Below are positions 1 through 64,000 of a stretch of DNA of 64,000 nucleotides, in pieces. Both the position numbers and the translations under genes were made by a program. The notes beneath the pieces are model-generated. The model had not been told where the DNA came from and made no database searches. It worked only from the letters and a program-made list of their open reading frames with translations. Each line of letters starts with the position of its first letter. Within the stretch, counting starts at the first letter, position 1. This DNA is from Bacteroidota bacterium (GTDB lineage Bacteria; Bacteroidota; Bacteroidia; Chitinophagales; LD1): NCBI GenBank assembly GCA_018267385.1, contig JAFDYN010000010.1:186001-250000 (forward strand). The letters run 5' to 3'.

Positions 1-820
1 TGGGTACTTTGAAGGTGTTTTCATCTTTGATACGCCCGGTGATCAGCTCGCGACCCGGATCATTGAGTGTAGAGTCCGGATAGAGGCCACTGCTTTTGTA
101 TGACTCATCCGTGAAAAGCGGCTCTCTGTGGCACTTGGCGCATTTCTCACGAAAGATGATCAGCCCGTTAAATTCAAACTGTGTGAGCGTATCCTCATGC
201 CGTATGAATTTATCATAGCGTGAGTTGGCAGAGACCATCAGCCCCGTGAACTGTGTCATAGCCTTCAGCATGCGCTCAGAGGAGATGAGTGTATCACCGA
301 ATGCTTCTTTAAATGCTTCGCGGTACAAAGGACTGCGCCGGAGCTTGCGTATCACATCGCCTATCTCAGAGGCCATTTCTATCGGATTGGCCATAGGCGT
401 CAGTGGCTGTACCTCCAGGTGATTGACTCCGCCATCCCACATAAATGACTGACTCCAGGCCAGGTTTTGCAGTGGGGGGACGTTGCGTTTGCCTATCAGG
501 CCGTTGATGCCGTGACTGAGTGTGTGATCTATATGGGCAAATGCCGCTATACGCTGATGACAGGAGGCACAGCTGGTGCTACTGTCTTTGGACAGGATAG
601 GATCATAGAATAATCTCCGGCCCAGTGTGAATCCTGCTGGTGTAGGTTTGTTATTGGCAAAAGTGTAGGTAGGCGCAGGGAAGCCTTTGGGTACTTCAAA
701 CTGCACATCCTTTTCTGTAATGATGAAATACGGATTGGTCTCTGTGAAATTGCTCAAGAGCAAAACCAGGCATACCAGCGTCAGGCCTATCGTGATCTTT
801 TTAATGCGTATAGCTGACAT
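1..820 (-). CDS. Di-haem cytochrome c peroxidase, MbnH/MauG-like (partial)
   Basis: Exported c-type di-haem enzyme of the CCP/MauG family; the C-terminus lies beyond the window. An N-terminal hydrophobic segment (about residues 8-23) directs export. Two haem-attachment motifs are visible, CASCH (near nt 550-565) and CAKCH (near nt 130-145), with the family's WDGG segment between them. Its start ATG (818-820) lies inside the last codons of the upstream MbnP-like gene, a 20-nt overlap implying translational coupling. In methanobactin loci MbnH is a di-haem partner that oxidises a tryptophan of MbnP to kynurenine, so the same pairing is inferred here. A plain hydrogen-peroxide-reducing CCP is the alternative; the missing C-terminal half would help decide. 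Confidence 0.85.
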   Translation of the reverse strand, partial: MSAIRIKKITIGLTLVCLVLLLSNFTETNPYFIITEKDVQFEVPKGFPAPTYTFANNKPTPAGFTLGRRLFYDPILSKDSSTSCASCHQRIAAFAHIDHTLSHGINGLIGKRNVPPLQNLAWSQSFMWDGGVNHLEVQPLTPMANPIEMASEIGDVIRKLRRSPLYREAFKEAFGDTLISSERMLKAMTQFTGLMVSANSRYDKFIRHEDTLTQFEFNGLIIFREKCAKCHREPLFTDESYKSSGLYPDSTLNDPGRELITGRIKDENTFKVP

Positions 821-1592
821 AATATAGCGAAAACATGTGCTGGTAGCGGTCCGCTATCATGGCAGCATTATGATGATCTGTGACTGAATTGTATCTGGCA
901 ATGTCCAATGGCTTAGGTCCATCCATCATTTTAGCGATATCTGCAGCTATATGTATGGTTTTGATCTCAGGTGACGATTTGGTATTGCTTCCCATCCCCT
1001 TCTCTACCTGGTCAGGTACATCCCCACCGCCCGGAGATATATCCAATGAAACGAAGCGAATACAATTAGCCGGTGCCTTATATCCGCCTATGTGATACTC
1101 GTAGATGCCGCCCGGATTTTTTGAGGCATTCGATTTGCCCTCCAGTTTAAAGAAGATATATCCAGTATTCCACGTCCAGAACATCCCGTTCACCGGATCC
1201 AGTGCGTCGCTTTGGGCTCCGTTACAGTTGTGCAGGCTGTCTACCCCTATCGTAAACGTCACCCTGGTGTAGTGGCCCGCAGGAATATTTGGCAGCGATA
1301 TATTCATGGTAGCGGTATCATCTTCGCGCAGCAGATAGTAGCCGGAGTCTGTCATTTCCTGCCCTGACGCGGTGGTCAGCCGGATATTGCTGATATAGTA
1401 TTTCAGGTTGGATACGGTATAGCTTTGCCCCAGCCCATTTTTATAAGTAGCATTGTCCAGTATGATGGGTTTTCCATTCACCATATTCTGAAAGTGTAAC
1501 TGCAATGATTGCGCTACTCCGCTAAAAGACATCACCACAGCGAGTGCTGTGGTGAGCCAGATGGTTTTAGGTATTTGTACTGTCCGGCACAT
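801..1592 (-). CDS. MbnP-family copper-binding protein
   Basis: Predicted periplasmic or surface copper protein of the MbnP ('metallo-mystery pair') family, 263 residues. A signal peptide covers about residues 8-28, ending near VAQS. The family core is clear: NLKYYISNIRL (62-72), then the conserved aromatic motif NGMFWTWNTGY (135-145) with W139 and W141, then H167 in YEYHIGGY and H214 in KTIHI. In characterised MbnP proteins a tryptophan is converted to kynurenine by the di-haem partner and contributes to copper binding. The partner gene overlaps this one by 20 nt and the YHYH gene ends 12 nt upstream, so all three are probably co-transcribed. The copper role is inferred from the family; which Trp is modified cannot be read from sequence. 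Confidence 0.85.
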   Translation of the reverse strand: MCRTVQIPKTIWLTTALAVVMSFSGVAQSLQLHFQNMVNGKPIILDNATYKNGLGQSYTVSNLKYYISNIRLTTASGQEMTDSGYYLLREDDTATMNISLPNIPAGHYTRVTFTIGVDSLHNCNGAQSDALDPVNGMFWTWNTGYIFFKLEGKSNASKNPGGIYEYHIGGYKAPANCIRFVSLDISPGGGDVPDQVEKGMGSNTKSSPEIKTIHIAADIAKMMDGPKPLDIARYNSVTDHHNAAMIADRYQHMFSLYYVSYTH

Positions 1593-1604
1593 GGCCCGAA
1601 GATA

Positions 1605-2885
1605 TTAATTTGCTTTCACGATCTTTTTGATCACATCCTGACTTCCGTCATTGAGGTGCAGCAGGTAGATGCCTGCGGGATACTGAGTCAGGTTGAGTGT
1701 ATAAGATATACTTGGCTGCATATAGTCTATGGTCTGTATCAGTTGTCCTGTCTCATTATAGAGTTTGCCTGTCACGTTATTGCTGCTCTTGTTATCCATA
1801 TAGATGTAGAAATACCCCGTAGACGGATTAGGCATTATCTCACAGGCCGGTGTTTTCTGCATGTCGTTCACACCAGTAGTGCCGGTATACACGGTGGTAG
1901 CCCCGCTGATCGTATTGTGGCCACCGGGGTTCTGAGGACCGTTGGCTATATTGCCAGACTGCACCACACCGTAGTAGGTGCCTGTAGAGGTGTAGGGATA
2001 GGCCGGCGTCAGTGTAGAGTCCAGCGTCATAAAGTAGGCGTAAGTGCCGTTAGGGTACTCCGGAGTCACGCACCAGCGGCCATTGCGGGAGTCCAGATCG
2101 CCCAGGCCGGCCACATACTCATAGTCCCAGAGCAGACAGCCCATAGGATAGGTAATATTCTGAGTGCCCATAGGGGTGGTGACAGTGTATGTCCGTGTAG
2201 GACTGGGACCGGCAGGCGATGCTGTAGTGCCGTCAGGTTTGGTAGTACGCGTAGTGTCGGTACGGAGCCTGTATGATGAGCGCATACGCTTGATACCGCC
2301 ACCGCCATTGGTATCTGCATAGCCATAGGCACCATATACAGGGTACCCGTCAAACATATAGCCGATGATAGGAGAGTGGTGGGTACTGTCAGTCTGGTCG
2401 TAAAGGCACTTAGGGCTCACATGGTGGTGGTACTCACCGTCCTGCTGTGGGTGCCCTATACAGTTGTCAAAACTGGGATACTCAAAGTAGTAGCCATTGC
2501 GGGACCAGATCGTATTCACATACTGCGCGTCGTCAGCATTGAAGATACTTACCCCATTTGTCAAAACGCCTATGTGGCCCAGGCCTATAGAGGTCAGCGT
2601 ACCGGTGTTAGGCTGCGGGCTGCGTGTGATCTTATAGACGAAGTTTTGATTTTCGGCTACGTTCGGATTATTCCACGGGCCGATGCTATAGCCGGGTATG
2701 CAGGTACAGCTCACATATACGTCTGTGGTAGAGTATTGCACCAGCTCTACGTTAGACGGGATATTGTTGTAGCCACGGTTAGTATTCGTATCGGGATTGA
2801 TGATCCAGGAGGTGATCACCGGAGACAGCTGCGCGTAGCTACAGCTATAGGCCATGATATTGAGAGCGAGGAGGAGTTTTTTCAT
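1605..2885 (-). CDS. YHYH-domain secreted protein with T9SS sorting tail
   Basis: 426-residue secreted protein. Signal peptide at residues 1-18 (ending YAQ). The YHYH domain is recognised by GEYHHHVSP and, about 20 residues later, SPIIGYMFDGYPVYG. The biochemical role of YHYH domains is not established. The last 80 or so residues form a T9SS type A sorting domain (MPNPSTGYFYIY ... YPAGIYLLHL, ending KIVKAN), so export to the outer surface or medium is expected. It sits between a Spy/CpxP-like gene and the MbnP/MbnH pair on the same strand with short gaps, suggesting a role in the same metal-linked system. The His-rich YHYH segment could bind metal; that is inference. Confidence 0.88.
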   Translation of the reverse strand: MKKLLLALNIMAYSCSYAQLSPVITSWIINPDTNTNRGYNNIPSNVELVQYSTTDVYVSCTCIPGYSIGPWNNPNVAENQNFVYKITRSPQPNTGTLTSIGLGHIGVLTNGVSIFNADDAQYVNTIWSRNGYYFEYPSFDNCIGHPQQDGEYHHHVSPKCLYDQTDSTHHSPIIGYMFDGYPVYGAYGYADTNGGGGIKRMRSSYRLRTDTTRTTKPDGTTASPAGPSPTRTYTVTTPMGTQNITYPMGCLLWDYEYVAGLGDLDSRNGRWCVTPEYPNGTYAYFMTLDSTLTPAYPYTSTGTYYGVVQSGNIANGPQNPGGHNTISGATTVYTGTTGVNDMQKTPACEIMPNPSTGYFYIYMDNKSSNNVTGKLYNETGQLIQTIDYMQPSISYTLNLTQYPAGIYLLHLNDGSQDVIKKIVKAN

Positions 2886-2936
2886 GATTTGAAATTTAAT
2901 AAGGGTTTAGTACAATGTGAAACTGTCTTTGAATAA

Positions 2937-3425
2937 TTATGGCCGTCTGTCCGGTGGTCCCTGGCCGCGTGCATTTTTGGCCATGGTCTCTGCTATCATC
3001 TCATCAAATTTTTGCTGCTGCTCCGGAGTGCACATCCTGCGCACCTGTGCCAGGTGGCGGTAGGTGATCTGTTCATTTTCTATCCTCAGCATGGCTATGC
3101 GATGTATGAGCGAGTCTGCATAGGCAGAGGTATCACTGCCCCGCGAGAGGCTGCGGAATAGCTCATCGTGCAGTGTACGCTCCTGTTCTCCTATGCTTCT
3201 CATTGCCGTGTGATGTTCATTACGTAGTTTCTCAAACTCCTCCTGCTGCTTTTGATCAAATTGAAGTTCTTTTAGGACCAATCCACCCGGTCCGTGCCCG
3301 TCACGCGGTCCACGGTCTGCGCCGGGCCTGTAGCCATACCAGATATAGCCGAGTGAGAGTACATTCACGATCACCAGTACCACGACCAGGGTAGTCAGCG
3401 CTCTTATTTTAGGCATTTCACTCAT
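2937..3425 (-). CDS. Spy/CpxP-like periplasmic metal-sensor/resistance protein
   Basis: 162 residues with one N-terminal membrane anchor (about residues 9-28), then a Gly/Pro/Arg-rich linker and a mostly helical charged domain. LQFDQKQQEEFEKLRNEHH and a C-terminal region containing TPEQQQKFDEM resemble the paired helices of the Spy/CpxP/CnrR-type 'heavy-metal resistance' family. Such proteins sense or buffer metals or misfolded protein in the periplasm. It overlaps the upstream putative anti-sigma gene by 8 nt and so is probably translated with it. In CnrYXH-type systems a similar anchored helical protein (CnrX) is the metal sensor acting on the anti-sigma factor; the gene order here fits that layout, but function is inferred. 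Confidence 0.7.
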   Translation of the reverse strand: MSEMPKIRALTTLVVVLVIVNVLSLGYIWYGYRPGADRGPRDGHGPGGLVLKELQFDQKQQEEFEKLRNEHHTAMRSIGEQERTLHDELFRSLSRGSDTSAYADSLIHRIAMLRIENEQITYRHLAQVRRMCTPEQQQKFDEMIAETMAKNARGQGPPDRRP

Positions 3426-3750
3426 TGGTCATCATTTCGCTGCCAAAAAACAAGTCCCCGATATCTGCCTGATGTGAGGTGCCTGACAGCCCAAATAGCG
3501 CCTCCGGTCCGTGTATATGCCCGGTACGCGCACTGCCGGTATCAGGATGACTGGTCAGTGTTGCAATATTCAATGCTATAAGCAGTGCTACAGAAGCCGC
3601 GATACGCCACAGCGTGCCGGTAGAGATGGTCATAGTGACCTGCCTGCCCCCGAGCCTCGCCTCTACACGCGCCACCAGGTCGGGAGCCTTTGCCCGGTTC
3701 ATACTGTCTGCACTATGCAGGGTGGCTTCTATCCATTTTTCCTTATTCAT
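3418..3750 (-). CDS. Putative single-TM anti-sigma factor
   Basis: 110 residues: a cytosolic amphipathic N-terminus (about 1-43), one membrane helix (about 46-66, WRIAASVALLIALNIATL) and a short periplasmic tail. There is no zinc-binding HxxxCxxC motif. The call rests on position: it lies 71 nt downstream of an ECF sigma gene and overlaps the following Spy/CpxP-like gene by 8 nt. The size and topology match small CnrY-like anti-sigma proteins, which hold their sigma factor with a short N-terminal segment. It could instead be an unrelated small membrane protein of the operon. Confidence 0.55.
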   Translation of the reverse strand: MNKEKWIEATLHSADSMNRAKAPDLVARVEARLGGRQVTMTISTGTLWRIAASVALLIALNIATLTSHPDTGSARTGHIHGPEALFGLSGTSHQADIGDLFFGSEMMTNE

Positions 3751-3821
3751 GGCCGTATTGTTTGTATAGACGCTATCCGCCAGCCTTTCCTTCGTTTACC
3801 CTTGTTAAAGATTTCCTGAGC

Positions 3822-4397
3822 TTAGTCATGCAGTTCCTTGTAGATATCCTCCAGTGCCCGCCGCAGGTTTTGCTTAGCCCGCTGCAGCAGTGATTCTACA
3901 GCGCCTTCATTGAGCTTCATGATCTCTGCTATCTCCCGCTGGCTCATTTGCTCCACTTTGCTCAGGGTAAAGGCGATCCGCTGGTTTTCGGGCAGGGAGT
4001 CTATAGCGCGGAAGAGATACATCGCTTTCTCCCTGTTTTCTTCTATTACCCCGGGGTGCACCCAGTTTACCGTTTTTGATGCTACCTCTGTATTCTCACC
4101 GCCTATGGAAAAGATAAACCCAAAGCGTTTCTTGCGCGAGCGGGATTTGATCAGGTCCAGTGACTTGGTCACCGTGATACGGTATACCCAGGTAGAGAGA
4201 GCGGCATCACCGCGAAAATTGTCTATTGAGTTCCAAACTGTGAGAAAGACATCCTGGGCCAGCTCCTCGGCATCATTGCTGTCCTTTACAAACGAGATAG
4301 CAGTATTATAGACGCGCTGCTGATACTGCGTGACAAATTCGCGCAGGACCGTGGCATTTTGCTCACGCAGCCCTTTCAGCAGCATCTCCTCAGTCAT
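3822..4397 (-). CDS. ECF-type RNA polymerase sigma factor
   Basis: 191 residues with both expected regions. Region 2 contains DAEELAQDVFLTVW and the -10-recognition helix ALSTWVYRIT. Region 4 carries LPENQRIAFTLSKVE and the helix-turn-helix SQREIAEIMKLNEGAVESLL, ending in RAKQNLRRAL. It is the first gene of the minus-strand metal operon, followed by the putative anti-sigma, Spy/CpxP-like, YHYH, MbnP and MbnH-like genes. It probably transcribes this operon, including itself, when the anti-sigma releases it. The inducing signal is not visible; copper or other envelope metal stress is inferred from its neighbours. Confidence 0.92.
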   Translation of the reverse strand: MTEEMLLKGLREQNATVLREFVTQYQQRVYNTAISFVKDSNDAEELAQDVFLTVWNSIDNFRGDAALSTWVYRITVTKSLDLIKSRSRKKRFGFIFSIGGENTEVASKTVNWVHPGVIEENREKAMYLFRAIDSLPENQRIAFTLSKVEQMSQREIAEIMKLNEGAVESLLQRAKQNLRRALEDIYKELHD

Positions 4398-4524
4398 CTA
4401 TATGTCGCAGTGGTATCTATATGATTTTTTACAGTTTGTCAGTAAGACGATAGAAAATAAGCGATTCCTTCGCCAAGAAAAAAGCAAAATTTTCGGGCTT
4501 GTGACAGCGTTTGTACCTAAACGA

Positions 4525-4548
4525 AAGCCCCGCCGGGGGGCAGGGCTT
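4525..4548 (-). terminator. Hairpin terminator after the hydrolase gene
   Basis: Read on the minus strand, AAGCCC-GCC pairs with GGC-GGGCTT around a C-rich loop, followed by a T-rich stretch. It lies 26 nt beyond the stop of the 4574-6223 gene and separates it from the sigma-factor operon. Confidence 0.6.
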
Positions 4549-4573
4549 AGTAGGATGATCTATGTGTGATGTA

Positions 4574-6223
4574 TTATAAAAGTACAACTTTGCTATGCAG
4601 CTCAGAGCCCGCAGTGGTACGTATGCGGATGATATACACCCCGCGCGCGCGGTCACTCAGGTCTAGTACTGTGGTGCCGCCGGTACCGGCAGCAGCAGAG
4701 AGCAGACTGTGGCCACCTATATCGAGCAGCTCGATAGTGACAGGCTGCTCAGAGGCTTGCGTGTAATCTACAATGATGCGGTCATGTGCAGGATTGGGAT
4801 AGACAGAGATCGAAGCCGTAGCGATGTCATTAATGCCATTGACAAACGAAACACGCACACTGTCTGTACGGCTGCAGTGAGACTGGTCTGTGGTGGTCAC
4901 ATAGTACACGCCGGCTGTGAGTCCGGTGACGGTAGAGGTAGTATCACCATTGCTCCACAGCCAGTGAAACGGTGGATTGCCAAAAGTAGTGGTCACACTG
5001 GCTGTGCCATCAGCGGCGCTGGCCGAGGATGCCTGCGTAGAGGAGGTGTGAGCCACCATAGGCTCAAATATCAAGCCCCTGATAGCAGATATGGCCGCCA
5101 GCGTAGAGAACTGGCCGCAAAGGTTATGATCATAGGTGTCGCCCACGTTCAGCGTGTCTACGGTCACTGAGCCATTGCTCACAAAGTGCGAATAAGCCGC
5201 TGCGGTATGATGCCACGGTATGATCTCATCTGCCGTGCAGAAGAAGAGCTTGATCGGGTTATTGGGCGTCCAGTTATAGGCGTCATTTTTCCTGAGCAGT
5301 TGAGTAAAGTAGTTGTTGGGGTCATTCTGCAGTGTGTCTATGACAGCCTGCTGCAGCACCTGATTAGGCACCGACGGCATCACGCCATTGATCTGAAAAG
5401 CCTCTCTTGAGCCATTGTATTGCGCTGGTAAAACAGTGTCATATGGAGTCACAAAAATATCAGAGTCGCTGGCAGCATAGTGGTAGATGCGGTTGTAGCT
5501 CAGAAAGAGTGCTGCCAGGTATGAAGGATCATTATAGTTATTATTAGACAGGATCATTTCATTTTTCATGGTGCCGCTCAGATCATAGTATCCGGCTATG
5601 GCACCTGCTCCTGTCACGTGTATCTGGGGCAGGTAGGTTTGTATGTATTGATTGGCAGCTACAGTGGCATACGCCCCCTCTGCGATACCGGCCAGAAAGA
5701 GCTGCTGATTGTACGCAGCGCCCATGGTATCTACGGTCTCACGCACTGCGCGTAGCATATCTACTACAGGTGTAGCCTCTGACTGCAGCTGGAGGAAGGG
5801 ATGGTCTCCCGGTCCGCTGCCGAGCCCTAGTCCGTCAGGCAGCATAGTGATGAGCCCCAGTGAGCCACCTGCCAGGCCGATGAACCACTCATATTTGTAA
5901 TTGCTGGGAGCATCATTTCTGCGAAATACATTGTTGTGCTGATAGCTTAGCATAGGTACGTCGCACGGTGTACCCTGTGGCACCACCAGCAGTCCTGAGG
6001 CAGTAGTAGGTGTGCTGTCTGCGGCTACGGTATTATAGATGACTTTATAGGTCTTTACTGGATATACGGTAGTCAGGATGCCTGATGGCACTCCCTGAGC
6101 AGCGAGTATCGAGTCTATCTGTGGTTTGGTAAAGTAATGCTGAAAGATCACCTGTGAGGCAAACTGTGCGTGCGCCACCACGGCAGTGCATAGCACCAGA
6201 AGCAAAGACAAAGATTTTTTCAT
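4574..6223 (-). CDS. Secreted alpha/beta hydrolase-like protein, nucleophile Ser replaced by Ala, T9SS tail
   Basis: 549 residues from the ATG at 6221-6223, chosen because it opens directly on a signal peptide (MKKSLSLLL ... AHAQ). Residues about 60-400 resemble secreted lipase/peptidase-type alpha/beta hydrolases: a strand and loop rich in Gly (GLAGGSLGLITMLPDGLG), an elbow LAGIAEGAYA, an acidic-residue motif CTADEIIPWHH and a late His in DTYDHNLCGQF. The elbow should read GxSxG; here it reads GIAEG, with Ala181 (codon GCA, nt 5681-5683) in place of the catalytic serine. A short Gly/Thr-rich segment and a T9SS domain (VYPNPAHDRIIV ... GVYIIRI) follow. It may be a binding pseudoenzyme, or a one-base loss-of-function change in an active family. 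Confidence 0.8.
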   Translation of the reverse strand: MKKSLSLLLVLCTAVVAHAQFASQVIFQHYFTKPQIDSILAAQGVPSGILTTVYPVKTYKVIYNTVAADSTPTTASGLLVVPQGTPCDVPMLSYQHNNVFRRNDAPSNYKYEWFIGLAGGSLGLITMLPDGLGLGSGPGDHPFLQLQSEATPVVDMLRAVRETVDTMGAAYNQQLFLAGIAEGAYATVAANQYIQTYLPQIHVTGAGAIAGYYDLSGTMKNEMILSNNNYNDPSYLAALFLSYNRIYHYAASDSDIFVTPYDTVLPAQYNGSREAFQINGVMPSVPNQVLQQAVIDTLQNDPNNYFTQLLRKNDAYNWTPNNPIKLFFCTADEIIPWHHTAAAYSHFVSNGSVTVDTLNVGDTYDHNLCGQFSTLAAISAIRGLIFEPMVAHTSSTQASSASAADGTASVTTTFGNPPFHWLWSNGDTTSTVTGLTAGVYYVTTTDQSHCSRTDSVRVSFVNGINDIATASISVYPNPAHDRIIVDYTQASEQPVTIELLDIGGHSLLSAAAGTGGTTVLDLSDRARGVYIIRIRTTAGSELHSKVVLL

Positions 6224-6297
6224 AAACGGGTTGATGTGTAATGTTTCGCCAAAGACGGGCATCCCGTAAAAGTAATGAAAGCAAAGTAAAACCTGTG

Positions 6298-7617
6298 TTA
6301 ATCCGCTATGGCAAATCGCACTTTTTTGCCTTTGATCTTGTGTTCACTTATTGCGCGTAGGGTCTTGCTGATTTTAGCAGAGCTGACCGCTACATAGGCA
6401 GCCTTATCCAGCACCTCTATGCGGCCTACTTCATCTTTTTGTAAACCACCCTTTTGCAGGAGCAGGCCTACAATATCGGTCTTGTTGATCTTGTCCTTTT
6501 TGCGAGCGGCGATGTAGAGCGTTTTCCATTCCGGCTCGGGTAGCGGGGTAAAATGATCAGGCAGCGCTTCTTCTTCCACAGTACCAGTCACAAACGCCGG
6601 GATATGATCTTTGCTCTCCAGTAGCAGGTAGGCAGTGCCATCGGCATGCATACGGGCCGTGCGGCCATTGCGATGTGTAAACGCCTCTGCTGTGACCGGC
6701 AGCTGGTAGTGAATGATGTGGCGTATCTCAGGTATATCCAGTCCGCGCGAGGCCAGGTCTGTGGTCAAGAGTATATTGGTACTGCCATTGCGCAGCATGA
6801 TGAGTGCTTTCTCACGGTCTGGCTGCTCCATCTCTCCGTGGTAGATACCGTGCGCTATATTCATACTACGTAGCTGTACCCCCACTCTTTTCACGGCATC
6901 GCGGTGATTGCAGAATATGATGCTTGATTCACCTCCCAGCTTGCTCAGTAGAAACGCCAGACCCTCAGGACGTGTCAGTTCTTCAGGTACATGTACAGCC
7001 TTCAGTGCCAATACGGAGGTAGAGGTCTTCCCATGCGTGAAGTCAAGCACTCTGGGCTGTTGTATTTTTAGAAAGGGAGGGATGCGCTCCAGCGCAGTAG
7101 CCGATGTCAGTACCTTCCTGCGCAGTGCGGGCAGCTCTGATACTATAAAAGCAATATCCTCCTGAAATCCCAGTTCAAGAGACTTGTCAAATTCATCCAT
7201 CACCAAGGTGTGTACGCTACTCATGTCAATATTTTGAGCGCGGATATGATGACCTATGCGGCCGGGTGTACCTACCAGCACAGCCGGTGGGTGGGTGAAG
7301 TTATTTTCCTCTGTACGTACAGAGTGCCCGCCATAGCAGCTATTTACTTTGTAGCCTGTACTCATCTGGCGAAAAACGCTCTCGATCTGGATAGCGAGCT
7401 CACGCGAGGGGACTACGATCAGCGCCTGTACGCCGGTCATATCCGGCTGTATCAGCGCCGCCACTGGCAGTAGAAAGCCGAGCGTCTTGCCTGAGCCGGT
7501 GGGAGAGAGCAGTACCACGTTTCCCGACTGTGGTACTGCTTCTATCATGTCCTGCTGCATCTCATTGAGCGCGGCGATATTCAGGCGGGAGAGTATAGCG
7601 GCGACATCCATGCTCAT
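6298..7617 (-). CDS. DEAD-box RNA helicase with DbpA-type C-terminal domain
   Basis: 439-residue ATP-dependent RNA helicase. Ordered motifs: Q-motif region LNEMQQDMIEAV, walker A SPTGSGKT, PSRELA, GTPGRI, motif II written DEFD rather than DEAD, SAT, and the second RecA-domain motifs TDLASRGLDIPEI and HRNGRTARM. The last 65 or so residues (KDKINKTDIVGLLL ... KIKGKKVRFAI) resemble the DbpA RNA-binding domain, which recognises 23S rRNA in the E. coli protein, so ribosome assembly is likely. The start overlaps the stop of the upstream acidic-protein gene by 4 nt (ATGA), indicating coupling. Confidence 0.9.
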   Translation of the reverse strand: MSMDVAAILSRLNIAALNEMQQDMIEAVPQSGNVVLLSPTGSGKTLGFLLPVAALIQPDMTGVQALIVVPSRELAIQIESVFRQMSTGYKVNSCYGGHSVRTEENNFTHPPAVLVGTPGRIGHHIRAQNIDMSSVHTLVMDEFDKSLELGFQEDIAFIVSELPALRRKVLTSATALERIPPFLKIQQPRVLDFTHGKTSTSVLALKAVHVPEELTRPEGLAFLLSKLGGESSIIFCNHRDAVKRVGVQLRSMNIAHGIYHGEMEQPDREKALIMLRNGSTNILLTTDLASRGLDIPEIRHIIHYQLPVTAEAFTHRNGRTARMHADGTAYLLLESKDHIPAFVTGTVEEEALPDHFTPLPEPEWKTLYIAARKKDKINKTDIVGLLLQKGGLQKDEVGRIEVLDKAAYVAVSSAKISKTLRAISEHKIKGKKVRFAIAD

Positions 7618-7943
7618 TCTTCTTCTAGGGGTACCTGCTCCTCATTGGTCAGGTCCAGTATATGGTGGCCTATCACCAGCTCTTCATCCAGGTCTACCAC
7701 TACTACTACAAAGACTTCCTCCTTGTCAGTAGGCAGCAGTACGTGCTCAAAGGTCTCATCCTCGTTCCAGTAGACTATTTCTACCTCTTGCTTCTCCAGT
7801 ACCTCCGGAGTTACTATTCCATGCTTTACCAGATGGGCTACATACGGCCATATATCTACCGTAGCATCTGTAGTCTCGGTCACGTCTGTCATCTCTTCTG
7901 ACATCGTGTCCAGGTACTCTTCGTATGTGAGTTCTGTGATCAT
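7614..7943 (-). CDS. Acidic hypothetical protein coupled to the helicase
   Basis: 109 residues, strongly acidic (runs of Glu/Asp at both ends, ending VPLEEE), with a hydrophobic strand EVFVVVVVDLDEELVIGH in the middle. No signal peptide and no family recognised. Its stop overlaps the helicase start by 4 nt, and a terminator 20 nt upstream separates it from the CdsZ-like gene, so it and the helicase form a two-gene unit. A small partner or charge mimic for an RNA-binding enzyme is possible but speculative. Confidence 0.65.
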   Translation of the reverse strand: MITELTYEEYLDTMSEEMTDVTETTDATVDIWPYVAHLVKHGIVTPEVLEKQEVEIVYWNEDETFEHVLLPTDKEEVFVVVVVDLDEELVIGHHILDLTNEEQVPLEEE

Positions 7944-7964
7944 ATTTTCCTCCTTGCTATCAAT

Positions 7965-7991
7965 AAAAAAGCGGGACCGATGATCCCGCTT
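7965..7991 (-). terminator. Rho-independent terminator after the zinc-ribbon gene
   Basis: On the minus strand a perfect 8-bp stem (AAGCGGGA / TCCCGCTT, 7-nt loop) is followed by a T6 tract. It ends the Nif3-like/zinc-ribbon transcript. Confidence 0.85.
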
Positions 7992-8013
7992 ATAGTTAGT
8001 TGTTGATCGTTAT

Positions 8014-8763
8014 TTACTTCTCTGCGTCACCTATGTGCACCAGTATACGGCCGCAGTGCTCGCAGGTGATGATACGACGCTTGGAGCGGATCTCAGCCTG
8101 GCGCTGTGGTGGTATCTTGGCATAGCAGCCACCGCAGCTATCGCGGAGTACGGCTACTACAGCCAGGCCATTGCGGTAGGCGCCACGTATGCGGTGGTAG
8201 GCCTTCAGCAGGCGCTCTTCTACTTTCTTGGCTGCCTTGTCAGACTCTTTCTTCAGCTCCTCTTCTTCTTTCTCGGTCTCAGCTATGATCTTATCGAGTT
8301 CCTTCTTCTTAGCCTTCAGCTCTTTCTCGCGGGTAGCGATATTGCCCTCAGTTTCTTCTATCAGGCCTTTCTTGATATCAGTCTTGCCGGTAGCGTCGGT
8401 GATCTTCTTTTCAGAGAGTTGTATCTCAAGCTTCTGCAGCTCTATCTCCTTGCTCAGCGCCTCAAACTCACGGTTGTTCTTCACCGTGTTTTGCTGCTTC
8501 TCATAGCGGGTGATCAGCTCCTTGGCCATCGCCTTCGCATTCTTGCGGTTGGCTACTTCCTCGTCCAGCTCAGCCAGTTCTTCATTCAGGTGGCCCAGGC
8601 GCACGTTGAGGCCGGCTATCACGTCTTCGAGTATTTGTACTTCCTCAGGGAGTTCACCCTTCAGGATCTTTATCTTGTCTACTTTGGTATCTATCTGCTG
8701 GAGGTTCCAGAGTTGGTTCAGTCTCTCTTCTACAGAGAGTTCTTTTTCTTTTGTTGCTGCCAT
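8014..8763 (-). CDS. C4-type zinc ribbon coiled-coil protein (CdsZ-like)
   Basis: 249 residues. A long charged coiled coil fills about residues 20-195. A C-terminal zinc ribbon follows, with cysteine pairs CGGC and CEHC separated by about 21 residues (nt 8055-8140). This is the zf-RING_7/CdsZ family seen across Bacteroidota and other phyla. It begins 3 nt after the stop of the Nif3-like gene, a frequent pairing, and is closed by a strong terminator. Family function is only partly known; nucleic-acid or protein binding is assumed from the fold. Confidence 0.88.
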   Translation of the reverse strand: MAATKEKELSVEERLNQLWNLQQIDTKVDKIKILKGELPEEVQILEDVIAGLNVRLGHLNEELAELDEEVANRKNAKAMAKELITRYEKQQNTVKNNREFEALSKEIELQKLEIQLSEKKITDATGKTDIKKGLIEETEGNIATREKELKAKKKELDKIIAETEKEEEELKKESDKAAKKVEERLLKAYHRIRGAYRNGLAVVAVLRDSCGGCYAKIPPQRQAEIRSKRRIITCEHCGRILVHIGDAEK

Positions 8764-8766
8764 TCT

Positions 8767-9861
8767 TTAGATATATTTTACCGGATTAGTTTCCGCCTTG
8801 GATAAAAGGAACGCAAATGTACTAAATTTTTCCGATAACTGTCTATATAATAAAGCAGGGGTAAACTGCTCACTCTCATAGTGCCCCACATCTGCCAGCA
8901 GGATCTGCCCGTCAGCGTCAAAAAACTCATGGTATTTGATGTCAGATGTGATATAAACATCTGCTTTTGAGGATATTGCGTTAGAGAGTAGGAATCTTCC
9001 TGACCCTCCGCAAACAGCCACAGTTTTCACCTGTCGGCCCAGAAGAGCCGTGTGCTTCACCACGCCGGCACCGAGCTGTTTTTTCACTTTTTTGAGAAAT
9101 GCCAGCTCGTCCATCGGTTTGGCCAGGCGGCCTATCATACCGCTACCTACGGTTTGTAGCTCGTTTTCCAGCGCTACCACATCATGGGCCACCTCCTCAT
9201 ACGGGTGGGCCTCCAGGAGCGCTTGTACCACCTGCGCCTGTATATGGCCCGGGAAGATCACCTCGATCTTAGCCTCCTCCACATGCTCGCGTACACCTTT
9301 TTTGCCTACAGCAGGATGCGTCGTCTCGTCTCCTTTGAAAGTGCCTACACCGCCCACGCTGAAACTCGCCTCTGAGTAGTGCCCGATATGACCTGCGCCC
9401 GCTGCGAAAAGCGCCCCGATCACAGTCTCATAGTGCTCATGCGGTACAAAGGTATAGAGCTTCTTCAGCAGTCCCTTTTTGGGAGCGAGTATGCGGCAAT
9501 CTGTCAGCCCTAGTTTCTCACAGATCATGGCATTCACGCCCACCTCTACATTGTCGTAGTTGGTATGGATGGCATAGATGGCTATGTCATGCTTGATAGC
9601 CTTGATCACCGTGCGCTCCACGTAGTTTTTGCCGTTCAGCTTTTTCAGGCCGGAGAATATAATAGGGTGGTGCGCTATGATCAGTTGGCATTTCTCACGG
9701 ATGGCTTCTTCTACTACTGCCTCCGTACAATCCAGCGAGAGGAGAACATTCTTTACCGTGGCATTTTTATCACCTACTATCAGGCCACTATTATCATAGC
9801 TCTCCTGATACGGCAGGGGAGCGATACGCTCCAGGTAGGATGTGATGTCTTTGATCTGCAT
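8767..9861 (-). CDS. Nif3-like dinuclear metal centre protein
   Basis: 364 residues, the longer form of the Nif3/YbgI family with an inserted central domain (about residues 130-230, including HPYEEVAHDV). Metal-site motifs are visible: YDNSGLIVG, IIAHHPIIFSG, IHTNYDN and, near the end, DVGHYESE. Family members form hexameric toroids with two metals per subunit; annotation as GTP cyclohydrolase type 2 is doubtful for most. The zinc-ribbon gene follows 3 nt after its stop, so both are in one transcript. Confidence 0.9.
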   Translation of the reverse strand: MQIKDITSYLERIAPLPYQESYDNSGLIVGDKNATVKNVLLSLDCTEAVVEEAIREKCQLIIAHHPIIFSGLKKLNGKNYVERTVIKAIKHDIAIYAIHTNYDNVEVGVNAMICEKLGLTDCRILAPKKGLLKKLYTFVPHEHYETVIGALFAAGAGHIGHYSEASFSVGGVGTFKGDETTHPAVGKKGVREHVEEAKIEVIFPGHIQAQVVQALLEAHPYEEVAHDVVALENELQTVGSGMIGRLAKPMDELAFLKKVKKQLGAGVVKHTALLGRQVKTVAVCGGSGRFLLSNAISSKADVYITSDIKYHEFFDADGQILLADVGHYESEQFTPALLYRQLSEKFSTFAFLLSKAETNPVKYI

Positions 9862-9890
9862 AGCGCTTTTTTGAAATATGATGTGTAGAC

Positions 9891-10292
9891 CTACCAGTAG
9901 AAAGTCACCACTTGCTTCAGGTCAGGATGAAGTGACAGCGCCACCGGGCAGGTATGTGCTATGCGCTCCATGATCTGGCGGTCTTTCTCTGTGTAGTTTT
10001 TGGCAGGCATATAGATAGAGACGTGTATCTCTGCTATACGGCGGGGGGCTGAGGCCATCACTTTGGTAGCCTCTGCGCGGGCACCATCTATGTCCAGCTC
10101 CATCTGATTAGCCTTGATACCCATAGTGGTGATGATGCATGCAGCCAGCGAGGTAGCCGTCAGGTCAGTAGGAGAGAAGGCTTCTCCTTTACCATGATTG
10201 TCAATAGGGGCATCTGTCAAGATCTCAGCGCCGGACTGAATGTGGCGGCAGCGGGTCCGCAGTTGGCCCTCGTAGATGATCTCTGCTGTCAT
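9891..10292 (-). CDS. OsmC-family peroxiredoxin-like protein
   Basis: 133 residues from the ATG at 10290-10292; a longer reading adds an implausible leader overlapping the promoter region. The fold is recognised by GEAFSPTDLTATSLAACIITTMG, where the Cys is the peroxidatic residue, and the later HTCPVALSLHP with the second Cys. These enzymes reduce organic hydroperoxides with thiol help in the cytosol. A -7-like element (TACCTTTG, complement of 10317-10324) lies about 25 nt upstream. It is transcribed divergently from the next gene. Confidence 0.88.
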   Translation of the reverse strand: MTAEIIYEGQLRTRCRHIQSGAEILTDAPIDNHGKGEAFSPTDLTATSLAACIITTMGIKANQMELDIDGARAEATKVMASAPRRIAEIHVSIYMPAKNYTEKDRQIMERIAHTCPVALSLHPDLKQVVTFYW

Positions 10293-10316
10293 GGTAGTAT
10301 CACTTTGATGAGGAGG

Positions 10317-10324
10317 CAAAGGTA
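10317..10324 (-). promoter_or_regulatory. Candidate -7 element for the OsmC gene
   Basis: On the minus strand this reads TACCTTTG, a full match to the Bacteroidota -7 consensus TAnnTTTG, 25 nt ahead of the OsmC start. The -33 element is weak (TTG 23 nt upstream). Confidence 0.45.
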
Positions 10325-10394
10325 GTAAAACACATAGCAAGACGAAGGCAACCGGATTAACACCGGCACACGTCTCAATATGGAAGGAAAAATG

Positions 10395-10402
10395 TAGATT
10401 TG
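10395..10402 (+). promoter_or_regulatory. Candidate -7 element for the 10408 gene
   Basis: TAGATTTG matches TAnnTTTG but ends only 5 nt before the ATG at 10408, which would make the message nearly leaderless. No -33 element is obvious. Confidence 0.3.
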
Positions 10403-10407
10403 TACAG

Positions 10408-11202
10408 ATGAGACAATGTGCCCTGTTTATTCTGGCTATGATGATGCTCGGCTCTATGGAGATGTCTGCTCAAAAGGCCGATAGTCCGAAAATGCAGGCG
10501 CAAAAGGACTATATGTTTCGCCGCCAGATGGTAGGGGGGCTGCGCCTCCAGTCTACCGGCCTCGGCTTTTATCTCCAGTACGGCCTCATCAAGAATATAT
10601 ACAGGACACACCTTTTCATGCTGGAGTATGAGTGGCATATAGACTACAGGGACAAAAAGAACAAAGCATATCCTGTCTATACAGAGACCGGGCGTGATTA
10701 TTACTTTGGCGTACAAAACAGGTTTCATGAGATCAGGTTTTCTTATGGATTTGAGCGCGCCATAGCAGACAAGGCCGTGAGAAATGGCGTGCGCCTGAGC
10801 TGGGTAGGTTTTTTAGGTGGCGTGATGGGGCTGGTCAAGCCTTACTACCTCAATATAGACTACCTGAATCCTGACCCTTATACCCAAGGTACCCATCCTT
10901 ACAATATCGTAGCACAAAAGTACTCTGAGGCCACAAAGAGCGTCTTTCTGGATCGCAATGTGATAGACGAGGCGGCACCGATATCCAAAGGACTGGGAGA
11001 GATGAAGCCTGTTTTTGGTGGCCATGTACGTACAGGCCTCAATTTTGACTGGGGATCCAGAGATGCATTCGTCAAATCAATAGAGGCAGGCGCATCGCTG
11101 GATATCTTTTACAAGAAGATACCTATCTATGTCAATGACCAGTCCAATCATTTCCTTTTCCTCGGATTGTATGTATCCTTTCACATGGGCAAGCGCTGGT
11201 AG
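10408..11202 (+). CDS. Predicted outer-membrane protein, conserved hypothetical
   Basis: 264 residues with a signal peptide (MRQCALFILAMMML ... MSAQ, about residues 1-22). The mature part is rich in alternating aromatic and polar residues (GGLRLQSTGLGFYLQYGL, FHEIRFSYGFE, NHFLFLGLYVSFHMG), the pattern of a beta-barrel, and ends in amphipathic strands. No named family recognised, though such proteins are common in Bacteroidota. It is flanked by a divergent OsmC gene and a convergent heptose kinase gene ending 5 nt after it, so it is probably transcribed alone. Confidence 0.72.
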   Translation: MRQCALFILAMMMLGSMEMSAQKADSPKMQAQKDYMFRRQMVGGLRLQSTGLGFYLQYGLIKNIYRTHLFMLEYEWHIDYRDKKNKAYPVYTETGRDYYFGVQNRFHEIRFSYGFERAIADKAVRNGVRLSWVGFLGGVMGLVKPYYLNIDYLNPDPYTQGTHPYNIVAQKYSEATKSVFLDRNVIDEAAPISKGLGEMKPVFGGHVRTGLNFDWGSRDAFVKSIEAGASLDIFYKKIPIYVNDQSNHFLFLGLYVSFHMGKRW

Positions 11203-11207
11203 GCCTG

Positions 11208-12230
11208 TCAGATGGTCCAGGTAGTGACGCCGATATTGGTAAAGGTATAGCGCATCACTTTTCCTCCCAGCTGATTGAGTGCTGAGATCACATTGTATTT
11301 TGCGGTGTATGGTGCATAAAACATCATAAAGCCACCACCGCCGGCACCGCTTACCTTGCCCCCCGTAGCTCCCGCATTGATAGCAGTCTCGTAGATGAAA
11401 TCGAGTTGTGAGTTGCTGATGCCTTCTGCCATTTGCTTTTTATGCTGCCAGCTCTCATGTAGTATCTCGCCTATGCGGTCTACCTCGCCACGTAGCAGTA
11501 CTTCTTTCATGCGGATAGACTGCTCCTTGAGCTGGTGCATGGCTTCGATAGATTTTTCATTTTTGCTGGATACATTCTCACGTTGTTTCTCTATGATAGA
11601 CGAGGAGAGGCGAGAGGTCTCTGTGAAGAACAGTACCAGGTTATTCTCCAGCTCGTGCAGCCATTTTTCTTTCACACGGAGCGGATTTACGATCACCTTA
11701 TCATTGCCCATAAACTCCATATAATTCACTCCGCCGAATGTAGCTGCATATTGATCCTGTTTGCCACCGGCCATACCCAGGTCTTCGCGCTCTATAGAGT
11801 AGGCCAGGTGCGCGATGTCATATTCGCCCAGTGGCAGCTTCAGCCACTCTACAAAGGCACCAATGATGGCCACTACCAACGTAGAAGAGGAGCCAAGTCC
11901 CGACCCAGGAGGCGCATCTACAAAAGTGGTCAGCTCAAATGATAGCGCCTTTTGCGTAAAGTCTTTTACGATCCGGTTATAAATACCTTTGGCCAGGTCC
12001 AGATTGCCATCTATGGGCAGTACCTCCAGCGCATCATGTACATACCGCTCATCGCGGTCTGTGGCTATGAGGGTCACCTTGCCGTCATCCGTGGGGCGTA
12101 TAGTGGCGTAGGCATACATACCTATAGTAGCGTTTAGTATGGCTCCGCCAAACTGGTCTGAGTAGGGGCTCACATCTGTACCGCCCCCGGCCAGGCCCAG
12201 CCGCAGTGGCGCTTTGCTTCTTATGATCAT
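11208..12230 (-). CDS. hddA: GHMP kinase, D-glycero-alpha-D-manno-heptose 7-phosphate kinase type
   Basis: 340 residues from the ATG at 12228-12230, which opens on the family N-terminus IIRSKAPLRLGLAGGGTDV. The GHMP ATP-binding motif PPGSGLGSSS and the C-terminal VSGAGGGGFMMFY are both present. HddA-type kinases phosphorylate heptose 7-phosphate on the GDP-heptose path for surface polysaccharides; close relatives act on other sugars, so the substrate is inferred. A glycosyltransferase gene lies 1.2 kb upstream on the same strand, with an unrelated cargo gene between. Confidence 0.8.
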   Translation of the reverse strand: MIIRSKAPLRLGLAGGGTDVSPYSDQFGGAILNATIGMYAYATIRPTDDGKVTLIATDRDERYVHDALEVLPIDGNLDLAKGIYNRIVKDFTQKALSFELTTFVDAPPGSGLGSSSTLVVAIIGAFVEWLKLPLGEYDIAHLAYSIEREDLGMAGGKQDQYAATFGGVNYMEFMGNDKVIVNPLRVKEKWLHELENNLVLFFTETSRLSSSIIEKQRENVSSKNEKSIEAMHQLKEQSIRMKEVLLRGEVDRIGEILHESWQHKKQMAEGISNSQLDFIYETAINAGATGGKVSGAGGGGFMMFYAPYTAKYNVISALNQLGGKVMRYTFTNIGVTTWTI

Positions 12231-12280
12231 GGTGGTAAATATAGGCAAACTATATACTTGCCGCTGCTGGCTACAAACAA

Positions 12281-12310
12281 AAAACCCTCTCAGGGATCTG
12301 AGAGGGTTTT
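12281..12310 (-). terminator. Strong intrinsic terminator
   Basis: A perfect 13-bp stem with a GGAT loop and flanking A/T tracts on both sides. It ends the minus-strand gene at 12333 and could work in both directions. Confidence 0.9.
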
Positions 12311-12332
12311 GAAAGTTTTATTTTCTCGTAGA

Positions 12333-13331
12333 TTACTGGATAGATACGCGACGGTTGATAGTGCCGGTAGCTGTCTTGATATTTACGATGTATACGCCCG
12401 GAGCTACGCCGCTCAGGTCGAGGCTCTTGCTATATACAGATACAGACTTCTCAGAAGACTCATATACCTTGCTGCCAGTCACGCTGGTCACAGAGATGGC
12501 TACATCAGATGCTGACTCCATGCTGAAGGTTACATTCACTTTGCCGAAAGATGGGTTAGGGTAAACATTCAACTCAGATACACCAGAGAGATCATGTATA
12601 GCTGATGGCTGTACGCATGTAGCTACAGTGATCCAGTTGCCTGGGTTGCCCTGTGAGATGCTATCCAGTTGCAAGAAGGCACCGGAAGCTCCCAGCCAGG
12701 CACGGCCATGGCCTGTAGAGCCATCAGTAGTCAGCACCACTAAAGTATCACCAGCCACACGTGGCAGCTTGAGCATTACAAAGAAATTTTTGCCTGGCAG
12801 CACTGCATGATGGGTAAAAGTAAAAACACCTGCGCCTTGATTATCGATAATGCTACCTGTAGTCACAGTAGACGAGTCAAGAGCATTACCCGGGCCATAA
12901 GTGCCAAAATAGCTAGTACCTGTGGAATCATAAACATAAGCGGTCACCGGCAGGGCAGAGTCAGAGGCATTGGCATTGAGTTGTACTACACCAAAGAAAG
13001 CGATCGCATTAGTAGCATAAGAGTTAGCAGCAGTTACAAAGCCTTCACCCACATGAGTGATAGCCAGTGAGCCAGCCGGACCTGCATAGAGGGCACCGTT
13101 GCCATCAGCATAGCCGACGTTAGGTGAGTCCAGTGGATAGACGTAAGCGTTAGAGTCAGCCGTGTTGAAGTCTACGTTAAAAATCGTATCGCAAGAGAGT
13201 GCTCTGGAGCCATTGCTGCCAGATGGGAAGTGAGCTGTCTTGGCCACTTTCACAGGATGCGAAATAGCAGTACCTGCCATCGCACCTACGACCAGAAAAC
13301 TTCCTACAAGTAGAGAGAAGAATTTTTTCAT
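12333..13331 (-). CDS. Secreted protein with T9SS type A sorting domain
   Basis: 332 residues. Signal peptide about 1-22 (MKKFFSLLVGSFLVVGAMAGTA). The middle (about 45-245) is a beta-rich Ser/Thr/Gly/Asn domain with no family recognised. The last 75 or so residues are a T9SS sorting domain: VYPNPSFGKVNVTF ... GVAPGVYIVNIKT. A strong terminator follows 23 nt after the stop and 144 nt of non-coding sequence lies upstream, so it is monocistronic. Likely a surface or released protein. Confidence 0.85.
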   Translation of the reverse strand: MKKFFSLLVGSFLVVGAMAGTAISHPVKVAKTAHFPSGSNGSRALSCDTIFNVDFNTADSNAYVYPLDSPNVGYADGNGALYAGPAGSLAITHVGEGFVTAANSYATNAIAFFGVVQLNANASDSALPVTAYVYDSTGTSYFGTYGPGNALDSSTVTTGSIIDNQGAGVFTFTHHAVLPGKNFFVMLKLPRVAGDTLVVLTTDGSTGHGRAWLGASGAFLQLDSISQGNPGNWITVATCVQPSAIHDLSGVSELNVYPNPSFGKVNVTFSMESASDVAISVTSVTGSKVYESSEKSVSVYSKSLDLSGVAPGVYIVNIKTATGTINRRVSIQ

Positions 13332-13475
13332 GTAATGTGTATTTGTTTTTGTTTAGTAAATGTGTGGGTAATATTAAGGATAAAGTAGCTAAGAATCAGT
13401 GCCTTTTGCCTAAGGTCATGATTTTGTCGGTAAATTTTCATCCAAAATACAGATTTGTCATAAAATTGTCACAAA

Positions 13476-14606
13476 TCATAAAATGCCGGCCACTTTTTTG
13501 ATGTTTTCCAACATCGCCTGCCACGTATATTTCAGTTTTTCACTTTTGATATTTTCTGAAAATAAGGATTCCTTATGCTCTGTGTAGAAGCGGCTGAGAT
13601 CAGCGGCTATCGCCTCGGGCTCCGGCTCGCATACATAGCCCACATAGTCGTCGGGCACTATCTCGGGCAGGCCGCCCACATTGGTCACTAGCATAGGTCT
13701 ATTGAAATGATAGCATATCTGAGTGACACCGCTCTGTGTAGCGTGCTTATATGGCTGTACTACTATATCAGCCGCGCAGAAATAATACCGCACCATATCA
13801 TCAGGTATGAAATCCGTGCGCAGGACCACCCGGTCACGTATGCCCAGCTGATCTATCAGGTCCAGGTATGGCTGCGCATTATTATAAAACTCACCGGCCA
13901 CGATGAGCTCCACACCGGTCTCCTTTACACGCGGATCTGCCATGGCATGCAGCAGCAGGTCGAGCCCCTTATACTCCCTTATGAAACCAAAGAAGAGGAT
14001 ATATAGCCCGTTCATCTGCAGGCCCAGCTTCTCTATAGCTTCCGCCTTGTTTACTACCGGACCAAAGTTGTCATACAGCGGATGCGGCGAAAATATCTTT
14101 GGCTTGCTGCTATCAAATTTATTGAGGTCCTCCAGCACCGAGCGGGACTGGGCTATGAATCCGTCTACCGCTCGCACAAAATATTTTGACAGCGCAAAGT
14201 CTCCTATCCGTTTTTCATGCGGGATGATATTGTCTATGATAGAGACGACCTTCGTCTTCTTATTTCCGCGTACGATGCGTGCTATGGTACCCAGGCACGG
14301 CGCCATAAACGGCAACCAGTATTTGATGATCAGCAGATCTGCTTTGAGTTTTTTGATCTCGCGGCCCACGCTCCACCAGTTGAAAGGATTGACACTATTT
14401 ACCCGCACATGTATATACAGGTCATCCGGTGCCGGCTGGTCGGAGTATTGTGTCGTACCGGGAAAGAGGAAATCAGGATACTGGAGGCTAAAGGTGTATA
14501 TGACGACAGAATGTCCCTGACGGATATATTCACGGGCTAGCCGCTCATTGTAGGCAGCGAGCCCTCCGCGCAGGGGATGGGCAGACCCAAGTATGACCAC
14601 TTTCAT
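13476..14606 (-). CDS. Glycosyltransferase family 4-like
   Basis: 376-residue cytosolic GT-B enzyme. The N-terminal Rossmann half starts VVILGSAHPLRGGLAAYNERLA, a Gly-rich acceptor-side loop. The C-terminal half has LYILFFGFIREYKGLDLLLHA, the sugar-nucleotide strand ELIVAGEFYN, and the donor-site segment CAADIVVQPYKHATQSGVTQ with the later GLPEIV. Probably transfers a sugar in exopolysaccharide, O-antigen or glycoprotein synthesis. No other glycan genes adjoin it, so the pathway is open. Confidence 0.85.
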   Translation of the reverse strand: MKVVILGSAHPLRGGLAAYNERLAREYIRQGHSVVIYTFSLQYPDFLFPGTTQYSDQPAPDDLYIHVRVNSVNPFNWWSVGREIKKLKADLLIIKYWLPFMAPCLGTIARIVRGNKKTKVVSIIDNIIPHEKRIGDFALSKYFVRAVDGFIAQSRSVLEDLNKFDSSKPKIFSPHPLYDNFGPVVNKAEAIEKLGLQMNGLYILFFGFIREYKGLDLLLHAMADPRVKETGVELIVAGEFYNNAQPYLDLIDQLGIRDRVVLRTDFIPDDMVRYYFCAADIVVQPYKHATQSGVTQICYHFNRPMLVTNVGGLPEIVPDDYVGYVCEPEPEAIAADLSRFYTEHKESLFSENIKSEKLKYTWQAMLENIKKVAGIL

Positions 14607-14719
14607 CGAGGTAAATGTAGGGAAACACAGCTAATGTTAGATAAGGACCGGGAAAATCTGCATGTCTCGCAGAAATACCCTGACCAAAGTCATCACCGTG
14701 ATTGACAGACGCTTTGTTC

Positions 14720-14758
14720 GTAAGATTACCACATCGGGCAATTATTGCCTAATCTTAC
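14720..14758. promoter_or_regulatory. Inverted repeats upstream of kynA
   Basis: GTAAGATTA (14720-14728) is repeated inverted as TAATCTTAC (14750-14758). Inside it lies a second palindrome, GGCAAT-T-ATTGCC (14737-14749). The structure ends 18 nt before the kynA ATG, a plausible operator or leader hairpin. No regulator can be named. Confidence 0.45.
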
Positions 14759-14776
14759 CTCCCAAATACAATAGCA

Positions 14777-15799
14777 ATGAAAGACGGCGTCTACTATAGC
14801 GACTACCTCCAGCTCGATAAAATACTCAACGCTCAGCAGCTCGAAAGCGCCCGCCCCGATAGCCAGGGCGCGCATGACGAGATGCTCTTCATAGTGATCC
14901 ATCAGGCCTATGAGCTTTGGTTCAAGCAGATACTTTTTGAGGTAGAGTCTGTGGCCGGTATCATGGCAAAATCGCACATAGCAGACAACTCCCCGGATCT
15001 CTACACGGTGCATCACCGCCTGAAGCGGGTAGTGACTATCCTCCAGCTGCTGGTGGGTCAGATAGACATCATAGAGACTATGACCCCACTGGACTTTCTT
15101 GACTTTCGCGATCAGCTCCGCCCTGCGTCAGGCTTCCAGAGCATACAGTTCAAGATACTGGAGGCACTTCTGGGTCTCAAGATGGAAAATCGTCACGGTC
15201 AGGAGTACTATATCTCACAGCTGCGCCCGGAGGATGTGGTCAAGATCCGCGATGCAGAGAAGAAAACACCCATGATCGCTCTTATCAATCAATGGCTGGA
15301 GCGCATGCCTTTCTTTGACGATCCTAAATACTGGGAGGGCAAAGGCCAGCATGAATTCTGGAATAAGTATCGTGAGATATATGAGCAGAGCCTCAATCCG
15401 GCTGAGAAGAATAATATGCAGGTATTTGACCAGCTCATGATGGGAGATAAGCGCAAGCCGGAGTGGGCGCTCAGCCCTAGGGCGCGCCGTGCGGCACTAT
15501 TTATCATGCTCTATCGTGACTATCCGCTGCTGCAGCTGCCATTCGGCCTGCTCAATGTACTGCTGGAGATAGACGAGTGCCTCTCTATCTGGCGCTACCG
15601 CCACATGAGTATGGTGCACCGTATCATAGGCATGCGTACAGGCACCGGAGGCAGCACAGGCAAGGACTACCTAAGCGGTGCGCTGATGAAGCATCACATC
15701 TTTGCTGAGTTTGCCGGCCTCACATCCTTCCTTATAGAGCGCGGCAAGCTGCCTAAACTCTCGGATGAACTGAAGGCCAAACTCGGCTACAGTCACTAA
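14777..15799 (+). CDS. kynA: Tryptophan 2,3-dioxygenase
   Basis: 340 residues, slightly longer than bacterial enzymes near 280-320. Haem enzyme that opens the indole ring of L-tryptophan with O2 to N-formylkynurenine, the first step of the kynurenine path. Family signatures: HDEMLFIVIHQAYELWFKQ near the N-terminus, FLDFRDQLRPASGFQS, and the active-site loop RIIGMRTGTGGSTG near the C-terminus with the proximal His just before it. No other kynurenine genes lie nearby. Inverted repeats in its leader suggest specific control. It ends 4 nt inside the convergent EXPERA gene. Confidence 0.95.
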   Translation: MKDGVYYSDYLQLDKILNAQQLESARPDSQGAHDEMLFIVIHQAYELWFKQILFEVESVAGIMAKSHIADNSPDLYTVHHRLKRVVTILQLLVGQIDIIETMTPLDFLDFRDQLRPASGFQSIQFKILEALLGLKMENRHGQEYYISQLRPEDVVKIRDAEKKTPMIALINQWLERMPFFDDPKYWEGKGQHEFWNKYREIYEQSLNPAEKNNMQVFDQLMMGDKRKPEWALSPRARRAALFIMLYRDYPLLQLPFGLLNVLLEIDECLSIWRYRHMSMVHRIIGMRTGTGGSTGKDYLSGALMKHHIFAEFAGLTSFLIERGKLPKLSDELKAKLGYSH

Positions 15800-16290
15800 A
15801 ACTTACGGGTAAAAGGAAGCTCCTTTCTCATGCGTATGATGAGCAGGATAGGTATGAGGATATATGGTGTATTCAGAGGCAGGAATTTGGCCGGATTCTG
15901 GCACCTCCACTCAGGCTCCCCAAAGAACTCTACCCCATATACGATCACACCTGTAATGACGGCTATTGCAGTGCCATACATGATAGCCGGCACCTGTATC
16001 CTGTTATACCCTTTGATAAATGCCCAGACCAGCACGAGGTAAAACGGCCCATAGACAAAAGCAGAAAGCCCTGTGACAAAGCGCATCCATACCGGCGAGA
16101 GGAAGAGCGGATCGCAGTCTTTGGCATAGCCATAGTTCATCTGCACAAAGACATTGGTGCTATTGGCGTCCAGGCTACCCATGATGGTGGGCCACAGGTC
16201 AGATATCATAGAGGTTATAAAGAACAGGGAGAACATGACGATAAAGAAATAGTCAAACTTGCGCTCACTCAGTGGGAGGTTATTTGTCAT
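15796..16290 (-). CDS. EXPERA/TMEM97-like four-TM membrane protein
   Basis: 164 residues with four predicted membrane helices (about 14-33, 65-90, 100-125, 138-155). The arrangement resembles the EXPERA domain of TMEM97/sigma-2 receptor and emopamil-binding proteins: a short first helix, then DPLFLSPVWMRFVTGLS, YGPFYLVLVWAFIKG and VPAIMYGTAIAVITGV. In eukaryotes these bind or isomerise sterols; the bacterial role is unknown. It is convergent with kynA (4-nt overlap) and divergent from the GDSL hydrolase gene. Assignment is by eye and would need a profile search. Confidence 0.65.
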   Translation of the reverse strand: MTNNLPLSERKFDYFFIVMFSLFFITSMISDLWPTIMGSLDANSTNVFVQMNYGYAKDCDPLFLSPVWMRFVTGLSAFVYGPFYLVLVWAFIKGYNRIQVPAIMYGTAIAVITGVIVYGVEFFGEPEWRCQNPAKFLPLNTPYILIPILLIIRMRKELPFTRKF

Positions 16291-16323
16291 AGCAGTATAT
16301 TTAGCTGACCCAAATCAAATAGA

Positions 16324-16331
16324 TATATTTG
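16324..16331 (+). promoter_or_regulatory. Candidate -7 element for the GDSL hydrolase
   Basis: TATATTTG matches TAnnTTTG, 19 nt before the ATG at 16351; TTTA lies 20 nt upstream as a possible weak -33 element. Confidence 0.45.
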
Positions 16332-16350
16332 AATGAGAGAATAAAAAGAC

Positions 16351-17082
16351 ATGAAAAGCAGAACACTCTTTTCAGTGCAGATCTTTTGCATCATGGTTTT
16401 CAGTGTGATATTTGCTCACGCTATCGATATACGCAATTCCCGTACCGCAATGACAAAAAGCACAGCTAAAACAATGCTCTGTCTCGGAGACTCCTACACC
16501 ATCGGTGAGTCTGTAGCTGAGTCAGAAAGGTTTCCCAGTCAAACCGTCAAACTACTCGATAAGTATGGCGTACATTTCTCCACTCCGCATATCATAGCCA
16601 GGACCGGCTGGACCACAGACGAGCTGATGCACGCCATAGCCGAGGCAAATGTTTCAGGCACCTTTGATGCAGTCACACTGCTCATAGGTGTCAATAATCA
16701 GTACCGCAGTTATGATCACGAGCAATACAAAAGAGAATTCAAAGAGCTGCTCGACATTGCCATAAAATATGCAGGCGGCAATCCAGATCACGTATTTGTC
16801 GTATCTATTCCCGACTATGGCGTCACCCCCTTCGGTCACAACGATGCCAAGGGCCGCAGTGCCACTGCTATAGGCAGTGAGATAGATGAATACAACGCCA
16901 CAGCAAAAGAAATAACAGCTAAAGAGAAAGCACACTTCACCGACATCACTCCTTTCTCAAAGAAGGCTGCTACTGACGCATCGCTTATAGCCAATGATAA
17001 CCTTCATCCATCGGGCCGTATGTATGCCGGCTGGGCTGATCTACTGGAGAAGGAGATGATCAAAGTCTACGGGACAAAATAA
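16351..17082 (+). CDS. Secreted SGNH/GDSL hydrolase
   Basis: 243 residues. Signal peptide about 1-25 (MKSRTLFSVQIFCIMVFSVIFAHA). SGNH blocks in order: block I LCLGDSYTIGE with nucleophile Ser, block III LLIGVNNQYR with Asn, and block V DNLHPSGRMY with Asp and His. The full catalytic set is intact. Such enzymes deacylate lipids, acetylated glycans or esters in the periplasm; the substrate cannot be told. A terminator for the opposite strand begins right at its stop. Confidence 0.9.
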   Translation: MKSRTLFSVQIFCIMVFSVIFAHAIDIRNSRTAMTKSTAKTMLCLGDSYTIGESVAESERFPSQTVKLLDKYGVHFSTPHIIARTGWTTDELMHAIAEANVSGTFDAVTLLIGVNNQYRSYDHEQYKREFKELLDIAIKYAGGNPDHVFVVSIPDYGVTPFGHNDAKGRSATAIGSEIDEYNATAKEITAKEKAHFTDITPFSKKAATDASLIANDNLHPSGRMYAGWADLLEKEMIKVYGTK

Positions 17083-17107
17083 AAAAGCATGACCATACGG
17101 CCATGCT
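17081..17107 (-). terminator. Terminator of the fasciclin gene
   Basis: On the minus strand AGCATGGCC pairs with GGTCATGCT (one mismatch, 4-nt loop) followed by T6. It lies 24 nt after the fasciclin stop. Confidence 0.75.
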
Positions 17108-17130
17108 GTCAGCTTTATAGCTGATCGCTT

Positions 17131-17697
17131 TTACATCTTTGGCATCAATACCTTGTCTACTACGTGTATCACGCCATTAGACTGATAGACATTGGCTATA
17201 CTGATATGGGCAGTACCGCCGTTTTCATCTGTCACCGTGATACTCTTTGGCCCACTCATTTTGAAGGTCAGATAGCTACCACCTACAGTTTTTAGTTTGG
17301 CGGTACCGTTTCCGGCTTTGATATCTTTTGCCAGGGCATCAGAGTCATATTTGCCTGCTATCACGTGATAGGTGAGCACTTTGGTCAGCGTACCTTTTGC
17401 TTCCGGCTTCAGCAGCCCGTCTACAGTGCCTGCAGGCAGCGCATTAAATGCCTCATTGGTAGGTGCGAAAACAGTAAAGGGGCCTTTGCCGGAGAGCGTT
17501 TCTACCAGCCCGGCAGCCTTTACCGCTGCTACCAGTGTAGTATGGTCTTTAGAGTTTACTGCGTTTTCTATGATGTTTTTGGTGGGATACATAGGTGCAC
17601 CACCTACGGTCACAGGATCACCGCCTGCTGTGGCAGTCAGAGTGAGGCATACTGCTATCGCCAGCATACCAGTTGTTTTAAGGATGTTCCTCTTCAT
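17131..17697 (-). CDS. Fasciclin (FAS1) domain secreted protein
   Basis: 188 residues from the ATG at 17695-17697, where the signal peptide begins (MKRNILKTTGMLAIAVCL). One FAS1 domain fills the rest: NIIENAVNSKDHTTLVAAVKAAGL, the H1 motif GPFTVFAPTNEAFNALP, and the H2-type end YQSNGVIHVVDKVLMP. FAS1 proteins mediate adhesion or stress-related surface roles. It has its own terminator and is likely monocistronic. Confidence 0.92.
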   Translation of the reverse strand: MKRNILKTTGMLAIAVCLTLTATAGGDPVTVGGAPMYPTKNIIENAVNSKDHTTLVAAVKAAGLVETLSGKGPFTVFAPTNEAFNALPAGTVDGLLKPEAKGTLTKVLTYHVIAGKYDSDALAKDIKAGNGTAKLKTVGGSYLTFKMSGPKSITVTDENGGTAHISIANVYQSNGVIHVVDKVLMPKM

Positions 17698-17861
17698 GAT
17701 TATTTTTTGTTTTAGTGAAAAGATATAATCACTTACGAGGCATATCGCCGGCCCGGATTTTATAGCCGGAAGATTTTTAAAACAAAAAGGTAGCATAATG
17801 AAAATCCAACTTTGGGTCAGATTTCGTAGCAGAAAGGAATAAAACCAACAGCCTTTAGCCG

Positions 17862-19295
17862 CTATTGAGCAGGCTTGTCAGTGTTATTATTGTCGTTGCC
17901 TTGAGGTCTGTCGCCTTGTGGGCGTGGACCATTTCTTGGTCCATTGTGATGATGCTTCTTATGTTGCGGTTTTTGTCCGTCAGGGTTTCCTCCACCACCT
18001 TGCTGTCTGTTTTGATTTTGACCGCCACCATTGCCGCCGCCATGCCTGTGCTGGCCGCCGCTGTGTGAGTGCTTATTACCTCCGTGGCGCTTTTGTTGTG
18101 ATTTGCCGCCGCCACGGCTATTGCCACCACCGCCGCTACGGCGTATACCCGGAGTATAGGCGGGACCCTCGCCTAGCGCAGGAGGGATGATGGTCTTAGG
18201 TATCTCCCGGCCTATCAGCCGCTCTATGCTGGCAAAGCGCTGCTGGTCCATATCATTGATCAGCGTGATAGCTGTACCAGTCGTAGCGGCGCGAGCCGTA
18301 CGGCCTATGCGGTGGATGTAGTCCTCGCCATCTGGCGGTACATCATAGTTGATCACCAGGTCTATACCTTCCACATCTATCCCGCGAGAGAGGATGTCGG
18401 TACCTACCAGCACCTGTAGTTGCTTGTTCTTAAAGTTTCGCATGATCTCCTCGCGCTGCTCCTGCTCCAGGTCAGAGTGGAATGCCTGCAGCGATGGGAT
18501 GATGCGCTTGAGTTCATTGGCGAGCCTTTTTACGGTTTCCTTGCGCGAGCAGAAGATGATCACGCTTTTGTATTCCTTCTCCTGGAAGATATGCTTTAGC
18601 AGGCCGAACTTCTGCTGGTCATACGTCATGTACGCCATTTGCAAAATACCGTCTGCCGGCTTTGAGATAGCGATATTGATCTCTGCCGGATCTTTCAGGA
18701 TCTGGTTGGCCAGTGTCCTGATCTTTGGAGGCATGGTAGCAGAGAAAAGGATTGTCTGCCTGTCTTCCGGCAGGTAGCTGATGATACGCACGATGTCATC
18801 ATAAAAACCCATATCCAGCATACGGTCAGCCTCATCCAGCACGAGGTGCTCCAGGTGCTTGAAGTTGATGTCACCCACGTTCAGCATAGAGAGCAGGCGG
18901 CCCGGTGTGGCTATCACAATGTCCGTGCCGAGCTGCATGGCGCGCTTCTGCTGCTCCCATACTATGCCGCTGCCACCACCATACACAGTGATCGAGCTCA
19001 CATTGATAAAGTACCCCAGCGCCTCTATCTGCTGGTCTATCTGTAGTGCCAGCTCCCGCGTAGGTGCTATGACCAATGTATTGAGGTGGCGATGGTCGCT
19101 ATTGACTATCTTATGCAGGATGGGCAGGAGGTAGGCGGCTGTCTTGCCGGTGCCCGTCTGGGCGCAGGCTATCAGGTCGCGGTCATGCAGTATTACGGGT
19201 ATTGATTGCTCCTGTATCGGAGTCGGCTTGGTATAGCCCATCGCAGAGAGCCCCTCTACGAGGTCCGGATTAAAGTTGAAATCGTGGAATGTCAT
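17862..19295 (-). CDS. DEAD-box RNA helicase, RhlE-like, with Gly/His/Asn-rich tail
   Basis: 477 residues. All helicase motifs are present: AQTGTGKT, APTRELA, ATPGRL, DEAD, SATMP, GTDILSRGIDVEGIDLVINYD and HRIGRTARA. Residues about 380-477 form a low-complexity tail of Gly, Gln, His, Asn, Arg and Lys with RGG-like and HNG repeats. Such tails bind RNA and can drive condensate formation. RhlE-type helicases aid ribosome maturation and mRNA turnover, often in the cold. The GC-rich tail also yields a spurious overlapping reading frame. Confidence 0.93.
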   Translation of the reverse strand: MTFHDFNFNPDLVEGLSAMGYTKPTPIQEQSIPVILHDRDLIACAQTGTGKTAAYLLPILHKIVNSDHRHLNTLVIAPTRELALQIDQQIEALGYFINVSSITVYGGGSGIVWEQQKRAMQLGTDIVIATPGRLLSMLNVGDINFKHLEHLVLDEADRMLDMGFYDDIVRIISYLPEDRQTILFSATMPPKIRTLANQILKDPAEINIAISKPADGILQMAYMTYDQQKFGLLKHIFQEKEYKSVIIFCSRKETVKRLANELKRIIPSLQAFHSDLEQEQREEIMRNFKNKQLQVLVGTDILSRGIDVEGIDLVINYDVPPDGEDYIHRIGRTARAATTGTAITLINDMDQQRFASIERLIGREIPKTIIPPALGEGPAYTPGIRRSGGGGNSRGGGKSQQKRHGGNKHSHSGGQHRHGGGNGGGQNQNRQQGGGGNPDGQKPQHKKHHHNGPRNGPRPQGDRPQGNDNNNTDKPAQ

Positions 19296-19311
19296 GTTAT
19301 TTATTCTTATA

Positions 19312-19698
19312 TCACCAAAGTGTCTTTATTGGATAATCTGAGAAGTGACTGTCTCTGGTAATAATGGTCAGGTTGCTATTAACGGATTGAGCAATTATCA
19401 TCCTGTCAAACGGGTCGCGATGATGCAGTGCTAAGGAAGAAAGAATGGTAGTATCTTCGAATTCAATGGGCAGCAAAATGATATTATTTAAATCTAGCTG
19501 TTGTTTTAAGTCTGCCAGTGGAAATTTTAATTGAAGTTTCCCTAAGTTTAGTTTGATCGATATCTCCCACAGACTCGCGATACTCAGGTAACAAATATTC
19601 TCAGATACGCTTATTGCGTCAAGAGCATTAATCGACAATTGTGGATCTGCATTAATAAACCAAAGAAAAGCATGTGTATCGAGGAGGTATTCCTTCAT
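19312..19698 (-). CDS. vapC: VapC-type PIN-domain toxin
   Basis: 128 residues. PIN-domain RNase: first acidic site in YLLDTHAFLWF (Asp7), a conserved SIASLWEISIK with Glu, and the last acidic pair in HRDPFDRMIIAQ, followed by ITRDSHF. This is the Sll0205-like subclass of VapC toxins. The gene starts at the stop of the antitoxin (TAATG overlap), the standard type II order. It sits alone between the RhlE-like helicase and the SDR gene. Its codons are more A+T-rich than the neighbours, in keeping with transfer. Confidence 0.92.
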   Translation of the reverse strand: MKEYLLDTHAFLWFINADPQLSINALDAISVSENICYLSIASLWEISIKLNLGKLQLKFPLADLKQQLDLNNIILLPIEFEDTTILSSLALHHRDPFDRMIIAQSVNSNLTIITRDSHFSDYPIKTLW

Positions 19699-19907
19699 TA
19701 CATATACTCTTTGAAATCTTCTAATGGCTCATCAAAATCAGGTGCCATAATGATCATACCTTTAGCGCTTCCCGGTTTACGGCCAGACAATCGTGGTTGT
19801 TTTTTGGGGTCATACTTTGCCAGAAGCGACTCGATGAACTGAGCCACTTCAGCCTTCAACTCTGCCGGCAGCGAAATAAGCCTTGTAAATAATACCAGAT
19901 CACTCAT
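19698..19907 (-). CDS. Antitoxin of the VapBC pair (DUF2281-like)
   Basis: 69 residues from the ATG at 19905-19907; a TTG three codons upstream is a less likely start. Helical N-terminus (LFTRLISLPAELKAEVAQFIESLL) and an extended C-terminus (GSAKGMIIMAPDFDEPLEDFKEYM). The latter is the usual toxin-wrapping tail of the DUF2281 antitoxin family. It overlaps the toxin gene by 1 nt. It probably neutralises VapC and represses the operon. Confidence 0.85.
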   Translation of the reverse strand: MSDLVLFTRLISLPAELKAEVAQFIESLLAKYDPKKQPRLSGRKPGSAKGMIIMAPDFDEPLEDFKEYM

Positions 19908-19940
19908 ATTGATCAAACTGTGCTGTAAATATAGCTAATC

Positions 19941-20822
19941 CTACTCACTCTTGGCTTTCCGCGTCATAGACTCTATGAAGTCCCACTCCTCCGGCTTCAC
20001 ACCTTCAAACATGCTGAACTCGCCGGCGCCCTGCAGCCACTCGCCACCATCTATCGTCACCACCTCGCCATTGATATAAGCAGAGTAGTCTGATACGAGA
20101 TAGGCAGCCAGGTTGGCCAGCTCCTGATGCTCGCCTGCTCGGCGCAGCGGCACACGCTTGATCAGGTCAAAGCGCTCCTTGAAGTCGCCGGGAGCCAGAC
20201 GGTCCCACGCGCCTTTGGTAGGGAATGGTCCCGGTGCGATGGCATTCATACGGATACCGTACCTGGCCCACTCTACTGCCAGCGAGCGGGTCATGGCCAG
20301 CACACCGGCCTTCGCAGTAGCAGATGGCACTACAAAGCCTGAACCGGTCCATGAGTACGTCGTAGACATATTTAGTACTACCTTATTGGTCTGCTTCTGT
20401 GCGATCCAGATCTTGCCCAGTGCTAGTGTACAGTTGATCGAGCCATTCAGCACGATATCTATGATAGACTTGAAGGCATTAGCAGACAAGCGCTCTGTAG
20501 GAGAGATGAAGTTACCTGCAGCATTATTGACCAGTATATCTACACTGCCCAGCGCCTCGATAGCTTTGTTCACCATCGCCTCCACCTCATCGTAGCTCTT
20601 TACGTCGCAGTGCAGCGCTACACATTTGCCGCCGGTCTCAGCCTCCAGTTCTTTGGCGGTAGCTTCCAGTACATCGAGTTTACGGCTGGTGATCACCACA
20701 CGCGCACCGAGCTGGAGGAAGTAGCGTGTCATGGCCTTGCCCAGGCCTGTGCCTCCTCCGGTCACGATGATATTCTTGTCCTTGAGTGCTCCCGGCTGGA
20801 GCATGCCTTCTGTATTCTTCAT
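19941..20822 (-). CDS. SDR-family oxidoreductase, 2,4-dienoyl-CoA reductase type
   Basis: 293-residue NAD(P)H-dependent enzyme. Nucleotide motif GGGTGLGKAMTRYF, the NNAAGNF motif after strand 4, and NMSTTYSWTGSGFVVPSATAKAGVLAMTRSLAVEW. The SATAKAG stretch replaces the ordinary YxxxK of classical SDRs, as in the dienoyl-CoA reductases of mitochondria and peroxisomes. The C-terminal NAIAPGPFPTKGAWDRL is also family-like. Likely handles unsaturated acyl-CoA in beta-oxidation. The CoA-binding protein gene ends 20 nt upstream, suggesting one transcript. Confidence 0.88.
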   Translation of the reverse strand: MKNTEGMLQPGALKDKNIIVTGGGTGLGKAMTRYFLQLGARVVITSRKLDVLEATAKELEAETGGKCVALHCDVKSYDEVEAMVNKAIEALGSVDILVNNAAGNFISPTERLSANAFKSIIDIVLNGSINCTLALGKIWIAQKQTNKVVLNMSTTYSWTGSGFVVPSATAKAGVLAMTRSLAVEWARYGIRMNAIAPGPFPTKGAWDRLAPGDFKERFDLIKRVPLRRAGEHQELANLAAYLVSDYSAYINGEVVTIDGGEWLQGAGEFSMFEGVKPEEWDFIESMTRKAKSE

Positions 20823-20842
20823 GTTTTGTGGGTTGATATGAT

Positions 20843-21208
20843 TTAGTATTGATTGGTAGATAGCAGCACGAGTGTACAGGCCTCTACAGGCTCTATGCCG
20901 TTCTTTTGCAGCAGCGTTTCAAACTCCGCATTCTCCGTGCCGGGGTTAAAGATCACCCGCTTCGGTTTCAGCGCCAGCACCTTGTCATAGTAGTCTTTCT
21001 GTATGCGCGGATTGATATAGAGTGTCACCGTATCCGGGTGCAGCCCCGCCGGAGCCTCGGCCTGTATGGGCACGTCTACCACGGTACCCTGGTCGCGGCC
21101 TACGCCTACCACAGAGTGGCCGTGAGAGCGTAGCATGCGGATGGCTTTATTGGCATAGCGGTCGGGCTGGGTCGAGGCGCCTATCACGAGTGTGAGTTTA
21201 TCTGACAT
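20843..21208 (-). CDS. CoA-binding-domain protein (YccU-like)
   Basis: 121 residues, a single Rossmann domain of the CoA_binding_2 type. LVIGASTQPDRYANKAIRMLRSHGHSVVGVG gives the nucleotide loop, and KRVIFNPGTEN the second conserved turn. Stand-alone members bind CoA but have no proven reaction. It is the likely first gene of a pair with the dienoyl-CoA-reductase-like SDR, which fits a CoA-linked role. Confidence 0.88.
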   Translation of the reverse strand: MSDKLTLVIGASTQPDRYANKAIRMLRSHGHSVVGVGRDQGTVVDVPIQAEAPAGLHPDTVTLYINPRIQKDYYDKVLALKPKRVIFNPGTENAEFETLLQKNGIEPVEACTLVLLSTNQY

Positions 21209-21328
21209 AGTATGAAATTAAAAAGGAATACGGAATAATGAATACTGAATATCAGGCAGAGAATAATATGCCAAGACAGGCCCATCATCTACCGCCTCTC
21301 TGCTAAAGACGTACCCGGCAAAAAATTA

Positions 21329-21358
21329 TTTGCATCCACCGCATTTGTATTAGCTTTG
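21329..21358 (+). promoter_or_regulatory. Bacteroidota-type promoter of the AlkB-like gene
   Basis: TTTG (21329-21332), an 18-nt spacer and TAGCTTTG (21351-21358) match the -33/-7 consensus. The -7 box ends 15 nt before the ATG at 21374, so the leader is very short. It also argues against the upstream TTG start, which lies inside the -7 box. Confidence 0.75.
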
Positions 21359-21373
21359 GGTAAAAGCAATAGT

Positions 21374-22441
21374 ATGAATCTCAAGTTCTTGAAATACATG
21401 TCAGCTTTTATCAGCGTGGTGGTCATCCTCATATCCATCACTGCCGGCGGTGTCTGGGTATTCTTTGCACCGGTCTATGCCTTTGTCCTTATACCGGGGC
21501 TGGAACTATTCATGCAGGGCTCGGAGGAGAACTATACCAAGGCCGAAGAGGAGGTCGCCAAAAAGGATCGCAAGTTTGACATGCTCGTCTGGCTCATCCT
21601 GCCCGTACAGTATATCATGATGTGGATCTTCCTCACGCGTGTAGGCAATGAGGCCCTGCCCATGTGGGAGCGCGGCGGCATGATTCTCGCCTTTGGTATC
21701 TCTTGTGGTGTCTTCGGCATCAATGTAGCCCACGAACTCGGCCACCGCAGCACCTGGTACGAGCAGCTCATGTCAAAGCTCCTGCTGCTCTCCACACTCT
21801 ACATGCACTTCTTCATAGAGCACAACCGTGGCCACCACAAAAATGTATCTACTGATGAAGACCCGGCCTCATCCCGCAGGGGCGAGATGATCTATGCCTT
21901 CTGGTTTCGCTCGGTCACAGATGGCTGGGTCAGCGCCTGGCACCTGGAGCGCGACCGCCTGGCTAAGACAAACACGCCATGGTATTCTTTCAGAAATGAA
22001 ATGCTGGTCTATCAGCTGGTCCAGATCGGACTGCTGGCGGCCATAGCTATCGGCTTTGGCTGGAAGGTGATGCTGGCATTCATCGTATCCTCTATTATAG
22101 GATTTCTGCTACTGGAGACGGTCAACTATATCGAGCACTACGGCCTGCGCCGCAAAAAGATAGACGGCGAGTATTACGAGAAAGTAATGCCGGTCCACTC
22201 CTGGAACTCAAACCACCCCGTAGGCCGCCTCATGCTGTTTGAGCTGACGCGCCACTCTGACCACCACTATATGGCCTCGCGCAAATACCAGGTGCTCCGC
22301 CATTTTGACCAGAGCCCGCAGATGCCCACCGGCTATCCGGGCATGATGGTGCTGGCGCTCTTCCCGCCGCTGTGGTTTAAAGTCATGCATGCTCACATAG
22401 ACAAATACAAAGCGAGCACCGAAGGTGCAGCACTTGCGTAA
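21374..22441 (+). CDS. Alkane 1-monooxygenase-like membrane di-iron enzyme
   Basis: 355 residues from the ATG at 21374 (supported by the promoter position). Several membrane helices lie at about 7-45, 75-95, 103-125 and 220-250. The eight-His di-iron signature is complete: HELGHRS, EHNRGHHKNV and RHSDHHY, with the extra NYIEHYGLRR motif. AlkB-type enzymes hydroxylate alkanes or fatty-acyl chains using rubredoxin electrons. No rubredoxin gene is adjacent, so the electron donor is elsewhere. Xylene-monooxygenase-like relatives share these motifs, so the substrate is open. Confidence 0.92.
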   Translation: MNLKFLKYMSAFISVVVILISITAGGVWVFFAPVYAFVLIPGLELFMQGSEENYTKAEEEVAKKDRKFDMLVWLILPVQYIMMWIFLTRVGNEALPMWERGGMILAFGISCGVFGINVAHELGHRSTWYEQLMSKLLLLSTLYMHFFIEHNRGHHKNVSTDEDPASSRRGEMIYAFWFRSVTDGWVSAWHLERDRLAKTNTPWYSFRNEMLVYQLVQIGLLAAIAIGFGWKVMLAFIVSSIIGFLLLETVNYIEHYGLRRKKIDGEYYEKVMPVHSWNSNHPVGRLMLFELTRHSDHHYMASRKYQVLRHFDQSPQMPTGYPGMMVLALFPPLWFKVMHAHIDKYKASTEGAALA

Positions 22442-22456
22442 AGGCATGTAAGGTTA

Positions 22457-22489
22457 TTGTATTGTCTCTCGTCTCACACATTATGTTTG
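22457..22489 (+). promoter_or_regulatory. Candidate promoter of the DUF2461 gene
   Basis: TATGTTTG (22482-22489) matches the -7 consensus, with TTG at 22462-22464 (17-nt spacer) or 22457-22459 (22-nt spacer) as -33. The start codon is 41 nt downstream. Confidence 0.5.
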
Positions 22490-22493
22490 CGAC

Positions 22494-22526
22494 AATCATA
22501 AATCAACAACCATAAATCATAAATCG
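22494..22526. repeat. Direct AATCATAAATC-type repeat
   Basis: AATCATAAATC, a short break, then CATAAATCATAAATC. Low-complexity direct repeat in the leader of the DUF2461 gene, like intergenic repeats seen in other Bacteroidota. Confidence 0.5.
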
Positions 22527-22530
22527 CCTC

Positions 22531-23199
22531 ATGTCCTACTTTACCCCTGCCTTTTTCCGGTTCTTTGATCAGCTCAAAAAGAATAACAACAAAGAATGGT
22601 TTGATAAGAACCGCGAAACCTATGAGAAGGAAGTCAAAGGCCCCTTCAAGCAGTTTGTGACCCGTATCATGACGGAGCTTGCCAAAGACCACCCGGACTT
22701 TCAGCAGAATCCATCTAAAGCTATCTTCCGCATCAACCGGGATATCCGCTTCTCCAAGGATAAATCACCCTACAAGACCAATGTCGGTGCCCTCTTCAAT
22801 CGCTCCGGTACCAAGGATGTACGCCCCGGCTACTATCTGCATATAGGTGCAGGAGAGGTGTTTCTGGGCGGTGGCATGTATGATGTAGACAAGGCCAATC
22901 TGGAGAAGATCCGCCAGGAGATATACTATAACGCGGATACCTTCAAGAAGCTACTGGCCGATAAAAGCTTCAAGGCGCTCTATGGCGGCGTGGTGCAGGG
23001 AGAGCAGAATAAGATCCTGCCGGCGGAGTACAAGGAGTTTGCAAAGGAGCAGCCCTATATAGCCAATAAACAGTTCTACTATATGGCCCAGCTCAAAAAG
23101 GAAGATGTCCTCAGCAAGGACTTTGACAAAGTGGTGCTCAAGCACTATAAGGCTGCGGCTAAGTTCAACGACTTCCTGCTGCATGCTATAGCTGACTAG
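22531..23199 (+). CDS. DUF2461 domain protein
   Basis: 222 residues spanning the whole TIGR02453/DUF2461 family. Hallmarks: FFDQLKKNNNKEWFDKNR at the start, AIFRINRDIRFSKDKSPYKTNVGA in the middle, and GYYLHIGAGEVFLGGGMY. No signal peptide; cytosolic. Function unknown across the family. It has its own promoter-like sequence and is followed by 417 nt of repeat-bearing non-coding DNA. Confidence 0.92.
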   Translation: MSYFTPAFFRFFDQLKKNNNKEWFDKNRETYEKEVKGPFKQFVTRIMTELAKDHPDFQQNPSKAIFRINRDIRFSKDKSPYKTNVGALFNRSGTKDVRPGYYLHIGAGEVFLGGGMYDVDKANLEKIRQEIYYNADTFKKLLADKSFKALYGGVVQGEQNKILPAEYKEFAKEQPYIANKQFYYMAQLKKEDVLSKDFDKVVLKHYKAAAKFNDFLLHAIAD

Positions 23200-23205
23200 G
23201 GAGAT

Positions 23206-23240
23206 AAGTTTTCCGACTATAGAAGTATTGGTATGATTGG
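23206..23240 (+). repeat. Dispersed repeat C, copy 1
   Basis: Begins AAGTTTTCCGACTATAGAAG and continues TATTGGTATGATTGG. Copy 2 at 23297 differs at few positions; a shorter third copy is at 51366. Confidence 0.75.
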
Positions 23241-23296
23241 GTTTGAGCTTGATCAGCGTGTGGGGTTGGATGGCCTCGATCCTATTCTTTACAGGC

Positions 23297-23331
23297 AAGT
23301 TTTCCGACTATGGAAGCATTGGTATCATTGG
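23297..23331 (+). repeat. Dispersed repeat C, copy 2
   Basis: AAGTTTTCCGACTATGGAAG followed by CATTGGTATCATTGG; 91 nt after copy 1 in the same orientation. Confidence 0.75.
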
Positions 23332-23479
23332 TTTTGCAGGCATGGACGAGAAGTGGATGGTTTTGTCGTAATACTGGAATGCTTCTGAGGGTGAAGTGAT
23401 TAGATAGGGGTGGTGTGAGCACCGTTATAGATGTGTTTGTGGGTCAAGGGGGTATTGCGCAATAGCATGCAGATGAAGG

Positions 23480-23507
23480 GATGTATCGTGGAACTAAGCT
23501 TCGCGCC
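23480..23507 (+). repeat. Dispersed GGAACTAAG element, copy 1
   Basis: GATGTATCGTGGAACTAAG then CTTCGCGCC. Related copies at 24237 and 25428 bracket the next two genes. Confidence 0.6.
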
Positions 23508-23616
23508 AGTTTGGGAGCATTGGTAAAATGAAGGCTTGTGATGGCAATGCAAATCCGGAATGGCGGTTATTAAAATATTGAAAATTTAATGGTCAAAAAA
23601 ACCAAGAGGAAAGGGA

Positions 23617-24186
23617 ATGGGAACCTTTAAAGCAAAAACGTTAATAAGCCTGTTTTTAATGGTATTACCGATTTTGTGCAAAAGTCAAGGCACTCCCGTA
23701 GAGGTTATTATTGATTCAAGTGGCACTCTTATCATAAATAAACGGGCTTTCTTAGAAAATCATGGAATCAGCTATATGACTCTGGATAGTGCAATTTGTA
23801 AGAGGTCGAAGTCTCGATACATGAAGAGCAAACACGGTCGCGATGTAGCAATAAAGTATCCCAATCTGGGAATAGTAATCCGCGGTAGACAAATAGAAAA
23901 CAGTTTTTCCTTCGCATCGATAGATTTTGATGTTAAAAGCACGCAAGTGCGAGTTAGACTCCTGGGCACAGACTGTACAAGATCTATAACATACAAAGAA
24001 ATAATTGACAACCCTTTTGTAAATGAACGTATAGTGAGGAATTCATCTATTGCACAAAGTACATGTATCTTGTTGCTGAAAATTAATAATTCATATTGTG
24101 ATTTGATATTTGACCCTAAAGAGGATTGCTCCGTTTTGAAGTCAATATTTTTCATGTCTGATAAAGATGGCGTGCAGATTAAATAG
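23617..24186 (+). CDS. A+T-rich secreted orphan protein
   Basis: 189 residues. Signal peptide about 1-25 (LISLFLMVLPILCKSQG). The mature part is beta-rich with four Cys and charged turns (ICKRSKSRYMKSKHGRD, GTDCTRSITYKE, FDPKEDCSVL). No family recognised. Its base composition is visibly more A+T-rich than the surrounding genes and it is flanked by dispersed repeats, which suggests acquisition by transfer. No conserved partner adjoins it. Confidence 0.65.
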   Translation: MGTFKAKTLISLFLMVLPILCKSQGTPVEVIIDSSGTLIINKRAFLENHGISYMTLDSAICKRSKSRYMKSKHGRDVAIKYPNLGIVIRGRQIENSFSFASIDFDVKSTQVRVRLLGTDCTRSITYKEIIDNPFVNERIVRNSSIAQSTCILLLKINNSYCDLIFDPKEDCSVLKSIFFMSDKDGVQIK

Positions 24187-24236
24187 CCAGTTATTATCCT
24201 CGCAGGTCTAAGCATCTTCGCTTGAACCTGATAATC

Positions 24237-24257
24237 GCGCAGAACTAAATTTCGCGC
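24237..24257 (+). repeat. Dispersed GGAACTAAG element, copy 2 (diverged)
   Basis: GCGCAGAACTAAATTTCGCGC, 21 nt overall, shares the AGAACTAA core and TTCGCGC end with copy 1. Its GCGC ends are complementary and could form a hairpin. Confidence 0.5.
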
Positions 24258-24357
24258 AAATGTGCGATCAGACTTCCGATTTTCACTGTCAGGTTGAGTA
24301 TGCCATCCGCACGGAAGCCACTACTATCGCATCATACAAATCAAAAAATCCCGGATC

Positions 24358-25389
24358 ATGCTTATCGTATTTGGCACATACAGTTTTAATATCAAGAAGT
24401 ACAGCTCGTCAGAACTCGGCATCGAGACAGAGACCGGCGATATACCTGTCCTGCTGCGCCAGCGGGTCTTTCATATCTTCTACATACCAGTGCTACCTAT
24501 AGGCAGGCTCTATGCCATGCGGCTCAGCGATGGCAAACTCTATAACCTGCCCGCCCATCTCCACGCTGTGGTAGATCAGCGCGGGCCGCACCGCACGCCA
24601 TTTTATGCCTTTGCGCTGCCACTGCTGGTCATAGCCGGACTCATCATATCGCAGTGCCTCACCTGGAAGCACCGCTACGACCGCACTCAGCTCTATCAGG
24701 CGGCGCAGCGGGAGCAGGCAGACAGCACCACTGCCCGGCTGGACCACCTCGGCGCGGAGCACTACATTAAGCTCCTGGATATCACTGACCGCTACACCGG
24801 AGGGCATACCTACCTGCATGTACGCGCTGTGCATGGATCTGCCGTGACACTGGAGCGGCTCGATGCCTCACTGCATGACTATAATGACAATAGCCCGTGG
24901 AATATTCGCAGGATGTTCCTCCTGCAGGGGAAGTCGGACACCGTCGTGCTGCCCCTGCAGCAGCTGCGCGAGGCCAATGTCGGCACCTACGAGGATGATG
25001 TGAAGGACTACAAAGTGCCAGACCTGCTGCATGATGGCAAGCGCTACCGGATCAGTGATATCCTCACCATACCTGAAGGGCCTATGCTGGCCACCTATGG
25101 CGAGGACGATACCCGCGATACCATGAGCCCCCTGATGCTGACCAACTACGGTACCCCGCTCACCCTCGTGAGCATCCGCTCTGCAGATCCCTCCGTGCGA
25201 TGGCTGGATGTGCTACCGCTCACGCTGACGATGGATACAGACGATACCTACACCCCGCTCGATATCAATGGCGACCGAAGCAAAGAATACAGCGCCACAC
25301 TGACCTTTGTAGATGAGCAGAAGCGCCGCTATCTCTATGATATCTCATGGAACACCATGAACTGGGAGCTGACGCGAAAAAGCGAATAG
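24358..25389 (+). CDS. Single-TM hypothetical protein
   Basis: 343 residues. The N-terminal 75 residues look cytosolic, one hydrophobic helix lies at about 81-100 (PFYAFALPLLVIAGLIISQC), and a large soluble C-terminal domain follows. That domain is rich in Asp, Thr and Leu and includes KRYRISDILTIPEGPML. No signal peptide or family recognised. It lies on the same strand as the orphan upstream, separated by 171 nt with a repeat element. GC content is typical of the window, unlike that orphan. Confidence 0.65.
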   Translation: MLIVFGTYSFNIKKYSSSELGIETETGDIPVLLRQRVFHIFYIPVLPIGRLYAMRLSDGKLYNLPAHLHAVVDQRGPHRTPFYAFALPLLVIAGLIISQCLTWKHRYDRTQLYQAAQREQADSTTARLDHLGAEHYIKLLDITDRYTGGHTYLHVRAVHGSAVTLERLDASLHDYNDNSPWNIRRMFLLQGKSDTVVLPLQQLREANVGTYEDDVKDYKVPDLLHDGKRYRISDILTIPEGPMLATYGEDDTRDTMSPLMLTNYGTPLTLVSIRSADPSVRWLDVLPLTLTMDTDDTYTPLDINGDRSKEYSATLTFVDEQKRRYLYDISWNTMNWELTRKSE

Positions 25390-25427
25390 CAAGGCAGTAG
25401 ACACTAAACCTCTACCTGCGGGGATCA

Positions 25428-25456
25428 GATGTATAGCGGAACTAAGTTCCTTCAGG
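25428..25456 (+). repeat. Dispersed GGAACTAAG element, copy 3
   Basis: GATGTATAGC then GGAACTAAGTTCC, a perfect 13-bp palindrome, then TTCAGG. It lies between the convergent genes ending at 25389 and 25464. Confidence 0.6.
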
Positions 25457-25463
25457 TTGATGA

Positions 25464-26393
25464 TTAATACTTTCTTAAATAATCTTCCCAGTCATGCGGA
25501 TAGTCCTGCTGCGCGTCTTTCGTGATGTAGGGCGGAATGGGCACAGCGCGGTAGTCAATATGATGCGATTTTAGGAAGTTGACTATCTCCATCTTCTCGC
25601 GATATTCCTTTGAGTCCAAAGGATAATACAAGGAGCGCAGGAATTGTTGGATGTAAACCTTTTGACCGTTTTTTTGATACAGAGAATTGTCTACTATTAA
25701 AAGACTGTAATCCGCCCCGGCTCTAAGGAGATAATTGACCACGTTGAGATTTTCCTGAAAGAGTGCTTCGCGAAGGGCAAAGCTACCTCGATCATTTATG
25801 TGATTGATATTTGCTCCGGCCTCCACCAGCATTTTCACTTTTATAAGTGCTAGATCATCGTTCTTCTCCTTCAGACAGGAGGCGGCTTCGCTCAAGGCTG
25901 TTTTCCGTGTTTGATTGCCCTCTCGCCTCGGACCTGTTTCTTCATCATTAGGATTGCCTTTGTGCTGCAACAGCAGCGCGAGGATCTTCGGATTTTTGCC
26001 GCCCTCCCACAGGCCGCCTGCCGCGTAGATGATAGCAGAGGTACCATCATAAGCATCGTGCAGGTTAGGGTCAAAGCCGCATTTGACCAGCGCCTCGCAG
26101 GATTTAAACTGTCCATTCATCACGGCCAGCATTAGTAGCGTGCTTCCAAACTGCGGTTCCTGATAGTTCACGAGCTGGCGATCACTAGCTATGAGATGAT
26201 TGATGCGATCTGCATCCTCATCCTGGACCGCCTTTGCCAGATCCCATGACGGGCCATCCTGGAAAAGCCTGTAATCATTTCCCAATAAACCATCCTTGTC
26301 TACAGGTATTTCACGATAGAAGCACGAACTCACAAAAAGCCCCATGAGTAGTAATGGGAAAAGTGATAGGTTCTGAATATATCTCCTCATCAT
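25464..26393 (-). CDS. Ankyrin-repeat lipoprotein
   Basis: 309 residues from the ATG at 26391-26393; the longer open frame upstream runs through repeat DNA. The lipoprotein signal ends LFVSSC (lipidated Cys near residue 23). Four or so ankyrin repeats follow: GSTLLMLAVMNGQFKSCEALVKCGFDPN, then GTSAIIYAAGGLWEGG, ALSEAASCLKEKN and GSFALREALFQENLNVVNYLLRAGAD. Likely a periplasm- or outer-membrane-anchored protein-binding module. Its partner is unknown. Confidence 0.85.
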   Translation of the reverse strand: MMRRYIQNLSLFPLLLMGLFVSSCFYREIPVDKDGLLGNDYRLFQDGPSWDLAKAVQDEDADRINHLIASDRQLVNYQEPQFGSTLLMLAVMNGQFKSCEALVKCGFDPNLHDAYDGTSAIIYAAGGLWEGGKNPKILALLLQHKGNPNDEETGPRREGNQTRKTALSEAASCLKEKNDDLALIKVKMLVEAGANINHINDRGSFALREALFQENLNVVNYLLRAGADYSLLIVDNSLYQKNGQKVYIQQFLRSLYYPLDSKEYREKMEIVNFLKSHHIDYRAVPIPPYITKDAQQDYPHDWEDYLRKY

Positions 26394-26407
26394 ATCACTG
26401 TATTTAG

Positions 26408-26449
26408 CCCTCTCCTTTGGAGAGTCCCGAGGCATCGGGAGGGAGAGGT
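26408..26449. repeat. Dispersed palindromic repeat A, copy 1
   Basis: CCCTCTCCTTTGGAGAG followed by TCCCGA-GGCA-TCGGGA and GGGAGAGGT. Related copies lie at 33969, twice at 52057, and as a half at 46173. Confidence 0.75.
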
Positions 26450-26466
26450 GGCTGTTAGAATTTAAG

Positions 26467-26496
26467 CCTTCCCCTTGGGGGAAGGTTTGGATGGGG
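26467..26496. repeat. Palindromic repeat B
   Basis: CCTTCCCCTTGGGGGAAGG followed by TTTGGATGGGG: a near-perfect hairpin 18 nt from repeat A, probably another REP-like element. Only one copy seen here. Confidence 0.55.
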
Positions 26497-26506
26497 CCGC
26501 GAGCTA

Positions 26507-27361
26507 TTAATACCGCACCACCTTCTCCGCCTTCCATTTCAGAAAGTCTACCAGCGTTGTATTGACGATGTTGTACTTCTCCTTGATGCAGTAGTGCGTG
26601 CCGGCGGGGATGATACTCATGTAGCCGTTAGGCAGGTTCGTGTAGATATAGTTCAGGTGCTCCATTTTGATGAAGTCATGATCGCCGGCCATGATGAGGG
26701 TGGGGCACTGGATGCGGGTGAGGTCATCCAGCGTATAGTGCGGCTGGGTCAGGAGGAGCTTCTGCATTCTTTTGGCCAGTAGTGGCAGCAGCTTCACGTT
26801 GGGGTTCTCTTTAAACTTCACTTGAAGGTAGAAGGCCATCTTGTCGTAATCCCAGGAGCGGACCTTCTCCAGTACTGCATTGTACACCGCATTGGTATCA
26901 GGAGAGATGTTAGTACCGATAGCGATCAATTTATTTACCTTACCCGGTGCTTTTATAGCCATCTGCATGCCTATGATGCCCCCATCGCCAAAGCCCACTA
27001 TATCCACGCTATCCAGATGCAGTTTATCAGTAAATGCCAGCATATCATTTGCAAAAAGCTCATAGCTCAGCTCACGGTCTGTGAAGGTAGACTCCCCGTG
27101 ACCGCGGCTATCTACGGCTATGACTTTAAACTCTTTGGCGAGTGCCGGTATCTGGCGCTCCCATTCCCTCCAGTACTCCATGGCACCGTGCAGCAGCAGC
27201 ACGGGAGTCCCCTTGCCCCAGACACGGTAGCGCAGGGTCACGTCGTCTATTTTCATGTATTGATTGCGGGCGGTATCGAGCATCACAGCCTGGGCACAGG
27301 CACCGGAGATAAAGACAAACAGGACCGAGAGACAGAGGGTAATCTTTTTTAACATCCACAT
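26507..27361 (-). CDS. Secreted alpha/beta hydrolase-fold protein, nucleophile Ser replaced by Gly
   Basis: 284 residues. Signal peptide about 1-24 (LCLSVLFVFISGACAQ). Canonical alpha/beta hydrolase order: oxyanion motif LLLHGAMEYW, strand VIAVDSRGHGES, the elbow VDIVGFGDGGIIG, a late Asp in LIMAGDHDF and His in PAGTHYCI. The elbow normally reads GFSDGG; here Gly125 (codon GGC, nt 26987-26989) holds the nucleophile position. AGC to GGC is one base change. Either a non-catalytic homologue or a recent loss. The remaining Asp and His are kept, which argues for recency or a retained binding site. Confidence 0.85.
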   Translation of the reverse strand: MWMLKKITLCLSVLFVFISGACAQAVMLDTARNQYMKIDDVTLRYRVWGKGTPVLLLHGAMEYWREWERQIPALAKEFKVIAVDSRGHGESTFTDRELSYELFANDMLAFTDKLHLDSVDIVGFGDGGIIGMQMAIKAPGKVNKLIAIGTNISPDTNAVYNAVLEKVRSWDYDKMAFYLQVKFKENPNVKLLPLLAKRMQKLLLTQPHYTLDDLTRIQCPTLIMAGDHDFIKMEHLNYIYTNLPNGYMSIIPAGTHYCIKEKYNIVNTTLVDFLKWKAEKVVRY

Positions 27362-27524
27362 AATTTGCCCCTAATATACGCCATCCCTGCCGGATACCCG
27401 CTGCAAATCAGCCACTCGCAGGCTGGTCTCTGCAAACGCGCCATATGCCATTCCGCCATATTTCGTGGCTTTTTCCTTTTTATGCGTTATTCCCGTATGT
27501 TTAAACCCTCAAATTAAAATATCC

Positions 27525-30428
27525 ATGAAAGTAAAGCTGGGCCTCTTCGTCGCCCTCCTGGTAGTATTATCATCCTGCCATCGCGACAAGCCTCTCTCCG
27601 GCGCCTCTGCCGGCTCGGACAATTATTTCCCTGTAAAGGAATACACCCTGAAAAATGGTCTTAAGGTCTTCCTGTCTGTCAATAAGAATGCACCACGCAT
27701 CCAGACTGCTATCACGGTCAAGGCAGGCTCTAAGTATGACCCGGCACAGACCACCGGCCTCGCCCACTACCTGGAGCATATGCTCTTCAAGGGTACGAAG
27801 GACTTTGGCACGGTAGACTATGCTAAGGAGAAGCCATACCTCGATGCGATCTCTGACCTCTTTGAGCAGCGAATGAATGAGAAGGATGAGAAGAAGAAGA
27901 AGGAGATCTATATCCGCATCGACTCGCTCAGCTACGAGGCTTCTAAATATGCCATACCAAATGAGTATGACAAGATGGTAGCGGCGCTCGGCGCCAAGGG
28001 TACGAATGCCTTTACCGATCGTGACCTGACCTGCTATATAAACGATATCCCGTCAAATGGTCTGGAGAAGTGGCTGGCTATAGAAAGTAACAGGTTTCAG
28101 GACCTGGAGCTGCGTATCTTCCACACAGAGCTGGAGGCAGTGTATGAGGAGTTTAACCGCAATACGGCAGAGGATGGTGAGTGGTCATCTCAGGCGGTAG
28201 ACTCCCTGCTCATGCCAAACCACCCGTATGGCAGCCAGACTACCATCGGCCTCAGTGAGCACCTCAAGAATCCGAGCATGGTCAATATCCACAAATACTT
28301 TGACAAGTACTATGTGCCGAGCAACTGCGCCATCGTGATGAGCGGTGACCTCGATCCGGATAAGACCATCGCACTGATCGAGAAATACTTTGGCGGCTGG
28401 AAGGATAAGGCCGTAGAGCCATTTGTGAAGGCGCCGCCTGTACCTATCACGCACGCCATGTATACTGAGAAGCGCGGCCAGCAGCCGGAGCATGTATTTA
28501 TAGGGTACCGCTTCGGTGGGGCAGATAGCAAGGACTACCTCTATGTAAAGCTGGTAGATGCGATCCTGGCCAATGGCAAAGGCTCCGGCCTCATGGACCT
28601 CAACCTCAAACTCAAGCAGAAAGTGCTGGAGGCAGTGAGCACCTACTCAGATAATAAGGACTACACGATCCACAAGCTCTACGGCGAGCCGAAAGAGGGC
28701 CAGAAACTGGAGGAAGTAAAGGACCTTCTGCTCACGCAGATCGACTCTGTGAAGCAAGGCAAATTTGCTGACTGGCTGCTGCCTGCTATCATAGATAATA
28801 TGAAGCTGGATATGATGAAGCAGGCCGAAACCAATCAGGGCCGCGTGTTTGATGTGGTGTTTGCCTTTGTGAAAGACATACCACTGGAGAAGCGCCGCCA
28901 GGAGATCAATGAGCTCTCAAAGATCACCAAGGCTGATATCGTCAAGTTTGCCAATGAGCACTATGGTGACAACTATGCAGTGTGCTACAAGAGGATGGGC
29001 CAGCCTAGCCTCTTCAAGGTAGAGAAGCCGCACATCACTCCGGTAGTGCTCAATAAGGACTCTGTGTCAAAATTCCGCAAGGATGTAGCTGATATGCCTT
29101 TCTCCAAACTGGAGCCTAAGTTCGCTGACTTCAGCAAGGATATCCAGCACAGCCACATGGCCAAGCCAGTGGTAGTAGACTATATACACAATGATCTCAA
29201 TAAGACTTTTGAGCTGCACTATATCTACGATATGGGTACGGACAATGACAAGAAGCTCGGTCTCGCTTTTGACTTCCTGCCATATCTCGGTACGGATAAG
29301 TATGATGCTGCACAGCTCAAGCAGGAATTTTACAAGCTCGGCCTCCGCTTTAGTGTCAACTCATCCCGCGACCAGGTCTATGTGACCCTGAGCGGCCTGG
29401 AGGAGAACCTAGACGCAGGTATCAAGCTATTCGAATACATGCTGGCCAGTGTGAAGCCGGATCAGCAGGTATACGATGCCTTTGCGCAGGATGTGATCAA
29501 GAAGCGTGCAGATGCCAAACTGGACAAGGATAACATCCTATTCCGTGCGCTCACCGCCTATGGCAAATACGGTGCAAAAAATCCTTTCAACGATGTGCTG
29601 ACCAATGATGAGGTGAAAGCTGTAAAGGCTGATGAGCTGGTTGGTATCATCAAGTCCCTGCATGGCTACAAGCACAAGATATTCTACTACGGTGCCAAAG
29701 ACCTGAACGATGTAGTGGCTACGCTGGATAAACTGCACGAGGTGCCTGCTACGCTGAATGACTATCCGCCGGCCCGCACATATGCGGAGGTGCCTACAGA
29801 GACACAGGTATACTATACCACCTATCCTATGAAGCAGGCAGAGATGATCATGTTCTCATGGGATGGCACCTATGATAAGTCACTCGTGCCTGATCTCGCT
29901 ATGTTCAATGAGTACTACGGCGGCAATATGAGCTCGGTCCTCTTCCAGGAGATACGTGAGAAGCAGGCGCTGGCCTACTCGGTGTATGGTACTTACGGCT
30001 CACCGGTGAAAAAAGATGAGAAGTTCTACGTCATGGCCTATGTAGGCACCCAGGCAGACAAGATGAATACTGCAGCTACAGAAGTATCTAAGCTGCTGAA
30101 TGACCTGCCTGAGAGCCAGAAGAATTTTGACCTCTCGCGTGATGCGGTGATCAAAGGCATAGAGACAGACTGGATCACCCGTGCTGATATCTACTGGGCC
30201 TGGCAGCGCGCGCAAAAGCGCGGCCTGGACTATGACATCCGCAAGGACATCTACGAGCACGCTCAGAAGATGCAGCTCAGCGAGGTGCACAAATTCTTTG
30301 ACGACCACGTGAAGGGTAAGAAGTATGTCTACCTCGTGCTCGGTGGCAAGGGCGACCTGGATATGGCTGCCATGAAGCGCCTAGGCCCTGTGAAGGAGCT
30401 GACACTGCAGGAACTCTACGGCTATTAA
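27525..30428 (+). CDS. M16-family zinc metallopeptidase lipoprotein
   Basis: 967 residues from the ATG at 27525, where a lipoprotein signal begins (lipobox LSSC, Cys18). The first M16 half has the inverted zinc motif HYLEH (His81, Glu84, His85), with a distal glutamate region ELEAVYEEF. A second inactive M16 half fills the C-terminal part (EIREKQALAYSVYGTYGS). Pitrilysin/insulinase-like enzymes degrade peptides; the lipid anchor places this one in the periplasm or outer membrane. Well separated from neighbours and closed by a strong terminator. Confidence 0.93.
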   Translation: MKVKLGLFVALLVVLSSCHRDKPLSGASAGSDNYFPVKEYTLKNGLKVFLSVNKNAPRIQTAITVKAGSKYDPAQTTGLAHYLEHMLFKGTKDFGTVDYAKEKPYLDAISDLFEQRMNEKDEKKKKEIYIRIDSLSYEASKYAIPNEYDKMVAALGAKGTNAFTDRDLTCYINDIPSNGLEKWLAIESNRFQDLELRIFHTELEAVYEEFNRNTAEDGEWSSQAVDSLLMPNHPYGSQTTIGLSEHLKNPSMVNIHKYFDKYYVPSNCAIVMSGDLDPDKTIALIEKYFGGWKDKAVEPFVKAPPVPITHAMYTEKRGQQPEHVFIGYRFGGADSKDYLYVKLVDAILANGKGSGLMDLNLKLKQKVLEAVSTYSDNKDYTIHKLYGEPKEGQKLEEVKDLLLTQIDSVKQGKFADWLLPAIIDNMKLDMMKQAETNQGRVFDVVFAFVKDIPLEKRRQEINELSKITKADIVKFANEHYGDNYAVCYKRMGQPSLFKVEKPHITPVVLNKDSVSKFRKDVADMPFSKLEPKFADFSKDIQHSHMAKPVVVDYIHNDLNKTFELHYIYDMGTDNDKKLGLAFDFLPYLGTDKYDAAQLKQEFYKLGLRFSVNSSRDQVYVTLSGLEENLDAGIKLFEYMLASVKPDQQVYDAFAQDVIKKRADAKLDKDNILFRALTAYGKYGAKNPFNDVLTNDEVKAVKADELVGIIKSLHGYKHKIFYYGAKDLNDVVATLDKLHEVPATLNDYPPARTYAEVPTETQVYYTTYPMKQAEMIMFSWDGTYDKSLVPDLAMFNEYYGGNMSSVLFQEIREKQALAYSVYGTYGSPVKKDEKFYVMAYVGTQADKMNTAATEVSKLLNDLPESQKNFDLSRDAVIKGIETDWITRADIYWAWQRAQKRGLDYDIRKDIYEHAQKMQLSEVHKFFDDHVKGKKYVYLVLGGKGDLDMAAMKRLGPVKELTLQELYGY

Positions 30429-30455
30429 TTTTTTATAGTTTTCGGTTTAAATAAG

Positions 30456-30488
30456 AAAGCGCCCGTCATTCGGGCGCTTTTTGTTTTA
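30456..30488 (+). terminator. Intrinsic terminator of the M16 gene
   Basis: AAAGCGCCCG pairs with CGGGCGCTTT around a short loop and is followed by TTGTTTT. Confidence 0.92.
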
Positions 30489-30688
30489 TGCAAGGTTCAT
30501 TTGCGAGGAAAATTCATCTGATAAAAAATAGACATGATATTTTTCCGAAGCAATCTTCAACGTTGAAAGGCTGTTTAATGTATCCGCGGATGGAATGCTA
30601 TGCCCTCATTTCTTTTTCTACCTTTACAAAGATCACTTAATAAGCGGATCAAGAACCTTTCAGGCATGATATCTGCGATAAAGTCAAA

Positions 30689-31297
30689 GTGAAAGTGGCA
30701 GAAGAAAAGAAAAATACATTAGACCCCGACCACTGGATAGAGCGCTATGCCGACTATCTGTACAGCTATGCCTATGCGCGCCTGCGCAAGGAGGAAGTAG
30801 CGCAGGACCTCGTGCAGGACACGTTTTTCTCGGCACTGAGGGCCAAGGACACCTTCCTGCAAAATGCCTCTGAGAAGACCTGGCTGGTGTCCATTCTAAA
30901 GCGGAAGATCATAGACCACTATCGGAAAAAATCTACCCAGAATGAGCTAAACATACTGGATAAACCAGTAGAGGGAGAGGACGGCTCTATCGGTTACTTT
31001 TTTGAAAATCAGGCATCCACACCGGGCCACTGGACCTCATCTGCCAGCCCCAATCAGTGGGGCCGCACCTTTGAGACATCGGTAGAGAGTGATGAGTTCA
31101 ATGACATACTACGCACCTGCCTCACCAAGCTACCTGAGAAGACAGCCGCCGCCTTTGTGATGAAAAACATGGAAGGCCTCGAAACGGAAGAGATCTGTAA
31201 GGAACTAAACATCACTCAGTCTAACTACTGGGTCATGATGCACAGGGCCAAGCTGGCGCTGCGCGACTGTATGGAGAAAAATTGGTTCAACAAATAA
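30689..31297 (+). CDS. ECF-type RNA polymerase sigma factor
   Basis: 202 residues from a GTG start at 30689. Region 2 reads YAYARLRKEEVAQDLVQDTFF and KTWLVSILKRKIIDHYRKK. Region 4 reads LPEKTAAAFVMKNMEGLETE and ICKELNITQSNYWVMMHRAK. A long insert between the regions (STPGHWTSSASPNQWGRTF) is typical of a Bacteroidota ECF subgroup. The next gene starts 9 nt later and looks like its anti-sigma factor. Signal and target genes are not evident. Confidence 0.9.
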   Translation: MKVAEEKKNTLDPDHWIERYADYLYSYAYARLRKEEVAQDLVQDTFFSALRAKDTFLQNASEKTWLVSILKRKIIDHYRKKSTQNELNILDKPVEGEDGSIGYFFENQASTPGHWTSSASPNQWGRTFETSVESDEFNDILRTCLTKLPEKTAAAFVMKNMEGLETEEICKELNITQSNYWVMMHRAKLALRDCMEKNWFNK

Positions 31298-31306
31298 ATA
31301 AGGCGG

Positions 31307-31585
31307 ATGGGTCTGAAGAATACACTGTTTATGAATTGTGCAGAGGCTACAGCGGTGGTGGAGAAAAAGCGCGATGGCAAGCTGAGCCTGGCTGAGCGCT
31401 TCGGAGTCTGGCTCCACCTGGTTTATTGCAAGCTATGTAAGGCTTTCTTTGACCAGTCTGCCATACTGGACCGCAGCTACCATCATCTGGCCGAGCGCGT
31501 CAATGACGGCCAGCAATCCTATACACTCGATCCCTCCCGCAAGGAACAAATGAAAAATGCGCTACAGGAGGAAATGCAGAAGTAA
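31307..31585 (+). CDS. Putative zinc-finger anti-sigma factor
   Basis: 92 residues with no membrane helix. Cys10 in MNCAEATAVVEKK and, about 30 residues later, HLVYCKLCKAFFDQS form the Cys/His-Cys-Cys pattern of ZAS-type anti-sigma domains. It lies 9 nt after the ECF sigma gene, so the pair is co-transcribed. A soluble ZAS protein may respond to redox or metals; this is inference. Confidence 0.7.
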   Translation: MGLKNTLFMNCAEATAVVEKKRDGKLSLAERFGVWLHLVYCKLCKAFFDQSAILDRSYHHLAERVNDGQQSYTLDPSRKEQMKNALQEEMQK

Positions 31586-31647
31586 ACGATATTGTAAAGA
31601 AACTAGTGCTGATGCCATCGCTTCATGTGATGGCATTTTTGTTTGTG

Positions 31648-32592
31648 CTATACGCCCTCATGCTGGTGGCAGACTTTCTCATCGCAGGCCTGGCCTACGC
31701 GCTCTGTCTCCAGCGTAGCATGATGGATGCTGATATGCTCCAGCTGATGCCGGATATCGTGCTTGATCCGGGCCTCAGCCTCAGGTGTCACCTGCTCTTC
31801 CAGTACGATGTGAGCCGTGAGCGCATTCAGCGTAGTGCTGATAGCCCATATATGTACGTGGTGCACCTCAGATACGCCATTCATACGGCGGATCATGTGC
31901 TTCACCTCCTCTACGCGTATCGTGTCAGGCACGCCGTCCAGTGAGAGGCGCAGGCTGTCTTTCAGCAGGCTCCAGGTGCTGAAGAGGATCACCACCGCCA
32001 CGCCTATACTAAGGATCGTATCTACTATGTACCACTGCGTGAAGTAAATGATCACACCGCCTATCACCAGTGCCAGTGAGACGAGTGCATCTGCTGCCAT
32101 ATGGAGGTAGGCGCTTTTCACATTCAGGTCTTTGTCCTTGTCCGCCATGAAGAGCAGCGCTGTGCCGCCATTGATCAGGATACCGATACCGGCTATCACA
32201 GAGATGGTCACACCCGGCAGTGGCTCGGGGTGTATGAGGCGCTGCACCGCCTCGTAGCAGATAGCGCCGATAGCTACCAGCAGCACGATGCTATTGAAAA
32301 GTGCCACGAGTATGGAGGTCTTGCGGTAGCCGTAGGTGTATTGGTCTGATGCCTGTACCTTGGCCAGGCGGAATGCCAGGAGCGCCAGCGCCAGTGTAGC
32401 TACATCAGCCAGGTTGTGGCCCGCATCACTGAGCAGGGAGAGTGAGTGTATGTACAGGCCGGCTACAGCCTCTGCGATCACAAAGGCGATATTCAACACA
32501 ATACCGATCACAAAGGCGCGGCTCACATGCTTGAGCTCTACCACATGGTGGTGGTCATGGTGGTCGTGACTATGTGAGTGGTCGTGTGACAT
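31648..32592 (-). CDS. Cation diffusion facilitator (zinc/cobalt/cadmium exporter)
   Basis: 314 residues. A His-rich N-terminus (MSHDHSHSHDHHDHHH) binds metal. Six membrane helices follow with the CDF metal-site motifs SLLSDAGHNLADV in TM2 and HMAADALVSLALV in TM5. The cytosolic C-terminal domain has VHHVHIWAIS. CzcD-like proton antiporter exporting Zn2+ and similar ions. Its ATG overlaps the bshB1 stop by one base (TGATG), so translation is coupled. Confidence 0.93.
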   Translation of the reverse strand: MSHDHSHSHDHHDHHHVVELKHVSRAFVIGIVLNIAFVIAEAVAGLYIHSLSLLSDAGHNLADVATLALALLAFRLAKVQASDQYTYGYRKTSILVALFNSIVLLVAIGAICYEAVQRLIHPEPLPGVTISVIAGIGILINGGTALLFMADKDKDLNVKSAYLHMAADALVSLALVIGGVIIYFTQWYIVDTILSIGVAVVILFSTWSLLKDSLRLSLDGVPDTIRVEEVKHMIRRMNGVSEVHHVHIWAISTTLNALTAHIVLEEQVTPEAEARIKHDIRHQLEHISIHHATLETERVGQACDEKVCHQHEGV

Positions 32593-33308
32593 CAGAATAT
32601 ATCATTGAGGTCTCGCACGCCTATATGGCGCTTCATGGTGAATCCTTCTGCAAATTTCACACCAAGCGGCACGCCGAAATGTACTGCCCTGCTCCGCACA
32701 AAATCCAGGAACTCCTGAGAGGAAATAAAGGTCGATGCTTCCTTAGACTCAGGATTGTAAAACTGGGACTTGTATGCCATGATAGCCTGCAGCTTTTGAT
32801 CGAAGTAAGGGGTAATGTCTACAGCAAAGGATGGCGTGATATCGAGTGACTGTATGTAGTGGTACACTGCTTTGGGGCGCCAGGCAGCCTGCGTAGCGCC
32901 ATTCAGTTCGGTTTCTACTTTGGGCAGACCGGACAGGAAGCAGGCATCCTCTACCAGTTGCGCTGCACGCGCATGGTCCGGATGACGGTCATGTATAGCA
33001 TTGGCCAGGATGATATCAGGCTGGTATTGCCGGATATACTTTATCAGCGAGAGCTGGTGTGCTCTGTCATTCTGAAAAAAGCCATCTGCGAAGCCTGCAT
33101 TCTCACGTATCTCTATGCCCAGCACCCGCGCCGCATCTGCCGCCTCCTGCAGGCGTATCTCTCCGGTACCACGCGTACCCAGTTCACCATGGGTGAGGTC
33201 CAGCAGGCCTACTTTTGACCCGCGCGCTATCTGTGCCAACAGTGTACCCGCACAGCTCAGCTCTACATCATCAGGGTGCGCACCTATAGCCAGGATGTCC
33301 AGTTTCAT
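32592..33308 (-). CDS. bshB1: Bacillithiol biosynthesis deacetylase BshB1
   Basis: 238 residues from the ATG at 33306-33308 (an in-frame ATG three codons upstream is possible). Zinc deacetylase of the LmbE/PIG-L family removing acetate from GlcNAc-malate. Motifs: AIGAHPDDVELSCAGTL with the AHPDD metal site, DLTHGELGTRGT, and NAIHDRHPDHARAAQL with further ligands. BshB1 identity is supported by DLTHGELGTRG and the late FGVPLGVKFAEGF. The CDF exporter is coupled directly downstream. Confidence 0.92.
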   Translation of the reverse strand: MKLDILAIGAHPDDVELSCAGTLLAQIARGSKVGLLDLTHGELGTRGTGEIRLQEAADAARVLGIEIRENAGFADGFFQNDRAHQLSLIKYIRQYQPDIILANAIHDRHPDHARAAQLVEDACFLSGLPKVETELNGATQAAWRPKAVYHYIQSLDITPSFAVDITPYFDQKLQAIMAYKSQFYNPESKEASTFISSQEFLDFVRSRAVHFGVPLGVKFAEGFTMKRHIGVRDLNDIF

Positions 33309-33361
33309 TACTCTCATTTATTTCGCCCGAAGATAGGGAAAAGAGGTGAGGACGGTTTACT

Positions 33362-33392
33362 ACACAGAGGACACGGAGGGAATACACAGAGG
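33362..33392. repeat. ACACAGAGG-type dispersed repeat
   Basis: ACACAGAGGACACGGAGGG then AATACACAGAGG, an internally repeated unit of a kind found between genes in many bacteria. One copy in this window. Confidence 0.5.
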
Positions 33393-33440
33393 TAAGAGCT
33401 AAGCGAGACTCTTTTTCTTAATGATCGTTGTAATGTTTAG

Positions 33441-33467
33441 TTTTTGCGTTTTCGCGCTTTTGCGGTC
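33441..33467 (-). repeat. Repeat G, copy 1
   Basis: On the minus strand GACCGCAAAAGCG then CGAAAACGCAAAAA. A second, longer copy with the same start is at 51534. Confidence 0.55.
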
Positions 33468-33475
33468 ATCTAAAC

Positions 33476-33931
33476 TCAAACGCCAAACTGCCTGAGGTGA
33501 TGATCGAAGTGTTTATACAGCAGGTCTGACCACTGCTTTTTACTCAGCTTGCCAAACATAGGATGCGGGTGCAGTTTTGACTCCTCGCGCTCACCAAAAA
33601 TATCCATCATCTTGTAGAGAAACTCCAGCTCGGTGTAGAAGTCCTTGGCTTTAGTGCCTTCCTGCTTCTGGTCCAGCTCCGGTGCGGTCTTCTCACCCTT
33701 GGGCCAGGACGGCATCAGATAGACTGCTACTGGAAACATGACCTTACTCGTATAGAAGTTAGACTTGTCTGCAGCCGGCTTCATACCGAGGGCTATCTTG
33801 TGCGCGTCATTCATATGCGCCAGCATCTGGTTTACAGTCATTGTACCCCATCTCGCGGCAGTGTCAGGTGTCAGCTTTTCCAGCCGGTCCTGTATCTGCT
33901 TTCTGCCCTCAGTAGTGAGTGTATTATTCAT
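33476..33931 (-). CDS. DUF1569 (DinB-like) protein
   Basis: 151 residues. Start MNNTLTTEGRKQIQDRLEKL, then PDTAARWGTMTVNQMLAHMNDA and a C-terminal HPMFGKLSKKQWSDLLYKHFDHHLRQFG. The spaced histidines (LAHMNDA, KHFDHHL) fit the metal site of DinB-fold four-helix proteins. Cytosolic; role unknown, thiol-dependent transferases being the nearest characterised DinB relatives. It stands between two repeat-bearing gaps. Confidence 0.85.
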   Translation of the reverse strand: MNNTLTTEGRKQIQDRLEKLTPDTAARWGTMTVNQMLAHMNDAHKIALGMKPAADKSNFYTSKVMFPVAVYLMPSWPKGEKTAPELDQKQEGTKAKDFYTELEFLYKMMDIFGEREESKLHPHPMFGKLSKKQWSDLLYKHFDHHLRQFGV

Positions 33932-33968
33932 AGCATAAAAGTAAGTAAAAGAGCATGGCTGTTAAAGT

Positions 33969-34001
33969 CCCTCTCCTTTGGAGAGGGATTTAGGGAGAGG
34001 T
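33969..34001. repeat. Dispersed palindromic repeat A, copy 2
   Basis: CCCTCTCCTTTGGAGAGGG then ATTTAGGGAGAGGT. It overlaps the end of the histidine-kinase gene and supplies its stop codon. Confidence 0.8.
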
Positions 34002-35510
34002 CGGTATCTCTATCCTAAAGGTCGTACCCTTGCCCACCTCAGAGTGCTTTACATAGATCTTGCCCTTGTGGTAGGACTCTACGATACGCTTGGTCAGTGA
34101 AAGTCCCAGCCCCCATCCGCGGCGCTTGGTACTAAAGCCCGGCTCAAAGATGGTCTTCTGATTGGCGCGCGGTATGCCGCAGCCGCTATCGGTCACGTCT
34201 ATGTATACCCACTTGCTATCACCTGTAGCCACGGTGGTGATGCTGCCTGCCCCCTGCATCGCATCGAGCGCATTTTTGTACAGGTTCTCCAGCACCCAGT
34301 CAAAGAGTTGCTTATTGATGGCAAAGGTCAGGTCATCACGGTCCACCTCCAGTGTGAAGGTCACATCCTTTGAGGAGCGCCTACGCATATAGTCTACATT
34401 GCGCTGGAGGGTATCTTTCACATTCTCAGCTTTCAGCTGTGGCACTGAGCCGATCTTGGAGAAGCGGTCCGCTACCAGTGTGAGGCGCTCTACATCATGC
34501 TCCATTTCAGCCAGTGCATTGTTCTCGTTCAGGTTTGGCTCGGTTTCTTTCAGGTATTCTATCCAGGCGCCGAGAGAGGAGATAGGTGTACCGAGCTGAT
34601 GCGCGGTTTCTTTGGCCATGCCCACCCACACCATATTCTGCTCGGCATGGCGCGAGCTGCTAAATGCAAAATACGAGAACACGAGAAACAAACTGAATAC
34701 ACCCAGCTGGATATATGGGAAGACGCGTAGCTGCTTCAGCACAGCAGAGTCATCATAGTAGATGAACTTCTTGCCACCATCACCGAGGTCTACCTCTATC
34801 GGGTCATGCCGCAGGCTCATGTCTGCCACGAGCTCCCTGACGCGCTCCGGCTTTTTGATCTCGGCAGAGTCTATATTGCCAAAGGCTTTGACAGTGCCGG
34901 CGGGGTCTGTCATGATCACTGGCGCAGAGGCGGTATTGATCACTACCTCTGTGATAAAGGAGGCGAGGATGTCATTGAGCGTTTTCTTCAGGTCGCGAAA
35001 GAGGTTAGAATCCTTGTAGTAGATATAGTTCTTCTTGGGGCCAAATGCCACGATGATGGGCGGGTAAGTGTGGAAGACATCAAACTGCCGGTCACTGATA
35101 TTGAGTTTCGATTTCTCTCCTTCTATCTCAAAGTTGCGGTACATGAGCAGCTTGCCGTCTTCGTCTGTGAGGGCTACGGGTATGTCCGTATTGCCGGTGA
35201 TGATCTGCGTGAGAAACGCCAGCTCCTCGCCATCCTCTATCGTGGGGTCAGACAGGCGCTTGGTAGCCTGAGACCATACGTCAGCCTTCTTGCGCTCGTC
35301 TGTAGCCAGCCGCTCAAAGAGGTCCTTGGTATAGCGCACCAGCTTGGCGCGGCTAGTGATGGCCGAGGCCCAGAGCTGCGCTTTGCGCTTTTCCTCCTTG
35401 GCCATCTTATTGGTGAGGTAGTTGGTATAGATGGTAGTAAAAAGCCCGATGCCCACTGCTATCAGCAGCAAGATCAGTTTGAGACTGGATCGTCTTTGAT
35501 AAATATCCAT
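33990..35510 (-). CDS. Membrane sensor histidine kinase
   Basis: 506 residues from the ATG at 35508-35510. TM1 at about 10-30 and TM2 near residues 255-285 (VFPYIQLGVFSLFLVFSYFAF) enclose a large periplasmic sensor. The dimerisation helix has the His in MAKETAHQLGTPISSLGAW. The ATPase domain has the N box NLYKNALDAM, G1 DSGCGIP and G2 RRGWGLGLSLTKRIVE. No response regulator is adjacent, so it is an orphan kinase. Its last codons (IPTSP, stop) come from a copy of repeat A, so the original C-terminus may have been altered. Confidence 0.93.
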   Translation of the reverse strand: MDIYQRRSSLKLILLLIAVGIGLFTTIYTNYLTNKMAKEEKRKAQLWASAITSRAKLVRYTKDLFERLATDERKKADVWSQATKRLSDPTIEDGEELAFLTQIITGNTDIPVALTDEDGKLLMYRNFEIEGEKSKLNISDRQFDVFHTYPPIIVAFGPKKNYIYYKDSNLFRDLKKTLNDILASFITEVVINTASAPVIMTDPAGTVKAFGNIDSAEIKKPERVRELVADMSLRHDPIEVDLGDGGKKFIYYDDSAVLKQLRVFPYIQLGVFSLFLVFSYFAFSSSRHAEQNMVWVGMAKETAHQLGTPISSLGAWIEYLKETEPNLNENNALAEMEHDVERLTLVADRFSKIGSVPQLKAENVKDTLQRNVDYMRRRSSKDVTFTLEVDRDDLTFAINKQLFDWVLENLYKNALDAMQGAGSITTVATGDSKWVYIDVTDSGCGIPRANQKTIFEPGFSTKRRGWGLGLSLTKRIVESYHKGKIYVKHSEVGKGTTFRIEIPTSP

Positions 35511-35618
35511 ACGTGACACAAACGCCCTTACTGCAAAACTATTGCCACGGGGCTATGGAGTGGGAAGTTAAAGATTTTAAACAAGCTCATCATGCTCCGG
35601 TCATAAACCCCAAATAGC

Positions 35619-35642
35619 GACGCCCCCACTATGGAGGGCGTC
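35619..35642 (-). terminator. Hairpin after the Ig-like T9SS gene
   Basis: GACGCCC and GGGCGTC form a perfect 7-bp stem (10-nt loop) 28 nt beyond the stop. No T tract follows on the minus strand, so termination is uncertain. Confidence 0.45.
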
Positions 35643-35669
35643 ACCATTGATATGAAGAGAGTTGATGGA

Positions 35670-38300
35670 TTACTTTACTACCTGCATCTTCACCGTGTAG
35701 CGGCTGGCGGCAGACTGCACCAGTACAAAGTACAGCGCAGGACTCAGATCGGCGTCAGCTACCTCCGTGTGGGCAGCAGTGATATCACGGCGGTATACTT
35801 CCTTGCCATAGATATCATAGATCGCGAGGGTGGTACCGCTATAGTCCTGCATATCCACCGCAAAACTGCCATGGTTAGGTACCGGATAGAGGCGGATGCT
35901 GTTTATCGCGTTTACATCCTGTATGCCTACGCCGGTCACACTGTATGCGGCCGAAGGAGTGAAGCAGCCGTCTGCATCTGATACTACGACTACATAGTTG
36001 CCATTAGCGCTGGCCAGTACAGACTGCATGGTGTCTGCCGGCATAGGTGTATTATTAAACACCCACTGATAGTGTGCAGCAGGAGTAGAGGTGAGTGTAG
36101 AGCCTGACTGAGTGATGGTCGGTACAGCCGGTGAGCTCACAGATACGACTACACCACCCGCGAGCGCTGCACTGCAGCCCAGGCTGCTGGTAGCGGTCAC
36201 GCTGTAGCCGGCAGACTGGCCGGCATAGGTGGTCGCGCCTGTCGCACCGTTGCTCCAGGTATAGGTGCTGCCGCCGCTCGCAGTGAGCAGTACGGAGTCT
36301 CCTGCGCATACGTGCACATTGCCGGATGGCGTGATGCCCGGAGATGGCATAGCGCCTACTGTCATAGTGATACCGTTGCTGGTCACGTGCTGCTGTGTAG
36401 CACAGCCCAGAGAGGAGGTCAGTACGCAGGTCACTACAGAGCCATCGGCCAGTGTAGCACTGCTAAAGGAGCTGCTGTTCGTCCCGCCCGGTGTGCTGCC
36501 CACCAGCCACTGATAGGATGGTGTGGCACCGCCGCCTGTGCTCACTGCGGTAAAGGCCGCTGTGCTGCCTGCGCAGACCGTGTCATGCGCCGTGCTGATA
36601 GAGATGGTAGGTGTCACAGCACCACTCACAGTGATGGTGAAAGCAGAAGAAGCTACCGAGGCAGGTGATACGCAGCTGGCATTGGAGGTCAGCGTGCACA
36701 CCACAGATGAATTAGCCGATACAGATGGTATCACCAGCGTAGGGCTATTGGTACCCGCAGCACCGCTATTGACTGTCCAGCTATAGCTCGGGTTAGTGCC
36801 ACCGTTGGTGATCGCAGCGCGGATCGTGTCAGGCGTACCTGTACACACGGTGCTCGTACCACTGAGCGTGATAGTAGGTGCTACTGAGGCGCTCACGGTG
36901 ACCACGATAGTACGCGAGGTAGAGGTAGACGGAGATACGCAGGTGCCTGATGGAGTCATCACGCAGGTGATATTGTGTGTGCCTGCTGTGAGTGATGAGG
37001 TAGTGAGTGTAGCGCCCGTGCCGATATTGGTGGTGCCATCTTTCCACTGATAGGCAGGTGTGGTACCGCCATTGTGCGGTGTAGCTGTAAATGTGACAGA
37101 GGTACCTGCGCATACACTGCTAGCTGTGGCCGACACGCTGACGGAGTCAATAGTAGGCGTACTCACCGTCACAGTGATCGCATTAGACGTAGAGGTGGCA
37201 GGAGATACGCAGGTGCCGGATGGTGTCATCACACAGGTGATCGTATGGGTACCTGCAGTCAGGGTACTGGTGGTCAGCGTGGCGCCTGTGCCGATATTGG
37301 TAGTGCCGTCTTTCCACTGGTACGTAGGGGCAGTGCCACCATTATATGGCGTAGCGGTGAAGGTCACTGATGTACCTGCACAGAAGCTGGTAGCAGTAGC
37401 CGCAATATGTACAGAGTCTACCGTAGGGGCATTTACCACAAGGCTGATCGCGTTGGATGTAGCAGGGTTGCCTGTCACACCACTGAGGTTGGAGGTCATC
37501 ACACAGGTGATAGAGTGCGTGCCTGCACTGAGAGAGGAGGTGGTCAGCGTAGCGCCGGTACCTATGGCGGTAGCGCCATCCATCCACTGATAGGTAGGAG
37601 CCGTACCACCGTTGGTAGGTGTAGCGGTGAAAGTCACTGAGCTGCCCTGGCAGGTAGGGTTGGTTCCTGAGGTCTCGGATATAGAGACAGAGGCTGTCAC
37701 CGGAGCTACATATTCAGTCACGGTAATGGCGTTGGCCAGTTGGTATTTATCTCCACTGTCATCGTTGCCGTTATTGTTTACAGCGTTGATCAGCCCATAA
37801 AATTTTACTGAGCCGGTCCCGGCTGCAGGTGCTGTCCATGGTATAGAGATGGTATAGACGGTGCCTACGCCACCGGTACCGCTGACCGGCGAGAGGACCT
37901 GGTTGTGCTGGATATATTTCAGGGTGCCACCATTCTGCTGGGTACCCGCAGGCAGCGTACCCCAGGTGCCTCCCTGTGTGGCAGACGAAGTACCTGCACC
38001 GGTGATTTTCACAGCGCAGAGTTGAAAGCCATATTTAGACAGGTTGGTAGTCGTGGTATTATTTGTGGCAGAGATCTTGACAGTGTAGGCCACACCGGGA
38101 TGGTACACGGTCACCGGTGTGCCGGCCGAATCCATCTCGATCACAGTACCTATAGATGTAGTAGATCCATGACAGCCGCCACCGCAGCCTGTTGTCGTAC
38201 TGTTAGCACCAGTCCGGTTAGAACTATAGCCATTCGAGTTACCCATAAGGACAGCCATAGCAGCGATACCAAATACACCAAGTAAAATTTTGTTTCTCAT
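35670..38300 (-). CDS. Large secreted protein: Reeler-like N-domain, Ig-like repeats, T9SS tail
   Basis: 876 residues. Signal peptide about 1-22. The N-domain (about 30-190) has CGGGCHG and a beta sandwich (VTVYHPGVAYTVKISATNN), resembling the 'choice-of-anchor V'/Reeler group. Then about six Ig-like repeats follow, the first three nearly identical around PTYQWKDGTTNIGTGATL and THTITCVMTPSGTCVSPATS; each has a Cys pair. The end is a T9SS domain (LYPVPNHGSFAVDM ... ALYFVLVQ). Probably a surface adhesin. The near-identical repeats suggest recent tandem duplication. Confidence 0.88.
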   Translation of the reverse strand: MRNKILLGVFGIAAMAVLMGNSNGYSSNRTGANSTTTGCGGGCHGSTTSIGTVIEMDSAGTPVTVYHPGVAYTVKISATNNTTTTNLSKYGFQLCAVKITGAGTSSATQGGTWGTLPAGTQQNGGTLKYIQHNQVLSPVSGTGGVGTVYTISIPWTAPAAGTGSVKFYGLINAVNNNGNDDSGDKYQLANAITVTEYVAPVTASVSISETSGTNPTCQGSSVTFTATPTNGGTAPTYQWMDGATAIGTGATLTTSSLSAGTHSITCVMTSNLSGVTGNPATSNAISLVVNAPTVDSVHIAATATSFCAGTSVTFTATPYNGGTAPTYQWKDGTTNIGTGATLTTSTLTAGTHTITCVMTPSGTCVSPATSTSNAITVTVSTPTIDSVSVSATASSVCAGTSVTFTATPHNGGTTPAYQWKDGTTNIGTGATLTTSSLTAGTHNITCVMTPSGTCVSPSTSTSRTIVVTVSASVAPTITLSGTSTVCTGTPDTIRAAITNGGTNPSYSWTVNSGAAGTNSPTLVIPSVSANSSVVCTLTSNASCVSPASVASSAFTITVSGAVTPTISISTAHDTVCAGSTAAFTAVSTGGGATPSYQWLVGSTPGGTNSSSFSSATLADGSVVTCVLTSSLGCATQQHVTSNGITMTVGAMPSPGITPSGNVHVCAGDSVLLTASGGSTYTWSNGATGATTYAGQSAGYSVTATSSLGCSAALAGGVVVSVSSPAVPTITQSGSTLTSTPAAHYQWVFNNTPMPADTMQSVLASANGNYVVVVSDADGCFTPSAAYSVTGVGIQDVNAINSIRLYPVPNHGSFAVDMQDYSGTTLAIYDIYGKEVYRRDITAAHTEVADADLSPALYFVLVQSAASRYTVKMQVVK

Positions 38301-38427
38301 TAAAAAATGGGTTATATGTGTTTACAATAAACTGAAAATCAGTTTGCAATCTTAAAGATGTTCAAACGGCAAATAAAAAACAAGACCCGTTTCAGGATTT
38401 AACACTTGACCTGACGAATGTTAGTTT

Positions 38428-39417
38428 TTAAGCTTCTGTATTCTCTTCCAGCTGGCCATGCTGGCGTATGGAGTGATGATAGTAGATGGCCGCATTGATC
38501 TCATAGCCTATCAGCAATACAAAGGCGTTGATATTGAGCCAGATCAGGATGATCATCACGGTGCCTATGGAGCCGTATAGCTTGCCATACCTGGAGAAAT
38601 GACTCAGGTAGTAGGAGAAACCCACCGAAGCCACTATAGAAAGCACCGTGGCGATGGTGGAGCCGGTAGAGATAAAGCGGTACTTCTTTTTGGTGGCAGG
38701 GCCATAGTAGTAGATCAGTGAGATGGAGAAGAAGAACACCAGCACGATGGTCAAAAAGCGGATGAAGGTGAAGAGGAACTTAGTGAACTTGTCATGTATG
38801 TGTAGTGCATCCAGACCCCAGGTGAGCAGGCTCTGGCCCAGTACTACCAGTATAAAGGAGAATATAAAGAGCGCCACCAGCAGCAGTGATATCTGCAGGG
38901 CTATGAATCGCACCTTTAGCGGATTGCGCCGCACATAGTGGTCATAGTTCTTGTCAAAGGAGTTCATCATCGTCACCACCCCGTTGCTGGTGAGGAAGAG
39001 GGTTAGTACAAAGGTACCGGTCAGGAGGCTGGGCCGCCTGCTGCTCACTTCTTTGAGTATCGGCCCTACGAAGTTCCAAAGAAACTTAAAGACGTCGGGG
39101 CTGGGTGCTACGCTGCGGAGTAGGTTCTGGATGTAGTCGTCTATCCCCACCTTGCCATAAAACTGGAAGATGAACGGCACCAATGTCAAAATGAAGAGGA
39201 TAGCCGGAAAGAGCGACAGAAAGAAGCTGAAAGCTATGGCCCGCGCCCTGAGGTTTAGGCTGTTCTTGCGGATCTCATAGATAAAGAACTTGTACACGTC
39301 AGCCACTGCCACGCCATCCAGGCCCGGCAGGCTCACCGTTCTGAACCATTCATCCCACTCCTCCAGGTGAGGATTCCGTTCCACCAGCTTCTTCCAGAGC
39401 TTTATCATTCCGGTCAA
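38428..39417 (-). CDS. YihY/virulence factor BrkB family membrane protein
   Basis: 329 residues with six hydrophobic helices. The family block near the start reads NLRARAIAFSFFLSLFPAILFILTL, followed by the conserved SNGVVTMMNSFDKNYDHYVRRNPLKVR and a C-terminal YGSIGTVMIILIWLNINAFVLLIGYEINA. Often misnamed RNase BN; the real role is unknown, possibly in envelope lipid transport or export. The thioesterase gene lies 22 nt upstream on the same strand, so they may be co-transcribed. Confidence 0.9.
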   Translation of the reverse strand: MTGMIKLWKKLVERNPHLEEWDEWFRTVSLPGLDGVAVADVYKFFIYEIRKNSLNLRARAIAFSFFLSLFPAILFILTLVPFIFQFYGKVGIDDYIQNLLRSVAPSPDVFKFLWNFVGPILKEVSSRRPSLLTGTFVLTLFLTSNGVVTMMNSFDKNYDHYVRRNPLKVRFIALQISLLLVALFIFSFILVVLGQSLLTWGLDALHIHDKFTKFLFTFIRFLTIVLVFFFSISLIYYYGPATKKKYRFISTGSTIATVLSIVASVGFSYYLSHFSRYGKLYGSIGTVMIILIWLNINAFVLLIGYEINAAIYYHHSIRQHGQLEENTEA

Positions 39418-39439
39418 ATATAAGCCTTACAGCGAAATA

Positions 39440-39853
39440 TCACGCTCCGGCAAAGTGAGGAGCCAGCTGGTCTACCAGGTATTGCGGCGCGTGGACCATC
39501 TTGCGCGTCAGCGCATCTACGAATACGAGCTGCGTCTCTGCCTCATTGATCAGCTTGCCTGCTTCATTATATACCTCATAGCTGAAGTGCATGAAGCGGT
39601 CAGGCATGCGTGTCAGCGTGGTGCGGATGGTGATCAGCTCGTCATATGTAGCCGGCCCGATGTATTTGATGTTCATACGTGTGATAGGCAGCATGACGCC
39701 CGCCAGCTCCAGCTCACGGTAGGGTAGGCCTAGTGACCGTATAGCCTCCGAGCGGGCCTCCTCATAGTAGCGGGCATAGTTGCCATAGTAGACATAGCCC
39801 ATCTGGTCTGTGTCGGCATAGCGTACCCTGATCTGGTGCGAGTGTGTGTACAT
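39440..39853 (-). CDS. YbgC-like acyl-CoA thioesterase
   Basis: 137 residues from the ATG at 39851-39853; the longer frame adds a non-conserved leader. Hot-dog fold with the 4-hydroxybenzoyl-CoA thioesterase signature RVRYADTDQMGYVYYGNYARYYEEAR, whose Asp is catalytic, followed by the long helix of the fold and the strand MLPITRMNIKYIGPA. Hydrolyses acyl-CoA in the cytosol; in Proteobacteria YbgC goes with Tol-Pal, which is not seen here. Upstream of the YihY gene in the same direction. Confidence 0.9.
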   Translation of the reverse strand: MYTHSHQIRVRYADTDQMGYVYYGNYARYYEEARSEAIRSLGLPYRELELAGVMLPITRMNIKYIGPATYDELITIRTTLTRMPDRFMHFSYEVYNEAGKLINEAETQLVFVDALTRKMVHAPQYLVDQLAPHFAGA

Positions 39854-39929
39854 CGGGGTTAAAGATAGGATTATCTGCGTCTGTAGCACTTTGGCGCCAG
39901 CATATGACATCACGCAGGTGCGCCAGCTT

Positions 39930-41573
39930 TCAGCTCCCGACGATCTGCATGAGCTTTATATTGAGGTTGTCCTCCTTGGTCAGCTCCAGCTTTTTGCGGA
40001 TACGCAGCCGGTGGTTTTCTACATTGCGTATAGATGTGGAGAGCAGGCTCGATATTTCTTTAGTATTGAATCCGGACCGCAGCAGCGCGCATATGCGGCT
40101 CTCTGTAGGTGAGAGGTCCGGGTACAGCTGGTGCAGCCGCAGTATATATTCCTTGTTTGTCTCGTCAAATTTCTCGCGGATACGCGTCTTCTCATCTTCC
40201 TCCCGTATGAATGCAAGGTCAATGGTATGCGTTATTTTTTTGAAATGCTCAGCTGCGCGCGGACTGCGCTGTACCTGCTCATCTATAGCTGCCCGCAGCT
40301 CAGTGAGCAGCGCATCACGCCGCTGTAGGTGATAGGTAGCCATATTGAGTTCCTGGTTTTTCTGTGCCAGCTCTGCCCGCTGCTGTGCCAGCTCGTACCG
40401 GCTTCTCTCCAGCTCGTGTATGGTGGCCATATATTTCACCCGGTTGGATAGTGCCTGCTGCTGGGTCTTCATCTTGCATTCATACACCAGGCGAAAGTGT
40501 GCCAGCTCAGAGGCGCTGTCGTGTATAGCGCGGTAGTACTCGCAGTAGCTCTCGTGCAGCTCCAGATACAGACCGCTCTTGTCATCATCTGGCGGCACCA
40601 GCGCCGCGCCCTCATCCAGCAGCAGCTTTGCTTTGACCAGGTCACCCATTTTGATATAAAACCGCATCAGAAAAAAGAACGAACTGACGATAGCAGCATT
40701 ATGCCCGGCTTGTGCAGCCCGCTCGCGGTTTTGGCGCGCATATTCCAGCACCCCTGGTTCATTGTTTTCATGCGCCTCTATGTCTGCCATCACTGCATAG
40801 AGATTGATGTACTGGAGGTGGTGCGGGGGCATATGTTTTACCTGCAGGGTCACGGTCATGCTGCGTTCGGCATATTTCCTGGCTTCATCCACACGTTTTG
40901 ATTTGAGGCATAGGTAGGCCAGCTGGAGCCTGGTACCCGCTTCTGCATAGGTGGGTTCGTCTGCATAGCGCTCGCGGATAGCAGTCAGCAGCTCCTCTGC
41001 GTGTACTATAGATTCCTCTTCAGGCAGTACCAGCATACGGATATCATTCAGGTTCATTGTACACATGATGTACTGCCTCCTGTCTTCCAGTTTTAGTGCT
41101 ATTTTTTGGGCCTCTACGAGGTAGTCTATAGCCTCAGTGTGCATATTCATCTGTGCGCACGTATGGCCGCAGATCACACAGCTGTTCATGACATAAAACG
41201 GCATATCAAGCTGCCGGAACCGATGCAGCGATTGCAGGCCCGCAGCTATAGCATCGTCATGACGCGTCTGCAGCAGGTAGAGGTGTGCCTTTATATTATA
41301 GACACAAGCCAGCTGCTCCGGGCTGCCACGCTCCAGTATATATGCTTCACACTCTTCCAGTAGCTTTTCGGCTTTGCGCGCATTGTTTATCTCAATCTCG
41401 CAGCGTGATAACTGCAGGGTGATATCCATGCGCTCGTGCAGGGGCAGCACTGGCCCCATGGCCTGCAGGTATGGCTCCAGGGCATTGCGGCAGTCCAGAA
41501 AGGACTTCCTCTGATGGAATATGTCATCTGCAGGGCGGGTCAGCTGTGGGGATCCTGTAGCGTCTGATGCCAT
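39930..41573 (-). CDS. TPR-LuxR type transcriptional regulator
   Basis: 547 residues with no membrane helix. Residues about 30-370 are helical repeats of TPR type (for example AREYAERS-like and EYARQNRERAAQAGHNA). A coiled coil follows at about 380-430 (RSRYELAQQRAELAQKNQE). The C-terminal 60 residues are a LuxR/GerE helix-turn-helix: LSPTESRICALLRSGFNTKE, ISSLLSTSIRNVENHRLRIRKKL. A cytosolic regulator, divergent from the collagen/S74 gene 91 nt away, which it might control. Confidence 0.87.
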   Translation of the reverse strand: MASDATGSPQLTRPADDIFHQRKSFLDCRNALEPYLQAMGPVLPLHERMDITLQLSRCEIEINNARKAEKLLEECEAYILERGSPEQLACVYNIKAHLYLLQTRHDDAIAAGLQSLHRFRQLDMPFYVMNSCVICGHTCAQMNMHTEAIDYLVEAQKIALKLEDRRQYIMCTMNLNDIRMLVLPEEESIVHAEELLTAIRERYADEPTYAEAGTRLQLAYLCLKSKRVDEARKYAERSMTVTLQVKHMPPHHLQYINLYAVMADIEAHENNEPGVLEYARQNRERAAQAGHNAAIVSSFFFLMRFYIKMGDLVKAKLLLDEGAALVPPDDDKSGLYLELHESYCEYYRAIHDSASELAHFRLVYECKMKTQQQALSNRVKYMATIHELERSRYELAQQRAELAQKNQELNMATYHLQRRDALLTELRAAIDEQVQRSPRAAEHFKKITHTIDLAFIREEDEKTRIREKFDETNKEYILRLHQLYPDLSPTESRICALLRSGFNTKEISSLLSTSIRNVENHRLRIRKKLELTKEDNLNIKLMQIVGS

Positions 41574-41664
41574 AGCTTAAATATACTCAAAATCGCATAG
41601 AGTAGTTTTTGTGTAGTGACAGACAGTAGGTTGTTCGCTTGCTTTGCATCACACCCGGATAATC

Positions 41665-44600
41665 ATGAAAAAGAAAACCTACCTCGTTTCTATTTTGTTT
41701 TTTGTCATAGCCAGGCTCGCCGCTCAAGCGCCACCGCAAGGGATCAACTACCAGGCTATAGTGCGCAATGCGCAGGGGAGCATTGTAGGCAATGCCCACG
41801 TCACGATACGATTTACCATACACGATCAGACAGCTATGGGCACAGTCGTATTTCAGGAGACTCATGCGCAGACTACCAATCAGTTTGGTCTTTTCAATGC
41901 TGTGATCGGTACCGGTGGCGGGAGCCTCGCTTCAGTGGCCTGGGGCAGCGGGCCTAAGTTTCTGCAGGTAGAGGCAGATATAAATGGCGGTGGCACCTAT
42001 ACAGATATGGGCACCAATCAGATGATGAGTGTGCCTTACGCCTTATTTGCCGGCAATGCGGGTGGCGGGGTTACTGGCCCGACCGGAGCACGGGGCAGCA
42101 CTGGCGCTACGGGCGCTAATGGTCCTACCGGCCCAGCCGGTGCTACAGGTCCGCAGGGGGCCAATGGATTAGCCGGAGCGACTGGTGCAGCAGGTACGCA
42201 GGGGCCTACAGGAGCTAATGGCGCTACCGGCCCCTCTGGCAATGATGGCGCTACAGGCGCACAAGGTCCGACTGGTGCTACCGGTATTACCGGTCCGACT
42301 GGCCCACAAGGAGCAACTGGCGTACCCGGAACGACAGGAGTAAATGGTATAAATGGCACTCCCGGCGCAACAGGCCCCACCGGAGCACAAGGCAACACCG
42401 GAAATGATGGTGTCACAGGCCCCACAGGACCGACCGGTGCAGGCGGTGGTGCTACTGGTCCCACAGGTTCATCAGGGAGTGACGGCGCAACAGGCGCACA
42501 AGGTCCGACTGGTGCTACCGGTATTACCGGTCCGACTGGCCCACAAGGAGCAACTGGCGTACCCGGAACGACAGGAATAAATGGCGCCAATGGCACTCCC
42601 GGCGCAACAGGCCCCACCGGTGCACAAGGCAACACCGGAAATGATGGTATCACAGGCCCCACAGGACCGACAGGTGCAGGCGGTGGTGCTACTGGTCCCA
42701 CAGGACCATCAGGTAGTGATGGCGCTACAGGCGCACAAGGCCCGACAGGTGCCCAGGGTGCCACTGGCTTGCCTGGCGTGACAGGAGCAAACGGTATCAA
42801 TGGCGCTACTGGTGCGACAGGGCCAACTGGTCCCTCAGGTAGTGACGGCGCCACTGGGGCACAAGGCCCAGCAGGTTTTCAAGGCCCTACAGGTGCTGCC
42901 GGTATTACCGGTCCGACTGGCGCACAAGGTGCCACTGGATCACCCGGAGTCACTGGGATAAATGGTACTCCCGGTGCAACAGGTCCCACCGGCCCCTCTG
43001 GCAATGATGGCGCTACTGGGGCACAAGGCCCGACAGGCGCCCAAGGTGCCACTGGCGTGCCCGGCGCGACTGGAGCAAACGGTAGCAATGGCGCTACTGG
43101 TGTTACGGGGCCCACAGGACCATCAGGAAATGATGGCGCTACTGGCCCGCAAGGCCCGGCAGGTTTGCAAGGCTCGACTGGAGCAAACGGTAGCAATGGC
43201 GCTATTGGTGTTACGGGTCCCACAGGACCATCAGGTAATGATGGCGCCCAAGGTGCCACTGGCGTGCCCGGCGCGACTGGAGCAAACGGTATCAATGGCG
43301 CTACAGGTGTGACAGGCCCCACAGGACCATCAGGTAATGACGGCGCAACAGGTGCACAAGGCCCGACAGGTGTGCAAGGCAACACTGGGGCTACCGGTCC
43401 TACCGGACTGCTAGGTGCGGCAGGTGGAGACCTGAGCGGCACATATCCTAATCCATCCGTGACCTCCCTGCAAGGTGTACCGGTATCCGCAGCCGCTCCC
43501 GCTGCTAATACTTTGCTGGAGTATAATGGCACACAGTGGGTGCCGGTCACAGTAGATAGTTTGCCGAAGGCAAATCAATATATCTGGAACCAGACTGCTA
43601 CAAACCAGGTAGCAGGATTCCAGATCAATGGCAATGGTCTCTTCAATGGCGGGCGTATAGGCATAGGTACTACATCTCCTGCGTTTCCGCTCGAGGTGCG
43701 GGATACATTTACCACTGCTTTCAGTACAGATGCGATGCTATCGGCAGCCATAGGAGATCCACAGTTTCAGCTCGTAGCCCGCAAAGGGATAGTGGGCAAT
43801 AGCGTAGACGGCATCACTAATGAGATAGGAGTGGCCTATGGGGGTACCCTGGCCAGTGCGATGATCAGGTTTCACAGGGCCATCTTTGGCACAGATGGCT
43901 ATATGAGCTTCTCTACCAATAATGATACAGAGCGCATGCGTATAGACAATAGTGGCAATGTAGGTATCAATACTACTGCGCCTCAGACCAAACTACACGT
44001 CTCCGGTGGGGGCCTGCTGGTAGAGGGTACCACTGGTGCTATACCGGCATCAGGTGCCGGTACGCGACTGATGTGGTATCCGGCCAAAGCTGCTTTTCGT
44101 GCAGGCGCTGCCACCGCCACAGAGTGGGACGATGCCAATGTGGGCACGTATAGCTTTGCTACAGGCATCACCACTACTGCCAGTGGCGCCTATGGCAGCG
44201 TAGCTATGATCAATCAGGCCACGGCCAGCGGCTCCAGTTCCTTTGCCGCCGGCTGGCTGGCTACTGCCAGTGCGAGTGATGCGGTAGCTATCGGATCGCA
44301 CAATACCGCTGCTGGTGTCAATAGCCTCGCTATGGGATACGGATGTACTGCCAGCAGTCAATACAGCATGGCCATGGGGCACTCCAGCCAGGCCGTAGGC
44401 TATGGTGACGTAGCGATAGGCGAGTCCAATGTCGCATCGGGCGGCGATGCTACCGCATTTGGCGCGCTCGATACGGCATCGGGCACCTTTAGCACGGCAC
44501 TGGGCTGGGCCTCACGGGCGGGCGGGCGCTACAGTTTCGCCGCAGGCGAGGCCAATAAGGCTATGGGCTGGGCCAGTGTGACACTTGGCGAAGGCAATGT

Positions 44601-46074
44601 CGTGACCTCCTCAGATGCCACAGCATTTGGTGCGCTGAATAAGGTCTACCACAACTTTAGTACGGCAGGTGGCGAGTATTGTGTCATCACGGGCCAGTAT
44701 AGCACCTGTATGGGCTATCTGGATACAGCCAGCGGCACCTTTAGTGATGCGTTTGGAGCCTTTACCAGGTCGGGTGGCACGGCTAGTTTCACAGCCGGCT
44801 ATGGTACTATAGCCAGCGGCAATGAAGCTGTGGCGATCGGCTACTTTGACACAGCTACAGCTACCACGGCAGTGGCGCTGGGCAGTAGCAATAATGTGAG
44901 TGGCGCTTACTCCGCAGCTATGGGTGTGTCAAACAAGGTGAGCGGTGTCGCCGGCATTGCGCTGGGCGGTTCCAATACTGTCTCTGGCAACAGCAGCGTG
45001 GCCATAGGCAATAACAACACTGTGCCCTCTTTTGGTGAGATGGTGGTGGGGCAGTACAATACCAGCTATACACCGTCATCTGCTACAGGCTGGGTCAGCA
45101 CAGACCGCCTTTTCACGATAGGCAATGGTACCTCTACTGCTGCTACCAGCAATGCGGTGACAGTGCTCAAAAGTGGCAATGTAGGCATCGGCACAGCTAC
45201 ACCTGCCGCACCGCTCCATATCGCTACGGGCCTGAGTACCGGTATGACCACACCCAGCCTGACACGCACCTATTTCAACGCAGGCTCGGGCACAGGCGGT
45301 TTCACTGCCGGCACCTCTACCAGCGGCAATATAATGGTAGAGGCAGATGGCTACTACTGGGCCAACGGCGGCGGCTATGTAGCCACATCTGATGAACGCA
45401 TCAAAAACATACGCGGCCTGACCGATAATGCAAAGGACCTCGAAACTATACGGCAGATACGAATCACTGACTATACCTATCGCGATGTAGTAGCCAATGG
45501 CGACGCTCCTCAGAAAAAGGTGATAGCTCAACAGCTAGATACAGTATATCCGCAGGCTGTGAAGAAGAATACTATCCCCCAGTTCATACCAAACATCTAT
45601 CAGAATGCGGTCAGCTATACAGCCACAGACAGCCTCCTGACCATCCGGCTGTCAGATGAAGTATGCACCACCCGTGACATGCAGCCAGGTAGTATATGCA
45701 AGGTATATGCCTATGGCAAGGAAGATAGCGCTGGCCGCGATATAAAGGGCCGCATAGTCAGTGCGGATGCGCATCAGCTGGTACTACAGGTAGATAGCTT
45801 TGATAGTGATAGGTATGATAGCAGGCTATTCGTCTACGGCACGCAGATACATGACCTGCTGTCCGTAGACTATGAGGCGATAGCGATGCTCAATGTATCC
45901 GCCACGCAAGAGCTGGCCCGGCAGGTAGAAATACTCAAAGCAGAGAGAGAAACCCTCCGCGCTGAGATGGCCGCACTACGCGCAGCTCACAAGGATCAAA
46001 CCGATCTCATGAGGGTAATGAAAGCTCAGATGGATGCCATAGGTGAAAGATTCAATATCACTACGGGCAGATAG
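41665..46074 (+). CDS. Collagen-like trimeric fibre protein with YadA-like head and S74 chaperone domain
   Basis: 1469 residues from the ATG at 41665, which opens on a signal peptide ending RLAAQ. An N-domain (about 22-135, [17 protein letters not shown]) is common in Bacteroidota fibres. Residues about 138-587 are Gly-X-Y repeats rich in GPT and GAT. Then comes a fibre segment, YadA-like head repeats (about 830-1130, SGxxSxAxG) and a peptidase S74 intramolecular chaperone with SDERIK (Ser1242, Lys1247). S74 domains fold the trimer and then cut themselves off before the Ser. The last 60 residues form a coiled coil. A secreted surface fibre; no T9SS tail. Confidence 0.92.
42244..42590 (+). repeat. 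237-bp near-identical tandem duplication in the collagen region
   Basis: The stretch starting at 42244 recurs at 42481 with few changes (period 237 bp, 79 codons). It encodes the [20 protein letters not shown] block twice. Shorter related units continue to about 43400. Confidence 0.75.
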
Positions 46075-46101
46075 GGGCAGTATTTATATTATCAGGGTTA
46101 G

Positions 46102-46134
46102 GGCGCTTTCTGCATTAGCGGAAGCGCCTTTTTA
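46102..46134 (+). terminator. Intrinsic terminator of the collagen/S74 gene
   Basis: GGCGCTTTC pairs with GGAAGCGCC (one wobble) around a 9-nt loop, followed by TTTTTA. Confidence 0.88.
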
Positions 46135-46172
46135 TTCCATTTGAGATACCTGCGGATAGCATCTCCGTTGGT

Positions 46173-46187
46173 AGGGTTGGGAGAGGT
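46173..46187. repeat. Half copy of repeat A
   Basis: AGGGTTGGGAGAGGT, the right arm of repeat A, in the lpxD leader. Confidence 0.4.
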
Positions 46188-46211
46188 GTTGTATTTATTA
46201 TATTCGCTTTG

Positions 46212-47240
46212 ATGCAATTCACAGCCAGAGACATAGCTGCACTGCTCGGAGGCCGCCTCGAGGGCAATCCCGACCATGCCGTGACCACTATAGCCAAGAT
46301 AGAAGAAGCCCACCAAGGTGCGCTCTCCTTCATAGCCAATCCAAAGTATGAGCAGTTTGCTCAGACGGCGCCTGCTGGTATCCTGCTGATAGGAGAGTCG
46401 CTGGCAGTGACCAATGACAGGATAGGTGCTATCATCCGTGTGAAAGATCCCTATGCAGCTTTCACTACGCTGCTGGAGCTGTATCAGCAGGTCATGGCAT
46501 CTGCACAGAAGAATGGCATCCAGCAGCCATCGCACATCGGTCAGAATACCAAGCATGGCGATGGCCTGTTCCTGGGTGCCTTTGCCTATATAGGAGACAA
46601 TGTGACCATCGGTGCCAATGTCCGCATCTATCCATCTGCTTTCATAGGCGATGGCGTGACCATCGGAGATAACACCACGATCCACGCTGGCGCGAAAGTC
46701 TACGAAGGCTGCCGCATAGGTAAGGATTGCACTATCCACGCAGGTGTGGTGATAGGCGGCGATGGCTTCGGCTTTGCCCCGCTGGCAGATGGCACTTTCA
46801 AAAAAGTACCGCAGCTCGGCATCGTAGAGATAGGCGACCGCGTAGAGATAGGCGCCAATACCGTGATAGACCGCGCCACCATGGGCGCCACCGTAGTGCG
46901 CGATGGTGTGAAGCTGGACAACCTGATCCACATAGCGCACAATGTAGAAGTGGGCGACAACACCGTGATAGCCGCGCAAACAGGTGTCTCAGGGAGCACA
47001 CGCATTGGCAAACAAGTCATGATAGGCGGCCAGGTAGGCATCGTAGGCCACATCCGGATAGCAGACGGTGTCAAGATCAATGCCCAGAGCGGTGTTTCAA
47101 AATCCATAGAGACTGAGGGCCGCGCTGTGACAGGCTCTCCCGCCGGCGACTTCCGCGATCACTACAAGGGTCTCGCTCATATCAAGCTCATACCAGAGCT
47201 GATGAAGCGTATAGCGGAGCTGGAGAAGAGGCTGGGGTAA
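46212..47240 (+). CDS. lpxD: UDP-3-O-acylglucosamine N-acyltransferase LpxD
   Basis: 342 residues from the ATG at 46212 (a TTG precedes it). N-terminal uridine-binding domain (MQFTARDIAALLGGRLEGNP). Then the left-handed beta helix of hexapeptide repeats (GDNVTIGANVRIYPSAFIGD onward), with the active-site His region NLIHIAHNVEVGDNTVI and the end helix ELMKRIAELEKRLG. It adds the second acyl chain in lipid A synthesis. It stands alone here rather than in the usual lpx cluster. Confidence 0.95.
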   Translation: MQFTARDIAALLGGRLEGNPDHAVTTIAKIEEAHQGALSFIANPKYEQFAQTAPAGILLIGESLAVTNDRIGAIIRVKDPYAAFTTLLELYQQVMASAQKNGIQQPSHIGQNTKHGDGLFLGAFAYIGDNVTIGANVRIYPSAFIGDGVTIGDNTTIHAGAKVYEGCRIGKDCTIHAGVVIGGDGFGFAPLADGTFKKVPQLGIVEIGDRVEIGANTVIDRATMGATVVRDGVKLDNLIHIAHNVEVGDNTVIAAQTGVSGSTRIGKQVMIGGQVGIVGHIRIADGVKINAQSGVSKSIETEGRAVTGSPAGDFRDHYKGLAHIKLIPELMKRIAELEKRLG

Positions 47241-47309
47241 GGCCTTGTTGGCGGGCCTTTTAGCACCACTTAAAGTACAAGATGAGTATATCCTTCCTGA
47301 CGTACCTTG

Positions 47310-47504
47310 CTATATAGAGCAGGACAGGGAGTCATTATCTTTCAGGGCACAATTGATGTCCGCTTCCATACTGCTGGCGGCTTTCACCGTATAGTTTATG
47401 GTGCCTGTTGTGTTGTTGTTGTAGCAGTGGCAAGTGTACGCTTTGCGGCAGCCGCTGCCACCTATCAGGGCAACTACAGAGAGCAGGAGTATCAGCTTCT
47501 TCAC
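47310..47504 (-). CDS. Small lipoprotein
   Basis: 64 residues from a GTG start. Hydrophobic signal ending IGGSGC (Cys19 lipidated), then a short mature part with Cys28, Cys30, Cys55 and Cys62 and NNNTTGTINYTV. The paired cysteines suggest disulfides. No family recognised; small secreted proteins like this are common in Bacteroidota. Confidence 0.55.
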   Translation of the reverse strand: MKKLILLLSVVALIGGSGCRKAYTCHCYNNNTTGTINYTVKAASSMEADINCALKDNDSLSCSI

Positions 47505-47590
47505 AGAGTATGGTATTTAAAGATGATATAGATACCTGCAAAATGAGCAAATAAATAGTGAGATGCAAATGGCAGCTATCTTTATCAGTG

Positions 47591-49270
47591 TTACAACTTC
47601 TCCAGTCTATACTTCCTCGTCCTGTTGATGCTGAGGATGTAGACGCCTGCGGCAAGGTTGGCAGGTGGGGCGATCTCCCAGATGTTATTGATGAAGGTGA
47701 TGGTCTGGGCGGAGCCGCTCCATACTTTCTGGCCTGAGATGTCGTAGAGTTCTGCTGTATTGAGGCTATCGTGCAGCAGGTCTGTCATGACGATCTTTAG
47801 TGTACTGGTAAAGGGATTGGGAAAGACGCGGGTATAGTTGACATAGGTCAGTGTGTCCTGCGGGTAGAGCTCCTTTAGTTTGTCATAGGCCATACCAAAG
47901 TCAGGTATGCCGTAGCCATAGTCTGCATCAGGGTGGGTGTACTGTGTACAGCTCTGGCGGACGATGTCTACCAGCTCCATATTGGGTACAGAAGGGAAGG
48001 CTTGCCTCAGGCAGGCGAAGGCTCCCGCCGTGATCGGCCCGGAAAAAGAGGTGCCATAGTTTGCAATGATCGTGTTAGACGGGCTGACCAGATTGGCAGG
48101 TGCGCCCTGGGCGCATACGTCGGGTTTCACCTGCCCAGAGGCGTTGGGCCCACGGCTGCTGAAGGAGGCGATCTGTGCAGACGGAGCTACCGCCCCTACG
48201 GTCACTCCGCTATCAGCGTCACCCGGAGTGGCTATATAGTGCCAGGCGTTTGCGCCTTCATTGCCGGCACTGTTTACTACTATGATGCCCTTGGAGGCGG
48301 CTGTATTCACCGCACGTGCTATGGGTGTGGTATGGCCTGTCATGTCTGCATAAGTGTGGCTGTCTGCAGAGTCTGACTGGTCAAACGTGGTATAGCCCAG
48401 CGAGGTGGAGAAGACATCTGCCCCCATGCTGTCTGCGCGCTCTGCCGCGGCGGCCCAGTAGTACTCCTCTGCGATGGTCTCAGACCTGTTATCCTCCGTC
48501 TGGAAGAGCATGAACTGCGCATTGGGCGCTGTACCTACGATCGTGTAGGGTACATTGGCGGCTATGCAGGAGAAGGTCTCCTCACCATGCGGGTTAGCAC
48601 GCGGATTGCCATAGACCTCAAAGGTGTCAAAGACAAAGTTCCAGGTATAAAGCAGCCTCCCCTCCTCAAATACACGGCGCATGTAGTGACTGCTGTCTGC
48701 ATAGAGGAAGCCTGCATCCATGATGGCTATCACCACGCTGTCTCCCCAGTAGCCGAGGCCATGGAGGCGATCCAGGTGTATCATAGTGGTCTGGCGTGTA
48801 GCCGCTCCATAAAAGGTACTGTCTGTAGTAGGTGTTGCAGTTTTGCTGATGCGAGGTGCATCGAGCGCTTTGTACATGGTATTGGCCCCGCCGCGGCTGA
48901 GTACTTTCACCGATGAGACAAAGGGAAAAGCCCCGATGCGCGTGGCCACCGATATATCATCGGTACGGATCAGCAGGCCATTGGTCCAGCGCAGCGTAGC
49001 AGCTACGCGGCAGAGCGGTGCTATCTGGCGTACATAGGCACCACTGACGGGGATGTCATTTGGCGCTATGGGTATGTGCTGCTGCCGGCGCCGCTCCAGC
49101 GCTTTGGGCGAGAGGAAAGCCTCCGGGTGCCCCAGCGTATATTGGCTTTGCTCTTTGTCACGCAGCTGTACATAGCAGGTATATGTCTGGGCTATGCAGG
49201 GCTGTGACAGGAGCAGTGTGAGGACTGACAGGACGAGGACCAGAGGAGCGCGCGAGGTAGCGTTTATCAT
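47591..49270 (-). CDS. Subtilisin-like (S8) serine peptidase with T9SS tail
   Basis: 559 residues. Signal peptide about 1-27. Catalytic Asp in VVIAIMDAGF, His in NPHGEETFSCIAA (the usual HGTxxxS is changed at the third position) and Ser in YGTSFSGPITAGAFACL, with the oxyanion Asn in VVNSAGNEGAN. The triad is complete. C-terminal T9SS domain VFPNPFTSTLKIVM ... AAGVYILSI. A secreted protease, probably for nutrient protein or cell-surface processing. Confidence 0.93.
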   Translation of the reverse strand: MINATSRAPLVLVLSVLTLLLSQPCIAQTYTCYVQLRDKEQSQYTLGHPEAFLSPKALERRRQQHIPIAPNDIPVSGAYVRQIAPLCRVAATLRWTNGLLIRTDDISVATRIGAFPFVSSVKVLSRGGANTMYKALDAPRISKTATPTTDSTFYGAATRQTTMIHLDRLHGLGYWGDSVVIAIMDAGFLYADSSHYMRRVFEEGRLLYTWNFVFDTFEVYGNPRANPHGEETFSCIAANVPYTIVGTAPNAQFMLFQTEDNRSETIAEEYYWAAAAERADSMGADVFSTSLGYTTFDQSDSADSHTYADMTGHTTPIARAVNTAASKGIIVVNSAGNEGANAWHYIATPGDADSGVTVGAVAPSAQIASFSSRGPNASGQVKPDVCAQGAPANLVSPSNTIIANYGTSFSGPITAGAFACLRQAFPSVPNMELVDIVRQSCTQYTHPDADYGYGIPDFGMAYDKLKELYPQDTLTYVNYTRVFPNPFTSTLKIVMTDLLHDSLNTAELYDISGQKVWSGSAQTITFINNIWEIAPPANLAAGVYILSINRTRKYRLEKL

Positions 49271-49318
49271 TACTTAAAGGTCGCTAATATAGGGGATATG
49301 AAATGCTAAAAAAGCTTG

Positions 49319-50059
49319 CTAGTTGCCATAGGCGCGCAGCCTCCACCGGATACGAAAGCCGGTGGCCTTGTTAGGTGTATTCCACGAGGCAGACACATCC
49401 TGCTTATTGATCACCTCCCACTCCTTGTACATGAGGCCTACATGGAGGGCGTAGGTCTCACGGCTGAGCTTCTTATTGATGAGATTTTCCTCATTGACCT
49501 CAGTGACCACCAGCGCTGAGTCAAAGCCAAGGCCATTGATAGCTTTGGGACTATTGACCTCTGAGTAGGTGTAGGTCCAGCCTGCATAGGTCTGGTAGAT
49601 GTCTGAGGTGGTATCAGAGGCGGGCAGGTAGCTATTGCCATTCCACGTGATGCCATTCACAGGGGGGAAGACCAGCTTGATAAAGTGCAGGTCGTCTTCT
49701 ACCTTTTCATACGTATTGCGCGTGAGGAAGCTGTACCAGGCCCGGTCTACTACACTCAGCGAGCTGGTCGTGTCATAGCGCTTGCTCACCTCTATGCGGT
49801 AGGCCACATTGCCCAGGTTGTCATAAAACGAATCAGATATCAGCTCCTGTATCTGGTAGTGTACTGTATCTACGGTCTGCACAGGGTCCGAATAGCTGTA
49901 AGTGATAGAGTCTACATCAAAGATCAGGTAGTGGCCTACATGCTGCGGCGCATAGTCATAGAGCATAGGCGAGAGGGTCATCTTGTCGGTGTCCTGCTTG
50001 CATCCGGCCAGGGCCAGCAGGGCTGCTATGATAAGGCTATAAGAGACTCTACGGGTCAT
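49319..50059 (-). CDS. Hypothetical lipoprotein
   Basis: 246 residues from the ATG at 50057-50059, where the signal begins (MTRRVSYSLIIAALLALAGC, lipidated Cys20). The mature part is beta-rich with many aromatic and acidic residues (HYLIFDVDSITYSYSDP, RAWYSFLTRNTYEKVEDDLH). No family recognised by eye; such lipoproteins are common in Bacteroidota. It follows the S8 peptidase gene in the opposite direction of transcription order (upstream on the same strand) with a 48-nt gap. Confidence 0.7.
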   Translation of the reverse strand: MTRRVSYSLIIAALLALAGCKQDTDKMTLSPMLYDYAPQHVGHYLIFDVDSITYSYSDPVQTVDTVHYQIQELISDSFYDNLGNVAYRIEVSKRYDTTSSLSVVDRAWYSFLTRNTYEKVEDDLHFIKLVFPPVNGITWNGNSYLPASDTTSDIYQTYAGWTYTYSEVNSPKAINGLGFDSALVVTEVNEENLINKKLSRETYALHVGLMYKEWEVINKQDVSASWNTPNKATGFRIRWRLRAYGN

Positions 50060-50184
50060 GCGCTGATTTGTATAGACTAAGTTATAAATAAATCGCAACT
50101 GTGGTAGGCTGGTACATATAGCTAGCACCCTACAGTACAATGTGATACGGCCCGGGCAGCCAATAGTTCGCCCGGCACAAAGGG

Positions 50185-51297
50185 TTACTTGTCTGCCTCT
50201 ATGTCAAAGCTGGAGAAGATATTGCCACCACCTATCACATCGTCTCCCTCATAGAAGACGGCACTCTGGCCCGGCGCGATGGCAGATACCTCGTGCATAA
50301 ACTCGACCTTAATGCGGCTATCCTTTTGATAGAGCAGGCTGGACTCGCCGTCGTGCTTGTAGCGGACCTTGGTCAGTGCCGGGGTGCGGTCTGATAGGTG
50401 CTCGTACTTTTGCATATTGAGGTTGCCTACCCACATGCCATTGCGGTTCAGCTCGTGCTCCTCGCCGAGGACTACGGTATTGGTCTCAGGGATGATCCCG
50501 GTGACAAACATAGGCTTGCCAAAGGCTACGCCGAGGCCTTTCCTTTGCCCTACAGTGTAGAAGGGATAGCCCTTGTGCACGCCGAGCTTATTGCCTGCTG
50601 CGTCTACGAAGAGGCCACCGTCTACCCGCGCCTCGAGGTCAGGCATGCGGCGCTTCAGGAAGCCCCGGTAATCATTGTCAGGTACGAAGCATATCTCAAA
50701 GCTCTCGGGCTTATTGGCTATATCCAGATAGCCCATCTCGCGGGCCATCTGCTTGATCTCCGGCTTGTGGTACTTGCCCATGGGAAACTTGGTACGGCTC
50801 AGGCAAGCCTGAGAGATACCCCACAGCACGTAGCTCTGATCCTTATTGAGGTCGAGGCCCCGGCTGACGTAGTGGCGGCCATGGGCAGCATTCAGCTGGG
50901 CATAGTGGCCGGTGGCTATGAACTCGCAGTCCATAGCGTCAGCCCTCTTGAGCAGGGCCTCCCACTTGATATGTGTGTTGCAGAGGACGCACGGATTGGG
51001 TGTGCGGCCAGCCATATACTCTCCTACAAAGTTGTCTATCACATAGTCGCCAAACTCATCTCGGATGTCTACGATAAAGTGGCTGAAGCCCAGGTCTACG
51101 GCTATGGCCCGTGCATCATTGATAGAGTCCAGTGAGCAGCAGCCGGTCTCCTTCTTGGAGCCGCCGGAGGTGGCATAGTCCCAGGTCTTCATGGTGATGC
51201 CTATGACCTCATAGCCCTCCTCATGCAGCATGACGGCTGTCACGGTACTATCTATACCGCCGCTCATGGCCACCAGTACTTTTCCTTTCTTGCTCAT
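50185..51297 (-). CDS. mnmA: tRNA-specific 2-thiouridylase MnmA
   Basis: 370 residues. PP-loop AMSGGIDSTVTAVML for ATP, nucleophile Cys in TPNPCVLCN and second Cys in ESFEICFVPDNDY, plus the C-terminal YTVGQRKGLGV and barrel domain. It makes 2-thiouridine at tRNA position 34 for Glu, Gln and Lys. A -7-like TATCTTTG (complement of 51306-51313) lies just upstream. No partner thiolation genes adjoin it. Confidence 0.95.
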   Translation of the reverse strand: MSKKGKVLVAMSGGIDSTVTAVMLHEEGYEVIGITMKTWDYATSGGSKKETGCCSLDSINDARAIAVDLGFSHFIVDIRDEFGDYVIDNFVGEYMAGRTPNPCVLCNTHIKWEALLKRADAMDCEFIATGHYAQLNAAHGRHYVSRGLDLNKDQSYVLWGISQACLSRTKFPMGKYHKPEIKQMAREMGYLDIANKPESFEICFVPDNDYRGFLKRRMPDLEARVDGGLFVDAAGNKLGVHKGYPFYTVGQRKGLGVAFGKPMFVTGIIPETNTVVLGEEHELNRNGMWVGNLNMQKYEHLSDRTPALTKVRYKHDGESSLLYQKDSRIKVEFMHEVSAIAPGQSAVFYEGDDVIGGGNIFSSFDIEADK

Positions 51298-51365
51298 CGG
51301 GCCTGCAAAGATAGGCCATAGCAGCCATTAAAGCTAATGTATGTGGCAACACTGTTTGACCGGGC

Positions 51366-51382
51366 AAGTTTTCCGACTATAG
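51366..51382 (+). repeat. Dispersed repeat C, copy 3 (short)
   Basis: AAGTTTTCCGACTATAG, identical to the start of the copies at 23206 and 23297, 28 kb away. Confidence 0.65.
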
Positions 51383-51533
51383 AGGGTGGTGATGCGAAAA
51401 TGACCACCCCTATGTATGTGGCTGGTAGTCAATATGGTTTATAAGGTGTTGTAACAGTGTCTTTTGTGGGTAAATATTTAAATGCAAGTATTGGCTTTAA
51501 TAGTAAAAATTGCTATATTTGTAATGTCTTTTT

Positions 51534-51576
51534 GACCGCAAAAGCTTTATAAACGCAAAAGCGTGGAAACGCAAAA
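51534..51576 (+). repeat. Repeat G, copy 2
   Basis: GACCGCAAAAGC, then two AAACGCAAAA-type units. Shares its start and the AACGCAAAA core with the minus-strand copy at 33441. Confidence 0.55.
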
Positions 51577-51695
51577 TCGGCAAATGGATAAGAGGATCAG
51601 TTGCCAATGCTTGGTCGTAGTCTCTGGGGGCGGGTCGCCCTTTCAGGGCTTTAATACAGAATATTTTTTCATTTTTTTTAACCCAAACTGAATCT

Positions 51696-52442
51696 ATGTC
51701 AGCTGAAAACGGAAACCGCTATGCGGAAAAATGGACCTACGAGGCGACCATGAAGGCGCTCGAGAAGATCAACACCTTTGCCATGATGGATGATACGCTC
51801 TACCTGGGCATGGCGCTGGCGCGCGCGGGCTACTATGATGATATCTGGCGCTACTGGCGCAAAAAATGGGCGCGCCACTATGAGATCATCCATGAGATGA
51901 AGATGCTGATGCAGCACTTTGAGGCGCGGATATATACCAATACGGCGCATGGCAAGATACCGCTGCGGCTGGGCATCTTCACTCTGCAGCATCACTACGG
52001 CTGGGGCCGGGAGCCGCAGCAGGAAGATATAAGTTATGTGGCGGAGGCGGATAGGCACCTCTCCCAAACCCTCTCCAAAGGAGAGGGCTTAATGCAAACA
52101 GCCGACCTCTCCCAATCCTCTCCAAAGGAGAGGGCTATAATGCAAACAGCAGATGACTCTCAAAGGCTGTTTAAAGAAGAAGATTCAAACGTGAAGGCGG
52201 TCAGTGTAGATGAAGTCATACCAGAAACAGAAAATGAAGCAGCGGCATCCGCCGCAGCTAAGAACACAAAGCGCTATCCTATAGAGCTGACGCCGGAGGA
52301 ACTGCAGATGGAGGTGGGGATCTCTGATGTCCGTGAGATAGAGCGTCGCCTGCGGGAAGAGGACCCGGAGTTGGCAGAGTTTGACGATCTGGATGAAGAT
52401 ATGGAGTGGGAGGTGTCGACGCCGGAGACGTATAAGGGGTAG
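51696..52442 (+). CDS. Terminase-small-subunit-like protein with repeat-derived linker
   Basis: 248 residues, no signal peptide. Residues about 10-105 (EKWTYEATMKALEKINTF, then ALARAGYYDDIWRYWRKKW, HGKIPLRLGIFTLQHHYGW) resemble phage DNA-packaging gp3/small terminase proteins. No other phage gene is near, so it may be a domesticated remnant. Residues about 121-152 are encoded by two tandem 48-nt copies of palindromic repeat A, read in frame. The C-terminal part is acidic (ELTPEELQMEVGISDVREIE) and may be a separate small domain. Confidence 0.65.
   Translation: MSAENGNRYAEKWTYEATMKALEKINTFAMMDDTLYLGMALARAGYYDDIWRYWRKKWARHYEIIHEMKMLMQHFEARIYTNTAHGKIPLRLGIFTLQHHYGWGREPQQEDISYVAEADRHLSQTLSKGEGLMQTADLSQSSPKERAIMQTADDSQRLFKEEDSNVKAVSVDEVIPETENEAAASAAAKNTKRYPIELTPEELQMEVGISDVREIERRLREEDPELAEFDDLDEDMEWEVSTPETYKG
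52057..52150. repeat. Two tandem copies of repeat A inside a gene
   Basis: ACCTCTCCCAA and CTCTCCAAAGGAGAGGGCT with ATGCAAACAGC, at 52057 and again at 52105 (period 48 nt). The unit is a multiple of three and stays in frame. Confidence 0.85.
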
Positions 52443-52498
52443 GAGTTGCCTGGTAAATGTGCCTTGTAGCGGTTCAAACGCTATGCAGAGGTGCCACG

Positions 52499-53293
52499 CT
52501 ATACAAATTTCATGGTGGCGCGCTCCCTGATGCGGGCCAGTGCCGCATCCCACAGCGCTACACGTGCGGCAAGGGCTTTTTTGACAGCTTCAGTAGCTTC
52601 ATGCCACCGGCGCTCGTCAGTGCCGCAAAGTTCTGCGGTCATCTGACAGGCCAGCTGTGAATGATGGCCACCATCTACCTCTATGTGACGCTCTATATAG
52701 TACTCCAGCGTACCGAGCTGACCGCTGAGTGAGTGATTGAGGTCTCTGATCAATGCCAGAAACATATCTGGTATGAGGTCCTCCCGCCCAAAGGTGAAAA
52801 CAGCGGCCTGGAGGTGTGTCTGCTGCGAGCCGATCACATCAAAGGTGCTGCGCATAAAGGTGCGTACGCCCTCGTTCAGCCCGGCGTGCTGGGCGGCAGT
52901 ATCTACGGCACAGCCGTCTCGTACCTGTGCTATAAAGGCATGTATAGGCTGGTGGTCTGCGCCGGACTGCTGCATGGCATCAAGGTATAGCTCAAAGTGG
53001 CTGACACGCCGGCCGTGCTGGTCTATATCGCTCTCCTCTCCGGTCACTATCTCATTGATGAGGTAGCGCGTCTGCGCACTGCCTACCGGCACCCATGGCA
53101 GGGTGACGCAGGTGAGCGAGCGCTGAAGGGATTTGAGCAGGCTCATGAAGTCCCATACGGCGAAGACGTGATGCTGCATGAAAATGTGCAGATCCTCTAT
53201 GGTACGGATATGATCGTAAAGCGGGTGGTCTATGATCTGCTGCCGCAGCGTAGCTATCTCTGCGCGCAGGCGCTCTATATATATATCACTCAT
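52499..53293 (-). CDS. DUF3050 protein
   Basis: 264 residues, helical and cytosolic. The family block DLHIFMQHHVFAVWDFMSLLKSLQ and LINEIVTGEESDIDQHGRRVSHFELYLDAM is present, along with ERHIEVDGGHHSQLA. The spaced His and Glu residues resemble the metal site of haem-oxygenase-fold di-iron proteins, which some DUF3050 relatives are thought to share. Biochemical role unknown. It faces the terminase-like gene. Confidence 0.87.
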   Translation of the reverse strand: MSDIYIERLRAEIATLRQQIIDHPLYDHIRTIEDLHIFMQHHVFAVWDFMSLLKSLQRSLTCVTLPWVPVGSAQTRYLINEIVTGEESDIDQHGRRVSHFELYLDAMQQSGADHQPIHAFIAQVRDGCAVDTAAQHAGLNEGVRTFMRSTFDVIGSQQTHLQAAVFTFGREDLIPDMFLALIRDLNHSLSGQLGTLEYYIERHIEVDGGHHSQLACQMTAELCGTDERRWHEATEAVKKALAARVALWDAALARIRERATMKFV

Positions 53294-53346
53294 CCTATTA
53301 CTCTACTGATGCGCCGCGAATGTAATGGAGAAATGCTACAATGAGC

Positions 53347-53553
53347 CTATAGCAGGGCGAAAAACACAAAGGGAATAAGAAGAAATGATAGGAGCCAGGC
53401 CAGCGCAGAAATGAGAAAACGCCACCGGGAGGCCTTAAATAAGAAGAATAGTAGCAAACTTAATACGGTGGCGCCTGCAAAGGCAATGAATAAAGCAGGT
53501 TTCATGATGTAGCCGACGTCATCAGAAAGTAATATGAATAGGAGGGATTGCAT
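53347..53553 (-). CDS. Small two-TM membrane protein
   Basis: 68 residues with hydrophobic helices at about 18-39 and 47-66, linked by KASRWRF. No family recognised. It lies between the DUF3050 and HD-domain genes on the same strand. Hydrophobic small frames can arise by chance, so confidence is limited. Confidence 0.45.
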   Translation of the reverse strand: MQSLLFILLSDDVGYIMKPALFIAFAGATVLSLLLFFLFKASRWRFLISALAWLLSFLLIPFVFFALL

Positions 53554-53579
53554 GTTTTTTCGATTTCAAGAAATGGTCC

Positions 53580-54233
53580 CTAGCTTTTTCCTTCCCACTC
53601 CTCATAAAACTGCTCCAGGTAGTTGATCATAAAATCGTGGCGTTTTTGCGCCATTGTCTTACCGGTGGCGGTATTCATCCGGTCTTTGAGCAGCAGGAGT
53701 TTTTCGTAGAAGTGATTGATGGTAGGTGCAGCGGAGTTTTTGTATTGCTCCTTGGTCATGTGCAGGTCGGGCGCGATATCCGGATCGTATAGTGCGCGGC
53801 CTTTGTAGCCGCCATAGCTGAAGGCGCGGGCTATGCCTATCGCGCCGATAGCATCAAGGCGGTCGGCATCTTGCACCACGTCGAGTTCTGTAGAGTGAAA
53901 GGTGCGCTCCGTCTTGCCGCCTTTAAATGAGATATTGCGGATGATCTCCACGACATGCGTGATCACCTCCTCCTCCACGCTGATAGAGCGCAGCCATGCC
54001 TCTGCCCGCTGCGGACCTATCTCCTCATCACCACCATGAAATTTGGAATCAGCTATATCATGCAGCAGCGCTGCCAGCTCTGCCACATAGGTGTCACAGG
54101 CTTCGTGCGCCGCTATTTCTTTGGTGGTACGCCATACGCGGTAGATGTGGTGCCAGTCATGGCCGCCCTCTGCTGCAGAGAGCGTGGCCTTGACGTAGTC
54201 TACGGTGTCATTTATCTTTTGCTGGTGCTTCAC
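53580..54233 (-). CDS. HD-domain phosphohydrolase (YedJ-like)
   Basis: 217 residues. The metal site is complete: HDWHHIYRVWRT (first His), AALLHDIADSKFHGGDEE (HD pair) and the late Asp in VVQDADRLDAIGAIGIARAF. These enzymes hydrolyse phosphate esters or nucleotides in the cytosol; the substrate is unknown. It overlaps the patatin gene by 26 nt, so the two are co-expressed. Confidence 0.92.
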   Translation of the reverse strand: MKHQQKINDTVDYVKATLSAAEGGHDWHHIYRVWRTTKEIAAHEACDTYVAELAALLHDIADSKFHGGDEEIGPQRAEAWLRSISVEEEVITHVVEIIRNISFKGGKTERTFHSTELDVVQDADRLDAIGAIGIARAFSYGGYKGRALYDPDIAPDLHMTKEQYKNSAAPTINHFYEKLLLLKDRMNTATGKTMAQKRHDFMINYLEQFYEEWEGKS

Positions 54234-55227
54234 GGGCGGGCAGGGTTGATTCTTCTTTGGTGGATTTGAGTGTGTCCATTGATTCCTTATACGCTTTGCG
54301 GCCTACGTCTATCAGCTCTGCTGCGCGATAAAACTCAAACACTGACGCCGCCGTACGTGGTATTTCTATGAGGATATCTACGGGGTGCATCTGCAGCATG
54401 ATCTCTACCAGCCGGTCCAGAGAGGCATCATAGGACTCACTCAGCAGCTCAAACATAGACAAAGATGGCAGATTTGTGATCTGTTGTACTTCTTTGGTAG
54501 TGACGCGCTCTGCCGCATTTTCGGGTTTGGCAGGGGCTTCATCCTGTGTGCTGTCATTGTCTTTCTCTCCGGAGAAAAAGCTTTTCAGTTTGGCTATGAT
54601 CTGGGCGGCGCTGCTTTCCGTCTCCTCCGGCGTCACCGTCTGCGTAGCCACGTCTGCCACCAGGTCATGCGGTACTGCGCCGTTGAGGTTCACTGCCACT
54701 ACTATCGCATCATCCCTCCGCTGAAATATATCTACCGGCAGCGGATTGAGCACACCGCCGTCTACATACAGTCCCTTCTCGTGCGCTATCGGAGTAAATA
54801 CACCCGGTATACCCGACGAGGCCCTGATAGCCTTATACAGATCTCCGCTACTGAAGTGTATCTCCTTACGCGCGATGATATCCGTCGCTACCGCTATGAA
54901 TTCTATGGGCAGGTCCTCTATATTGCGCGCGCCTGACATCTGCTGCAGCAGTCCGAATATCTTTTCACCTTTCACAAAACCTGCCATGGAGAAGGTGATG
55001 TCAAAGAGGCGGTACACGTCGCTCTTGGTCTGCCTGATCAGCCAGTCGGTATATTCCTTCATGATGCCGGCGCAGTACAGGCCACCGATGATGGCTCCCA
55101 TAGAGCAGCCATACACGCCTACTATCTCATAGCCCTCCTCCTCCAGCATCTGTATCACACCTATGTGGGCTATGCCGCGGGCGCCGCCACTGCCGAGTAC
55201 GAGTTGCACTTTTTTCTTGCCGTTCAT
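54208..55227 (-). CDS. Patatin-like phospholipase
   Basis: 339 residues. N-terminal patatin domain: oxyanion loop GSGGARGIAHIGVIQ, nucleophile elbow GVYGCSMGAIIGG (Ser in GxSxG) and the catalytic Asp in YVDGGVLNPLPV. The dyad is complete, in contrast to the two alpha/beta hydrolases of this window. A charged, possibly disordered stretch (about 225-255) and a helical end follow. Likely a cytosolic lipid acyl hydrolase; no signal peptide. Confidence 0.92.
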   Translation of the reverse strand: MNGKKKVQLVLGSGGARGIAHIGVIQMLEEEGYEIVGVYGCSMGAIIGGLYCAGIMKEYTDWLIRQTKSDVYRLFDITFSMAGFVKGEKIFGLLQQMSGARNIEDLPIEFIAVATDIIARKEIHFSSGDLYKAIRASSGIPGVFTPIAHEKGLYVDGGVLNPLPVDIFQRRDDAIVVAVNLNGAVPHDLVADVATQTVTPEETESSAAQIIAKLKSFFSGEKDNDSTQDEAPAKPENAAERVTTKEVQQITNLPSLSMFELLSESYDASLDRLVEIMLQMHPVDILIEIPRTAASVFEFYRAAELIDVGRKAYKESMDTLKSTKEESTLPAREAPAKDK

Positions 55228-55312
55228 ACTGATAAAAATATCTCAAAAAACTATTCGCGGTAAATGATACCCGTCAACGCCCGAAATCTATAGGGGAGCC
55301 ATTTGGCTAAAT

Positions 55313-55329
55313 ATTTGTTATTAACAAAT
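55313..55329. promoter_or_regulatory. Palindrome upstream of the NAD(P)-binding protein gene
   Basis: ATTTGTTA-T-TAACAAAT, a perfect 17-bp palindrome 16 nt before the ATG at 55346. Possible operator; no cognate regulator is adjacent. Confidence 0.4.
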
Positions 55330-55345
55330 TCTTAAAACGCATTAC

Positions 55346-56002
55346 ATGAAACGCATTCTGCTATATGGAGCTACGGGCCGCACAGGCCGTCATGTACTGG
55401 ACCTGGCACTACAGCGCGGCTATGAGGTAGTGGCGCTGGTGCGGGATAGTAGCAGTATCACCGCCGGTAGCGAACGGCTCGCGGTGATACAAGGCGACAC
55501 CACCAGCCTGGATGATATACGCCGCGCCATACAGGGCTGCGATGCGGTGCTGAGTACGCTCGGAGCGCTGCACCAGACTGATATACTCAAACTGGGCAAA
55601 ATAGACCCGCCGCATACCCTGGAGCGCAGCATGAGGCCTACCATACAGGCGATGAAAGAAGCCGGAGTGAAGCGCATCATCGTACAGACTGCGCTGGGCG
55701 CAGGTGATAGCTATCCCGATGTGCACTGGGTCATGCGCCTGCTCATGCGCTGGACCAGGTTTAAAATAGTCTACGCCGACCACAATATGCAGGAACAACT
55801 GCTGCAGGAGTCCGGCTTTGACTGGACCTTTGTAAGGCCCGTGGGATTAAATGACAAAGACGAACTACGCAAACTACATATAACACTCCACGGCGCGCCA
55901 CCATCCTTTCAGATCAGCAGGAAGCATGTCGCGCAGTTTATGCTAGACTGCCTCGATAAGGATCTATACATACATCAGGCACCAGCAGTCTCTGAAAAGT
56001 AA
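55346..56002 (+). CDS. NAD(P)H-binding atypical SDR
   Basis: 218 residues, a single Rossmann domain. The cofactor loop is LLYGATGRTGRHVLDLAL, followed by VVALVRD and GCDAVLSTLGAL. No YxxxK catalytic pair is evident, so it belongs with NmrA/BlvR-B-like atypical SDRs. Could be a flavin or quinone reductase, or a redox sensor. It is transcribed alone from a leader with a palindrome. Confidence 0.88.
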   Translation: MKRILLYGATGRTGRHVLDLALQRGYEVVALVRDSSSITAGSERLAVIQGDTTSLDDIRRAIQGCDAVLSTLGALHQTDILKLGKIDPPHTLERSMRPTIQAMKEAGVKRIIVQTALGAGDSYPDVHWVMRLLMRWTRFKIVYADHNMQEQLLQESGFDWTFVRPVGLNDKDELRKLHITLHGAPPSFQISRKHVAQFMLDCLDKDLYIHQAPAVSEK

Positions 56003-56004
56003 CG

Positions 56005-56571
56005 TCATTGCTTTTCTTTCAGAAACTCATCCGTGAAATGAGCCTTCTGTTTCGGCTGTGCAAATTTATCGGCATTATATGTCTGTGAGTTGCCGCGCGG
56101 TATGGATAGTGAGGCCCAGCTCTCAGCGGCCATCTTGCCTATGAAGACGATCTGCCCTATGTGGTAAGGATAGTGCGCCAGTTGCCTGTTGATCGCTTCT
56201 GTCACGGTGTGCCCCTGATTGCGGATGTAGATGATCTTAGAAAGATCATCGTCTGTGAGTGATCGCAGCGTATCCAGAAATACTTTCCAGCCTTTGTCCC
56301 AAAGCGCTATCATTTCTTCCCGTGTCTTTATGTGTGCTTCAAATTCCCCATCGCGGTTGCGCCATTCCTTTTCGCCATCTGTAGTGAGGAAGTCGGTCCA
56401 GCGGCTGAGCATATTGCCTGCGAGGTGCTTGACGATCGTAGCAATGCTGTTACTCTCTTCATTGTACTGCCAGAAGAGTTTTTCGTCCGGTAGCTGCGCA
56501 AAGGTTTTTTCGCCCAGTAGCTTGTAGTATTCAAACTGCTTGGTCACGCTCTGCAGATAGTCTGATGACAT
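56005..56571 (-). CDS. DinB-fold DUF1572 protein
   Basis: 188 residues, four-helix DinB/YfiT-like bundle. Metal His positions are visible in SIATIVKHLAGNMLSRW and NRQLAHYPYHIGQIVFIGK. The C-terminal IPRGNSQTYNADKF is typical of DUF1572. Function unknown; relatives with bacillithiol transferase activity exist, which is of interest because this genome carries bshB1. It overlaps no neighbour and faces the SDR gene. Confidence 0.87.
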   Translation of the reverse strand: MSSDYLQSVTKQFEYYKLLGEKTFAQLPDEKLFWQYNEESNSIATIVKHLAGNMLSRWTDFLTTDGEKEWRNRDGEFEAHIKTREEMIALWDKGWKVFLDTLRSLTDDDLSKIIYIRNQGHTVTEAINRQLAHYPYHIGQIVFIGKMAAESWASLSIPRGNSQTYNADKFAQPKQKAHFTDEFLKEKQ

Positions 56572-56613
56572 ATGATTGGTTTTATTGGTTGAATAATATT
56601 AAAGACGATTATA

Positions 56614-57096
56614 CTAGCGCAGGGATTTTACCCGCTCCTCAAAAGAAACCGGTGCGGGCAGAGGGGCTACCACGCTTTCAAAAAACTGTGTCAGCTCATC
56701 AGAGTGCTTGTGTCCGCTCCGGGTGCGGAGGTTGTAGTGTACCAGCCGCGTCCACATGACGGCTTTGATCTGTGTCTTGGCCTCGTTCCACATCACAGCC
56801 TCTACCATCAGGGCCTTGTCTGTGAAGCCCGTCAGGCGTGTCTGTATGGTCACGATCTCCATCAGCTCAGCCGGAGCCAGATAGGCTATCTGTGTCTGCG
56901 CCACCACCCACGAGAGGCCTTGCTCACGCGCCAGCTTGTATACATCAAAGTCATAGTAGCTCATGAGCTGGTCCTCGCGGGCGTTGATGATGTAGTCTAT
57001 GTAGCGGGCATTGTTGAGATGGTTAAACGGGTCGCAGTCCGGAAACCGGATCACGGACTGGCTTTCGAGTTCTTTGGGCAAGGTTGTCGTAGTCAT
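56614..57096 (-). CDS. Hot-dog acyl-CoA thioesterase
   Basis: 160 residues. RFPDCDPFNHLNNARYIDYI matches the 4HBT family (Asp and following His/Asn region), followed by the strand WVVAQTQIAYLAPAELMEIVTIQT. Cytosolic acyl-CoA thioesterase. Upstream (57133-57146) lies an inverted repeat identical in form to one ahead of the tetR gene, so it is probably repressed by that TetR. The natural acyl substrate may be the TetR ligand. Confidence 0.88.
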   Translation of the reverse strand: MTTTTLPKELESQSVIRFPDCDPFNHLNNARYIDYIINAREDQLMSYYDFDVYKLAREQGLSWVVAQTQIAYLAPAELMEIVTIQTRLTGFTDKALMVEAVMWNEAKTQIKAVMWTRLVHYNLRTRSGHKHSDELTQFFESVVAPLPAPVSFEERVKSLR

Positions 57097-57132
57097 GTTG
57101 TTTTATGTTTTGGATTATAAATCGTTTAAAAA

Positions 57133-57146
57133 ATACCTATCGGTAT
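57133..57146. promoter_or_regulatory. TetR operator candidate, thioesterase side
   Basis: ATACC-TATC-GGTAT inverted repeat. On the minus strand it sits between a TTTG and a TATTTTTT box, so binding would block the thioesterase promoter. Confidence 0.65.
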
Positions 57147-57164
57147 ATTTTGTATCAAAAAAAA

Positions 57165-57767
57165 TCAAGGCCTCAATCCCTGAATAAAATTTTCGAGGTA
57201 GCGCATAGCGATACGTAGCTCTGTGGCCCGGCCGTGTACTTTGGCCTGCATCACAGCGCCCTCTATCAGCGACATCAGGATCACAGCCACCTCAGTAGGA
57301 TTCACATCTTTGCGTATCTCTTTGCGCTCTATGCCGCGCTTCACCTGGTTTTCCAGTGACTTCTTCCAGAACGTCAGCGCTTGTGAGGTTTTCTCCCGCA
57401 GGGCCGGATGCGTATCGTCGGCCTCCACAGAGGTATTGAGCAGCGGGCAACCAGCCTTGAGGAATGGTATCTTGAGAAAGTCACTATACACACGCGGATA
57501 GACCAGCAGCCTGTCCACACCATTATCCTGCGCCATGATCCGCTCGCGCAGATAGGCCGTGACCCTGCCAAAATTATAATCAAACACTGCCAGCGCTACC
57601 TCATCCTTATTCTCAAAATTGCCATAGATACTGCCCTTGGTCAGGCCTGTAGCGGCAGTGAGGTCATTCATGGAGGTGCCCGCATAGCCCTTCTCATTAA
57701 AGATAGGTGCTGTACGCTCTATGATGTACTGCCGCGTGCGCTCTGCCTTGGATAGTGTCTCGCTCAT
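57165..57767 (-). CDS. TetR/AcrR family transcriptional regulator
   Basis: 200 residues. DNA-binding domain at about 8-55: RTRQYIIERTAPIFNEKGYAG, then TSMNDLTAATGLTKGSIYGNFENKDEVALAVF, the TetR helix-turn-helix. The ligand domain follows, with a C-terminal helix ending RYLENFIQGLRP. An inverted repeat overlaps its own promoter region (57791-57804) and a second precedes the downstream thioesterase gene, indicating autoregulation and control of that gene. Confidence 0.93.
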   Translation of the reverse strand: MSETLSKAERTRQYIIERTAPIFNEKGYAGTSMNDLTAATGLTKGSIYGNFENKDEVALAVFDYNFGRVTAYLRERIMAQDNGVDRLLVYPRVYSDFLKIPFLKAGCPLLNTSVEADDTHPALREKTSQALTFWKKSLENQVKRGIERKEIRKDVNPTEVAVILMSLIEGAVMQAKVHGRATELRIAMRYLENFIQGLRP

Positions 57768-57775
57768 TGCTTAGG

Positions 57776-57804
57776 CAAATGTAATGGATTATACCGATTG
57801 GTAT
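57776..57804 (-). promoter_or_regulatory. tetR promoter with operator
   Basis: -7 element TACATTTG (complement of 57776-57783) followed upstream by the inverted repeat ATACC-GATT-GGTAT (57791-57804), the same half-sites and spacing as the site at 57133. Confidence 0.65.
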
Positions 57805-57817
57805 AATTTATTTTTAG

Positions 57818-59137
57818 CTAGAAATATTTACCATGCAGCCAGCTATGATATGGGGGTAAGCCTATGTCTGCCCGATCCCTGTTAGCTCGGTCCAGCGCAG
57901 CACCCTGTGGCACATACTTCAGGTCAAAATCGGAGCCGGGCGGAAAGTAGTAGTAGACCGGTGCCTCCTGGCCAGCTATCATGCACCTGTCGCAGGTATA
58001 CGCGTAGGTGTTTGCCAGCATCTTGCCATCCCTGACCGCTTGCTGCAGTTTGGTCTTGATCAGCTCAAAATGATCCCGGCGATCTATGTGCATGAATAAC
58101 GCAGCACTCATTCCCATCAGCGAATCCGCCTCAAATATGGGATAACCATATCGAGCCATGTACCATCTGAGCAGTTCAAAGTTGATGCTATCATCAGCTA
58201 CCGTCTCTGTGGTCACACCATTGCGCCGGTGTGCCTGGTCGCGCAGTATCATCTCTGCGAAAAGGCTGTCAGTATCAAAACCTGAGACAAGTTTTTTACC
58301 GCCTGTGTGGAGAGGCACGACTGGCGGTGAAGAGGCGATGGGAGGACCTCCTTCCTCATGGCAGGCTACTGCCCCTGCCGATAGATTGATAGATGAAAGC
58401 CTCCCCGCTCCACGATAGTACACATAGCCGCCGCCGCTGCCGGTGATCTGTAGCTCGTGGTCGCTATATACCTCTGCTGGGGCGAGCGTAGTATGTCTGA
58501 TGCGTACCAGGTCCGCTTTTAGCTCGTAGGCAGAGAGCTGGCCGCTGCCTGTGTGGAGGATATCCATTTCCTCTATATCTCCTGTCAGCGTAGTGGTCCG
58601 TGCATTGTTGATCTCAGCTACCAGATGTGTATAATTGATACCTCCGGGCTGCAATGCGCCCTCCGGTCCCGGCAGGTGGGCTACTTTGTGGCAGGCTACC
58701 TTGACATGTATTGTGATAGGAATGCTCCCCGTCACCTTGAGCTGGCCTCCGTGGCAGATCACGGGCATGGTGATATCACTCCGCTGATCAGTGATAGCGT
58801 GTATCGCCAGCGACTGTATAGTGCGGATATCTACGTGTATGATCAGCTTTGTATACCGCTCTATCGCCGTGCCCGGCCGGAGGCGCACATGGGCAGCTGC
58901 CGCTGTCTCTGTCACATCTATATACTGCTGCAGATTCTGATCAGCCTCGGTAGCGATGAAAAAATCCGAATAAGGATCATCACTCGTCACGATCTGAAAT
59001 GGCCCATCTATCGTGAGCGTCGTAAACTGTCCCACTTTTCGCTTCACCGTAGTGACCTGACCATCTCCTGTCACTGCCCCGCAGTGCAGGCAGAGAGATA
59101 TAGTGAGGAGAAACAATAAATGCCTGGCATGAGTCAT
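57818..59137 (-). CDS. Secreted DUF2807 (GIN-domain) protein
   Basis: 439 residues. Signal peptide about 1-24. Residues about 30-270 fit the DUF2807 putative adhesin head: an opening TVKRKVGQFTTLTIDGPFQI, then repeated short beta strands (LKVTGSIPITIHV, MDILHTGSGQLSAYELKA, LQITGSGGGYVYYRGAG). This predicts a right-handed beta helix. The C-terminal 150 residues form an unrelated domain with CDRCMIAGQEAPVYYYFPP. Role unknown; surface exposure is likely. Confidence 0.82.
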   Translation of the reverse strand: MTHARHLLFLLTISLCLHCGAVTGDGQVTTVKRKVGQFTTLTIDGPFQIVTSDDPYSDFFIATEADQNLQQYIDVTETAAAAHVRLRPGTAIERYTKLIIHVDIRTIQSLAIHAITDQRSDITMPVICHGGQLKVTGSIPITIHVKVACHKVAHLPGPEGALQPGGINYTHLVAEINNARTTTLTGDIEEMDILHTGSGQLSAYELKADLVRIRHTTLAPAEVYSDHELQITGSGGGYVYYRGAGRLSSINLSAGAVACHEEGGPPIASSPPVVPLHTGGKKLVSGFDTDSLFAEMILRDQAHRRNGVTTETVADDSINFELLRWYMARYGYPIFEADSLMGMSAALFMHIDRRDHFELIKTKLQQAVRDGKMLANTYAYTCDRCMIAGQEAPVYYYFPPGSDFDLKYVPQGAALDRANRDRADIGLPPYHSWLHGKYF

Positions 59138-59149
59138 GCTCTGTTTGTT

Positions 59150-60205
59150 TCATTTCAGCTTTTCGGCGCTCTTGCCTATCATGATATTGAGGCTGGCGCG
59201 CAGGATATCTCCCATGCTGCGGCACTCCCCAAAGTCTACCTTATAATGTTTAGATAACTCGGCGCGGAGTTGTGATACTTTCTCCGCAGGAGCTATCGTG
59301 TCATGCTCCATGGCTGTGAGCAGTGACTGCAGCTGAGCACGAGACGCGATGATGCGCTGTGATATCAGGGTACGCTCCTCACTCTGGTACTGCTTGATCA
59401 CCTCCTCATTGATATGCTTTTTGACCAGGCCTACCAGCTCTTTATTTTCCTTGAAGAACTGCGGCAGGTAGAGATTCTTACGGCCTTCGTAGCTCTGCTG
59501 GTCAAAGTCTATGGCGCGGATGCGAAACTGCACCTCTTCAAAGTCCGGCGTGATGTCAAAGACATAATTGTACGAGCGCATATCACCCAGCAGGCGGACA
59601 AAGCAGCGTTCATTAAACTTGACAAATTCCTTTGCGATACGTTTCTGGTTAAACTCAGGATTGCTCAGGTAGTTTGTGATAAAGACATCTCCCGGTATGC
59701 CCGCTATGTGCTCCTCTATCAGCGTATGTGTATCTACGAAGTAGTTGATCCTGCTGGGGGAGAGAATGTGCTCCAGCTCCAGGCCATACACGCGGCTGGC
59801 ATCGGCCTGCTTGATATAGAAGTAGTCGTAGACGTCGTTGTAGTTATTAACGATCTTGACGCGGAAGGGGTTAGAGTTGCCAAAGGTACAGAAGTCTACG
59901 CGCTCTATATGCAGGTGCTTGTGTACGCTCTTGTCACCGCCGGTTTTCAGGATCGAGTAGATCTCCTTGAGGCCCTGATGCAGTTCGGTCGTTTCACTCT
60001 GCGAGTAGATGGCCGAGACCCAGAGGGTATCCTTGCCATGCTTGTCATATACCACCATAGAGTTTTCAAAGCGCTTCAGGTCCACATACTGCACCGGTAG
60101 CGGCCGCTCGCGGTCATACGTGCGCAGGTAGCTATGTAGCTCCGGCGAGACGCGGTACATGATCTTCTTCTTTGAGATGTGGGGTGTAGGAGCGCGCTTG
60201 GTCAT
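59150..60205 (-). CDS. Possible kinase-fold hypothetical protein
   Basis: 351 residues from the ATG at 60203-60205, no signal peptide. Not a recognised family. Residues 207-213 (GDMRSYN) followed by 232-237 (IDFDQQ) mimic the catalytic loop GDxxxxN and the DFD metal motif of aminoglycoside-phosphotransferase/HipA-like kinases. YIK (130-132) and LIEEHIAGIPGDVF (162-175) fit the lysine strand and hinge. The C-terminal 100 residues are helical. It lies between DUF2807 and a small exported protein. A divergent protein-kinase-like enzyme is inferred. Confidence 0.6.
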   Translation of the reverse strand: MTKRAPTPHISKKKIMYRVSPELHSYLRTYDRERPLPVQYVDLKRFENSMVVYDKHGKDTLWVSAIYSQSETTELHQGLKEIYSILKTGGDKSVHKHLHIERVDFCTFGNSNPFRVKIVNNYNDVYDYFYIKQADASRVYGLELEHILSPSRINYFVDTHTLIEEHIAGIPGDVFITNYLSNPEFNQKRIAKEFVKFNERCFVRLLGDMRSYNYVFDITPDFEEVQFRIRAIDFDQQSYEGRKNLYLPQFFKENKELVGLVKKHINEEVIKQYQSEERTLISQRIIASRAQLQSLLTAMEHDTIAPAEKVSQLRAELSKHYKVDFGECRSMGDILRASLNIMIGKSAEKLK

Positions 60206-60231
60206 AGGGGAAAGATAGTGATTAAGCGTCA

Positions 60232-60864
60232 CTATTTTTGCGGTGTGGTCTTTCCGTTCTTGATGTAGATGGGAACAATTTTGGCTGGGTGGCTGCAGAG
60301 GAAAAGCAAAGCATCAAATGACATCATACGGTCCGTTTCATCTGCTGATAATCCTTTCTCAAGGATAGAAGATATAAAGTTATCAGCGCTAGCCTTATCA
60401 TTATCTAGTAGCAGACTATATTCAAGGCAGCAAATATTGCTCCATAGCTCTATGTAAATATCTGGCAGTTTCCCCCGGCCTATGAAGTAATTCGCGAACT
60501 CCTTTCTATGATCCCGGACATATGACAGTCCAGCTGCTCCGAGCCCTTCCGCATAGGCACCATCAGCTCTATGATACGATTTAGCAATAGTCACGAAATA
60601 GAATCCCTTGTGGTAAGTATCCATTTTAGGAAAGCTATCGAGAATGGTCAAAAATGAGAAATCATTGGATGAGGAGAATAGTGAAGGCTTATCTAAATAA
60701 ATATCCTTTACCAACGAAAATGTATTGCTATCGGCCAGTATTTCTTTGATGTGAAAGCGCTTGATAGAAGCTCTGCTTAGCCCAATATCACGAGCGACAG
60801 AATCATGCGACGAAAAGATCAACAGGGCTACCGCTATCATAGTAAAGGCGGTCTTGCCTATCAT
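60232..60864 (-). CDS. Exported hypothetical protein
   Basis: 210 residues from the ATG at 60862-60864; an apparent ten-residue extension is coded by dispersed repeat D and is not credible. Signal peptide about 1-26 (TAFTMIAVALLIFSS). The mature part is helical, with Tyr- and Ser-rich stretches and a CCLEYSLLLDNDKA segment. No family recognised. Its stop is 27 nt before the start of the kinase-fold gene, so the two may be co-transcribed. Confidence 0.68.
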   Translation of the reverse strand: MIGKTAFTMIAVALLIFSSHDSVARDIGLSRASIKRFHIKEILADSNTFSLVKDIYLDKPSLFSSSNDFSFLTILDSFPKMDTYHKGFYFVTIAKSYHRADGAYAEGLGAAGLSYVRDHRKEFANYFIGRGKLPDIYIELWSNICCLEYSLLLDNDKASADNFISSILEKGLSADETDRMMSFDALLFLCSHPAKIVPIYIKNGKTTPQK

Positions 60865-60896
60865 TTTCAAATCTTCAAATCGGCACATCTTCAAAT
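60864..60896. repeat. Dispersed repeat D, copy 1
   Basis: TTTTCAAATCTTCAAATCGG then CACATCTTCAAAT. A rearranged copy lies at 62520, so the two bracket the PLP-lyase gene. Confidence 0.65.
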
Positions 60897-60899
60897 ACT

Positions 60900-62417
60900 C
60901 TACACCTTATACACCACATCCAGGTATTTCTTCAGTATATCCGTCACTACACCGCGGAATGGCAGCGTAGCGGCAAGACCATACACCGGTGCGAGGCCTT
61001 CCTTGTTGCCCGGATTGGCCTTGACGTAGGCTACTGATTCTTTCAGGTCAAAGATGAAGCGCTCCTTCACGCCCGGCTGCGTATGGCGTAGCGTGAGCGC
61101 TATGTGAAAACAGGATGGCTTATGCAGGCCGTTGAGGCTCCAGCGCTTCTTGCCCATCTGGTCCAGCACCTCATATATATTCAGCGATTCATCGCGGCTC
61201 TTGATGGCAAAGATCCACAGCGGATCGCCCATGATCTCCAGCTCGGGGATAGATTTCAGCTCGGAGCGGATCCAGTCTGCTGTATCGAGTATAGCCTTAG
61301 TGGCTTTCAGGTAGCCCTCCTCGCCCATGCTCAGCATGGCAGCCCAGCAGGCGGCGCTCAGCGCACCGGGGCGGCTACCCGCTATGGTGGGCGACATATA
61401 CAGTCCACCCGGCCACTCCGTAGCGGTGTAGTACATGTAGTGACGCAGCTCCGGCGAGCGGAAGAGGACCACAGAGGTACCCTTCGCGGCGTAGCCGTAC
61501 TTGTGCGTGTCTACAGACATAGACGTCACACCCGGCAGGCGGAAATCTATGACAGGTACCTTGTAGCCCAGCTTCTCTGCAAACGGCGTGATAAAGCCAC
61601 CGAGGCAAGAGTCCGTGTGGAAACCAATGCCGGCCTGGCGTGCGATCTCAGACAGCGCAGGAATATCATCTATGATGCCATGCGGGAAGGTAGGCGCCGA
61701 GCCCACCATCACGATGGTATTGCGGTTGATAGCGCGACGGGCAGCCTCTACGTCTATACCGTAGTCCGCGCGCATAGGTATGCGGACCTGCTTGATGCCA
61801 AAGTAGTGTGATGCCTTGTCAAAGGCCGTGTGCGCTGTATCGCACAGGATCATCTCCGGCGCGGTGATGCCCTGCTCGTAGGCGCGGTCGCGATAGCTCT
61901 TCATAGCCAGGAGGATGCTCTCCGTACCGCCGCTGGAAACCGCACCGCAGACCTGCGCGCCGTCAGGCGTATTGGCGCTATTCATCATGCCGGCTACCAT
62001 ACTCACGATCTCCGCTTCAAACTTGGTCGCGCTCGGGAAAATATCCGTGTGCAGCGGATTGCTCTGTGACTGGAGGGCGTAGACTTTATTGAGAAAGTCG
62101 ATATGGTCTTTGTTGCCATTGTAGATGCCGCCAGAGACGTAGCCACCCTCCCAGGTCCCGATTTCATCGTCATGCATCTGCTGCATATCGGCGAGGATCT
62201 TTTCGCGGTCTATACCTTGCTTAGGGATAGTAGGGTAGGAGTCATACCGGCCACGATAAGGCTTCAGTGTATGCTCCAGCGTCGCTTCTACTTTGTCGCT
62301 TTCCTTCTGTATCATCTGCTGCACAGATCCTACATTCTTCATCTTCTTTTCAAAGTAGCGAGCCACCGGCTTTGGCAGCCAGCTCAGTCTTTTGGATATG
62401 GTTTCTATAGAGGCCAC
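60900..62417 (-). CDS. PLP-dependent lyase/decarboxylase, sphingosine-1-phosphate-lyase-like
   Basis: 505 residues of fold-type I PLP enzyme in the group II decarboxylase family. Cofactor lysine in SVDTHKYGYAAKGTSVVLF; also CGAVSSGGTESILLAMKSYR, FHTDSCLGGFITPF and RPGALSAACWAAMLSMG. The closest recognisable group is sphingosine-1-phosphate lyase and its bacterial relatives, which split phosphorylated long-chain amino alcohols. Bacteroidota make sphingolipids, so this is plausible, but other amino-acid decarboxylases share the motifs. It follows the aldolase/aminotransferase genes after a 137-nt gap with repeats. Confidence 0.85.
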   Translation of the reverse strand: MASIETISKRLSWLPKPVARYFEKKMKNVGSVQQMIQKESDKVEATLEHTLKPYRGRYDSYPTIPKQGIDREKILADMQQMHDDEIGTWEGGYVSGGIYNGNKDHIDFLNKVYALQSQSNPLHTDIFPSATKFEAEIVSMVAGMMNSANTPDGAQVCGAVSSGGTESILLAMKSYRDRAYEQGITAPEMILCDTAHTAFDKASHYFGIKQVRIPMRADYGIDVEAARRAINRNTIVMVGSAPTFPHGIIDDIPALSEIARQAGIGFHTDSCLGGFITPFAEKLGYKVPVIDFRLPGVTSMSVDTHKYGYAAKGTSVVLFRSPELRHYMYYTATEWPGGLYMSPTIAGSRPGALSAACWAAMLSMGEEGYLKATKAILDTADWIRSELKSIPELEIMGDPLWIFAIKSRDESLNIYEVLDQMGKKRWSLNGLHKPSCFHIALTLRHTQPGVKERFIFDLKESVAYVKANPGNKEGLAPVYGLAATLPFRGVVTDILKKYLDVVYKV

Positions 62418-62429
62418 TTCAGAGTATTT

Positions 62430-62500
62430 AGTAGTTAGTATTATGTATTAAGACAAATGCGGTTGTTCGGTATTGAGTAGTGCGTATTGAGTATTGGGAC
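62430..62500. repeat. TATTGAGTA-type direct repeats
   Basis: GTATTGAGTA, GCGTATTGAGTATTGGG and related units occur here. Low-complexity intergenic repeats next to repeat D. Confidence 0.4.
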
Positions 62501-62519
62501 GAATACAAGTAGCTTTTCA

Positions 62520-62553
62520 TTTTCAAATTACCACATCTTCAAATTTTCAAATC
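62520..62553. repeat. Dispersed repeat D, copy 2
   Basis: TTTTCAAATTACCACATCTT then CAAATTTTCAAATC, the same words as copy 1 in another order. Confidence 0.65.
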
Positions 62554-62554
62554 A

Positions 62555-63088
62555 TCATCGGTTCTTCTTCGCCTCCTTGGCGTATTTAAACTGATAGTAC
62601 ATTTGCATGCCCCATGCCTCCAGGCGATTGATGCTTTTGGCACCGCCCAGGTATTTGGCTTCTGTCCAAGCCTTGGCTGTTTTCTCCAGCAGCTGAGCGG
62701 CTATATATGCATCATCTACGGTACTGCCTATGCAGAGGCAGCGACCGTCTGGTAGCACAGCAGCGAAGCGGTTATTCAGCGCCCGGATCACAGACGCGAT
62801 ACCGGCGTCCTTTGCTATCCGTATCGATACGCCGAGTAGCTGTGCCTGGTCATCGAGTATCGGCGGTACCTCCTCTCGCAGTGCAGAGCCGTATTCCTGC
62901 TTCGTCACGAGTATGCACTGCACGCTCTTCTTCGCCGCAAAAATGGCCTGGTACAGCTTCACATCCTGTGTGGGCAGGCTATCGCGCAGTACGATCTCCT
63001 GTATCTGCACATCGCCCCAGCTACGGTAGCCGGCCTTGATGCTTTCTACATTAGCCAGGAAGCTTTCCTTCTCGTCCCTGATACTCAT
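62555..63088 (-). CDS. Degenerate class II aldolase-like protein
   Basis: 177 residues, no signal peptide. The C-terminal half (FAAVLPDGRCLCIGSTVDDA, YIAAQLLEKTAKAWTEAKYLGG) aligns by eye with the class II aldolase encoded just upstream (AALMANHGCVCIGRSLED). However, the zinc ligands are absent: no HxH motif and Asp/Gly where NHG should be. It starts within the aldolase stop codon (ATGA overlap). Probably a paralogue kept as a structural or regulatory partner rather than a zinc enzyme. Confidence 0.7.
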   Translation of the reverse strand: MSIRDEKESFLANVESIKAGYRSWGDVQIQEIVLRDSLPTQDVKLYQAIFAAKKSVQCILVTKQEYGSALREEVPPILDDQAQLLGVSIRIAKDAGIASVIRALNNRFAAVLPDGRCLCIGSTVDDAYIAAQLLEKTAKAWTEAKYLGGAKSINRLEAWGMQMYYQFKYAKEAKKNR

Positions 63089-63675
63089 AACGCCGCAGTT
63101 TTCTTCTTAAAGGAATCTATATACAGCGCACAGGCATCTTCCAGTGTTTTGCATACAGTGAATACATCCTCCAGGCTTCGCCCTATACACACACAGCCAT
63201 GATTGGCCATCAGCGCAGCATTGGCGTCCTCTATCGCTTTCTCCGTGCCAAAGGTGATAGCCTTTGAGTTTGGCAGCGCATAGGGAGCGGCCTTGATCAC
63301 CGCAGCGCCCAGTATGCGCTGGTGCTCCGGGTCCAGCACCTGCACATCTTTCTGCGCAGCAGCTACGATGGAGGCGTACATCTGGTGGGTGTGTATCACG
63401 GCTTCTATATGCGGACGTTTCTTATAAACCTCGCAGTGGAGTTTTAGTTCGGACGAGGGCTTGATATGTCCCTCATATTTCAGGTCGTAGAAATTGACCG
63501 CCACCATATCTGCCGGTGTCAGCTCTGCATAAGGGCGGCCACTCGGCGTGATCATCATGTGCGTATCACTGATCCGCACGCTCACATTGCCCCAGGTGCG
63601 GGCCACGAGGCCCTCGCGCAGCAGGCGCTTGCCTGACTCGCATACCAGTACTCTTGCTTCCTCTGCGCTGATCAT
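63085..63675 (-). CDS. Class II aldolase/adducin family protein
   Basis: 196 residues. Full active-site set of fuculose-phosphate-aldolase-like enzymes: WGN (28-30), TPSG (43-46), SSE (74-76), HTH (His95 and His97) and NHG (His159). A zinc aldolase or epimerase acting on a phosphorylated sugar or keto acid. Both ends overlap neighbours by 4 nt (ATGA), so it is tightly coupled to the aminotransferase upstream and the degenerate paralogue downstream. Confidence 0.92.
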   Translation of the reverse strand: MISAEEARVLVCESGKRLLREGLVARTWGNVSVRISDTHMMITPSGRPYAELTPADMVAVNFYDLKYEGHIKPSSELKLHCEVYKKRPHIEAVIHTHQMYASIVAAAQKDVQVLDPEHQRILGAAVIKAAPYALPNSKAITFGTEKAIEDANAALMANHGCVCIGRSLEDVFTVCKTLEDACALYIDSFKKKTAAL

Positions 63676-64000
63676 TTCTTCATCTTGCTAAATACCCTGT
63701 CAAAACGGTTCAGCGCATCGTCTATCACCTCGTCTGTATCAGCCATGCTCGTATACATACGGCTGCCGGCCAGTGTGATGATACCTTCTGCCGTGTAGGC
63801 CGCACCCATTTCCTCCATCATCTGCTTGCGCTCCTTGATCTCGGCCAGCACTTTGAGTATCTTCAGATAGTTGATCTTGACAAAGAGGGTACCCGCTGAC
63901 TCCAGGTGACAGATGGAGCCCTGGTTGTATGCCACAAATGGCAGGTCATAGCGCTTCATCATTTCCTGCAGGCCCTTCGTAAGGCGATCACCCGCGCGAC
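63672..64000 (-). CDS. Class III aminotransferase, GSA-aminomutase-like (C-terminal part)
   Basis: The 3' end of a longer gene that runs off the window (110 codons seen, open to the edge). RAGDRLTKGLQEMMKRYDLP, then CHLESAGTLFVKINYLKI, GAAYTAEGIITLAGSRMYTS and ADTDEVIDDALNRFDRVFSKM resemble the C-terminal domain of glutamate-1-semialdehyde aminomutase and related class III aminotransferases. The PLP lysine lies outside the window. It is the first visible gene of the edge operon and couples to the aldolase through an ATGA overlap. Confidence 0.8.
   Translation of the reverse strand, partial: RAGDRLTKGLQEMMKRYDLPFVAYNQGSICHLESAGTLFVKINYLKILKVLAEIKERKQMMEEMGAAYTAEGIITLAGSRMYTSMADTDEVIDDALNRFDRVFSKMKK

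Follow-up and report, generated by a model that had tools for sequence, protein, structure and literature searches.

The main new result of the analysis is that the six-gene operon at the start of the window represents a wider predicted regulon in compact form. The window is the whole stretch of DNA that was analysed, 64,000 nt of contig JAFDYN010000010.1 (assembly GCA_018267385.1, positions 186,001 to 250,000); the part of the operon inside it takes up positions 1-4397, plus the promoter. We regard it as probable that a CnrYXH-like switch drives a regulon of kynurenine-copper and surface copper proteins here. The genes, their conserved order, a common promoter-like motif and conserved active-site residues are established at the level of the sequence. 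The locus contains the following features:

4527..4541, minus strand: terminator-like hairpin closing the upstream gene and bounding the operon (sequence)
4443..4471, minus strand: P1, ECF-type promoter-like site GAAGGAATCGCTTATTTTCTATCGTCTTA, 5' of the sigma gene (motif; same site in congeners L044-L046 and L048)
3822..4397, minus strand: ECF sigma factor, 191 aa (Pfam Sigma70_r2/r4, NCBIfam search; orthologues aligned)
3766..3793, minus strand: P2, ECF-type promoter-like site GAAGGAAAGGCTGGCGGATAGCGTCTAT; the one-TM gene begins 15 nt further on (motif)
3418..3750, minus strand: one-TM protein, 110 aa, predicted anti-sigma factor (position and topology; without a Pfam match)
2937..3425, minus strand: Spy/CpxP/Metal_resist-type protein, 162 aa, with an N-terminal hydrophobic helix; predicted periplasmic sensor (Pfam, alignment)
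1605..2885, minus strand: YHYH-domain protein, 426 aa, with a signal peptide and a T9SS C-terminal sorting domain (Pfam, alignment)
801..1592, minus strand: MbnP-family protein, 263 aa (Pfam, profile and fold search)
1..820, minus strand, extending about 238 nt past window nt 1: MbnH-like di-haem enzyme, 352 aa (Pfam, profile search)

The initial annotation had described six minus-strand ORFs in this order, with overlaps of 8 and 20 nt. All of them were present in the ORF check: the Spy-like and one-TM genes overlap by 8 nt, and the di-haem and mbnP genes by 20 nt. Extension of the locus beyond nt 1, which had been proposed there, gave the complete di-haem gene (352 aa; L003:9762-10820 = G000:C1:185762-186820). 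The gene downstream of it is convergent, and the hairpin at 4541-4527 sits between an upstream T9SS lipase-like gene and the sigma gene; with these two boundaries the operon is self-contained. The lipase-like gene (window 4574-6226) is directly 5' of the operon, and is retained there in several congeners despite the putative terminator. When each protein was searched against Pfam, sigma, Metal_resist, YHYH, MbnP and CCP_MauG were recognised, and the one-TM protein was left without a family. The proposal of a single operon is supported, and that of self-regulation gains support from the ECF-type promoter common to P1 and P2.

Gene order was surveyed in 30 genomes of the family and in 75 distinct loci from public genomes. 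The latter were retrieved by YHYH, so that this sample is tied to YHYH. The order, whose conservation had earlier been left to be checked, is kept in full in the genus and in split or rearranged forms across Bacteroidota, which excludes a chance grouping of these genes. Among the 30 family genomes, the uninterrupted order sigma-TM-Spy-YHYH-MbnP-MbnH was found in three congeneric ones (this genome, G021, and G024). The full order is also present in G025 (L046), with an inserted T9SS multicopper oxidase, redoxin, and arylsulfotransferase-like protein, and in G022, where additional copies of YHYH and one T9SS protein are inserted; the tandem YHYH copies of G022 are at L048:3371-7252. The operon of G026 is cut: the contig stops inside the TM gene. 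Elsewhere, the triad of sigma, one-TM protein and sensor is arranged with YHYH (e.g. G006, G028, and G007), with MbnP-MbnH and without YHYH (G001, G009, and G010), divergently from YHYH (G012, G013, and G015), or in the order triad-MbnP-MbnH-YHYH (G019). Of the 75 public YHYH loci, 27 have MbnP and MbnH within 4 kb and on the same strand. Fusion into one operon, as first proposed, is true of the genus and of some relatives; wider afield the same genes form a dispersed regulon.

Some YHYH loci have further features. Planctomycetota YHYH genes lie beside arylsulfotransferase-like genes in L165 and beside cytochrome-like proteins in L162; an arylsulfotransferase-like gene is also part of the G025 operon (L046). 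The MAG contigs L157 and L126, titled Bifidobacterium breve and Actinomyces viscosus, carry Bacteroidota-type YHYH operons, and these titles look mislabelled. The YHYH operon neighbours in L157 bear T9SS tails.

In the MbnH tree, every YHYH- or triad-linked enzyme falls into one supported clade of 38 rows. The enzyme of this operon is thus separated in the tree from the stand-alone MbnH paralogues that these genomes also encode; the latter make up the 14 rows outside and include that of the second pair of this genome. Four rows of the linked clade are labelled unlinked, among them one cut contig and one divergent arrangement. The second MbnP/MbnH pair, in the stand-alone clade, is located at G000:C19:14236-14931 (L081). 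On the 5' side of stand-alone pairs there is often a gene for a small protein with LCxNRxxPxxHCxGHCYLxKQL, as well as one for an outer-membrane-like protein without a Pfam match.

A specific ECF-type motif, GAAGGAw-N13-15-CGTCtaw, precedes both the sigma gene (P1) and the one-TM gene (P2); the two sites of this operon read GAAGGAA-N14/15-CGTCT. The strict pattern matched 8 times in the genomes of 7 congeners; 7 of these matches are in this locus, and the backward controls gave 0. Across loci, a fixed broader motif was found before 5 of 21 sigma genes, 10 of 22 one-TM genes, and 17 of 99 YHYH genes, against 1 of 930 control ORFs; the Fisher p values (2e-8 to 2e-17) are optimistic, because sites of related orthologues are not independent. 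The sigma gene's own motif (5/21) occurs mainly in this genus. In the same loci the fixed broader motif was found before none of the mbnP, mbnH and spy genes. We infer promoter activity of the motif sites from their sequence.

As a prediction test, 13 genomes with a motif-bearing YHYH gene lacking an adjacent sigma gene were compared with 8 comparators, using E<1e-60 for a sigma orthologue. Such an orthologue was present in 11 of the 13 genomes and in one of the 8 comparators. The two exceptions are assemblies of 1.3 and 2.1 Mb, and weaker sigma relatives are found in three more comparators. One of the 11 sigma loci runs off its contig. In nine of the remaining ten, a one-TM gene and a sensor lie behind sigma, and the one-TM gene carries the motif in seven of these nine; in G041 (L211) no recognisable one-TM protein or sensor was found behind sigma.

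In a gene-blind motif scan of 20 whole genomes, 43 sites were detected, compared with 15 hits in the controls. By our own tally, 36 sites belong to recurrent classes: 14 one-TM genes, one sigma gene, 8 YHYH genes (one of these sites is a repeat on another contig of G038 and lacks a readable ORF), 5 T9SS multicopper oxidases, 2 di-haem enzymes, a T9SS protein of unassigned function (3 copies), and a TPR gene specific to the lists of this genus (3 copies). The motif-bearing T9SS multicopper oxidase operons come from five genomes, and a redoxin-like gene is next in at least four. A multicopper oxidase and a redoxin are also inside or beside the YHYH operons of L046, L135, and L157. In G039 (L215), a short lipoprotein-like YHYH gene has its own motif, and a SCO1/SenC gene follows two genes on.

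The TPR-protein-first operon has the motif at G000:C3:62999-63027 (L258:5001-5028), as well as in congeners L259 and L260, and is possibly a further member of the regulon. A protein with a NAGFETWA/NSFETWA start has the motif on its 5' side in L266, L264, and L227, with a T9SS tail in L266. For genus g2, a less strict form of the promoter (GMAAGKWWW...CGTCWAA) was discarded: it gave 16 matches against 34 backward-control hits, in other words no excess. GCAAG-type sites before sigma and YHYH in G001, G009, and G010 are only suggestive.

The MbnP protein scored 184.3 bits with Pfam PF20243 (gathering score 27) and 55.8 bits with NCBIfam TIGR04052, below the equivalog cut-off of 140. In the alignment of 55 sequences, Met137, Trp139 (the first W of WxW) and His167 are invariant, and Trp141 is kept in 53. 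The rest of the protein diverges: mean identity is low while these M/W/H positions stay invariant. In the profile alignment, the copper-site residues match M-A-W-N-W...H of M. trichosporium MbnP (PDB 7l6g). This structure was also the sole PDB match of the predicted model (pLDDT 83) at E<0.001, with a Foldseek E of 7e-9 and TM of 0.50-0.59. The single-sequence PDB search gave nothing meaningful, and 7l6g was reached by profile and fold search alone. In methanobactin loci, MbnH oxidises a Trp of MbnP to kynurenine for copper binding. In the 7l6g work, the Cu(I) site of MbnP reportedly uses Met and His and borders on the kynurenine into which MbnH converts the first Trp. Trp139 is predicted to be converted to kynurenine in the same way, and the present MbnP to bind copper.

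The di-haem enzyme matches Pfam CCP_MauG with 161 bits. Its haem motifs are CASCH and CAKCH, and both CxxCH are kept in all 52 sequences. Tyr300 is also invariant (52/52); the same sixth-ligand column is occupied by Met in N. europaea CCP (1iqc) and by Tyr in MbnH (6e1c). MauG/BthA are distinguished from canonical peroxidases by having Tyr-His rather than Met-His ligation (PMC6405878). The reading as a canonical bacterial cytochrome c peroxidase with a Met-His high-potential haem was rejected on account of Tyr300. Single-sequence phmmer ranked 1iqc first, whereas the profile search ranked 6e1c first among PDB entries, at 252.7 versus 219.5 bits and over the full length. The score with NCBIfam TIGR04039 was 206 bits against a cut-off of 362.85, and this was still the best-scoring NCBIfam model.

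With regard to the identities assigned earlier, a genuine pair of the MbnP/MbnH type with conserved copper-site residues is supported; both proteins score below the NCBIfam equivalog cut-offs, and they therefore represent a sister subfamily rather than an orthologue set. They share with the methanobactin-locus pair (TIGR04052/TIGR04039; 7l6g, 6e1c) the adjacent genes, the MbnP fold, the WxW with Met and His, and the Tyr in place of Met in the di-haem enzyme. They differ from it in falling below both cut-offs, in having no methanobactin synthase, and in being linked to YHYH and an ECF switch. The synthase MbnB was not found in any of the 30 family genomes, which agrees with the earlier statement that no methanobactin peptide gene is seen in the visible part, and the reading as a methanobactin locus was rejected. 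In methanotrophs, CorA/CorB and MopE/SACCP likewise pair a kynurenine-containing Cu(I) protein with a di-haem peroxidase-like enzyme and are copper-regulated, but their copper protein is a different one and has two His ligands instead of Met/His (PMC3912023).

The YHYH domain scored 150.6 bits in Pfam, and the T9SS tail described earlier was confirmed as a type A sorting domain (Por_Secre_tail PF18962, 45.2 bits; TIGR04183, 36.2 bits). In the alignment, His145, His153, His155, and His170 are nearly invariant. PDB sequence matches of this protein were confined to the T9SS-tail end. Since its AlphaFold model was of low confidence (pLDDT 51), no fold is claimed.

The one-TM protein has a short N-terminal part and a single hydrophobic helix around residues 50-66, and its gene sits between those of sigma and the sensor in the aligned loci. 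It matched no family in Pfam and no known anti-sigma model in Pfam or NCBIfam; it is predicted to be an anti-sigma factor. The sensor matches Metal_resist (38.9 bits; cut-off 29.2) and also LTXXQ. Its Cys132 is invariant in 22 of 22 sequences and belongs to an LTxxQ-like motif; no His or Met position is invariant in the alignment, nor is a metal site like that of CnrX conserved. Metal sensing, as inferred earlier, is at most a candidate function: the Spy-like protein belongs to Metal_resist, but its invariant residue is Cys132 and not His or Met. A thiol/redox or misfolding signal is therefore possible.

The CnrYXH layout consists of the sigma factor CnrH, the anti-sigma factor CnrY, and the sensor CnrX (PMC7689651), and CnrY is a class II anti-sigma factor (PMC7406223). 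The present locus resembles CnrYXH of Cupriavidus metallidurans in having an ECF sigma factor, a short one-TM protein, and a membrane-anchored protein of the Metal_resist family. In contrast, the gene order is different, there is no efflux pump, and an invariant Cys is present instead of an invariant His/Met site. The one-TM protein fits CnrY in topology and position, without a family match; the likeness is one of layout. CorE of Myxococcus xanthus is also an ECF sigma factor, controlling a multicopper oxidase gene; it senses copper by its own C-terminal Cys-rich domain and has no known anti-sigma factor (PMC3107203). The 191-aa sigma factor of this operon has no Cys anywhere, hence no Cys-rich domain, and a CorE-type copper sigma was rejected.

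The locus might instead be an envelope redox or misfolding stress regulon. The Spy/CpxP-like protein would sense misfolded or oxidised envelope proteins via its invariant Cys, the di-haem enzyme, redoxin and multicopper oxidase would be anti-oxidant outputs, and MbnP would be incidental. The LTXXQ/CpxP matches of the sensor, the position of its Cys in the LTxxQ-like motif, and the redoxins accompanying motif-driven multicopper oxidases fit such a regulon. However, the copper-site residues of MbnP are invariant amid a divergent remainder, MbnP and MbnH remain together in the mapped loci, and the multicopper oxidases and the SCO1 protein point to copper. We consider this explanation unlikely.

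Sensing of nickel, cobalt or zinc as in CnrYXH, with a divalent metal as the signal and a metal other than copper handled by the Mbn pair and YHYH, seems quite improbable: neither the operon nor the stretch immediately after the motif sites that were read showed a recognisable efflux pump gene, the sensor has no conserved CnrX-type Met/His site, and the outputs are copper-protein families. The combination of a Metal_resist sensor, a short one-TM protein and an ECF sigma factor does correspond to that layout (PMC7689651). An ordinary cytochrome c peroxidase next to an unrelated surface protein MbnP, in a loose T9SS/secretion cluster, would account for the phmmer ranking of 1iqc and for the scores under the MbnH/MbnP cut-offs. 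It is made highly improbable by the full-length profile match to 6e1c, the invariant Tyr in place of Met, and the pairing with an MbnP whose M/W/H are invariant.

In the CnrYXH-like switch that we favour, the one-TM protein, a putative anti-sigma factor that is CnrY-like in layout, would hold the ECF sigma factor and would itself be linked to the Spy/Metal_resist protein in the membrane, whose place in the layout is that of CnrX. The sigma factor would be freed by a signal in the periplasm, for which copper or redox stress connected with copper is the most likely candidate, and would then transcribe its own operon from P1 and P2. MbnH would oxidise Trp139 of MbnP to kynurenine, and Met137, His167 and the kynurenine would form the Cu(I) site. 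The YHYH protein would be exported by the T9SS as a further output. In relatives, the same promoter would drive YHYH-MbnP-MbnH operons elsewhere in the genome, as well as operons of T9SS multicopper oxidase and redoxin. It should be mentioned that CorA/MopE-type proteins are induced by low copper, and multicopper oxidases usually by high copper.

A broader reading is put forward tentatively, as possible rather than probable. A dedicated Bacteroidota ECF regulon with one motif might build a surface copper machine, made up of MbnH-made kynurenine-type Cu sites in MbnP, T9SS multicopper oxidases, and the T9SS YHYH protein, which might bind metal itself or be another client of MbnH; sensing might occur via the invariant Cys of the Spy-like sensor and not via a CnrX-like site. 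The open-access literature, to which the search was confined, gave no account of YHYH with copper, of MbnP in Bacteroidota, or of a Bacteroidota copper ECF regulon.

The widespread and unexplained non-methanobactin MbnP/MbnH pairs would thereby be placed in a regulatory setting, and concrete partners would be available for the uncharacterised YHYH family. With the promoter motif, the regulon can be recognised in the genome sequences of many Bacteroidota, which opens both the signal and the function of YHYH to direct tests. Kynurenine copper sites are suggested to occur well beyond methanotrophs.
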